A stretch of 34,567 nt of DNA from IMG/VR virus record IMGVR_UViG_3300045051_001503, positions 1 through 34,567 of that record. The stretch is one strand, 5' to 3'. Shown in pieces: positions 1 through 34,567 of the stretch (within the stretch, counting starts at the first letter, position 1; each line of letters starts with the position of its first letter). This DNA comes from a virus. The notes beneath the pieces are model-generated. The model did not search any database and was not told the origin of the DNA. It saw only the letters and a program-made list of their open reading frames with translations. A program made the translations under genes and the position numbers.

Positions 1-702
1 TCATCGGGCTGTGAGCTTGCGACTTTCGGCATCCGCTAACGCTGAGCGGATGCGACCCCGGCCGAACTTGACGAACTGTGGGTCCAGCTCGCAGCCGACA
101 AAGCGGCGGCCGCACTGGATGGCCGCCACCGCCGTGGAGGCGATGCCGGAGAACGGGTCGGCAATAAGCGCCCCTGGGACGCTGACCAGCTCCATGCAAC
201 GGATCAAAAGCGGCACCGGCTTCTGACAGGGGTGCACCGGCCGAGAGACGCGGGCCAACTGCCAGACGTCCGCCTGGGCAGTGACCAGCCGTGGCGGCGA
301 TCCCTTGGCCAGCAGATAGATCTCTTCGTGCGCTGAGCGGGTGAAGTGGCCCAAACCCGGCGGGCGCTTGTGCCAGACAATGCAGTTGGTAACACGGAAG
401 TGCTCGCGCAGCACGTCGAGTGCCCAGTTGTTGGACCAGCCGGAGAAGACCATGTGAAGGCTGTCGGGGCGGGCGGCCTGGGCCATGAGCGGCACGAACC
501 GCTCCCAGAGCTTGCGGGCCTCCAGTCTGCCGTCGCCGCGAATGGAGGATGCCAGGCGAACCTTGGATTTGGTACTCAGCTTGAGGGCGACGCCGTAGGG
601 AGGGTCGGTGATAAAGTGGTCGATCGAGCCGGGAGCGAGGGATGACAGCCACCGGACTGCGTCGCGGCGGTAGAGCTGGGGAGCGAGGGAGGCGTGTGCC
701 AT
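1..702 (-). CDS. DNA methyltransferase, DPPY (beta) class
   Basis: Probable phage N6-adenine or N4-cytosine DNA methyltransferase of about 233 aa that would modify phage DNA against host restriction. The catalytic motif DPPYG lies near residues 33-37 and the SAM-binding motif (DPFSGIAST) near the C-terminus, followed by FVGCELD. The order catalytic motif first, SAM motif last is that of beta-class enzymes. No separate target-recognition domain is visible, as expected for small solitary phage enzymes. I chose the ATG at 702; an in-frame TTG at 729 is possible and neither has a clear ribosome site. It is last in the leftward early operon, separated from GemA by an AT-rich gap that could hold its own promoter. 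Its stop codon is the first three bases of the window. Modified base and target are unknown. Confidence 0.88.
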   Translation of the reverse strand: MAHASLAPQLYRRDAVRWLSSLAPGSIDHFITDPPYGVALKLSTKSKVRLASSIRGDGRLEARKLWERFVPLMAQAARPDSLHMVFSGWSNNWALDVLREHFRVTNCIVWHKRPPGLGHFTRSAHEEIYLLAKGSPPRLVTAQADVWQLARVSRPVHPCQKPVPLLIRCMELVSVPGALIADPFSGIASTAVAAIQCGRRFVGCELDPQFVKFGRGRIRSALADAESRKLTAR

Positions 703-796
703 GCATGTGGCATCGGCCCTGCACTTCAACCTTCTTAAAATGTTTGGTATATTTACGGGTCATAGACATCCATGTCGCGATCCGCGTCGGGCAGTG

Positions 797-1252
797 CTAG
801 AAAGGGATAGGGTCGGCCCTTTCTGCCGATTCATCTGGTGGGTCGGCGGTGGATTGTTGGGCGGCTCTGCGGTTGCTGGCCTTGAGCATCTCGATCAGCT
901 CGTAGCGCTCACGCCAGTCGAGCTGCGTCACGTCGTCTGTGCGGTGGTGGCTGTGGCGCAGGCATAGGGCCGGGAGCTTGTAGGCCGACTCGGCCGCTAG
1001 GGATCTGATGAGTCGCACTTCGCGGGCGTTCTCCGTATCACGCTGCCGCGTCCAGTAGCCCCGGCCATGATTGCGATCAACCCACCCGACCGACTCGAAG
1101 TAGGCCATCACCGCTTCCATGCCGCGATGGGTGAGCTTGGTCGTCGATTCCACATTTGCCAAGCTGCGCAGGACGGTGCGGTAGTCGGGTTCATCGATCC
1201 CGAGAGACCGGCGGGCGATCTGTACGAGCTTGATCTGGGCGGCGGAGATCAT
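797..1252 (-). CDS. gemA: GemA/Gp16-like regulatory protein (DUF1018)
   Basis: A 151-aa protein whose first 60 residues (MISAAQIKLVQIARRSLGI, then D-E-x-x-Y-R and a K-L-T segment) have the pattern of the Mu Gp16/GemA family, a small early regulator found almost only in Mu-like phages. In Mu, GemA is linked to altered host gene expression and DNA supercoiling; its mechanism is not settled. The middle is basic and helical and the C-terminal 25 residues look disordered. The start overlaps the stop of the upstream gene as ATGA, and a GGCAGGTG stretch upstream serves as ribosome site. The family assignment is from pattern recognition of the N-terminal half; the C-terminal half is not assigned. Confidence 0.82.
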   Translation of the reverse strand: MISAAQIKLVQIARRSLGIDEPDYRTVLRSLANVESTTKLTHRGMEAVMAYFESVGWVDRNHGRGYWTRQRDTENAREVRLIRSLAAESAYKLPALCLRHSHHRTDDVTQLDWRERYELIEMLKASNRRAAQQSTADPPDESAERADPIPF

Positions 1253-1626
1253 TTGGCACCTGCCTTCGATGTCGGCCGGTGCTGGATGAGGGTGTGCTGG
1301 GCATCGACCGACAGAGCGAGGAGAGTCAGATAGTCGCCAGTGAATCGGTGTATGTACTGGCTGCCGCCACTGTCGTAACTGATCAGGCAGTGTGGGAATC
1401 TCCGCTGCAACTCGTGCACCAAGGCGTTGGTGCTGACGAACTGAAGCTGCGGGGTGTGGACGACGGCCAAGCCCTCACCGGTTGGATCGGGTGGAGTCGT
1501 GGCTGGGACGGCCGCCGTCCGGTGGCGACGTCGGTCCAACCAGTAGTCGACGGTCTTGTGAACTGCAGCCCCAAATAGGAGGCAGACCGTCAGCACTCCG
1601 ATGAGCTCGAAAATGATCTGCATCAT
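1249..1626 (-). CDS. Small single-span membrane protein, unknown
   Basis: A 125-aa protein I cannot assign to a family. It starts at the first of two adjacent ATG codons, 7 nt after a strong GGAGGT ribosome site. A longer in-frame reading upstream exists but only shadows the preceding gene. Residues 3-24 (IIFELIGVLTVCLLFGAAVH) form one hydrophobic span, followed by a basic patch WLDRRRHR, so the C-terminal domain is probably cytoplasmic by the positive-inside rule. The soluble part carries a proline/threonine linker and then a compact region. It is coupled at both ends by ATGA overlaps to its operon neighbours. A role in superinfection exclusion or host takeover is possible but unsupported. 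Confidence 0.7.
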   Translation of the reverse strand: MMQIIFELIGVLTVCLLFGAAVHKTVDYWLDRRRHRTAAVPATTPPDPTGEGLAVVHTPQLQFVSTNALVHELQRRFPHCLISYDSGGSQYIHRFTGDYLTLLALSVDAQHTLIQHRPTSKAGAK

Positions 1627-2030
1627 GCTGTGACCTCCTGCCGAGGGATGGGGAAGAGCCGGTGGCGGACGCTCCATGTGCTGCCGGTGACGACGACCTG
1701 GCGGGCCAGTAGGGTGGCGGGATTGACGATGACCGGGCCGAGGAGGTTGGTGGTGAACCAGCCGTCGTGCCTGGCAAGCGTGGTGAGCAGGTAGTGCGGC
1801 TGGCCTGGCTTGAGGCCGATCACCTGGAGGTCGGCCGGGGGCAACTTGAAGCGGTAGTCCGGAACGAACTGGAGCGGGTCGAGCACGAAGAACCGAGGAG
1901 GCGCGGTCTTTGGGAAGTGCTCGCAAGCCTCCATCTTGATGAAGGGGCTGTCGGGCTGCTGGGTGAGCCGGTAACGCTCGAAGTGAATCATGCCGAGCAT
2001 GCCGCCGACGATGGTGATGTTGCCTTCCAT
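1623..2030 (-). CDS. Early hypothetical protein with HF-x-KTAPP motif
   Basis: A 135-aa protein of unknown function, beta-rich by eye, with no membrane span. The start at 2030 has a GGAGA ribosome site 6 nt upstream, and the stop overlaps the next start as ATGA. Residues 38-55 contain HF-x-KTAPP-x-F-x2-L-x3-QF, which recurs almost identically in the zinc-ribbon protein encoded at 7731-8072 of the same operon. That shared stretch suggests a common binding partner or common ancestry of a short module. The C-terminal half (ARHDGWFTTNLLGPVIVNPATLLARQVVV) could be a small beta fold. No catalytic motif is visible. Confidence 0.68.
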   Translation of the reverse strand: MEGNITIVGGMLGMIHFERYRLTQQPDSPFIKMEACEHFPKTAPPRFFVLDPLQFVPDYRFKLPPADLQVIGLKPGQPHYLLTTLARHDGWFTTNLLGPVIVNPATLLARQVVVTGSTWSVRHRLFPIPRQEVTA

Positions 2031-2084
2031 AGCTGTCTCCTGCCGGGTCCGTCCGGGGGTTACCTGTTTCGATGTGGGTGCCTG

Positions 2085-2282
2085 CTAACGGCCGTCCTTT
2101 CGCTTCTGGGCTTGCCGCCGCCGCTTTGCCCGTGCCACGCGCACCGCGGCCATGTGGCGGCCATTACGCCGCGACGAGTGCCAGGGCGTGGGCTGGGCTG
2201 GCTGCATCAGTCTTACAGACACGCCATGCCCGGGCGCAAGGCTCAGGATCAGGGGAAGAATCCAGGGTGATGACCTGCTCAT
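2085..2282 (-). CDS. Small basic protein, hypothetical
   Basis: A 65-aa reading frame supported mainly by its ATGA overlap with the upstream zinc-ribbon gene, the coupling used throughout this operon. The N-terminus (MSRSSPWILPLILSLAPGHG) has a short hydrophobic stretch that could be a weak signal or anchor, and the C-terminal 30 residues are strongly basic (RRNGRH, RAKRRRQAQKRK), as in nucleic-acid-binding tails. The ribosome site (AAAGGCAGG) is only moderate. Its function is unknown. A longer frame upstream is a shadow of the neighbouring gene. It could be non-coding, because a 54-bp gap follows before the next gene. Confidence 0.42.
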   Translation of the reverse strand: MSRSSPWILPLILSLAPGHGVSVRLMQPAQPTPWHSSRRNGRHMAAVRVARAKRRRQAQKRKDGR

Positions 2283-2743
2283 GCTGTGCCTGCCTTTGTT
2301 GATTGGGTTGGGATGACGGTTTGAAATTCGCCCACCGGCGACCAGTAGTCGCGGGTGGCGTGGCGGACGCCGCAGCGACTGCAGCTGACGTTTGGCCTGG
2401 CCGGGACCTTCGAGTACTTGTGATGGCCACAATTGAGGCAAACCCAGCGGAACTTGCCCTTGGCGCGTTCACAGGCCTCGGGATGGGGCGTGAGCTGGCA
2501 GAGCCGGGCCTGGAGGACACGGACCAGCGATACACGCCGTAACGACTCGGCTACGCCGATGGCTCGGCGCAGGGTGGCAAGCTGCAGATCACGCTGGACG
2601 GAGGCGTCGCCGGCCTTGCCGAAGTGGGCAATGGTCTGGCGGGTGTCCTCGACGGACGTGTTGATCAGGGCACTAACCCGGCAGTCAACGCACGCGCAGC
2701 CCCAGCGGTGACCAGCTGGCTTGGTGGCGGTCTTGGACTTCAT
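2279..2743 (-). CDS. Zinc-ribbon protein, early operon
   Basis: A 154-aa soluble protein with a clear C-terminal zinc ribbon: C102-x2-C105 (CLNC) and C121-x2-C124 (CSRC), separated by 15 residues, in a basic aromatic context. An extra Cys cluster lies at the N-terminus (C16, C18, C21: GCACVDC). The middle is helical (AIGVAESLRRVSLVRVLQAR). Zinc ribbons of this type usually bind nucleic acid or protein partners such as RNA polymerase, but the specific role is unknown. The start at 2743 has a GGAGGT ribosome site and overlaps the upstream stop as ATGA; the stop overlaps the next start in the same way. It is one of four Cys-pair proteins in this operon. Confidence 0.75.
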   Translation of the reverse strand: MKSKTATKPAGHRWGCACVDCRVSALINTSVEDTRQTIAHFGKAGDASVQRDLQLATLRRAIGVAESLRRVSLVRVLQARLCQLTPHPEACERAKGKFRWVCLNCGHHKYSKVPARPNVSCSRCGVRHATRDYWSPVGEFQTVIPTQSTKAGTA

Positions 2744-3180
2744 GACTGCACCTCCGCGGTGCCTACTTCCGCCGTCACGACGTCTCTGGCCGCCAGCATC
2801 CGCCTGGCCCACGTCCAGCGCCAAACCATGGGGCGGAGCTGGTCGTAACGCTGCTTCGCTTCGCGGTGCTTCTCCCAGTAGGCGTGCCAGAGCTGCACGG
2901 CGTCAGCGAAGCTTTGGGTGGCATTCCTCGCTACGAAGGCCGATGCCTTGCCCCTCTCTTTCGCATCCAACCATCGCCGCGCCGACATCCCGCTGAACTG
3001 ATGCTCCCTAGAGAACTGCGGCGACTCGGGCCATTCGAAATTCTCCAGGCGGAAGTGCTGTGGTACCGGCTCGGGGCACAGCGCAGCGAGCACGGCCAGT
3101 GAGCACTGGTCGCTCAGCGGGATACCGGCCGGATCGGCTGTGAGCGGGGGTGTCGTCGGGATGGAAGTGGTCTCTGGCAT
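2740..3180 (-). CDS. Early hypothetical protein
   Basis: A 146-aa protein immediately downstream of the B-like ATPase gene. The first 20 residues are Thr/Pro-rich and probably disordered. The rest is rich in Trp, Arg and Gln, with a long basic amphipathic helix region (AYWEKHREAKQRYDQ, WRWTWARRMLAARD) that could contact DNA or a protein partner. No family is recognised. The upstream ribosome site is weak, so the start at 3180 is uncertain. The stop overlaps the next gene (ATGA), which supports coding. Being next to A and B, it may take part in transposition or replication, but this is only positional inference. Confidence 0.66.
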   Translation of the reverse strand: MPETTSIPTTPPLTADPAGIPLSDQCSLAVLAALCPEPVPQHFRLENFEWPESPQFSREHQFSGMSARRWLDAKERGKASAFVARNATQSFADAVQLWHAYWEKHREAKQRYDQLRPMVWRWTWARRMLAARDVVTAEVGTAEVQS

Positions 3181-3211
3181 GGGTGCAATTCTGGTTAGGG
3201 GTTTCGGTGGA

Positions 3212-4417
3212 CTAGGCCAGCTTGGCCTTGAGGGTGGGCTGTTCCTTCACCATCGCGGCCACCAGCAGGTCGAAGCGGTCGGAGCTGAAGGTGATCTGCA
3301 GGGCCTCGCGGAGATGGTCGATGTCGAGCTGCGTCGCCCGGCGCTGCATGCCGATCTCCGTGGCGTACTCGACCAGGCATTCGCACACGCGGAAGCCGCC
3401 CTCGTCGGGGATGTTGGCCAGAGTGCAGAGGAACCGCGCCGCGGTGCCGGTGAGCTTGAGCTGGTTCTTGGAGAACATCTCGCGGATCTGCTCGGTGGTG
3501 GCCAGCATGGGCGATCCGCCTTCACTCTTCTCGACCCGCTCGATCAGGTTGATGGCGGGGAAGATCCGGCTGCGGATCTGCCCGAGGGACTCGTCGGCCT
3601 CCTTGGCCCGGCGCTTCTGGAGGTAGTGCACCATGTCGGCCGTGCCACACCAGACCTGGCCGACGCCGGTGGCGTCGTAAATGTCGTTGAGGATGTAGAG
3701 CGGCTTGTCATCCTTGGCGTAACGCAGGTTGTGGATTTGATCGATCAGAACCACGTGCGAGCGGCGGACCTGGTCGGGGCTCTTGGTGGGCGACAGGTCG
3801 GGCCTAGCCCGGAGGAAGCTCTTGATCCGCTCCTGCCGCCCCCGGTTGGTGCCATTGTCGTTGAGCCTCATGGCCCGGCAGAGCTTCACCAGCATTCCGG
3901 TCGGGCTGGCGTCGACTTTGTCCATGGTCACCAGAGTGCACTGACGGGGGCCGAGCAACTGCCAGATCGCCCGGAGCGTGGTGGTCTTGCCGATGCCGGT
4001 GGTGTCCGGGCCGTAGATCAGCGAGATGCGGCCTTTCTCCTTGGCGTAGCTGACGACGCTCTTGATGAGCAGGGCGACGTTGGTCTCAGTGTAGACCGTG
4101 GTTTGCGATCTGGACCGGCGGTTCTCTTCGTCGGCCAGCCATTCATCGACATCCTTGGCCAGCTGCTCGTTGTTCCCCGCGTACTTGGCCTTGAGGAACT
4201 CGGAGATGACGCTGGGCGATCGGCCCAAAGCGCCAGCCACCTCGGCGATCGAGACCTTGTAGTGGCGGACAAAGGTGTCGAGGTCTGTGCGGACCTGGTC
4301 TATACGATCCAGCCCTACCTTGCTGGCATCCATGCCTTCAGGGATCATCCTTGACGCTCCTCGTATCCGCTCCCGCTGAATCAGCGGGTCGGGACTGTTG
4401 GTGTACCCGTCACTCAT
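3212..4417 (-). CDS. B: MuB-like transposition target-selection ATPase
   Basis: A 401-aa AAA+ protein following the transposase, matching the role of Mu B: an ATP-dependent DNA-binding protein that captures target DNA and activates the transposase. Residues about 56-78 form an N-terminal HTH (SIAEVAGALGRSPSVISEFL), as in MuB. The P-loop is at 136-146 (GPDTTGIGKTT), one residue longer than the usual G-x4-GKT spacing. Walker B is at 221-227 (HVVLIDQ), where the usual acidic residue after Asp226 is Gln. A sensor-like stretch (VGQVWCGTADM) follows. The start at 4417 was chosen for its GGAGGT ribosome site; it lies 8 nt inside the transposase gene, so the two are translationally coupled. ATPase activity may be slow because of the Gln. 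Confidence 0.9.
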   Translation of the reverse strand: MSDGYTNSPDPLIQRERIRGASRMIPEGMDASKVGLDRIDQVRTDLDTFVRHYKVSIAEVAGALGRSPSVISEFLKAKYAGNNEQLAKDVDEWLADEENRRSRSQTTVYTETNVALLIKSVVSYAKEKGRISLIYGPDTTGIGKTTTLRAIWQLLGPRQCTLVTMDKVDASPTGMLVKLCRAMRLNDNGTNRGRQERIKSFLRARPDLSPTKSPDQVRRSHVVLIDQIHNLRYAKDDKPLYILNDIYDATGVGQVWCGTADMVHYLQKRRAKEADESLGQIRSRIFPAINLIERVEKSEGGSPMLATTEQIREMFSKNQLKLTGTAARFLCTLANIPDEGGFRVCECLVEYATEIGMQRRATQLDIDHLREALQITFSSDRFDLLVAAMVKEQPTLKAKLA

Positions 4418-6482
4418 CGGAACCTCCGGTGAAGGACAGGAACCCTGTGGGTGACTGGTGCTGGTCGGCCTGGATCGGCCGACTGATAAAGCCGCTCGGC
4501 CGCGTGGGGGCTTCCGAGCCGCCAACTGCCTTCGCGATGACTTCGAACTGATCTTCGAACCCCGTGGTGTGCGCCTTGATGGCAGGTGGGGTCACGGTCT
4601 GCGGTGTGGCCACAGCCCGCTCCCGCTGCGAGCGCCGGGCCGCTGCACGGTGGAGCTGGTGTGCCATGTCGCCAGCCCGAGCCAGGAGCGGGCGGGCCTC
4701 GTTGTGCTGGGTGTGAATCCGCTTGAGGCGACGCTTCTCGTTGATCGCCTCACGGACCTCGGCCTTGGTGGCGGCGAAGGGGAGCTTCTGATTCTGGGCG
4801 GCAGTGGTGATGAGCCTGCCATCGAGCGACAGGATGATGACCTTGCTGACGTCCTGGTCGTCGACGCAGAGCATCACCCGCTGGCGGTAGAGCTTGGTGA
4901 CCTCGGTGTCGAATCCGCCGTAGTGGATGCCGTTCCATGTGACACCGTGGCGGCCGACCTTCACCGGGCCGTACCTGGGCATCAGGGCGAACTTGAGCAT
5001 GTCCTCGCCCACCATGCGCTTGGCCTGGGTGAACTTGGCGTCGTAGGCGGCAAGTGGTGTCTGGCCGTCCATGCCGCCGCCGGTGTGGGGCCGCTGGTGG
5101 TAGTCGCCTTCCAGCCACTGGGCGAAGTCGCCGGCCAGCTCTTCGAGCGTCGGAGCTTTGCCGCCCTCGATACGATCCTGCAGGCCCTCGGGGCGGTCGC
5201 CCGTGGTGCTGCCGCAATAGGTGTCGTAGGTGCGACTGAATCGGTCGGCCATGGTGCGGAAGAGCCGCTCGACCGGCTTGGACTGGCCGTGGTAAGGCTG
5301 CACGTGCTGTACGTCGATGCCCAGTAGGCCGAAGACGCCGCGCATGCGGTCGCCGTCGACGCCCGCCCGGCGCTGGCGTTTGGTGCGGCCCTGCAGGGCG
5401 GCGGCATCGAAGTCTTTACCGTTGTCCACCTGGACCTGACCCGGCAGGCCGTGGAGCTGCAGGCCCATGCGCAGAGCTCGGAGGATGGTGTCGGTGTTGG
5501 GCTCCGCCCCCGTGATGTGCCAGCCAACGACCCGGCGACTGGCTACGTCCATCCAGCAGGTGAGCCAGGGGCGGCCGTGCACCGGCCTGCCCTGGTCATC
5601 GCGGCCCAGCAGGCAGATCACATCGAAGCGGTGGTGGTCCCCGCACCATATCTGGTTGGAGGAGAGACTGCTGTAGTCTCGCTGGATGTACGGGGCGGCC
5701 TTGTCGTTGTAGGCCTTCGGGCCACCACGCTTGGCGATCACCATCTGTGGCGGCAGGCTGTTGAGGTAACGCTGGGCGGTCTTGTAGCTGGGGGCATTCG
5801 ACACATCTCCAGACTGCCGCTGGGCTAGGTCATGAATCGCAACCTCATAAGCGATCTTCATCGACGGCTTGCGGTCGCTCAGCCATGCCTGGGCTAGGCA
5901 GGAGAAGAATGGATTGCCGTCGTGGCCGGCAGCTTCCTTGTTCGATCCGCGTTGGTCGATCAGGCCGTTGAGGCCGTCTCGGCGGTATGCCGCATGCCAA
6001 TTGAAGAGCGTGGCACGGCTGATCGATTTGCCTTCGAGGTGCGTTTGACGGGCGATGAATCGTTCGGTGATCTCGGCCTCGGCGATGCCAAGCTGCAGGC
6101 CGCCCCGGCGGGCGTCCAGCCATGCGTCTAGGATCGCCTTGCGGGCAAGGCACTGCTGACGCTGCTGGTCGCTGAGGCTGGTAAGGTCGGCCTTGATCTG
6201 CTCGGGGAACTTGACCGCGGCGAACATCGGGTCGGCATGCTGGGCGATCTGCCAAGAGGGCTTGGCACCGTTGGCTACCTTCCGAGCAAGGTGGGTGTCG
6301 GCCCAGCCCTCCAGGCACCGGCGGCGGAGCTGGCCGAGGCTCAGGCCGCTCCGCTGGGCGGCCTGTTCCAATGTCAGCCAGACGTTGGGGGTGTTGCCGG
6401 CCGCCGTGGCGGCGGCGCTGGGGTCGGGGCTCGGCCTGGCGTCTACGCCAGCCAGTCGCATGAATGGCAAGGGGCTGGTCAT
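4410..6482 (-). CDS. A: MuA-like DDE transposase
   Basis: A 690-aa transposase that would bind the phage ends, cut 3' strands and join them to target DNA, for both lysogenic insertion and replicative transposition. N-terminal residues about 33-60 (WLTLEQAAQRSGLSLGQLRRRC) are an HTH, with further DNA-binding segments up to about 180 (ISRATLFNWHAAYRRDG). The RNase H-like catalytic core has the triad Asp282 (CGDHHRFD), Asp353 (QVDNGKDFD) and Glu405 (KPVERLFRTMAD); the spacings of 71 and 52 residues are close to those of MuA (about 67 and 56). A C-terminal barrel follows, then a basic tail that may contact the B ATPase. The gene starts with a perfect AAGGAGGT ribosome site. Length is close to MuA (663 aa). 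Confidence 0.96.
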   Translation of the reverse strand: MTSPLPFMRLAGVDARPSPDPSAAATAAGNTPNVWLTLEQAAQRSGLSLGQLRRRCLEGWADTHLARKVANGAKPSWQIAQHADPMFAAVKFPEQIKADLTSLSDQQRQQCLARKAILDAWLDARRGGLQLGIAEAEITERFIARQTHLEGKSISRATLFNWHAAYRRDGLNGLIDQRGSNKEAAGHDGNPFFSCLAQAWLSDRKPSMKIAYEVAIHDLAQRQSGDVSNAPSYKTAQRYLNSLPPQMVIAKRGGPKAYNDKAAPYIQRDYSSLSSNQIWCGDHHRFDVICLLGRDDQGRPVHGRPWLTCWMDVASRRVVGWHITGAEPNTDTILRALRMGLQLHGLPGQVQVDNGKDFDAAALQGRTKRQRRAGVDGDRMRGVFGLLGIDVQHVQPYHGQSKPVERLFRTMADRFSRTYDTYCGSTTGDRPEGLQDRIEGGKAPTLEELAGDFAQWLEGDYHQRPHTGGGMDGQTPLAAYDAKFTQAKRMVGEDMLKFALMPRYGPVKVGRHGVTWNGIHYGGFDTEVTKLYRQRVMLCVDDQDVSKVIILSLDGRLITTAAQNQKLPFAATKAEVREAINEKRRLKRIHTQHNEARPLLARAGDMAHQLHRAAARRSQRERAVATPQTVTPPAIKAHTTGFEDQFEVIAKAVGGSEAPTRPSGFISRPIQADQHQSPTGFLSFTGGSDE

Positions 6483-6823
6483 GCGGACCTCCTTTCGGAC
6501 GAACGTCGCATCATCCGCTGGCGGGCGGCGGCCCGGAGCGGTTCATCCCTGAGCTGCTGCTTGAGGTGCCGATTCAGGCCGTAGAAGACTGCCCCCTCCT
6601 GCGGATCAAAGCCCGGCTTCACCGGGCGGCCGTCCACCCTGACATCGCGGAGGCTCACAAGTTGCTGGCTGCAGCCCCCACCGCCCATCATTTCGCGGGC
6701 ATGAATGAAGTCCTTAAGCCGGATCAGATCACGCGGCCGCAGTGCCTCGGGGGAGCGCCTCCACAGAATCTCCAGCTCGGCTGGGCTGGCAAGGTCGAGG
6801 AACTTGTGCAGGTCGGACTTCAT
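6479..6823 (-). CDS. Early hypothetical protein upstream of transposase
   Basis: A 114-aa basic soluble protein. It ends in an ATGA overlap with the transposase start, so it belongs to the same transcript. It begins MKSDLHKFLDLASPAELEI and has a helical N-terminal half, a Gly-rich turn (MMGGGGCSQQ), and an Arg-rich C-terminus (AAARQRMMRRSSERR) likely to bind nucleic acid. No recognised family. The ATG at 6823 lacks a good ribosome site, and the 49-bp gap upstream is among the few real spacers in this operon, so the start could be wrong. The frame upstream of it is Pro-rich shadow sequence. Confidence 0.6.
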   Translation of the reverse strand: MKSDLHKFLDLASPAELEILWRRSPEALRPRDLIRLKDFIHAREMMGGGGCSQQLVSLRDVRVDGRPVKPGFDPQEGAVFYGLNRHLKQQLRDEPLRAAARQRMMRRSSERRSA

Positions 6824-6872
6824 GACGGTGAGGCGAATGGGGGGCGGTGGATGACAGGAAGGCGGCAGACGA

Positions 6873-7475
6873 TCAGGCGGCGGCGTGGTCGCGGCGGTGC
6901 AGGTCGATCTCGGCGGCGAGGCGGGCAGGATCGGGCTGGGCGTCGGGGTCATCGAACGGGTCGGGTGTCTGGTGAGTGGGGGCTTTGGCAGTCTGGGTGG
7001 CGGCGACGGCGGATGTGGGGGCAGGCGGCTTACGCCGCTGGCTGGTCTGGCGACGCTCCTCGGAGGTGTCTGCTACCCGGCGACCGATGTCCATGTCGGC
7101 CTCATCGCCCGCGCCTAGCTGGTCGCCAGTGTCGAGCTGGATGACTCCCGCCTTCTGGTCGGCGGCGGCTTTGATTCGGGCAAGGTTGCTGGGGTCGGTG
7201 ACCCGCGAGACTTGGCCGTGGGTGGCCCAGCCGCCGGGCTTTAGAACGCGCACCACCGCATAAGCGGCGTCGCAGTGCTGGCAGTAAGCCTCGATGCGCG
7301 TCGCGAGGGCCAGATGCCCGGTGCCGTGCAGCGAGCGACGCAGTACGTGCTCGGGGCGGATCGTGCCTTCGCACTGCAGACAGATGCACTGCTCAATCGT
7401 GGCGATGGCCATGGGCTCATCGCCATAGGTACCTTTGGCGGTTTCGATCGGCGAACGTTCAGCGGCCTTACTCAT
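6873..7475 (-). CDS. Cys-pair (zinc-binding) early protein with long tail
   Basis: A 200-aa protein in two parts. Residues 1-110 hold two Cys pairs, C32-x2-C35 (CLQC) and C65-x2-C68 (CQHC), a probable zinc-binding fold with a His-rich segment between. Residues about 125-200 are low-complexity, rich in Arg, Ser, Pro, Thr and Asp, and probably disordered. The start at 7475 has a GGGAGGAG ribosome site 3-4 nt upstream and overlaps the preceding gene by 8 nt. Long frames in front of it are shadows. Function is unknown. It is the first of three consecutive Cys-pair proteins here, which suggests related adaptor or transcription-modifying roles. Confidence 0.7.
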   Translation of the reverse strand: MSKAAERSPIETAKGTYGDEPMAIATIEQCICLQCEGTIRPEHVLRRSLHGTGHLALATRIEAYCQHCDAAYAVVRVLKPGGWATHGQVSRVTDPSNLARIKAAADQKAGVIQLDTGDQLGAGDEADMDIGRRVADTSEERRQTSQRRKPPAPTSAVAATQTAKAPTHQTPDPFDDPDAQPDPARLAAEIDLHRRDHAAA

Positions 7476-7734
7476 GATGCTCCTCCCTGTTGGGGGTTGG
7501 GGTTTGTGCCGGCTGGGAGATGCCCAGGCGAGCCAGTGTTTCGAGTGCCTTGTTGACGGCGGGGACGTAGCCCTGGGTGACGTGGCGATAGAGCGCCTGC
7601 TGCTCACGGACGGGGAGCATGGTCCAGCAGTCCAGGCACAGGGACTGCTTGGCACGCTTGGTGTCGCCGCACGCGGGGCAGGTGGTGCCGCGGAGGGACT
7701 GGACGGCGGTGGGGGCATTCTTGAACTGGATCAC
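7468..7734 (-). CDS. Small zinc-ribbon protein, GTG start
   Basis: An 88-aa protein with C19-x2-C22 (CPAC) and C33-x2-C36 (CLDC), a compact zinc ribbon, followed by helices (REQQALYRHV, VNKALETLARLG) and a polar tail. The GTG start at 7734 overlaps the upstream stop as GTGA, the coupling used for other genes here; a purine-rich stretch sits upstream but the spacing is long. The ribbon resembles that of the next upstream protein (CPxCG, then 9-10 residues, then CxxC), so the two may be paralogues. Function unknown; nucleic-acid or RNA-polymerase binding would be typical of the fold. Confidence 0.65.
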   Translation of the reverse strand: MIQFKNAPTAVQSLRGTTCPACGDTKRAKQSLCLDCWTMLPVREQQALYRHVTQGYVPAVNKALETLARLGISQPAQTPTPNREEHHE

Positions 7735-8072
7735 GACTGCACCGCCTTCCTGTTGGCGAGGCTCTGCAGGTACTTGCGCGCTTCGTCCGTGAGGTGGTGG
7801 TGGTCGGCCGGGCTCTGGTGCCCAGCATCGCTCACGGCCACGGCCAGCTTGACCGGAAGGCGATGGAAGTAGCAGCCGGTGCAAAAAGTGTGGCCGGGTT
7901 GCTTGTCGCCACCACAGCCGGGGCACGTGTCGGATTCGACGGCCGCCGCGAACTGCTCGCGTGTCAGAGGCTCAAAGCCGGGCGGGGCCGTCTTGACGAA
8001 GTGCGTCTCGACCGGGGTAGGCGGCAGCGGCTCGGCGGGCTTGAGGTTGAGGTGATCGAAGAGCGTCATCAC
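7731..8072 (-). CDS. Small zinc-ribbon protein with HF-x-KTAPP motif
   Basis: A 113-aa protein with two recognisable parts. Residues 24-41 carry HF-x-KTAPP-x-F-x2-L-x3-QF, shared with the protein at 1623-2030. Residues 50-67 are a zinc ribbon, C50-x2-C53 (CPGC) and C64-x2-C67 (CTGC). A His cluster (DHHH) near residue 90 and a helical end follow. The start is either GTG at 8072 (GTGA overlap with the upstream gene) or the adjacent ATG at 8069; GGAAGGTAGG upstream serves either. It is soluble, with no membrane span. Possibly a paralogue of the following ribbon protein with an added docking motif. Function unknown. Confidence 0.68.
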   Translation of the reverse strand: MMTLFDHLNLKPAEPLPPTPVETHFVKTAPPGFEPLTREQFAAAVESDTCPGCGGDKQPGHTFCTGCYFHRLPVKLAVAVSDAGHQSPADHHHLTDEARKYLQSLANRKAVQS

Positions 8073-8317
8073 TGGGCACCTACCTTCCGGGGGCGAGTGG
8101 CGCGGGGGGTGTGGTAGATGGTGAGTGCCCGATCAGCGAGCTCGGCCGCAACCCGCTGCTGGGCCTTGGCCGAAAAGAGTGGGAACGGAACTTCAAGATC
8201 GACGGCGATGTCGCGATGGGCGATCTGCACAAAGGCCCGCAACTCACCGGGCTGGATGGAGACCCGGACGATCTTGGTGCCAGTGTCGAAGACGTAGTGA
8301 ATCCGAGTCAGGGTCAC
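8069..8317 (-). CDS. Small early hypothetical protein
   Basis: An 82-aa protein, beta-rich in its first half (TRIHYVFDTGTKIVRVSIQPGELRA) and basic at its end (PRATRPRKVGAQ). The GTG start at 8317 forms a GTGA overlap with the upstream stop, and its own stop overlaps the next gene. No Cys pairs, no membrane span and no recognised family. Its size and position near the front of the early operon resemble the small host-takeover proteins of Mu-like phages, but nothing in the sequence gives a specific role. Confidence 0.58.
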   Translation of the reverse strand: MTLTRIHYVFDTGTKIVRVSIQPGELRAFVQIAHRDIAVDLEVPFPLFSAKAQQRVAAELADRALTIYHTPRATRPRKVGAQ

Positions 8318-8529
8318 CGGGCACCTGCCTTCCTGGGGCGGCCGGTGCGGTCAGCCTGCGCCAGCCGGAGGCATCGGCGGGCGTCTTCGAGCGACCGGGA
8401 GGCAGTGGCCATTAGGTTGCTGGCCTCTATCGTGCGATCCTCCCACATCAGCTCATAGGCGAAGTCGAGATCGTCACGGGCGGCGTCGAGGCGTCGCCTG
8501 ATGCCCCGATGCCATGTCCGGTTGATCAG
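8314..8529 (-). CDS. Small early hypothetical protein, uncertain start
   Basis: A frame of about 71 aa whose C-terminal part is convincing (RRLDAARDDLDFAYELMW, then SNLMATASRSLEDARRCLRLAQ): amphipathic helices typical of a small helical-bundle or coiled-coil protein. Its stop overlaps the next gene as GTGA. The start is unclear: the position that would preserve the coupled-overlap pattern is a CTG at 8529 (CTGA overlap with the upstream stop), while the first ATG is at 8448 and gives only 44 aa. The long open stretch further upstream in this frame is a shadow. Unknown function. Confidence 0.48.
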   Translation of the reverse strand: MINRTWHRGIRRRLDAARDDLDFAYELMWEDRTIEASNLMATASRSLEDARRCLRLAQADRTGRPRKAGAR

Positions 8530-8771
8530 CCGCGTTTGAGTCTCTGTTGCCTCTCGGCCTCGGCCAGGGCGATCAGCCCGGCCATCTCGGCGGCCAGCTC
8601 GCCCGGCTGGGCGATGTACAGCTCGATCAGCTTCTGCTGCGTCCGCTGCCACCAGTCGCCGAATTTGTTGGGGTGACACCCGACCGCGTCCGACGCGGTC
8701 TTGGTGTCGAATAGATACGACGCTCTCCGATCCTCCGTGATCGCAGCGACCCGGCGCTGGATCGGTGACAT
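8526..8771 (-). CDS. First gene of early operon, HTH-like protein
   Basis: An 81-aa protein that opens the leftward operon. Residues about 22-48 (DTKTASDAVGCHPNKFGDWWQRTQQ) have the spacing of a helix-turn-helix, followed by a long helix (ELAAEMAGLIALAEAERQQRLKR). It may therefore be a small DNA-binding regulator of the early operon. The ATG at 8771 was chosen for its AAGGGAG ribosome site; an in-frame GTG at 8813 lacks one. Upstream lies a cluster of TCACC/GGTGA boxes (8829-8912) that could be operators for this operon. The family is not certain. Confidence 0.62.
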   Translation of the reverse strand: MSPIQRRVAAITEDRRASYLFDTKTASDAVGCHPNKFGDWWQRTQQKLIELYIAQPGELAAEMAGLIALAEAERQQRLKRG

Positions 8772-8828
8772 GCGCTCCCTTGCTGTTAGTGGGTTTGATG
8801 AGAGGGGGGACACCTACTTTGGACGAAT

Positions 8829-8912
8829 TCACCACGTGGTGAGATTTTGTTTTTGTTGCTGGCAGATGGTGAGACCGGGCCGGGGGATTCACCTGCGCGC
8901 TTTTGGCGGTGA
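8829..8912. promoter_or_regulatory. Cluster of TCACC/GGTGA boxes upstream of early operon
   Basis: Five copies of TCACC or its complement GGTGA lie at 8829-8833, 8838-8842, 8868-8872, 8889-8893 and 8908-8912. The first two form a perfect 14-bp palindrome (TCACCACGTGGTGA, 8829-8842). Successive spacings of about 30, 21 and 19 bp approximate whole DNA turns. The cluster sits just upstream of the leftward operon and beside a rightward promoter candidate, so an operator array is the natural reading. Which protein binds it is not visible; the Cro/Ner-like and S24 repressor proteins are candidates. Confidence 0.45.
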
Positions 8913-8950
8913 GTGGTAGGGTGTTTTGGGTCTGGCTGGCCTGTGTATGT

Positions 8951-8978
8951 TTGATGCGGAGCAGGTGCTTTCGATAAG
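8951..8978 (+). promoter_or_regulatory. Candidate promoter for the orphan plus-strand gene
   Basis: TTGATG (8951-8956), a 16-bp spacer and GATAAG (8973-8978) each match four of six sigma70 consensus bases. The -10 lies inside a hairpin/inverted repeat GTGCTT-TCGAT-AAGCAC (8965-8981) that could be an operator. The gene starting at 9012 is 33 nt downstream. Confidence 0.3.
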
Positions 8979-9011
8979 CACTTAAGGGCTTGCCGGGGTT
9001 AAGCTTGGTCC

Positions 9012-9395
9012 ATGCGACGCACTCATCAAAATCAGGCTGAACGATTCGTACAGGAAACTCTGGAGTGGCTCTTCCCTGAGCCAGCAATGAGGATCGCTTG
9101 GACCCTTTACAGGATCGATACGTTTCGTATCGCTCGGCGCGACCGGCGCGACACGATTTTGAAGAGGATCGAGGATCTAAGATCGGACCAAGCACTGCGG
9201 CGCTGGGTTCAGGAGGAGGCGAAGATGGGAGAGATGGTCGAGCTTTGGAACAGCCTGGCGACTTGGAAGGTCGGGCTGAATCGAGCCGAGCAGCGGGACG
9301 GAATTCTGAACGTGACGAAGATGGCAATGTCGGGACCCCATGCGAGGCTTGCGTTGGTTCGGACGTGCATGGCGTTTCTTGTGGGGAGGCCATAG
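9012..9395 (+). CDS. Orphan hypothetical protein in control region
   Basis: A 127-aa, strongly basic, helical protein (ERFVQETLEWLFPEPAMRIAW, RIARRDRRDTILKRIEDLR) without Cys pairs or membrane spans. It is the only rightward gene between the two leftward transcription units: divergent from the early operon at 8771 and convergent with the Cro/Ner-like gene at 9702. The bidirectional hairpin terminator at 9421-9457 lies just after it. Codon use fits the neighbours and the opposite strand gives only a Pro/Arg-rich shadow. The ribosome site is poor. I do not recognise the family; lysogenic expression with a regulatory or exclusion role is possible from location only. Confidence 0.6.
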   Translation: MRRTHQNQAERFVQETLEWLFPEPAMRIAWTLYRIDTFRIARRDRRDTILKRIEDLRSDQALRRWVQEEAKMGEMVELWNSLATWKVGLNRAEQRDGILNVTKMAMSGPHARLALVRTCMAFLVGRP

Positions 9396-9420
9396 GTGAG
9401 ACCGATTCAAAAGCCTGGCC

Positions 9421-9457
9421 CACGCGGGGGGCGGCACATGCCGCCCCGCCGCGCGTG
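9421..9457. terminator. Bidirectional hairpin terminator between convergent genes
   Basis: An inner stem GGGGCGGC-ACAT-GCCGCCCC (9428-9447) is flanked by an outer stem CACGCG/CGCGTG (9421-9426 with 9452-9457). It lies between the stops of the genes ending at 9395 (+) and 9472 (-), the right place for a shared terminator. There is no T-run on either strand, so termination may be inefficient or protein-dependent. Confidence 0.6.
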
Positions 9458-9471
9458 AGCCGAACACTGAT

Positions 9472-9702
9472 TCATGCAGCAGCGGTCTTGTGTGCGTCGC
9501 CGAGCAGTTGGTCGACTTGATCTCTTGTGACCCCCAAGGCGCGGGCGATGGCGGACCGCGTTCGGCCCGCCGGCTTGGACTCGCCGCTGAGCCAGAAATA
9601 AACGGTGTTGCGGTGAACGCCGGTTTCGGCTGCAAAGCCATCGATCGTCTCGCCCTTGTCTTCGATGGCCCGCCGAAGCCACTTCGCGAATGAAGTCTTC
9701 AT
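9472..9702 (-). CDS. Cro/Ner-like HTH regulator
   Basis: A 76-aa DNA-binding protein opposite the repressor gene, the classic lytic regulator position (Cro in lambda, Ner in Mu). An XRE-type HTH spans about residues 19-40 (TIDGFAAETGVHRNTVYFWLSG), followed by a helix pair (TRSAIARALGVTRDQVDQLL). The whole protein aligns with the N-terminal domain of the divergent S24 repressor (F-x2-WLR, TVY-x-WL, ES, IA-x-A-x-G-x-T), so the pair probably arose by duplication and reads the same operators. The ATG at 9702 has no ribosome site, and the best promoter would start transcription at or within a few bases of it, so the mRNA may be leaderless. Transcription would end at 9421-9457. Confidence 0.85.
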   Translation of the reverse strand: MKTSFAKWLRRAIEDKGETIDGFAAETGVHRNTVYFWLSGESKPAGRTRSAIARALGVTRDQVDQLLGDAHKTAAA

Positions 9703-9707
9703 GGAAA

Positions 9708-9792
9708 GCACAATACCATACAACATCGCACAATCAAGTGGACGACAAAGAACAACATCGGCAATCGCTGGCAACGCACAAAAATGCACAAT
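9708..9792. promoter_or_regulatory. Repressor/Cro operator repeats, GCACAA boxes
   Basis: GCACAA occurs four times in the same orientation: 9708-9713, 9728-9733, 9776-9781 and 9786-9791; three copies continue as GCACAAT. The first two are 20 bp apart and fall on the -10 and -35 of the leftward promoter; the last two are 10 bp apart and abut the repressor start codon. A second direct repeat, ACAACATCG, is at 9720-9728 and 9752-9760. The layout is that of an immunity operator shared by two divergent regulators. Confidence 0.6.
9710..9737 (-). promoter_or_regulatory. Candidate leftward promoter of the Cro/Ner-like gene
   Basis: Read on the minus strand, TTGATT (9737-9732), a 16-bp spacer and TATTGT (9715-9710) each match four of six sigma70 consensus positions. 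Initiation 6-8 nt downstream would fall at or next to the ATG at 9702, implying a leaderless transcript. GCACAAT boxes overlap both promoter elements. Confidence 0.45.
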
Positions 9793-10549
9793 GTTTTCAA
9801 TGAAAACGGCTGGTGAACCACCGAAAAAATTCCACTTCGGACGGTGGCTTAGGTCGAGAATTAAGGCTGCACGCAAACCCATCAGTACGTTCCGTGACGA
9901 GCTTGGCGCATCGCAGTCGACCGTGTACTCGTGGCTCAACAACGAGTCGCCGGAGATCTACGACTACAACCAATCGAAGATCGCAGAGGCTGTCGGAACA
10001 ACGGCGGAGGTAGTTGCCGAGGCACTGGAACTGGCGAAGAGTGGGGTGTACGAAGTCGATGCCAATCGTCGGCTCTCAACGGTCGGCAGACCCACGCAAG
10101 TTAAGGCTCGCGGCGGAGAGTTCGACACAAATGTTGAGCCGTACAGCATTGTTAGGCTGATCGCCCCAATCCCAACATTTGATCTGCCCATTGCGGCCGG
10201 GGCATGGGCCGACGTAAGCGGTCAGATTGAGATCACCGATGCCCGGCAGATCGAACAGGGTCTGTTCCGAGTGCATGTTCGAGGCGACTCGATGCAGCCT
10301 AAGTACCCGGACGGCTGTATTGTCGAGTTTAGAATCGTGCGCCGTGGCCGCGACGGCTGGCCGATAGGCAAAAACTGCTACGTGCAACTGGCCAGTGGAG
10401 ACGCCACGTTCAAACGGATGGAGGCGGTGGATGAGGACACGGTGACACTCGTGGCCATTAACTCGGCGAAGTACAAAAAGCCGCTGACAGCAGCGGTTTC
10501 CGACGTGGTCAGCATGGCGGTGGCGATGGGAACCTTTTCTCCAGATTAG
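9791..10549 (+). CDS. CI/LexA-type autocleaving phage repressor (S24 peptidase)
   Basis: A 252-aa lysogeny repressor that would silence the divergent Cro/Ner-like gene and the early operon and be inactivated after DNA damage. The N-terminal HTH is at about residues 33-52 (STFRDELGASQSTVYSWLNN). After a linker comes the S24 domain: an Ala-Gly bond (A136-G137, PIAAGAWADV) as the probable cleavage site, catalytic Ser167 in GDSMQPKYPDG and Lys208 in ATFKRM. All elements for RecA-stimulated self-cleavage are present. This differs from the Mu repressor, which is not an S24 protease. Start is ATG 9791, or 9800 three codons later; neither has a ribosome site. GCACAA boxes abut the start, suggesting autoregulation. 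Confidence 0.92.
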   Translation: MFSMKTAGEPPKKFHFGRWLRSRIKAARKPISTFRDELGASQSTVYSWLNNESPEIYDYNQSKIAEAVGTTAEVVAEALELAKSGVYEVDANRRLSTVGRPTQVKARGGEFDTNVEPYSIVRLIAPIPTFDLPIAAGAWADVSGQIEITDARQIEQGLFRVHVRGDSMQPKYPDGCIVEFRIVRRGRDGWPIGKNCYVQLASGDATFKRMEAVDEDTVTLVAINSAKYKKPLTAAVSDVVSMAVAMGTFSPD

Positions 10550-10557
10550 AGGGCGAC

Positions 10558-11247
10558 ATGGCAAAGTGGTTTGCTGAGATCGAAGGGCAGAGGATCGGAC
10601 CCTACGATCAGGGCGAGATTGAAGCGATGGTCAAGGCGGGAGAGCTTCCCCAGCCTTCGCGTGTATGGACCGAGCCGCCGCAGGAACAGGAGTTCGACGT
10701 TACCTCCAGCCGCCCCACGGCCATCGAGTACGAAACGAAGAAGGTGCCATTGACCGCGCCAGCACCACGAGTTGCTCAAGCGGCTGTCGCACTGAGCTGG
10801 AAAACAGCCTTTAAGGCGGGTTTCTTTGGGTTTTTGGGTGCATGGTGCGCTGCAGCAATTCTTGCGGTGGTCACGCTGCTGATCATCACCGTTCTTTCGC
10901 TCGTAGGACTTTCGGCGCTACTGAATCGTGCGCCTGCCAGACCGGCTGCCGGCTTGTTTTCCAACGTGCCTTCGCCTCGGCAAACGACTGCGATGTTCAC
11001 GGGAGAGAATTGGATTGCGGCGGCGAAGACCGTTGGTGATGAAACCACGATCACATTCTCGGCGACGGTGCCATTGTTCCCGACGTCACTTCGACTGATC
11101 AACACCAGCAAGCCACCTCCCGATAACTTGATTGCGAGATTTGCCGTTCCCGCACTGAATCCTGGACAGAGCCATGTGATGACCGTCACTGGGACCAAGG
11201 ACCACGACCTAGCAACATGGCGAGCGGAGCTCCTGCCACAACGGTAG
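10558..11247 (+). CDS. GYF_2 (DUF4339) domain membrane protein
   Basis: A 229-aa protein starting 8 nt after the repressor stop, so probably co-transcribed with it in the lysogen. Residues 3-37 (WFAEIEGQRIGPYDQGEIE, then M-V-K-A-G-E-L-P and V-W) match the bacterial GYF_2 domain, a peptide-binding fold that sits N-terminal to membrane spans in many high-GC bacteria. A Pro-rich linker leads to a hydrophobic segment at about 88-122, long enough for one long or two short spans. The C-terminal 100 residues are polar and beta-rich, likely on the other side of the membrane. Lysogen-stage expression makes superinfection exclusion or host-surface modification plausible, but no function is shown by sequence. 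Confidence 0.75.
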   Translation: MAKWFAEIEGQRIGPYDQGEIEAMVKAGELPQPSRVWTEPPQEQEFDVTSSRPTAIEYETKKVPLTAPAPRVAQAAVALSWKTAFKAGFFGFLGAWCAAAILAVVTLLIITVLSLVGLSALLNRAPARPAAGLFSNVPSPRQTTAMFTGENWIAAAKTVGDETTITFSATVPLFPTSLRLINTSKPPPDNLIARFAVPALNPGQSHVMTVTGTKDHDLATWRAELLPQR

Positions 11248-11249
11248 AC

Positions 11250-11279
11250 TTGACAAACCGGCCCGACTTGATCTAGATT
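11250..11279 (+). promoter_or_regulatory. Near-consensus sigma70 promoter before the structured leader
   Basis: A perfect -35 (TTGACA, 11250-11255), an 18-bp spacer and a -10 TAGATT (11274-11279, four of six consensus). It starts directly after the stop of the GYF gene and points rightward into the hairpin-rich region and the late genes. Transcription would begin near 11286. In Mu the late promoters need the activator C and lack a good -35, so a consensus-like promoter here is notable. Confidence 0.55.
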
Positions 11280-11540
11280 CACGAACGCCGAACACCTCCC
11301 CCCCCGCCCCAACCCCAGCCCTGAGCTGAGCCAGCGGGAACTGAATAACGAAACACCTGGCCCACGCGGAAACGCGCCGCCCTCCCACGCTGGAGGGTGA
11401 CACGTAACCCTCGTGGGCCTTTGCGTTGGCCCACGCAGCGAGCATCTCGCTGACTCCCACGGATGGGATCAATGGGCACGGCGGCTCAACACACACGCGA
11501 ACTTTGCTGCGGAGTAAATCTCCTCAGCGCCGCCGCGCTC

Positions 11541-11568
11541 AGGGCAGAAGCAGGACTTGTCCTGCTCG
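11541..11568 (+). repeat. Repeat copy 1 in structured leader
   Basis: 28 bp beginning AGGGCA and containing AGCAGGACTT and TGCTCG. It matches 11920-11947 at 24 of 28 positions. This copy contains a perfect palindrome, AGCAGGAC-TT-GTCCTGCT (11549-11566). Confidence 0.6.
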
Positions 11569-11919
11569 ACCCTTCGCATTTGGCGGTTTCCCCCCTCCGC
11601 CGGGCCGGGCTGTCTGCTGGCACTAGTGGCAGCCCGGCCGAACTGCTCAACCCCCACCCGCCGGGCGGCGGGCACACCACACCCGCCGCCCTTCTTCGCA
11701 TACACACCGGGGGCCTTGTGCCCCCCGTCATCAACGCACCTCTGGTCGTGGGAAGCCTCGGCCAGAGGTTTGTGCGCTGGACAGCAAACTGTCCCAGCGG
11801 CGTCGCTCGATCCGGCCATCAGCCCGAGCTCGCGGCACTGCGCCGTGGACGCCGCCGCACACCAGAATTTTTCTCACGTTGCCCGCGTCGGCCCAGCCCG
11901 GCGGCAATCAGGCCGCCGG

Positions 11920-11947
11920 AGGGCAAGAGCAGGACTTCTCTTGCTCG
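11920..11947 (+). repeat. Repeat copy 2 in structured leader
   Basis: Partner of 11541-11568, 379 bp downstream. It again folds into a hairpin (GCAAGAG/CTCTTGC, 11923-11944), but the pairing register differs because of base changes, so the shared AGCAGGACTT is mostly in the loop here rather than in the stem. Confidence 0.6.
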
Positions 11948-11997
11948 GTGCGACATCGAAAGACCGCGCACTCAAACACCCTCAAACAGGAGACCTT

Positions 11998-12351
11998 ATG
12001 CCCAATGAGCAACTAGTCCTGACCGCCAATGAGCCCGCCGTGATCACCAAGCTCCTGCGCTCGCGCAAGGTTTGGGTGGCGGCGATCAGCGTGCTAACGG
12101 CCATCGCCTTGAAACTCGGCCTGCCGACTGACATCGCCACCAGCGTCACCAACCTGCTGATGGTGGTGGGCACGGCACTCATCGGCGGCATCGCCCTGGA
12201 AGACGGCCTGACGAACGCCGGGCAGGGGATTCCTCGAACGGCCGTCGATGGGGCCACGGCGAGCCCGCTGAGCCAAGGCGAAGCGCCCGCCTTCACCACC
12301 GCCGACGACCGGGACACCAACCCGGACGTGCTGACCGCTCGGAACACGTAG
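11998..12351 (+). CDS. Holin-like two-span membrane protein
   Basis: A 117-aa protein, first gene of the rightward late operon, with an AGGAGA ribosome site before the ATG. Residues about 27-44 (VWVAAISVLTAIALKLGL) and 49-66 (TSVTNLLMVVGTALIGGI) form two hydrophobic helices joined by a short turn (PTDIA). The N-terminus and the 50-residue C-terminal tail are polar. Size, topology and position resemble phage holins, which form membrane pores for lysis, and Mu-like phages keep lysis genes just before the terminase block. No endolysin is recognised nearby, so the holin role stays provisional. Confidence 0.6.
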   Translation: MPNEQLVLTANEPAVITKLLRSRKVWVAAISVLTAIALKLGLPTDIATSVTNLLMVVGTALIGGIALEDGLTNAGQGIPRTAVDGATASPLSQGEAPAFTTADDRDTNPDVLTARNT

Positions 12352-12414
12352 GGACGGGGAATAACTCGTCACCAAGAACGCACAACCACCACCTACTCAC
12401 CAAGGAAACTCATC

Positions 12415-12678
12415 ATGCGTAAGCGAACTTTCATGGCCGCGAAGGGCTTGCCCTCCGCTCTGATCGCGGCAATCGTCCTGACCGGCTGCACCGCGCCCGA
12501 CAAGCTCTACCGCGACGCCGACCGGGCGACCTATGACGTCATCGCGCCGGAGTACCTCGGCTATGTGAAGCGTGACAAGGCGCTGGACGCCGAGGCCGTC
12601 AACGTCCGCGAAGCAACCATCCGGACGTGGCGAGAGCGGATCGAAGCGTACGAGTCAGAAGCGACGGCCAAAAAGTAG
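12415..12678 (+). CDS. Small phage lipoprotein
   Basis: An 87-aa protein with a typical lipoprotein signal: basic start (MRKR), hydrophobic core (ALIAAIVL) and lipobox LTGC with Cys25 as the lipidated residue. The mature 62-residue part is charged and helical. The ribosome site is AAGGAA. Next to a holin-like gene, an outer-membrane spanin subunit (Rz1-like) is a reasonable candidate, but Rz1 proteins are usually Pro-rich and this is not, so an envelope or exclusion lipoprotein is equally possible. It implies a diderm host. Confidence 0.68.
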   Translation: MRKRTFMAAKGLPSALIAAIVLTGCTAPDKLYRDADRATYDVIAPEYLGYVKRDKALDAEAVNVREATIRTWRERIEAYESEATAKK

Positions 12679-12738
12679 CTGCCAACAGCCCCCCCCAACG
12701 ACCCAAGTTTCACACGACCACTTTTCTGGAGACCCAAC

Positions 12739-13146
12739 ATGACCACAGGCGGATACCCCGAGAGTCACCCACCCACCCCGGCGGACGTGATCGACGAAGA
12801 CATTCACCGGGGCAACACGCATGCTGACGCGGCGACGACGGAGTCGATCCGAGTGGAGGCGGAACGGCTGCTGGCGCAGCTCGGCGTCGATGCGCGGAAG
12901 GAACTTCGGGAGGTGCTGGATCTGGCCTCGGCCCACGCCCAGCGCCTGGCCCGACTGTCGCTGGCTGTTGGCCACACCCCCGAAGGCCAGCAGCGCATCC
13001 GCCAAGAGGCGGCCCACCTGAAGGCTCAGATCCTCAACACCGCCGCGGCCAGAGCCCCGGAGGTGCAGCGGGCCATCGGTGAGGCCGTGGCACAGGTCAT
13101 GAGCACCGCGCTCAAGGTGGCCATCACCGCGTTGGCCGCCGCCTAA
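12739..13146 (+). CDS. Late-operon hypothetical helical protein
   Basis: A 135-aa protein with a disordered N-terminus (about 30 residues, Pro/Asp/His-rich) and then nearly all helix: ESIRVEAERLLAQLG, EVLDLASAHAQRLARL and QRIRQEAAHLKAQIL. The last 20 residues (AVAQVMSTALKVAITALAAA) are amphipathic to hydrophobic and could touch the membrane. The ribosome site GGAGA lies 7 nt upstream. Lying between the lipoprotein and the DUF2730-like protein, it may belong to the lysis group, but no family is recognised. Confidence 0.62.
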   Translation: MTTGGYPESHPPTPADVIDEDIHRGNTHADAATTESIRVEAERLLAQLGVDARKELREVLDLASAHAQRLARLSLAVGHTPEGQQRIRQEAAHLKAQILNTAAARAPEVQRAIGEAVAQVMSTALKVAITALAAA

Positions 13147-13182
13147 CCCCTCACCCAGCCGTTCACCCACACCTGCCACCCA

Positions 13183-13608
13183 ATGGAACACATCGCCATC
13201 ATCTCCATCGCGATCAGCCTGCTGAGCTTGGCCGTCACCGTGGTCAACGGCTGGCTGATCTGGTCGGCCAGCCGTCGCGTCACCAAGCTCGACCGGCTTG
13301 AGACCAATCTGGAACTGCAGACAAAGCAGCTCATCGACGCAAGGCTCAAAGTGGAGCAGGCGGAGCGCGAGCGGGAGTTCTCGCTCATCGCCCAGCGCGT
13401 CAGCTCGCTGGAGCGATGGCAGATGGCCAGCGACCGGGGGGCGGCGGAACTGCTGGCGTCCATCACTCAACTGGAGCTGCGGTTGACCGGATCGATCGCC
13501 AACCTGCAGGTGGAGCTGGCCAAGACGGTGGCAACCAAGGACGACTTGAAGGATCTGGCGAGAGAGGTCAGCAGTCTGGGCAGGGAATCGGCAGACACGC
13601 GCGGGTAG
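13183..13608 (+). CDS. DUF2730-like membrane-anchored coiled coil
   Basis: A 141-aa protein with one N-terminal span (residues about 4-28, IAIISIAISLLSLAVTVVNG and on) followed by a long heptad-rich coiled coil (LDRLETNLELQTKQLIDARL to about residue 130). This architecture, length and place in front of the small winged-helix gene and DUF3486 gene match the DUF2730 protein of Mu-like phages, whose function is not known. The ribosome site is weak. An inner-membrane spanin (Rz-like) has a similar span-plus-coil shape and is the main alternative, given the lipoprotein gene upstream. Confidence 0.62.
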   Translation: MEHIAIISIAISLLSLAVTVVNGWLIWSASRRVTKLDRLETNLELQTKQLIDARLKVEQAEREREFSLIAQRVSSLERWQMASDRGAAELLASITQLELRLTGSIANLQVELAKTVATKDDLKDLAREVSSLGRESADTRG

Positions 13609-13663
13609 CAGTGGCGAAGGCAGTTGGCGCGAACGCAGCCGACGACGAACGGAGACAAGGCAG

Positions 13664-14023
13664 ATGTTGGACCAAGAGACACAAAAGCAGGCAGACCGAG
13701 AGCTACGGGGCGTGATGCTCACGGTGCTCGACGTGGCGACCTCGCACGCACCTGGCGGGTGGGTCGAAGGCCCGACCCTGCTGCTGTCGATCAACACCGG
13801 CCGGGCTGAAGCGCTGCGGTGCCACAGCGACCGCCACTTTTTGCGGCTGGTGAATGAGCTGGAGAGCCGCGGCTATGTCCAGGCGGAATGGACCGCCCGA
13901 CGCACCACCGAGCAGCTGGGGGCCAAGCACGTCAAGCTCCGCCGCACGGCCAAGGCCAGTGACCTGCTGATGGGCAACATCCCGCCGGACCCGAGCATCG
14001 AGGACGGACGAACCGCGAACTAA
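13664..14023 (+). CDS. Small winged-helix protein of Mu-like late operons
   Basis: A 119-aa protein with a winged-helix pattern: helices in ELRGVMLTVLDVA and RHFLRLVNELESRGYVQ, then a beta wing (AEWTARRTTEQLGAKHVKLRRT). A small protein of this kind sits between DUF2730 and DUF3486 in many Mu-like phages (the VpaChn25_0724-type family), and the order is the same here. It may bind DNA or assist terminase assembly; the role in the family is unproven. The start at 13664 lies after an AGACAAGGCAG stretch acting as ribosome site. Confidence 0.62.
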   Translation: MLDQETQKQADRELRGVMLTVLDVATSHAPGGWVEGPTLLLSINTGRAEALRCHSDRHFLRLVNELESRGYVQAEWTARRTTEQLGAKHVKLRRTAKASDLLMGNIPPDPSIEDGRTAN

Positions 14024-14043
14024 CCAAAAGCACCCCACAACAC

Positions 14044-14619
14044 ATGGCACGGCACTTCAAACTCGACCAGACCCTGACGCCCGACGACCTCGCGGCGCTG
14101 AGAGCCTTTGCCCTGGTGCCGGGCAAGACGATCGACCAGTGCTGTGACTGGCTGGAGGCTCATGGGTACGTGCTGCACAAGCCGGGGCAGGCTGCTGCCA
14201 GTGCCGATGGCATTCACCGCTCGGCAGTGGGGACCTGGGTGGCGGCCCAGCGGGCGACCGACCGATTTAGTTCCAGCCGCCAGCTCGCCGAGGCGATGAC
14301 CGAGGCGGCCCGCGGGGGCGGTGTGCTGGCCCTGACCGATGCCTCGCTGGTGACACTGAGCGAGCAGCTGCTGGCCAAGCTCATGGCGCTGCAGGCCGAG
14401 GAGACGGTCAAGACCGAGGATCTGGTCAACATCTCGAACGCCCTTCGGCGCGTGGTCGACGCCAAGAGTTTGCTGGAGGAGTTTCGCAAGCAGCAGGCCG
14501 AGGCCGTGGCCCAGGCCGAGCGGCTGGCCAAAGGCGGCGGCAGCGCCACGAGCGTGGTCGATGCCATCAAGCGGGCGTTGGGGCTGGAAGCCAAGAGCGA
14601 CAAGGGGGTGACGGCATGA
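14044..14619 (+). CDS. DUF3486 / Mu gp27-like small terminase candidate
   Basis: A 191-aa protein in the slot of Mu gp27 (DUF3486), directly before and overlapping the large terminase (ATGA). Residues 1-70 look like a DNA-binding region (LDQTLTPDDLAALRAFALVPG, TIDQCCDWLEAHG), and residues 75-165 form long helices (LAEAMTEAARGG, LVTLSEQLLAKLMALQAEE, LVNISNALRRVVDAKSLL) as in small terminases that form oligomeric rings. It would recognise phage DNA and hand it to the packaging motor. The family call rests on architecture and gene order more than on a single motif. Confidence 0.72.
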   Translation: MARHFKLDQTLTPDDLAALRAFALVPGKTIDQCCDWLEAHGYVLHKPGQAAASADGIHRSAVGTWVAAQRATDRFSSSRQLAEAMTEAARGGGVLALTDASLVTLSEQLLAKLMALQAEETVKTEDLVNISNALRRVVDAKSLLEEFRKQQAEAVAQAERLAKGGGSATSVVDAIKRALGLEAKSDKGVTA

Positions 14620-15974
14620 GCGCCAACTTCTTCAACCTGCTTTGCCCGTTTCAGCTTGCCTGGCTGAAAGACCCGTCGCCGGTTGCCATCGGCGAGAAGT
14701 CCCGCCGTATCGGCTGGACCTGGACGCACGCGCTGGGCGTGGTGCTGGGCCGGATCGAAGGCCGTAGCCACTACTACCACTCGTCTGCCGACATGACCGC
14801 CTCGCTGGAGTTCATCGACTACTGCCGGGAGTGGGCAGAGATGGCCAACGCCGTCGCCACGATCAGCGATGCCACCGAAGTGATCGACGACGCCGAGATC
14901 AACACGAAGGTGATGACCTTTGCCAACGGCCGCAAGATCGTGGCCGGCAGCTCCAACCCCAAGTTCTTCCGGTCCAAGGGCGGCGAGGTGGGGCTGGATG
15001 AGTTCGCCTTCCACCAGCGCGGCGACGAGCTGCTCAAGGCTGCCCACGCGACCGCCCGGTTCTGGGACTACCCGTGGCGCATCTGGAGCACGCACAACGG
15101 TGAGGCCAGCGTGTTCAATCAGCTGATCGGCAAAGCCCGCGAGGGCAAGTTCAAGGCGACGGTGCACACGGTGACGATTCTCGACGCCGTCGAGGATGGC
15201 ATCGTCGAGCGGATCGACATGCGCAAGCGCAAGCTCGACCATGTGCCCAAGCCCGATGCCAAGCGGCGGCGGGAGTGGCTGGATGAACTGCGGGCGAGCT
15301 GCCCCAGCGAGCAGGCCTGGCAAGAGGAGTTCATGTGCGTGCCCGGCAGCGAGGCTGCCGCCTTCCTGAGCTATGACCTGATCCGCGGGTGCGAGGTGCC
15401 GGCTGCGACCGTGACCGATGACCCGGCCGAGCTGCGGACCAACTGCCCGCTGTACCTGGGAATGGACATCGGCCGCAAGCGCGACCTGACCGTGTTCTGG
15501 GTGCTGGCCAAGGTGGGGGATGTATTTCAGACCGTGCTGGTGAAAGAGATGCAGGGGGTGCCGTTTGCCGTGCAGGAGGGGTACTTCAACCTGCTGATGG
15601 CGGCGGGCGTGCGGCGGGCTGGCATCGACGCCAGTGGCATCGGCATGGACTTCGCCGAGCGGGCGGTAGAGCGGTGGGGCTCCCACAAGGTGGAGGCGGT
15701 CACCTTCACGGCCGAGACCAAGAGCCGCTTGGCGGCCCCGGTTCGAAGGCTCTTCGAGGACAAGCTCATCCGGGTGCCGGACAGTGATGTGGTACGCGAA
15801 GACCTGCACAAGATTCGCAAGTCGGTGAGTGCGGCCGGGCACGTGCGGTTCGACGCGACCAGCGACGAGAGTGGCCACGCCGACAGGTTCTGGGCACTGG
15901 CCCTGGGGTATGCCGCGGCAGACTCGGTCAAGCCCCTTCCGGCACCGCTTGCCAGAAAACCGGGGGGCTTCTAA
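14616..15974 (+). CDS. Terminase large subunit, Mu gp28-like
   Basis: A 452-aa packaging ATPase and nuclease. The Walker A region at about 26-35 (GEKSRRIGWTW) is the degenerate form typical of Mu-like terminases. Walker B is VGLDEF with catalytic Asp128-Glu129, followed by a coupling-like STHN at about 158-161. The nuclease domain has Asp284 (YLGMDIGRKRDLT), Asp338 (AGIDASGIGMD) and a late acidic segment (DESGHADRFWALAL). The motor would fill the procapsid by the headful route, with host DNA attached at the ends as in Mu. The gene is coupled to both neighbours (ATGA before, TAATG after). Length is slightly short of Mu gp28. Confidence 0.92.
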   Translation: MSANFFNLLCPFQLAWLKDPSPVAIGEKSRRIGWTWTHALGVVLGRIEGRSHYYHSSADMTASLEFIDYCREWAEMANAVATISDATEVIDDAEINTKVMTFANGRKIVAGSSNPKFFRSKGGEVGLDEFAFHQRGDELLKAAHATARFWDYPWRIWSTHNGEASVFNQLIGKAREGKFKATVHTVTILDAVEDGIVERIDMRKRKLDHVPKPDAKRRREWLDELRASCPSEQAWQEEFMCVPGSEAAAFLSYDLIRGCEVPAATVTDDPAELRTNCPLYLGMDIGRKRDLTVFWVLAKVGDVFQTVLVKEMQGVPFAVQEGYFNLLMAAGVRRAGIDASGIGMDFAERAVERWGSHKVEAVTFTAETKSRLAAPVRRLFEDKLIRVPDSDVVREDLHKIRKSVSAAGHVRFDATSDESGHADRFWALALGYAAADSVKPLPAPLARKPGGF

Positions 15975-17548
15975 TGAGCACCAAAGTTCCCGGCATCTGG
16001 GTCCACTCCACCGACTCGGCTTATGACCGTGCGCGGGCGCTGCCGTACGCGGCTTGGCTCAGCCCCGTCGATCAGGCGAGGCTGGAGCGCATTCGCCAAG
16101 GGCAGATGCTCTTCGACGGCCGGCACCGTGAGTACTACCTCGACGAAGGCCGCACGCAGTTCGACTTTCCGGAGGTGCGCGTTGCCACCGGCAGCGGCGA
16201 CGCCGTCCGCCGGATGTACGTGACTTACAATCTCCTGGGGCTGATCAGTTACAAGGGAGCGGACCTGCTCATGGGCCAGCCGCCGGTGCTGGTGGCGGCC
16301 GACGCCGGCCAGCAGGCAGCACTCAGCGAGCTGGCCGACCGGACCGCCCTCCATCGGGTGCTGTACCAGGCCTGCGTCGATTCCAGCTATGAGGGGGAGG
16401 CCTTCCTGGAGTGCGTGATCGACACCGCCAGCGGCCGGCCGGAGGTGTACATCCAGCAGCTGCCTGCCGATGAGATGTTCCCCGTGGGGCGGATGGGCTT
16501 CGACGGCCAGTACGCGGCCTACCGCCGCATCACCCTGGCCGAGAAGCAGGTCGAAGGCCGCACGGTCAAGTATGCCCTGGAAACCACCTACCAGCGGGGA
16601 AGCATCACCCGCGCCGCCTTTGTGCTGGCCGACGAGGGACAGCGACAGCAGGTGTCGCTGGCAGAGTTCCCCAGCTCGCCGCCGCTTACCGAGGTGACGC
16701 CGACATTGATCTCCGCCAACACGGTGACATGGATTCCGAACATGCTGTCACGCGGTCGGGTGGTGAGCGACTACGACGGGGCGCAGGCGCTGCAGGACGA
16801 GGTGAACGCCAAGACAACGCAACTGGCCCGCGTGCTGGCCAAACACTCTGACCCCAAGCTGGCTCTGCCGGCCGAGGCGGCGGACCCCAAGACCGGCACG
16901 GTGCGGAGCGACGCTGAGGCGTACTTCTACCGCACGGGTGAGCAGCTGCCCAGCTACATCACATGGAACGCAGAGCTGGAGTCGGCGATCAAGGACCGGG
17001 CATTTGCGGTCAATGCACTGCTAATCATGACCGAGACCAGCCCGGTCCTGCTGGGGCTCAAAGAGGGTGCCGCGCCGGACGCGTACAAAAAGGTCCGCCT
17101 GGAGAGTCTCAACAGCGTGCAGCGCGGCATGCGCAAGGCGACGCTATGGGCATCAGGCGTTAAGCGGCTGCTGAATGTGGCCCAGGAGCTTGAGCAGTTC
17201 ACTGCTGCTGGCGGGTACGCCATGGGGCCGATTTCGGTGGAGTTCCGCGACGGTTTACCGATTGACGAAGGGGACCTGGCTGACACGATCTCGACGCACC
17301 GGGCCGCCGGCACCATGTCGCGGCGGCGGGCGCTCACCCTGCAGCTGGGGGACCCGGCAGCAGTGGACGCCGAACTGGCGGAACTGGAGCGGGAGGCCGC
17401 GGGCAACCGGGCACAGGTCATCCTGGGCGAGCTCACGTCGCCGCCTGCGGCAGAGCCGGGCGAGGCGGCAGAGCCGCGGGAAGCTCCAACATCGGCTACC
17501 GACGACGTTGGGGAAGAGACGGAGACGGTTGAAGGGGGTGTCGCGTGA
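15974..17548 (+). CDS. Phage portal protein, SPP1 gp6-like
   Basis: A 524-aa portal, the dodecameric DNA gate of the procapsid. The features fit the SPP1 gp6 type: early NLLGLISYKGADLLMGQPP, a central domain with LISANTVTWIPN, and the characteristic ETSPVLLGLKEGAAPDAYKKVRLE near residues 355-378, followed by the long RLESLNSVQRGMRKATLW stem helix. The C-terminal 50 residues are Ala/Glu-rich and probably disordered. Mu itself uses a DUF935 portal, so the head module is of different origin from the transposition and terminase modules. The start overlaps the terminase stop (TAATG). Confidence 0.85.
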   Translation: MSTKVPGIWVHSTDSAYDRARALPYAAWLSPVDQARLERIRQGQMLFDGRHREYYLDEGRTQFDFPEVRVATGSGDAVRRMYVTYNLLGLISYKGADLLMGQPPVLVAADAGQQAALSELADRTALHRVLYQACVDSSYEGEAFLECVIDTASGRPEVYIQQLPADEMFPVGRMGFDGQYAAYRRITLAEKQVEGRTVKYALETTYQRGSITRAAFVLADEGQRQQVSLAEFPSSPPLTEVTPTLISANTVTWIPNMLSRGRVVSDYDGAQALQDEVNAKTTQLARVLAKHSDPKLALPAEAADPKTGTVRSDAEAYFYRTGEQLPSYITWNAELESAIKDRAFAVNALLIMTETSPVLLGLKEGAAPDAYKKVRLESLNSVQRGMRKATLWASGVKRLLNVAQELEQFTAAGGYAMGPISVEFRDGLPIDEGDLADTISTHRAAGTMSRRRALTLQLGDPAAVDAELAELEREAAGNRAQVILGELTSPPAAEPGEAAEPREAPTSATDDVGEETETVEGGVA

Positions 17549-17580
17549 TTTCTTTCATCCTGATCCTTTTGGGAGCCATC

Positions 17581-18633
17581 ATGGCCGACGCGAACCTTGG
17601 CATCGGCAACTCGGGTGTGCCGGCCTCGGCAAGCCAGGTGCTCGCCGGGTACTACCGCACTGCAGCCAAGCAACTGGCGGCGATTGTGATTGACCCGCCG
17701 GGCGGTACGGAGAACGGACGCTCCTACCGCCGGGCACGGGCGGCCGACCAGCTCAACCAGGTGCGGCGCATCCAGCGGAAGCTGGACCAGCTGGTCTCGG
17801 CCTGGACGGGTGAGGCCATTACGATGGCCTACCGCGCCGGCCGCGATCTGGGGCGGCGGCAGGTGATTGAGGCTGGTGTGCGCATCGACCCCACCAAGGA
17901 AGGCAGCTTCGCACTGGTGGGTGCGCGCTCGGCCGCGGTTTTTGCCGCGGACACATTTGAGACGCTCAAGGCTGCATCCAAGGGGATGACCGAGCGGGTG
18001 GAGTCGGTGCTCCGCAAGACGGCGGATGTGGGCCTGAGCCGGGCGGACCTGAACACCATTCTGGCGGGCGGCGTCATCACCGGACAACCGCGCCAAACCA
18101 TCCGCACCCTCCGCGAGGAGCTGCGGGCGATCAACGGCGACAAGGTGACGGTGGTGGGCAAGGACGGCGTCGGCCGCGACTACGACGTGGGCTACTACGC
18201 GGAGATGGTGGCACGCACCCAGACCCGGCAGGCGACGGTGGTAGCCCGCCACGAGCGGCTGCAGGAGGCGGACCTCGACCTGGTCATGGTGATCGGGCGG
18301 GTGAGCGACAACTTCTGCTCGGCTTACCTCGGGATGGTGTTCAGTCTCAGCGGCAAGAGCGACAAGTACCCCTCGATCGACGAGATCGACGGGCCGCCGT
18401 TCCATCCCAACTGCTCGAAGAGTACGAGGCCGTTTGTTCCTGAGCTGGCCAGTGGCCAGCAGCTCGCCGCCGCTGGCGGTGTGGACGGTGCCGAGGCATT
18501 GCTCGGGCTCAAGGGGTATGCCGCCCAGCGGGCGTACCAGGACCTGCAACTGCGGTCGAAGGTGGAAAAGGCCTACGCAACGACTGCCGACAAGGTGTTT
18601 TCCGGCGGGGATGCCGGTGGGGGTGCATCGTGA
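17581..18633 (+). CDS. Minor capsid protein (Mu F / SPP1 gp7-like)
   Basis: A protein of about 350 aa following the portal, as minor head proteins of the Mu F / SPP1 gp7 type do; these enter the capsid and help portal incorporation or DNA ejection. The C-terminal domain has the expected pattern: an ARTQTRQATVVARHERLQEA helix, then VSDNFCSAYLGMVFSL and the hallmark GPPFHPNCSKSTRPF. The ATG at 17581 follows GGGAG with good spacing. A GTG at 17545 would overlap the portal stop (GTGA) and add a hydrophobic ISFILILLGAI segment that is odd for a capsid protein, so I prefer the ATG. Confidence 0.8.
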   Translation: MADANLGIGNSGVPASASQVLAGYYRTAAKQLAAIVIDPPGGTENGRSYRRARAADQLNQVRRIQRKLDQLVSAWTGEAITMAYRAGRDLGRRQVIEAGVRIDPTKEGSFALVGARSAAVFAADTFETLKAASKGMTERVESVLRKTADVGLSRADLNTILAGGVITGQPRQTIRTLREELRAINGDKVTVVGKDGVGRDYDVGYYAEMVARTQTRQATVVARHERLQEADLDLVMVIGRVSDNFCSAYLGMVFSLSGKSDKYPSIDEIDGPPFHPNCSKSTRPFVPELASGQQLAAAGGVDGAEALLGLKGYAAQRAYQDLQLRSKVEKAYATTADKVFSGGDAGGGAS

Positions 18634-19271
18634 ACTTCCCAACTCCAATTCGTGACCTCGTGAGAGGTCTTCAAAACCGGCGCAGGCCGGAGAAAGGCGT
18701 CGCCATGAGCGAAGCCGCAACTTCAACCGCCGGGCAATCCCCCGGTACGACCCAGTCCAGCGGGGACGCGGGCAAAGCAGAACTGGCGGCACTCAAGGCC
18801 AGTCTGGCGGAGGTCAGTCAGACGCTGAACACACTCGCCAGTGCGTTCAAGGAGCTGAAGTCAGCCAAGGCAGAGGCGGCGTCGCAGTCGACACCGGCGC
18901 AGCCAGCCGCGCAAAGCGACACGGCTCTAAAGCCGGATGACATCAAGAAGCTGGTGGCGGAGACGCTGGCGGCCGAGGCCGGTCGCCAGAAGAGCGACGC
19001 CGAGACTGCCGCGAGGCGGAACGCTTTTGTGGCCGAACACTTCAAAGGCGTCCCGGCGGCCTATGCCGAGAAGCTTGGCGGCGACCCGGCCAAGTGGGGT
19101 GATGAGGCCAAGCAGCTTCGGACCCAGTTCCACACCGACCTGAAGGCAGCCGGCCTGGCGATCCCTGAAGTCAAGGGTGGCGAGGCCGGCGACATCAAGC
19201 CGGCGGCGGCGGCGGGACCGAAGCTCAGCCCGGTGGCTGCAATCGCCGCCACACTGCCCGTCGTGAAGTAG
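18630..19271 (+). CDS. Putative scaffolding protein
   Basis: A 213-aa acidic, helical, low-complexity protein directly before the major capsid gene, the standard place for a scaffold that guides shell assembly. Residues about 50-85 form a coiled coil (AELAALKASLAEVSQTLNTL), followed by an Ala/Gln/Pro linker and a helical C-terminal part. The GTG at 18630 overlaps the upstream stop (GTGA); the ATG at 18705 (MSEAATSTAG), after GGAGAAAGG, would give 188 aa. The basic N-terminal 25 residues exist only with the GTG start. No protease domain is seen here or nearby, so scaffold removal would need a host or unrecognised enzyme, or passive exit. Confidence 0.65.
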   Translation: MNFPTPIRDLVRGLQNRRRPEKGVAMSEAATSTAGQSPGTTQSSGDAGKAELAALKASLAEVSQTLNTLASAFKELKSAKAEAASQSTPAQPAAQSDTALKPDDIKKLVAETLAAEAGRQKSDAETAARRNAFVAEHFKGVPAAYAEKLGGDPAKWGDEAKQLRTQFHTDLKAAGLAIPEVKGGEAGDIKPAAAAGPKLSPVAAIAATLPVVK

Positions 19272-19358
19272 TCCCAGCAAGGAACCCAGCACCCCTAACC
19301 AAGCGCACAACAGCAACCAACAACCAGACCCGCCCAGGCGGGCAGATGAAAGGACAGT

Positions 19359-20252
19359 ATGGCAATCTCACTTTTGGAGTACGGAGCGAACACTCAGCAG
19401 CAGGCAATCAAGCCGGTGGTGGAGATCTTCACCGCGGCCTCGGTTTTCCTGCGAAGGCTCCGATACATTCAGGTCCAGGACTTCAGCTACGCCTACGACC
19501 TCCAGCAAACGCTGGGTACCGTGGGCTTCCGGGCACTCAACAACAGCTACACGTCTGACGAGGGATTCGTCATCCCCAAGGTCGAGACGCTGCGGATCAT
19601 GGGCGGCACCATCAAGACCGACCGGCAGCTGGCCATCGGCGAGCGGGGTCGCACGCGGCGTGCAGGTAACATCAAACAGAAGGTGACCAAGGCTGGCCAG
19701 TTCTTCGACAAGATGGTGATCGAAGGCGACAGCGGCGTGGACCCCAAGCAATTCGACGGACTGCGCGTGCGATGCCAGGGCAATCAGAACATCGCCATGG
19801 GCGGCACGCTCACGCTGGCCAAGCTGGATGAGGCTATCGACCAGACCGCCGGCAACACCAAGATCATCGTCTGCAACAAGTTCATTCGGCGCAAGATCAG
19901 TGCGCTGGTCAAGCTCGCCGGCGGCACGACCATGACGGAGATCCAGCAGCAGGTGATGAGGTACAACAACTACGACATCGAGGCGCTGGATGAGGACAAC
20001 TACGAGTCGCCGACACTGACGTTCACCGAAGCTTCTACCACCACTTCTCTCTATGTGATTGGCCTGGGTAGTGACGCCGACGAGGAGTTCACCCAGGGGC
20101 TGGTTCGCCAGCCGGACGGGGCCGAGCCGATCACCGTGCGCGACGACGGCGAGCGAGATGGCAATGTGTACGACCTGATCGAAGGCGTGTTCGGCCTCGG
20201 CACGTTCCACCCTCGATCGGTGACGCGGCTGAGCGGCATCACCAAGACGTAG
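19359..20252 (+). CDS. Major capsid protein
   Basis: A 297-aa protein I read as the HK97-fold shell protein from its size, its position after the scaffold and its features: an N-terminal arm (MAISLLEYGANTQQQAIKPVV), an extended-loop-like stretch rich in charged residues (IKTDRQLAIGERGRTRRAGN), a spine helix (VTKAGQFFDKMVIEGD) and a peripheral/axial part (KIIVCNKFIRRKISALVKLA). The C-terminus RSVTRLSGITKT is typical of such shells. It is preceded by an 87-base CA-rich spacer with a small CCCGCC-CA-GGCGGG hairpin (19329-19342) and an AAAGGA ribosome site, which suits high expression. Confidence 0.85.
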   Translation: MAISLLEYGANTQQQAIKPVVEIFTAASVFLRRLRYIQVQDFSYAYDLQQTLGTVGFRALNNSYTSDEGFVIPKVETLRIMGGTIKTDRQLAIGERGRTRRAGNIKQKVTKAGQFFDKMVIEGDSGVDPKQFDGLRVRCQGNQNIAMGGTLTLAKLDEAIDQTAGNTKIIVCNKFIRRKISALVKLAGGTTMTEIQQQVMRYNNYDIEALDEDNYESPTLTFTEASTTTSLYVIGLGSDADEEFTQGLVRQPDGAEPITVRDDGERDGNVYDLIEGVFGLGTFHPRSVTRLSGITKT

Positions 20253-20388
20253 TCTTTGCTGAGCTGATTGAACCTTTGAACGTGTGAAGGACTTAACAAC
20301 GGCTTTCGACGGGCCTTCGAAACCGTCGATCAACGCGGTTCGCCAGGGGTAAGCCCCGGCTATCGCAAGAACCTCAGATGGAGACCTT

Positions 20389-20787
20389 ATGAACACTCGA
20401 ATTCCTGGACCCCCGGACGCGAACCTGCTGCTGGGCGCTGGCGCGACCATGACGGCCACGGCCAACAAGACCGCGATCAACCTCGGAACCTCTGCCAACC
20501 CCGGCCTGGGCGGCCGGCCAATGCAGGCAGGCGTGCCGATCGTTGCGGCCGACTTCGCCAGCGCCAACGAAACCTACGACCTGATTCTCCAACAGTCGGT
20601 GGACAACTCAACGTTCACCGATGTATCGCCGACCGTCCGCGTGGTTGCGGGCGACGTCGGCAACACCGTGCTGGTGGGCGGCTTCGTCACCCAGCAGTAC
20701 GTGCGCGTCCGCGTGGTGATCTCCGGCACGACTCCGTCGCTGCAGCACGGAGACATCTACCTCCACCCGACCGTCAACGCGGCCTAG
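20389..20787 (+). CDS. Putative capsid cement/decoration protein
   Basis: A 132-aa beta-rich protein after the major capsid gene. Alternating strands and polar turns (TYDLILQQSVDNSTFTDVS, TVRVVAGDVGNTVLVGGF, YVRVRVVISGTTPS) suggest a jelly-roll such as Bbp16-type cement proteins that lock capsomers. The ribosome site GGAGA is well spaced. The 136-base gap upstream carries an inverted repeat (TCGACGG/CCGTCGA, 20306-20329) that could tune read-through from the capsid gene. Assignment is by fold impression and gene order, not by a diagnostic motif. Confidence 0.6.
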   Translation: MNTRIPGPPDANLLLGAGATMTATANKTAINLGTSANPGLGGRPMQAGVPIVAADFASANETYDLILQQSVDNSTFTDVSPTVRVVAGDVGNTVLVGGFVTQQYVRVRVVISGTTPSLQHGDIYLHPTVNAA

Positions 20788-20852
20788 GCAACGCGGCGTT
20801 GACGCAGCGAGCAGATTGCAACCCCCAAACCTCACCCCAACTGGAGACAAAC

Positions 20853-21332
20853 GTGGCAGAGCAACCCAAGAAGTACTATGTGATCAGCACCCCTTACACA
20901 CATTTCACCGGCGTCCGTGAAGGAGTCAGCTTCCATCTCGGCGAGGCCCGCACGGAGGATGAAGAAGTGGTGAGCCGGCTGCGCGATCTTGGCTACCGGG
21001 TCCGAACAGTTTGGGACTTCCCAGATCCGACGGAAGTGCCGAAATCCAAAGACCCGAGCGTTGAGCCGATCCCCCATGCACACCAGATCGCATCGGTTTC
21101 TATGAATGCATCATCGACCAGCGAGACCAAACCTCCCGCGACCACGCATGACGTCGGGCAGATCGCTGTGAACTCAAGTGGGCAGCCCGATCTGACCGGT
21201 AAGCATGGCGAGCTGGTGGTAGGGGTTGACGTTGGTCATCCCTCGGGAGATCGAGCGGTTGAAAGTGTTGCCGTCGCGCCAGCAGCAGTGACGGTTCGCC
21301 AGGACACCGCTGAGAAGAAGCCGAAGAGGTAG
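20853..21332 (+). CDS. Structural-region hypothetical protein
   Basis: A 159-aa protein with two parts: an ordered N-terminal 60-70 residues (YYVISTPYTHFTGVREGVSFHLGEARTEDEE in two segments, then VSRLRDLGYRV) and a long Ser/Thr/Pro-rich, probably disordered C-terminal part ending in KKPKR. The GTG at 20853 follows GGAGA with good spacing; an upstream TTG is unlikely. The order after capsid and cement suggests a head accessory protein. I do not recognise the family. Confidence 0.6.
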   Translation: MAEQPKKYYVISTPYTHFTGVREGVSFHLGEARTEDEEVVSRLRDLGYRVRTVWDFPDPTEVPKSKDPSVEPIPHAHQIASVSMNASSTSETKPPATTHDVGQIAVNSSGQPDLTGKHGELVVGVDVGHPSGDRAVESVAVAPAAVTVRQDTAEKKPKR

Positions 21333-21391
21333 TCGCCCGCCCAGCGAATAGACGGCTGGCAGTCCCCCATTGAAACCTTACGGAGAGATCC

Positions 21392-22291
21392 ATGGCTAGA
21401 TTTTCAGCAGCACAACAGCGAGTGATTGACGCGGCCAACCTGGCGATGGCCAGCGGTGTGAACTCGCCCGGCCCGATGTCGGCGATCCTGGAAGAGATCT
21501 TCGCCGCCATTGCGGCGGGGTCGTTTGGCATCACAGCCGACCCGCTGGACATCGACAGCCTGGCCAAGGGCGGCGGTGCCTTTACCCAGGACGAAGACAC
21601 CACGACCGGGCTGACCTTCGGCTACAAAGCCGGGAGGCTGCACAACGGCAAGACACTGGTGACGGTGGTCGCCGGGACCATCGCCTTATCGGCCAGCTCG
21701 ACCAACTACATCGAAGTCGATCGAGCTGGGACGGTGTTCAAGACCACGGTCGGCTTCACCAGCGGGCGCATGCCCTTGTATGAGGTGGTGTGCGGGCTCA
21801 GCTCGATCACCAGCGTCACCAGCCGCAAACCGCTGCTGTGCCTGCTGGGGCCGAGGTCCACCGACGGCTCAATGCTGTCAGCGGCCGCCGCGACAAAGGT
21901 GGTGGAGATCCCCTTGGGGGATGTCACCGCCACCAAGGCCTTTAGCCTGGTCTCTCCTGATCACGCCGCTCGGGTGGTGTCGGCTCAGCTGGTGGTCAAG
22001 ACCGCCATCACGGCCAATGACACGAACTACTGGACGTTCGGCCTGGCCAACAAAGGCCCGGCCGGCAGCGGCAGCACAGCGATCCTGGCTGCCGGCGACA
22101 CCAGCACGACCAAGGCGACAGGCGGGTCAGGTCTGACGGCGTATGTGGTGCGGTCGATGTCGCTCAACGCGACGGACGCCAACCGCAACACGGCCGCCAA
22201 CGACGTGCTGGAGTTCACCGCGACCAAGACCGCCAGCGCCGCCGACCTGGTGCAGGCGACGCTGAAGGTCGAGTGGCAGTTCGATAACTAG
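21392..22291 (+). CDS. Putative virion surface protein, beta-rich
   Basis: A 299-aa protein between the cement candidate and the connectors. The N-terminal 60 residues are helical (FSAAQQRVIDAANLAMASG, ILEEIFAAIAAGSFG) and may anchor it to the particle. The rest is beta-rich, with a segment typical of phage fibre or baseplate-adjacent proteins (TLVTVVAGTIALSASSTNYI followed by VDRAGTV) and a C-terminal jelly-roll-like region that ends ATLKVEWQF. The ribosome site is GGAGAG. It forms a block with the next two genes. Possible head fibre or decoration; no catalytic residues are apparent. Confidence 0.6.
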   Translation: MARFSAAQQRVIDAANLAMASGVNSPGPMSAILEEIFAAIAAGSFGITADPLDIDSLAKGGGAFTQDEDTTTGLTFGYKAGRLHNGKTLVTVVAGTIALSASSTNYIEVDRAGTVFKTTVGFTSGRMPLYEVVCGLSSITSVTSRKPLLCLLGPRSTDGSMLSAAAATKVVEIPLGDVTATKAFSLVSPDHAARVVSAQLVVKTAITANDTNYWTFGLANKGPAGSGSTAILAAGDTSTTKATGGSGLTAYVVRSMSLNATDANRNTAANDVLEFTATKTASAADLVQATLKVEWQFDN

Positions 22292-22341
22292 GCGAGCATC
22301 GAGTCAGAGCATCAGTCAAACGCACATTGCGAGAAATGACC

Positions 22342-22737
22342 ATGAGTCCAAACGATCTGAATCGCGGAGAGTTCGACACCGGTGCAGTCGCCGTGGCCGG
22401 CACGAGCACATGGGTGCAGGTGCTGAGACTGGAGCTGGACCCACAGGTGCACACACGGCGCACAGTGCTTACCGGCCTGGTGGGCGGCAACGCCATCACC
22501 GGGCTGAAGGTGACGCGGGCTGCTGTCCGGGGCGGGGTGCACGTGGATGTGGCAGTCGACGCTGACCTGGATGAGCCGAACGTCGAGGTGCAGGCCGCGT
22601 TCCCCGCCAGCGCCTACACCACCGGCGCGGGCGGCCGATTTCAGATCACCCTCAACAACTGCGGCGTGGCCGAGTGGGGGATGTGGGCGAAGGCGGCATC
22701 CGCCACCACGGTCCAGACCAACGGGTCGGCGAGCTAG
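22342..22737 (+). CDS. Small beta-sandwich structural protein
   Basis: A 131-aa beta-rich protein (TWVQVLRLELDPQVHTRR, VHVDVAVDADLDEPNVEVQ, FQITLNNCGVAEWGMW) similar in style to virion accessory beta-sandwich domains. The ATG at 22342 is placed 7 nt after a GAGA ribosome site; an ATG two codons earlier (22336) is an equal choice. It lies between two larger beta-rich surface proteins, so it may adapt one to the other. The family is not recognised. Confidence 0.58.
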   Translation: MSPNDLNRGEFDTGAVAVAGTSTWVQVLRLELDPQVHTRRTVLTGLVGGNAITGLKVTRAAVRGGVHVDVAVDADLDEPNVEVQAAFPASAYTTGAGGRFQITLNNCGVAEWGMWAKAASATTVQTNGSAS

Positions 22738-22795
22738 CTCACCTACGTCCATCGACGCGCGAACCAGAACACAACAGTCCGCAGAACACCCAACC

Positions 22796-25700
22796 ATGGC
22801 ACTTACCAACCGAGTCAGTTTCATCCCTACCGAAGCCAACGTGGGCACCATCTACAGCACGGCGTCTCCGCCGGCTGGGCTTCAGATCACCGCCGCGAAC
22901 ACGGTGACGGTGCGTGATCTGGGATGGCGGACGGGGGCGGGCCGCGGTGCGTCGATGCGATCCAACGGAGACGACTTCCGGCTGGCGTTGTCTACCAGCA
23001 GTGTCACTGCGACTTTGATGAGCAAGGCCAGCAACGTGGCGAGCTGGTGGAACTTTGACCTACTGGTGTCGCCGGGGCAGTTCGTGGCCGGCACGACGAC
23101 GCAGTTGCTGCTATTCGCGGTTTTTCGACTGGCCGACGCTGCATATGTGGTGCAGGTGGAGCTGCGCGGCATCAGCACTCTGGGCGTGGCCGACATCCGG
23201 CTGACATCCCAGCGGGGCGGCACGCCGGGCATCACCAACATGAGCGTGCCGTTCAATGAGCCGACGATCTTCCGGCTGCACATGAAGCAGGTGGCGGGAT
23301 CGACTTGGACCTACGACTGCGAGCTGCTCTACAGCACGGACAGTGGTCAGACTTGGACCTCGGCCGGGTCGCTGGCCAACTGCCACGGGTTCAACTCTGC
23401 ACCCGAGCGGATCTGGATCGGCAACTACAATTTCGGCGGCGGCGGGGCGATCTTACGGGCGGCGTGGGGCGGGGTGGTGGTGTCGGAAGGGACGGTGGAC
23501 GCTGACAAGACGGCAGCGATCCCCGTGACACTGCTGGGGCAAACGATCAGCGGGGTGGATCATTACCTCGATCTCGAGCTTTCCGGCTCCGTGGGCGATG
23601 GCAGTTTGGCCAGCCCGTTCAGCCTCACCAAGCTGCTGACGACCATCAACGGCACGAGCTACTTCCGGCCATTTGTGGTTTACCGTCGCAACGGCGTGGA
23701 CATGGACACGCATGTGTACCCGAGCTGGACCGCCAAGGAGCTCATCACGGAGTACCTGGCCGGCACGCTGACAGCTCATCCGGCGGTCCCGCGCGTGAAG
23801 GTGCTGGGCAAGGGTGGGGCGAAGCAGAGAATCGCCACGGCGACGATCATGCAGTTCGACAACCCGCTGGTGGTGGAGGGGGACGGCAACGGCAAGCCGG
23901 TGCTCTGGAACACGGTGGCTCAGAACACATGGACTCGGCCGAACATTGGGACCTATCCGAACATTTGGGAGGGGGCGTCCTCGGCGAGGGCGTACCTGTT
24001 TCAGGACGGGCTGCCCCTTGAGTCGAGCAATCAGGCGAACATCACTGCCGGCCGGGTGTGGGTGAACGGGGCACCGGGCCGCATGTGGACGGATGGCAGC
24101 ACGATGCTGGTCTATCCGAGGAATGGAGTGAACCCCACCACCGCGCCGCTAGGGACTTTTGAGCGGACGCGGATGCTCTCCACCGACTCGATCATCAATC
24201 TGGCACATCAGGGCATTCTGCGGGGCTTGAAGATCTACGGCACAACCATCCGAAACTCCTCCAGTGACGTGCTGTACGGTAACTACTGCTTCGGCAGCAA
24301 TGCCAAGCGGGGGCTGGCCATCGTGGCCGACATGGAAGGTGACTTCGGTGACAAACACATCTCCGGCTCGATCCAGGGTGCGACGGGGCCTCTGACGACA
24401 CTATGGATCAACAACAAGCACGGCCGGTGCTCGCCGCACGAGGCGGGGACGGGCAGGTACACCGCCCGCGTGGACTACACTGATGATGCGGCACTCTCGA
24501 CAGGCACGGTGCTGATCACAGGATGGTGGGGCGATCAAGACCTTTACCCGGACCAGAGCGGCTACCCGACCAACGGCACGGATGTGGCCGGCGAGAACAA
24601 CCGTTCCGCTTCGAGCTGGTACTCGCATACCTCTGGCAGCAAGCCAAGGTTTCAGACGCTGCGGGTGCGGGCAAACGCCAACAACGTCAACACGACCATG
24701 ACCACCAACGTGACCGGGGCCACGGTGGTCGGGCTGGTCAACGGCACGACCTACGCGCGGGCGTGGGGCGGGATCTACTTCTCCGGCCAGCCGACCGCCG
24801 GGCAGACCATCACGATCAATGCCGTGGTCATCACGTTCGTCGCCAGCGGGGCGACGGGCAACCAAGTGAACATCGGCGGGAACGTAGTGGCCACCATCGC
24901 CAACCTCAACACCTTCATCAACGCCAACACGGTGGCTCTGGCCATCACCTCGATCATTCAGGCCGACCCGTTCATCGAACACTACTTTGGCAACTGCCAG
25001 ATGACGGCCGGCGGGCCGATCTACCCCAGCGGCTACGCCACTCCGATGACGGTCGAGGACTCGACGATCTACGGCGTGAAGAACGTGAACAACGCGACGG
25101 TGCTGCGGTGCGTGTACCAGTCCAACCCGTTCCGCTTTGGTGGGAACATCAACGACTCACTGATCCAGTATTGGCCGAACTCCCCTGCCGGCACGGGCGA
25201 AGAGACCCGTATTCAAGACCCTGACGTTAGCGGTGCCGGTCCGTTCAACCTCGCCATCACTCAAAGCACGATTGATCTGTCGGGCCTGACCGTGGGAGCG
25301 GCAACCTGGTGCTTTGGGTACTCCGGGACTCTGGCATTCAATTGCACTTTTACGGATGTGCTGATGGTGATGCCGAACTCGGACATCGGCTTTGTGAACG
25401 CGACGGACGTACAGGTGCCTGTTGCTGGATTGCAGGTTCACATCGTTGCCCCCAACCCGTCTGGCGGCGGCGTGAACTTCCGTCCAGCCAAGACACTGGC
25501 TGTCTGGGCATTCGAGCAGGACCAAGGCTTTGTGTATCCGAGCTATGCCGCTGCGAAGGTCAGCAGCACCAATCGGAAGCTGCTGGGTGGGTCGCCGCTG
25601 ATCGGCGTGGCAGAGAACCAGCGCACACCGCCGGACTCGAAGGATCTGACGGGCGCGACCTTCAGCCTTCGCAATGACATCGGGGCGTATGAGTTTGGTG

Positions 25701-25807
25701 GTTCATCTGTTGCAAGCCTGTCGACGGGCCGGGTATGGACAGGCCTGCCGCCCGCCGGATCGCCCGTCGCCAATCTCTCCACCGGCCGCGCATGGAGGGG
25801 CTACTAG
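22796..25807 (+). CDS. Large beta-helix surface protein (glycan-binding candidate)
   Basis: A 1003-aa protein, the largest in the window. Residues 1-210 look like a concanavalin/LamG-type sandwich (WWNFDLLVSP, VVQVELRGI, FRLHMKQVAG). From about 230 to 950 the pattern is a right-handed parallel beta-helix (HQGILRGLKIYGTTIRNSSS, AKRGLAIVADMEG, VEDSTIYGVKNVNNAT). A typical phage insert FVASGATGNQVNIGGNVV lies near residue 690. Near the end come GSPLIGVAENQRTPPDSKD and NDIGAYEFGG, a closing motif of secreted beta-helix proteins, then two short LSTGR-x-W repeats. The fold suggests polysaccharide binding or depolymerisation. Its position among head genes, not after the tail, is unusual. The ribosome site is weak. 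Confidence 0.7.
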   Translation: MALTNRVSFIPTEANVGTIYSTASPPAGLQITAANTVTVRDLGWRTGAGRGASMRSNGDDFRLALSTSSVTATLMSKASNVASWWNFDLLVSPGQFVAGTTTQLLLFAVFRLADAAYVVQVELRGISTLGVADIRLTSQRGGTPGITNMSVPFNEPTIFRLHMKQVAGSTWTYDCELLYSTDSGQTWTSAGSLANCHGFNSAPERIWIGNYNFGGGGAILRAAWGGVVVSEGTVDADKTAAIPVTLLGQTISGVDHYLDLELSGSVGDGSLASPFSLTKLLTTINGTSYFRPFVVYRRNGVDMDTHVYPSWTAKELITEYLAGTLTAHPAVPRVKVLGKGGAKQRIATATIMQFDNPLVVEGDGNGKPVLWNTVAQNTWTRPNIGTYPNIWEGASSARAYLFQDGLPLESSNQANITAGRVWVNGAPGRMWTDGSTMLVYPRNGVNPTTAPLGTFERTRMLSTDSIINLAHQGILRGLKIYGTTIRNSSSDVLYGNYCFGSNAKRGLAIVADMEGDFGDKHISGSIQGATGPLTTLWINNKHGRCSPHEAGTGRYTARVDYTDDAALSTGTVLITGWWGDQDLYPDQSGYPTNGTDVAGENNRSASSWYSHTSGSKPRFQTLRVRANANNVNTTMTTNVTGATVVGLVNGTTYARAWGGIYFSGQPTAGQTITINAVVITFVASGATGNQVNIGGNVVATIANLNTFINANTVALAITSIIQADPFIEHYFGNCQMTAGGPIYPSGYATPMTVEDSTIYGVKNVNNATVLRCVYQSNPFRFGGNINDSLIQYWPNSPAGTGEETRIQDPDVSGAGPFNLAITQSTIDLSGLTVGAATWCFGYSGTLAFNCTFTDVLMVMPNSDIGFVNATDVQVPVAGLQVHIVAPNPSGGGVNFRPAKTLAVWAFEQDQGFVYPSYAAAKVSSTNRKLLGGSPLIGVAENQRTPPDSKDLTGATFSLRNDIGAYEFGGSSVASLSTGRVWTGLPPAGSPVANLSTGRAWRGY

Positions 25808-25810
25808 TTT

Positions 25811-26278
25811 ATGGCCACCTACCTCACCACCGAAGCCGCTGACGTCCTGGCTGCAACCTTGCAGCCCCCGGTGACGTCGTACCTTGCCGCTTCTGCCCCG
25901 GCCAAGCTTGGGGCGTTGGAGGAAGCTACACGCCGGATTGATGCCGGCTACACCTACGAGGGCCAACGCCATATGTGGGACCAGCTGCTTGAGTTCCCGC
26001 GGGCAGTGCCTGGCGGGCTCGTTGACCGGGACCAGTCCACCGGACTGGCGATCGTGCCGGAGGCTGTGAAACTGGCATGCCTCCGGCAGGCGGACGCGAT
26101 CCTGGCTGGCGACGCCGAACGAACCAAGGCCGAAGCGCGCATCGGTCTGACTTCGCAGTCCACGGGCGAACGTGCCGAGGCCTACGCATCACCGTCTGCC
26201 TGGGCGGAAGCGATGCTGTGTGTCTACGCCCGGTCATTGCTGCAGCGATTCAGGATTCGAACGGGGAGGGTGCTGTGA
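25811..26278 (+). CDS. Head-tail connector (DnaT-like / DUF1320-type)
   Basis: A 155-aa mostly helical protein at the head-tail junction position. YEGQRHMWDQLLEFPRAVPGG followed by VPEAVKLACLRQADAIL is the pattern of head-tail adaptors often labelled DnaT-like in phage annotation, which bind below the portal. The C-terminal half (AYASPSAWAEAMLCVYARSLL) is helical. The start lies only 3 nt after the beta-helix gene stop, and the stop overlaps the next start (GTGA). The connector role comes from pattern and order. Confidence 0.66.
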   Translation: MATYLTTEAADVLAATLQPPVTSYLAASAPAKLGALEEATRRIDAGYTYEGQRHMWDQLLEFPRAVPGGLVDRDQSTGLAIVPEAVKLACLRQADAILAGDAERTKAEARIGLTSQSTGERAEAYASPSAWAEAMLCVYARSLLQRFRIRTGRVL

Positions 26279-26658
26279 TCACCAACGCCCGGATCCTCAC
26301 AACCCTTGCGCCAAGGCCTCCCGACGCTTTCGGAAAGCCATCGTGGGCACTGCCGGTCACCGTCAACGTGCCATGCCTGCTGGATGTGATCTCGCTGGCC
26401 CAGCAGGTGGCGATGCAATCGGTACTGCGTGACGCGACCCACAAGGTGATCGTCGAGCCTCAAGGCGGTTTCGACCCGTTTCAGATCGCCACCGGCTGGC
26501 GAATGTTCGTCGACCGAAGCCTGAACAATACCCAGACCTACGGCCTGTTGGTGGAGCACGTCCGGCAGATTTCCGGCGGGCTGGCCTACTGCGAGTTTTA
26601 CTGCCGGCAGGTGCCGGTCACGGTGGTCCTGGCATCGGTCGAAGGGGGGACACCGTGA
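26275..26658 (+). CDS. Head-closure / neck protein candidate
   Basis: A 127-aa protein with a GTG start that forms a GTGA overlap; GGGGAGGGTG just upstream is the ribosome site. It is beta-rich (WALPVTVNVPCLLDV, HKVIVEPQGGFDPF, VPVTVVLASVEGG) with one central helix. It is second of four coupled small genes between portal-side and tail-tube genes, the slot for head-closure (stopper) proteins. No diagnostic motif. A longer upstream frame overlapping the preceding gene is a shadow. Confidence 0.62.
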   Translation: MITNARILTTLAPRPPDAFGKPSWALPVTVNVPCLLDVISLAQQVAMQSVLRDATHKVIVEPQGGFDPFQIATGWRMFVDRSLNNTQTYGLLVEHVRQISGGLAYCEFYCRQVPVTVVLASVEGGTP

Positions 26659-27014
26659 GCGCCAAGGTCAGCATCAAAGAGTTTCAGCGGGGCCTGCGGC
26701 AAGCTGGTGAACGTGGACGCCGCGCAGCCTATAAGGCCATGCTCCGGGCGGCGGAACACACCCTCGGTGATGCCCAGCAACTGGCACCCGTCGACACCGG
26801 CGATCTCAAGGCGTCCGACCAGGTCGGACGCGCGTCGGGTGTCGACCTGAAAGTGGAGATCGGATTCAACACCGACTATGCCGCGATCGTGCACGAGGAC
26901 CTGCAGGCGAATCACCCCAACGGGGGCGAGGCGAAGTACCTGGAAAAGGCCATTCGAAAGATGTACCCCCAGCTGCTGACCTACGTTGCCGTCGAAGTCA
27001 GGAAGGTGCTGTGA
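26655..27014 (+). CDS. HK97 gp10-like neck/tail completion protein
   Basis: A 119-aa protein with the HK97 gp10 signature: N-terminal helix (FQRGLRQAGERGRRAAYKAM), APVDTGDLKAS in the middle, then a beta region (LKVEIGFNTDYAAIVHED) and KYLEKAI near the C-terminus. Family members join head and tail in siphoviruses and some myoviruses. GTG start with GTGA overlap to the upstream gene and GTGA to the next. The clearest family match among the connector genes. Confidence 0.82.
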   Translation: MSAKVSIKEFQRGLRQAGERGRRAAYKAMLRAAEHTLGDAQQLAPVDTGDLKASDQVGRASGVDLKVEIGFNTDYAAIVHEDLQANHPNGGEAKYLEKAIRKMYPQLLTYVAVEVRKVL

Positions 27015-27478
27015 TGGCCATCTACCTCATGACATTCCTGAGCCAGCTGGCGACGCACGTAGCGACGGCGGCGGAACTGCAGTTTGCAGGCACCCCTCGG
27101 GAGCTGTGGGTGCTGTCGGCGGAAGAGACCGCCGCCAACTGCTCGCCGATCTACAGCGTCATCACACCCTACGGCGGCGAGACGCCCTATGTGCCGTTGG
27201 ACCTGGTGTCGCTGCAGGTGGCGACTTATGCCCCCTCCAAACGCGAATCGATGGAGCGTTCGCTGGCGGTTCGAAGCACCCTCGTGGACGCCTCGGGCCG
27301 GCCGCTGCGGGCAGTCGCTGTGGGCGATGCCCCACACCAACACAGGATTCTGGCCGTCACCCAACTGCAACAGCCGTCGCTGATCGGCGGCGACGACACC
27401 ACGCTCCGGCACAAAGTCGTCTTCAACTTCGACGCGAAGGTGGTGTACCTGGGCGGGGCACCTCCGCCCAGCCCGTAG
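27011..27478 (+). CDS. Tail terminator / minor tail protein candidate
   Basis: A 155-aa protein that follows the gp10-like gene and precedes the tail tube, the usual tail-terminator position. The fold pattern fits: an N-terminal helix (FLSQLATHVATAA), strands, then LVSLQVATYAPSKRES and a helix, with VRSTLVDASGRPLRAV after it. Terminators cap the growing tail tube and attach to the neck. The start is GTG at 27011 (GTGA overlap) or the adjacent ATG at 27014. Assigned by order and fold impression. Confidence 0.62.
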   Translation: MMAIYLMTFLSQLATHVATAAELQFAGTPRELWVLSAEETAANCSPIYSVITPYGGETPYVPLDLVSLQVATYAPSKRESMERSLAVRSTLVDASGRPLRAVAVGDAPHQHRILAVTQLQQPSLIGGDDTTLRHKVVFNFDAKVVYLGGAPPPSP

Positions 27479-27543
27479 CTACCAAACATCAAACCGCAAC
27501 CAACAACTGACAATCGGCAACCTCTCCAACGAAAGGACTCAAC

Positions 27544-28062
27544 ATGGCACTCGACCCATCAAAACTCAGGCACACGACTTGGATCGCCACATGGAAGGCG
27601 GCAGGCGGCGACGTCGTGCTGGAAGCGACCGATGAAGTTGACCCCGGCGGCTTGGAAATGCTCTTCCACGAACTGAAGGTCGGTGTCACCGGCCCGGCCA
27701 AGCTGGGAGAACGCTTCGTCGGGGCCGAAGGGATGATCAGCGTCGAACAGCGGGAGATCGACGACGTGATCCAACGGAAGCTTACCCCGTGGGCCGGGGC
27801 CAGCGGCTCATACTGGCTAACGCCCGACCGGGGCACCGACCTGTACGGTTATGCCCGCGAGCTGGTGTTGCACCCCGCCGACCTGCCGGCAGGCACTACC
27901 ACCGAGGACATTCACCTGGTCAAAACCGTGCCGATCATCAAACGCCCCAAGGGCGACGGCGAGGAAGACAACGTATTGGCGGTGGAGTTCTGGGTTTACC
28001 CGGACCGCGCCGCACTTCCGCAGCTGCGATACGGCTTCGTCGGGGCGAGCGCACCGGCATAA
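27544..28062 (+). CDS. Major tail (tube) protein
   Basis: A 172-aa protein just before the tail assembly chaperones, where siphoviruses encode their tube protein. The sequence has alternating beta strands (TWIATWKAAGGDVVLEATDE, ELKVGVTGPAKLGERFVG) and a long loop with the GTDLYGYARELVLHP strand, in keeping with the tube fold. It is preceded by a 65-base CA-rich, G-poor spacer and a GAAAGGA ribosome site, the layout used here for highly made virion proteins. No contractile sheath gene lies beside it, so the tail is non-contractile. Confidence 0.76.
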   Translation: MALDPSKLRHTTWIATWKAAGGDVVLEATDEVDPGGLEMLFHELKVGVTGPAKLGERFVGAEGMISVEQREIDDVIQRKLTPWAGASGSYWLTPDRGTDLYGYARELVLHPADLPAGTTTEDIHLVKTVPIIKRPKGDGEEDNVLAVEFWVYPDRAALPQLRYGFVGASAPA

Positions 28063-28120
28063 CTGCCGGCCGGCAACTCCAGACACACAACTCACAACCC
28101 TCAACCACAAGGACCATCCC

Positions 28121-28468
28121 ATGCAATTCGACCCAAAGTCATTCATCCTCGACGACGAGCCGTGGGACTTTCAGATCGTCTCCGGCAGCGCATTTGCCAA
28201 CACCCGCCCAGCCTCAGTCGGCGACATCCAAATCATCCAGAGCATCAGCGTCTCCGGCGGAGACAAGTCGATGCTGGACTACATCGCTGGGCTCGGAGTT
28301 ACCGAAACCGACCGGTCGATCATCGCGGCCATGCCCATCGAGCTCCAGTCGATCGCGCTCGTGGGTTACATGGCTTACACACAGGCTCGTCTCCAAAAAA
28401 AGTCCCAAAGGGCGGCGAGCTGGGTGAACGCCCAACTGGCCTTGACCAAGTCAACGTCGCGGAGCTGA
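28121..28468 (+). CDS. Tail assembly chaperone, short (G-like) form
   Basis: A 115-aa product of the zero frame between tube and tape-measure genes. In long-tailed phages this gene makes a chaperone (lambda G) and, by -1 frameshift, a longer fusion (G-T) that coats the tape measure during tail assembly. The slip site is at 28396-28402. Residues 1-94 are shared by both forms; residues 95-115 (SQRAASWVNAQLALTKSTSRS) occur only in the short form. The N-terminal domain is mixed alpha/beta (FILDDEPWDFQIVSGSAF). It follows a CA-rich spacer and an AAGGA-type ribosome site. Confidence 0.8.
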   Translation: MQFDPKSFILDDEPWDFQIVSGSAFANTRPASVGDIQIIQSISVSGGDKSMLDYIAGLGVTETDRSIIAAMPIELQSIALVGYMAYTQARLQKKSQRAASWVNAQLALTKSTSRS

Positions 28469-28704
28469 TCGTCGGCCTCATGCAGATCGTGCCGTCGCTG
28501 ACGCTGCAGCAGGCACTGGAGCTGCCGATCCTCACCGCCGTCGCCCTCGGCCGAGCCAAGGTTCGGCTCTACAAAAAGGCGATGAAGCGGAGCAAGTCGG
28601 AAGGCGGCTCGGCTGGAAACTCGGTGGGAATGTCGGCAGGCGGGCTTAGAAGGCAGCGGATCGGTTCGATGGCGGAGCTGAGTGAGTTTCTGAGCCGCAG
28701 GTAA
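28121..28704 (+). CDS. Tail assembly chaperone, frameshift (G-T-like) fusion
   Basis: Predicted 194-aa fusion: 94 residues from the zero frame (28121-28402), then a -1 slip on A AAA AAG and 100 residues from the second frame (28402-28704). The first new residues are VPKGGELGERP, then VAELIVGLMQIVPSLTLQQALE and a basic end (KKAMKRSKSEGG, RRQRIGSMAELSEFL). The second frame has no credible start of its own and runs to 12 nt before the tape measure gene, as expected for the T domain. The fusion would bind tape measure and tube. Confidence 0.8.
28396..28433 (+). promoter_or_regulatory. Programmed -1 ribosomal frameshift site
   Basis: Slippery heptamer A AAA AAG at 28396-28402, read in the zero frame as (CA)A AAA AAG; a 7-nt spacer; then a stem GGGCG (28410-28414) with CGCCC (28429-28433). 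The heptamer is the type used by E. coli dnaX, and the spacing of the hairpin is in the normal 5-9 nt range. The frame it leads into is exactly the one that carries the conserved second part of the chaperone. Confidence 0.85.
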
Positions 28705-28715
28705 TCGGAGCAAGT

Positions 28716-30311
28716 ATGGCATTCAACGCTGGAGCTGTGACCGGGACGCTGGGGATTGACGCCAATCCCTTCACGCGCTCTCTGCTGGAGGCCCAGGGCC
28801 TCATGCAGCTGTTTCCCAGCTGGGTGACCAACTTCATGGCCAACCCGCTGCTGGGGATGGCCGACGTGTTCAGCCAGCTCCTGAGCTTCTCCACCATCAA
28901 AGAGATTGCCGGGCAGTTCGATGACATGGGCGAGAGCGCGCAAAAAGCCGGCGTCGCGGTCCAGTTCCTGACCGGGCTGCAGGCTGTTGCGGCCGATGCC
29001 GGCGGGTCGGCTGAGGCCGTCGCCGGCAGCTTCAAGTTCCTCAACAAGAACATCGGCGAGGCACTCGACACCACCAGCCAGTCCAGCGCCGCCCTCCGGC
29101 AGCAGTTCCAGCAGCTGGGTATCTCGGCGGAGCTGCTGGGCAGCGGCAACACTCAGGCCATCTTTCTGCAGCTGGCGGACGGCATGGCCAAGATCGAGAA
29201 CCCGGCCGTCAGGACCAACGTGGCGATGGGGCTGCTGGGGCGTGGGGCGGAGGACATGCTGCTGGTGCTGGCGCAGGGATCGGCGGGCATTCAGCAGTCG
29301 ATCCAGATTTACGACACGCTGGGGGCCACGGTGACGGAAGCCGAGGCGGCGATCGGCGACAAGGTCGGCACGCTGGCCAGCGTCTTCGGCGCTGCCATCA
29401 GCGGCATTCAGCAGGAGGCGTCCAAGCCGATCCTGCAGTTTCTGGCGGACCACTCCCAGCAGATCACGGCTGGCATCGTGGCGGCAAGCGGGTCTATCCG
29501 CGACGCACTCGCCGGCATCTTTGAGTTCATCGCCAGCAACCGGGGGCTGGTGCTGGGTGTGCTGGGGGCATTCGCGGCCGTGGCCGGCGCTGTGCTGATC
29601 CCGATCATTGGCTCGGCCGTGGCCGCCATGGTGGCACTCGCCCCCCCGGTGAGTGCTGCGACGGCGGCGATCGTGGCGGTGGTGGCAGCCATGGGTGGGC
29701 TGGCGGCCTCCGGCGAGTCTCCGGCGCTGGTAGAGACGCTCAGCAGCACCATGAGCTCGCTGTACGCCATAGGCGTGCAGGTGGCGGAGTACTTCCAGTC
29801 GACGGTGCTGCCGGCGATGGGGCCGATGTGGGCCAAGGCCGTGGCCGTGGCTCAGCCGCTCCTGGAGGGAGTCGGCGCGGTGCTGTCGGCCGTGCTGATC
29901 CCCAGCCTGCAGACGCTCTTTGCCGTGAGCAAGATCGGGTTTGCGGCATGGAGCGGATACATGTCGGTGCTGTTCACCGCGCTCAAGCCGGTGGCCGACC
30001 TGGTGGGCTGGCTGCTGGAGAGGTTTGCCGAACTGCTGACGATCATCTCCAGCGCCAGCGGGGCACTGGCCGACTTCGTCGGGGTGAGCGTGCCAGCGTC
30101 TCCTGCGGCGGCGGGCACGGAAGGGCCTGGATCGGCCGCTGGGACGACGATCAACGCCAACGTGAATGTCGGGGCCATCGACGCGGCCGACGCGGCAAAA
30201 CGCGTGGCAGAGGCCGTCAAGCCAGGGATCGAACGCGCCGCCGAGGACCAGCGCCGGGCCACGGACGCCGAAGCCGCCCGCCAGCGGGTGAGAGGGGGCA
30301 TCGGTGGCTGA
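28716..30311 (+). CDS. Tape measure protein
   Basis: A 531-aa protein that sets tail length, placed straight after the chaperones. Long helical stretches (LLSFSTIKEIAGQFDDMGESA, AAALRQQFQQLG), a central hydrophobic membrane-active segment at about residues 270-325 (GLVLGVLGAFAAVAGAVLIP, AAMVALAPPVSAATAAIVAV) and an Ala/Glu/Arg C-terminus are typical. At about 0.15 nm per residue the predicted tail is about 80 nm, short for a siphovirus. The ribosome site is GGAGC. The hydrophobic part may form the channel for DNA entry. No peptidoglycan hydrolase domain is seen in it. Confidence 0.85.
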   Translation: MAFNAGAVTGTLGIDANPFTRSLLEAQGLMQLFPSWVTNFMANPLLGMADVFSQLLSFSTIKEIAGQFDDMGESAQKAGVAVQFLTGLQAVAADAGGSAEAVAGSFKFLNKNIGEALDTTSQSSAALRQQFQQLGISAELLGSGNTQAIFLQLADGMAKIENPAVRTNVAMGLLGRGAEDMLLVLAQGSAGIQQSIQIYDTLGATVTEAEAAIGDKVGTLASVFGAAISGIQQEASKPILQFLADHSQQITAGIVAASGSIRDALAGIFEFIASNRGLVLGVLGAFAAVAGAVLIPIIGSAVAAMVALAPPVSAATAAIVAVVAAMGGLAASGESPALVETLSSTMSSLYAIGVQVAEYFQSTVLPAMGPMWAKAVAVAQPLLEGVGAVLSAVLIPSLQTLFAVSKIGFAAWSGYMSVLFTALKPVADLVGWLLERFAELLTIISSASGALADFVGVSVPASPAAAGTEGPGSAAGTTINANVNVGAIDAADAAKRVAEAVKPGIERAAEDQRRATDAEAARQRVRGGIGG

Positions 30312-31566
30312 GTTTGACGCCCTCCTGAAATCCTCGATTGTTGCCCCCGCCCTACGGCTCAAAGACTTTGCCGTCGAAGACAAAGCACGCTCCGGCGGCG
30401 GGCGCGAAGTGGTGATCAGCGTGAGCGGGGTGGTGACTTCTGACAACGACGCCAATGCCGCCACCAACATGACCGCCGTGGTGCTGGCCATCAAAGCTGC
30501 CAGCGGCAGCGACTTCACCATCTATGGCCCCGGCGATGTGGTGCTGCTGCAACTGTTTAGAAGCCAGTGCCGCGACGGCGGGCCGCACGTGGCGGTAAGC
30601 GTGGGAGAGATGGCCGAGGCCGGGCTGCTGGAGCGGCCGGTAAAGTTCACTATCTCAAGCGATCTGTCGGCCGGGGCTTCTAGCAGCGGTGGTGGCGCGA
30701 CCAGCGGGCCGGGCGTGCAGTCGCTGCGGGTGGTAAAGGTGGCGGAGAATCAGGGGTCTGTCACCCAAAGCGGCACCATCGCCGGCAGCGGCCTGAGTGA
30801 CGCCAGCCTGCAAGCGCGGGTGTTCGGGCCGTTCGCGGCGGCATTCCCCCGGCCTGACTACGTGATCTCTGAGAAGCGGTACGAGTTCAACGCCGACGCC
30901 AGCGAGGCCAGCTACGAGGTGACCGCCACCCGCCTGGCCAGCCCGCTGCCAGGCCATGCCACTGTCATTGGCGGCGACGCGGGCTGGAGCAGGGAGCGAG
31001 ACGCCAGCCGGCTTTTGACCGTGCGCCGGGATTACAACCTGCTGCTGAGCGAAGGTGACCCGGACGCGGTGCTGGATGTGATCCGGCCAGCGGACGTGAC
31101 GATCCAGAGTGAATCGATCAGCTTTCAGACCACGCCGGAGTTTCGGCTGCGAGCGACGTTTGTGGTGCTGAGCGGCGGCGACGGTACGCCGGTGGCAGAG
31201 TGGAAGCAGCAGGCCAGAATCGTTGGCGGCCAAGCGGTGCTGGAAGAGCGGCGGTATCCGGGCATCGACCCGCTGCTGGTGGAAAGCCCCAAGGGCACGC
31301 CGCTGCTGTACCAGTCGGGCAGTGCCACCACGGTGGGCCGGGCGATGCTACCGCCTGCGGCCCACGTGGCCGACCGGCTGGCAAGCGACCCGGAGGTCAG
31401 CCTGGTCGAGACCGGCAACGAGGTGTATCAGACGAGCTGGTCCTACGTGATGTTTTTCGATGCGCCGCTGGGTGAGCGGCTGGCGGCGCTGGCCAGCCTG
31501 GTGAAGCGGCCGACGACTTTTGAGTTTGTGCCTGGCATCGGCTCTCAGAGTGGGGGTGAGGCATGA
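30304..31566 (+). CDS. Distal tail protein, unknown family
   Basis: A 420-aa protein with a GTG start inside the end of the tape measure gene, after GAGGGGG. It is beta-rich throughout, with a low-complexity Gly/Ser linker at about 125-135 (GASSSGGGATSGPG). By position it may be the first tail-tip protein (distal tail or baseplate hub). Segments such as DAVLDVIRPADVTIQSESIS and SLVETGNEVYQTSWSYVMFF look like hub or tube-like beta folds. I recognise no family signature. The stop overlaps the next start (ATGA). Confidence 0.62.
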   Translation: MAEFDALLKSSIVAPALRLKDFAVEDKARSGGGREVVISVSGVVTSDNDANAATNMTAVVLAIKAASGSDFTIYGPGDVVLLQLFRSQCRDGGPHVAVSVGEMAEAGLLERPVKFTISSDLSAGASSSGGGATSGPGVQSLRVVKVAENQGSVTQSGTIAGSGLSDASLQARVFGPFAAAFPRPDYVISEKRYEFNADASEASYEVTATRLASPLPGHATVIGGDAGWSRERDASRLLTVRRDYNLLLSEGDPDAVLDVIRPADVTIQSESISFQTTPEFRLRATFVVLSGGDGTPVAEWKQQARIVGGQAVLEERRYPGIDPLLVESPKGTPLLYQSGSATTVGRAMLPPAAHVADRLASDPEVSLVETGNEVYQTSWSYVMFFDAPLGERLAALASLVKRPTTFEFVPGIGSQSGGEA

Positions 31567-33764
31567 GCGAGGTGAGCTACAACGTGGTGACGTTTGCGGT
31601 TCAGACCAGCCCCGACCTGCCGGTGAAGCGGATAGCGATCGCCCTCACCGGCGCATGGGTGAGATCGGCTGGCGTGGAGGCCGATCTCAACACCGCCGTG
31701 GTGACAGGGCCGGAGCTGGCCAAGCTGGGCGGCGACCTGTCTGTGGCCGGCACGGTGGAGTTTTGGTTTAGCCGTCGGCCGCCCACTGGGGATGAGACGA
31801 CGCCAGTCGGCTCGGCGGACGTGTCGCTGGCTGCAATCAGCGTGCTGGAGTGCAAGCCGAGGCTGGTGAGGGCCGCTGGCAGCACCGCCGGCGTGAGCGG
31901 TGTGGTGGAGTATCTCCTGACGTTCGCCGATAAGCGCCACCGCTGGAAGCCGCCGCACAGCGGGCTGCTGAGGCGCGGCGTGGTGAACCGCTCGACTACG
32001 GAGACGGCCAGCGGGGCGACGGGGCCTGTCGAGCTGACGTCGTCGCTGGTTCGAACCTGCCTTGAAGCGCTGGGTGAGACGGGTGCTTTCATCGCCGCGA
32101 TCGATGATACGCCGCCGCCGGTGAACCTCCGGTGGGACCGGGCGTGGGCGTTTGAGGAGCTCAAGCGATTGCTCGATCGAGCTCATGCCTCGGTGGTGAT
32201 CCGGGCTTCGGGAGCGGTGGACGTGGTGAGGCTCGGCAGCGGAGTGCTTCCGGCGCTGCCTGCCGAGCGCACGCTGCCGGTGCTGCCAAACCTCGGTATC
32301 ACCCGGCGGGGCAAGGCGCTCTTGATCTGCTCGGCACCGACGGCGACGCGGCTGACGCTGTCCATCCCCCGCGCCACTAGGGCGGCACTTTGGGAGTTTG
32401 TGGTGCCGAAGGTGGCCGCGGATGGATCGCGCGATGGAGAGTTCGCGGCGCTGGAGGCCACCGACGACGAAATTCGTGGCCTCACTGCGAGTGACCCGGA
32501 CCCTAAGAAGCGGGTGCTGCTGGAAACTGCATTTCGGTTCGTGGAGCTGCAGTTCACCGGGCCGTCTACCAATCTGGAGGATAACGCCGGCCGCCTGGCG
32601 GCGGGCACGGCCGTCCTGCCGCTGTGTTACGAGCTGGACGGGTCGATCAGCCTGCCATTGGTCATCGGTGACATTGCGGTGCCGATTGGCGGCGGCAACA
32701 TCGGGATGCTCGGCTTTGCCAATCGAGTCGGCGCATCGAAGCTGCACGTAACGAAGGCCGGGACATACGTGTTGGAGTTTGACAGCCGGATCATCCAGCT
32801 CAAGCCGGGCGTCACCAGCTGCGCGGCCGAAGCGTGGCAACAGAACTTTGAGCGGATCATCTTCTTCAACCAGGACCAGTCGCGCGAGGTGAAGTTCAGG
32901 GTGACCGTCGAGCCGACCTACATGGTGGACGGCAAGGCAGAGCGGGAGTTCTTCGTCGACGGCTTTTTGGTGTCCGGCAGTCTGGGCGAAGGCGGGCCGG
33001 AGATTGGCGAGCGGATCGCCGAGGCGAAGTGCCATGAGCTGCTAAGGGCCGGCAGCGACATCACAGTGATCTGTCGGCCGGAACTGCAGCGTGAGCAGGT
33101 GCTGCCAGAGGGGGCTGTAGATGACGACGATCTGGCCGACAACGTCGATCTGGTACGCGACCAGGCGGAGCAGGTGGCGCGGGCCTTCGTGCCTGGACTG
33201 CGGGCTGAGGACGATGCTGCGACCCGCATCGTGGCCGGCTTTGAGCCGGTGGAACTGAGCGGGCGTGTTATCCGGGTGGAGTACGACCAGGCTAGCCTTA
33301 CCACCACGATCGAGCAGGACACCTACCACACCGCCCGGCCGTTTCTGGCGGCACAGACCGAGGTGCTCAAGGACAGCGGCCGCACTGTGAGTGCGGCAGA
33401 GAGCCGGGGCAACACCGGCGCGGGCGAGCAGTCGTGCGTGGTGCTGCCGAGCCTGTCGCGGGTGAGTGATGGCGGTGGAGGCGGTGGCGATGGCTTGTTC
33501 CCTGTATGGGTCAGCCAGGTTGGCGGATCGGCCGGGTCACAGACGGAGGCATGCTCTTACACATACGACGTACACGGGGGCTTCCCCCTGACAACAGCCA
33601 ACCGTCTTGCCGAGGCAGTCTCTGTGTCGGCTCGCAGGCCCATCAAGACGCCAACCGAGCCGGGCTTGGTTGGAGCGGCCTATAGAGATACACAAAACAA
33701 GGTCGTCCTTTTGTGGGTCGACGAGGTTCAGTTACAGGCCAATTGCAGCAGTTCACCGTCATGA
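31563..33764 (+). CDS. Large tail-tip / hub protein candidate
   Basis: A 733-aa protein, second of three distal tail genes. Residues 1-260 are mixed beta and helix (AWAFEELKRLLDRAHASVVIRA in part resembles hub-type domains that fold like phage tail lysozyme-hub barrels). A middle beta region follows (CYELDGSISLPLVIGDIAVPIGG), then a helical stretch with an acidic DDDDLADNVDL, then a Gly-rich linker (GGGGGGDG) near 640 and a separate C-terminal domain of about 90 residues that could bind receptor or the next protein. ATGA overlaps on both sides. No enzymatic motif is identified. Confidence 0.62.
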   Translation: MSEVSYNVVTFAVQTSPDLPVKRIAIALTGAWVRSAGVEADLNTAVVTGPELAKLGGDLSVAGTVEFWFSRRPPTGDETTPVGSADVSLAAISVLECKPRLVRAAGSTAGVSGVVEYLLTFADKRHRWKPPHSGLLRRGVVNRSTTETASGATGPVELTSSLVRTCLEALGETGAFIAAIDDTPPPVNLRWDRAWAFEELKRLLDRAHASVVIRASGAVDVVRLGSGVLPALPAERTLPVLPNLGITRRGKALLICSAPTATRLTLSIPRATRAALWEFVVPKVAADGSRDGEFAALEATDDEIRGLTASDPDPKKRVLLETAFRFVELQFTGPSTNLEDNAGRLAAGTAVLPLCYELDGSISLPLVIGDIAVPIGGGNIGMLGFANRVGASKLHVTKAGTYVLEFDSRIIQLKPGVTSCAAEAWQQNFERIIFFNQDQSREVKFRVTVEPTYMVDGKAEREFFVDGFLVSGSLGEGGPEIGERIAEAKCHELLRAGSDITVICRPELQREQVLPEGAVDDDDLADNVDLVRDQAEQVARAFVPGLRAEDDAATRIVAGFEPVELSGRVIRVEYDQASLTTTIEQDTYHTARPFLAAQTEVLKDSGRTVSAAESRGNTGAGEQSCVVLPSLSRVSDGGGGGGDGLFPVWVSQVGGSAGSQTEACSYTYDVHGGFPLTTANRLAEAVSVSARRPIKTPTEPGLVGAAYRDTQNKVVLLWVDEVQLQANCSSSPS

Positions 33765-34567
33765 GCAGCTTTGGTGTCCAGGTCGGCCCCGGAGGTGTCC
33801 ACGTTGCGGCGTGCGGCGTCATCGTCGCGCCTCAGGGCGCGTCGCCTTGCTGCCACACATGCTGGCTCACCGAACCATGGGGGAGCTTTCGGGTCCGTGA
33901 TCGTCCCGGCGGGTCCAATGCGGTCAACGTCGGTGGCGGCGCGGTCTCGTTCATGCCGTGGGTAGCTGGCCAGCTCTTGGGGTGGACGATGTTTAAGTAC
34001 AGGCGCATTGCCACATGGCGGGCCTCCGGGTGGGCAGGCGGAAGCTTCTGCGGCCAGCATCGCATTCCGGCTGTTCCGCCGAACTCTGGCGGGTCGCTGG
34101 AGTACGACCTGACGTCGACGCTCAACGTGATGCTGCCAGTGTATTTTGGAACCAAGCCGGGTGCCGGTGCTATCTCCGATCCAGTCACATGGACGCAGGA
34201 GATGCAGTGGGCGGGGCAAACTGGCGGTGGCGGTGCGAGCGGCGGATACGTTTCGAGTCGCACCGATCGGTTCTGGATAGAAATTAAGACCACAAACTAT
34301 CCAGGAATTGGCACCTATGTGTTTTCAACCGTCAACGCGATCAACACGTCATCCACCTTCGCGGGCACCACGCTGCCCTGTGGCGAGCCCTTCTCCGGGC
34401 AGGGTGGGTTTGACCATATGCAGGCGGTGCTGCGGCCGACGCGGATGAAGTACGTGAATTCTTACATCGGCATTCCCTACGACGTCCGGTTCAACGATGT
34501 GTACCAGTACACCGTCAACGAGACGTTCAACCAGCTCTTGGAGCAGGAGTTCGACCTTGGCATTTGA
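33761..34567 (+). CDS. Terminal tail protein, Cys-containing, unknown
   Basis: A 268-aa protein whose ATG overlaps the upstream stop (ATGA) and whose own stop is the last three bases of the window. It has several Cys residues in the first half (CGV, CCHTC, CGQHR), rare in this phage's virion proteins, in a Gly- and Trp-rich beta context (FRVRDRPGG, WTMFKYRRIATWRASGW). The second half is beta-rich, with GGYVSSRTDRFWIEIKTT and a C-terminal NETFNQLLEQEFDLGI. Possible receptor-binding or tail-tip cap. No family is recognised. A GTG further upstream is possible but would overlap the previous gene by 52 nt. Confidence 0.65.
   Translation: MSSFGVQVGPGGVHVAACGVIVAPQGASPCCHTCWLTEPWGSFRVRDRPGGSNAVNVGGGAVSFMPWVAGQLLGWTMFKYRRIATWRASGWAGGSFCGQHRIPAVPPNSGGSLEYDLTSTLNVMLPVYFGTKPGAGAISDPVTWTQEMQWAGQTGGGGASGGYVSSRTDRFWIEIKTTNYPGIGTYVFSTVNAINTSSTFAGTTLPCGEPFSGQGGFDHMQAVLRPTRMKYVNSYIGIPYDVRFNDVYQYTVNETFNQLLEQEFDLGI

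Follow-up and report, generated by a model that had tools for sequence, protein, structure and literature searches.

A hairpin-packed late-operon leader with a predicted CsrA-type site in a Mu-like phage that encodes a FliW homologue

The window analysed here, the whole of a 34,567-base virus record, carries a Mu-like gene set (MuA, MuB, GemA, an S24 repressor, Mu Gp27 and a large terminase). The repressor gene and a gene for a GYF-domain protein immediately precede, on the same strand, a long structured stretch that runs to 11998, where the first late gene begins with ATG. The product of that gene matches no family and is called holin-like from its likeness by eye to the equivalently placed genes in the loci L008, L243 and L002; a search of viral contigs with it gave nothing new. 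Among the ten early proteins of the window, searched against Pfam and PHROGs, none is Q-, Mor- or C-like, and several small ones match no family. The features needed below are the following.

1623-2030, minus strand: FliW homologue in the early region (Pfam PF02623, 6.2e-20 and 1.7e-21)
2043-2056, minus strand: hairpin CCGG-ACGGAC-CCGG, two bases before the fliW Shine-Dalgarno sequence
10558-11247, plus strand: gene for a GYF-domain membrane protein, directly upstream of the promoter
11250-11279, plus strand: sigma-70-type promoter TTGACA-18-TAGATT (10 of 12 consensus positions, 0.3 such matches expected)
11286-11997, plus strand: structured late-operon leader, probably non-coding (from fold and codon statistics)
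11359-11431, plus strand: terminator-like hairpin H2, arms 11359-11369 and 11409-11419
11412-11435, plus strand: attenuator-like alternative hairpin CGTGGGCC/GGCCCACG, which shares an arm with H2, so that the two are mutually exclusive
11455-11468, plus strand: hairpin UCCC-ACGGAU-GGGA with a CsrA/RsmA-type hexaloop, a predicted site
11463-12008, plus strand: leader open reading frame with its ATG within the GGA loop, a candidate only, coding not supported
11473-11945, plus strand: hairpin array of about 11 stems, sequence not conserved
11898-11919, plus strand: hairpin CCGGCGGCAATCAGGCCGCCGG, with a near-identical copy in L008 (3209-3230)
11998-12351, plus strand: first late gene, small holin-like protein (likeness by eye only)

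A first-pass annotation had described about 710 nt of hairpin-packed, non-coding sequence between a near-consensus promoter and the first late gene, and our results bear this description out. The promoter begins 2 nt past the stop codon of the GYF-domain gene, and its position fits a transcript start near 11286. The leader has a minimum free energy of -351 kcal/mol, compared with -286 +/- 8.4 kcal/mol for 20 dinucleotide shuffles, none of which was as good (z -7.7). When the whole plus strand was scanned in sliding 240-nt segments, 11401-11640 (z -7.7) and 11641-11880 (z -7.2) ranked first and second, making this the strongest plus-strand folding signal in the record, and the genes flanking the leader gave z values near 0. 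The stems do lie nearly end to end, with 21 arm pairs of 8-20 nt recovered within 11200-12000 by an inverted-repeat search and perfect stems of 8-10 bp at 11412/11428, 11549/11559, 11603/11630, 11663/11682 and 11898/11912; the same search also recovered a nested stem at 11473-11541, in agreement with the multibranch-like nesting that had been noticed there. The Shine-Dalgarno GGAG of the first late gene (11989-11992), which lies where the leader ends, is predicted to pair with the C-rich leader start, ACCTCCCC (about 11296-11299).

The window leader is probably non-coding. Positional G+C along the open reading frame 11463-12008, which runs 11 nt into the next gene, is 0.69/0.64/0.65, and in the frame of the next gene it is 0.65/0.68/0.69 through the leader, compared with 0.64/0.50/0.86 in that gene itself. 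Codon periodicity is likewise absent from the leader of the relative L010, and the frames of the window leader are open no longer than those of shuffled sequence (P 0.46). No Rfam family reached the gathering threshold in the window and five relatives, the leader gave only chance-level matches, and blastn of the leader found no match in 50,697 phage records. An array of tRNAs or decayed tRNAs was ruled out, ARAGORN finding none; a GGCTCATAACC motif that resembles an initiator anticodon arm does occur in L006 and L008.

The first-pass annotation had thought that late control by a large structured leader would be new in a Mu-like phage. Such a leader before the late genes is supported, and four relatives have one in the same place. 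Terminase searches returned hundreds of loci, from which L006, L008 and L010 were picked by scanning the folding of the sequence ahead of the terminase; their leaders are about 600-710 nt long and fold with z values of -4.2, -7.0 and -5.8, respectively. The fourth, L243, is a Planctomycetota prophage from a complete genome and has a shorter leader of about 340 nt; it also has a GYF/TM2 protein at the position that matches the window GYF gene. All five phages share the gene order of repressor, small membrane or GYF protein, TTGACA promoter, leader and first late gene. The equivalent promoters lie at 2466 in L006, 2794 in L010, 2611 in L008 and, on the reverse strand, 9898 in L243, and TTGACAAACC is common to the window, L006 and L010 at the promoter. 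Conservation of sequence and fold is limited to a 5' module of roughly the first 100-150 nt. The rest of the leader is unconserved even where the terminases are about 50% identical, and a MAFFT alignment of four leaders is not meaningful past the module. Two pattern scans of viral contigs, one based on the distance from promoter to H2 and the other on the hairpin of L006/L010, recovered L006 and L010 themselves and otherwise chance matches.

Gaps rich in hairpins, without sequence similarity to that of the window, also precede the first late gene in more distant Mu-like prophages (Victivallaceae, Phycisphaeraceae and others): L204 (5140-5665), L144 (3850-4178), L247 (2960-3363) and, on the reverse strand, L246 (8452-8800). 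The L008 leader contains a CCTGAGCGCAGTCGAAGG repeat at about 3004-3024, which we take to be widespread in environmental genomes. In the unrelated phage L209 (836-1230), TTGACAAACC is also present, and the leader that comes after it, ahead of the first gene, is made up of very long perfect hairpins. In the Cerasicoccus prophage L194 (4580-5560), genes of the lysis region are flanked by long inverted repeats built from simple units (GCCAACTGA, GTAAGGTGA).

In the 5' module a short hairpin, which holds CGTCTCG in L006, L008, L010 and L243, is followed by an A-rich linker (AACGAAA or a close variant), a GCCC...GGGC hairpin and a T-rich tail. In the window, the linker GAATAACGAAACACC lies ahead of H2 and the T-rich tail TTTGCGTT starts at 11420. 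A counterpart of H2 with a T-rich tail is present in all five phages, about 100-150 nt downstream of the promoter, with 5, 8, 8, 6 and 7 T per 12 nt; the window has the weakest tail of the five. Hairpins that exclude H2 in a similar way occur in L006 and L010, and the 3' arm of H2 can pair downstream in the window, L006, L010 and L008. Which of the two forms wins varies between folds, so an attenuator switch at this place is a possibility.

Past the 5' module, side-by-side comparison of the leaders gives CACGGA(T/A/C)G in the window, L006, L010, L003 and L144. The motif mostly forms a hexaloop, ACGGAN, whose stem is never the same in sequence (UCCC/GGGA, CCAC/GUGG, GAAC/GUUC, CGCGC/GCGCG). The CsrA consensus is RUACARGGAUGU with the GGA in a hairpin loop (PMC7652899), and ANGGAN in the loop of these leader hairpins is the form bound by CsrA/RsmA; we predict that it is bound here too. 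The hairpin at 11455-11468 is the only ANGGAN hexaloop with a stem of at least 3 bp on the window plus strand, and its predicted probability is 0.97 in local context and 0.20 in the full leader. Elsewhere the value is 0.8-0.9 for the first site of L010, 0.6-0.9 for L144 and below 0.1 for L006 and L243, some of the relatives' GGA sites being predicted as paired. Another CsrA-like site in the window (11923-11944) appeared convincing on inspection but was dropped because the fold does not support it.

Seven leaders together hold seven ANGGAN hairpins with a stem of at least 3 bp, as against 0.22 in shuffles, and GGA ranks highest of the 64 loop triplets in them. Within these loci, and counted on one and the same strand, 10 hairpins in 3566 nt of leader compare with 11 in 121 kb elsewhere (P 3e-12), but the motif had been seen before it was counted, L144 was noticed by its motif and L153 entered through a motif scan, so this and the other P values are too favourable and the comparisons fall short of clean tests. 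With the window, L006 and L010 left out, the three in which the motif first came to notice, there are six hairpins in leaders where 0.14 are expected. The 19 leader instances of ANGGAN, taken in whether paired or not, have 47 bp of contiguous stem as against 17.1 +/- 3.6 when the 3' arms are re-dealt (none of 20,000 deals reached it), and 10 of them have stems of at least 3 bp, compared with 3.6% of the 418 instances outside leaders. In the window, L006, L010, L144 and L243 the GGA site falls at a start codon or Shine-Dalgarno sequence: an ATG lies within the loop in the window, L144 and L243, and a GGAAG precedes the ATG by 7-10 nt in L006 and L010. The window site is at the start of the leader open reading frame, not of the first late gene. 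No good GGA hexaloop hairpin was found in the L008 leader, nor any GGA hairpin in the hairpin-rich leaders of L204, L246 and L247.

Genes of the Csr system were found in three of the 22 phage records scanned (the window, L006 and L010), all of which have this type of leader; L008 has no CsrA or FliW match. The window FliW scores 71.7 bits against a cut-off of 25 and covers the full length of the model (positions 1-122 of 122). L006 and L010 encode CsrA-like proteins that are 44% identical to each other and carry an insert. These score 30.5 and 28.1 bits against Pfam PF02599 (cut-off 27) and fall below the cut-off in a six-frame search; because of the insert, the best-matching stretch covers about half of the model. 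In the CsrA-like proteins of L249 (866-1327, minus strand) and L010 (363-698, minus strand), the insert is roughly 50-60 residues long; it follows the first strands and precedes the C-terminal half. An AlphaFold model of the CsrA-like protein was not usable (pLDDT 33). By tblastn, neither the window FliW nor the L006 protein had a match in the 50,697 phage records, and viral contigs searched with the CsrA-like protein gave nothing new. Among related Planctomycetota genomes, which may not include the host of the window phage, CsrA is present in seven of seven and FliW in five, the two genes adjoining in several.

Two other loci bear on the same system. The Planctomycetota prophage L153 encodes a CsrA over the Pfam cut-off (6.9e-8); at 5301-5760 its csrA lies directly before the first late gene, and three GGA-loop hairpins fall in the first 160 nt of that gene, inside the coding sequence. 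This is the only late-strand cluster of at least 3 per 300 nt among the scanned loci (L211 is the same place). L253, the same phage as L003/L004, has at least five stable GGA-loop hairpins within 300 nt before an early gene, on the minus (early) strand at about 650-290. They include CGGGCC-ACGGAA-GGCCCG, GCGGCA-AAGGAC-TGCCGC and GGCACGCC-AACGGAC-GGCGTGCC, and by its sequence the array looks like a phage-borne RNA of the CsrB type.

The GGA-loop hairpin and the FliW gene, neither of which the first-pass annotation had picked out, point to Csr-type control. From the leader and its conserved place, the 5' module, the GGA enrichment, the FliW and CsrA-like genes and the CsrA of related hosts, all of them read from sequence, we infer transcription of the leader, CsrA binding, the direction of its effect and termination at H2. 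The leader would be the 5' part of the late operon transcript and would act in cis. Transcription would start near 11286, and the polymerase would reach H2, which the overlapping alternative hairpin could replace, about 135 nt on. CsrA, from the host or the phage, would sit on the GGA hairpin and keep ribosomes off the leader open reading frame; the long hairpin array would then fold and the late genes would be off, through a translational block together with early termination or polarity. In the window phage, FliW from the early region would bind CsrA and free the leader once the early genes have been made; in L006 and L010 the repressor could be the CsrA-like protein that the phage itself encodes. 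We think a late-operon leader gated by CsrA and relieved by FliW, behind a promoter-proximal terminator, about evenly poised between being right and being wrong. Since L008, L204, L246 and L247 have no proper GGA site, the Csr element is not the general purpose of the hairpin array, and so the array would have a job of its own, as terminators or insulation, and some members would have the Csr element as well. The window FliW could also act otherwise, for example in the control of host flagella.

Of the readings that do without Csr, we give most weight to antitermination, although we think it unlikely: the late promoter would be constitutive, H2 an early terminator and further hairpins terminator-like, with readthrough only after a Q-like protein, or the RNA itself in the manner of put or EAR, has modified RNA polymerase. 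The spacing from promoter to T-tailed hairpin in five phages is what this reading expects, as are the conserved hairpin and A-rich linker of the 5' module, the mutually exclusive hairpins and the additional T-tailed hairpins of L006, L010 and L008. A processive antitermination RNA was also among the suggestions of the first-pass annotation, and of that suggestion the T-tailed, promoter-proximal hairpin stands, whereas the searches for an Rfam family and for a Q-, Mor- or C-like early gene came back empty. T tails are moreover rare in the window array, where one of 16 strong stems has at least 5 T, and the GGA hexaloops and FliW are left unexplained. The same scarcity of T tails counts against the hairpins as an insulating bank that stops transcription of the repressor/GYF operon from reaching the lysis genes. 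The co-directional genes directly upstream would give such a bank something to insulate against, and the gaps of varied sequence before the late genes of L144, L204, L246 and L247 would suit it, but in five phages the near-consensus promoter sits before the hairpins and not after them; we consider insulation improbable.

Two further readings seem to us very improbable, and of nearly equal rank. If the region were misread coding sequence, it would encode a variable N-terminal protein to which the first late gene is fused or coupled. The frame of that gene is indeed open back through most of the leader beyond shuffles in L006 (2642-3715, P 0.013), L010 (2914-3888, P 0.034) and L008 (2765-4147, P 0.026), and less clearly so in the window (P 0.15), but this reading has to contend with the absent codon periodicity, with leader translations that show no likeness by eye across the phages, and with read-through translations of L006 and L008 that match nothing in Pfam. 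Slightly less probable still is a trans-acting small RNA, a sponge or regulator made from the leader; the length and hairpin density of the leader and the CsrB-like array of L253 speak for it, and the single ANGGAN hexaloop hairpin of the window speaks against it.

The arrangement can be set beside several known systems. In lambdoid phages, late control runs through pR', the 6S RNA and tR', with Q as antiterminator. The window resembles this in having a promoter, a short leader RNA, a terminator-like hairpin about 100-150 nt on and lysis genes first, and departs from it in the much longer structured stretch past the terminator, in having no Q-like gene that we could find and in belonging to a Mu-like transposing phage. 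The HK022 put RNA and the Bacillus EAR are processive antitermination RNAs; like them, the leader is a structured RNA early in an operon transcript, but it matches no Rfam family (put itself may be outside the library) and only its short 5' module is conserved. The further suggestion of a large ornate RNA of the GOLLD/ROOL kind did not hold up: these too are long, structured RNAs of phages and prophages, but the leader has no conserved long-range architecture and no Rfam match, and because its downstream hairpin array is unconserved it is not an RNA of this type. Sponges such as CsrB, RsmY and RsmZ likewise string hairpin after hairpin in one RNA, with GGA in at least five loops of the L253 array but in one hexaloop hairpin, not many, of the window leader.

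The closest likeness is to leaders controlled by CsrA/RsmA, such as those of E. coli pgaA and B. subtilis hag, which have a GGA hairpin loop near the Shine-Dalgarno sequence or start codon, and on which CsrA acts through translation and, in pgaA, also through termination (PMC7652899). In bacteria that have FliW, this protein is the antagonist of CsrA (PMC7652899). Unlike those leaders, the window site, where CsrA binding is predicted, belongs to a phage late operon and lies behind a terminator-like hairpin within a 700-nt array. Genes of the csrA family are carried by 30 of 2517 phage genomes (PMC7366521), and the phages described here share with these, and with plasmids that carry csrA, the presence of Csr-family genes on a mobile element. 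They differ from the catalogued cases in combining GGA hairpins of the late leader with either a FliW (the window) or a CsrA-like protein that carries an insert (L006, L010). Leaders under CsrA control and csrA genes of phages are both already known (PMC7652899, PMC7366521). Our literature search, made mostly without subscription journals, found nothing tying either of them to phage late control and no description of a phage FliW; nor did it find an account of what phage csrA genes act on.

Taken jointly, these observations suggest a Planctomycetota-associated family of Mu-like phages in which the Csr system would control the onset of late genes at the level of RNA. Such phages would have a late leader that carries CsrA-type sites and a terminator-like hairpin; some would encode CsrA-like repressors, others FliW as an anti-CsrA, and one would add a CsrB-like RNA array on its early strand. 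We hold this joint reading tentatively, a little less firmly than that of the window leader. If the leader is the target of the phage Csr genes, late lytic development would be gated after transcription has started, and a host-type RNA-binding protein and its antagonist would take the place of the activators and antiterminators known from Mu and lambda. The hairpin at 11455-11468 and the gene fliW offer a small and precise object on which to test this.
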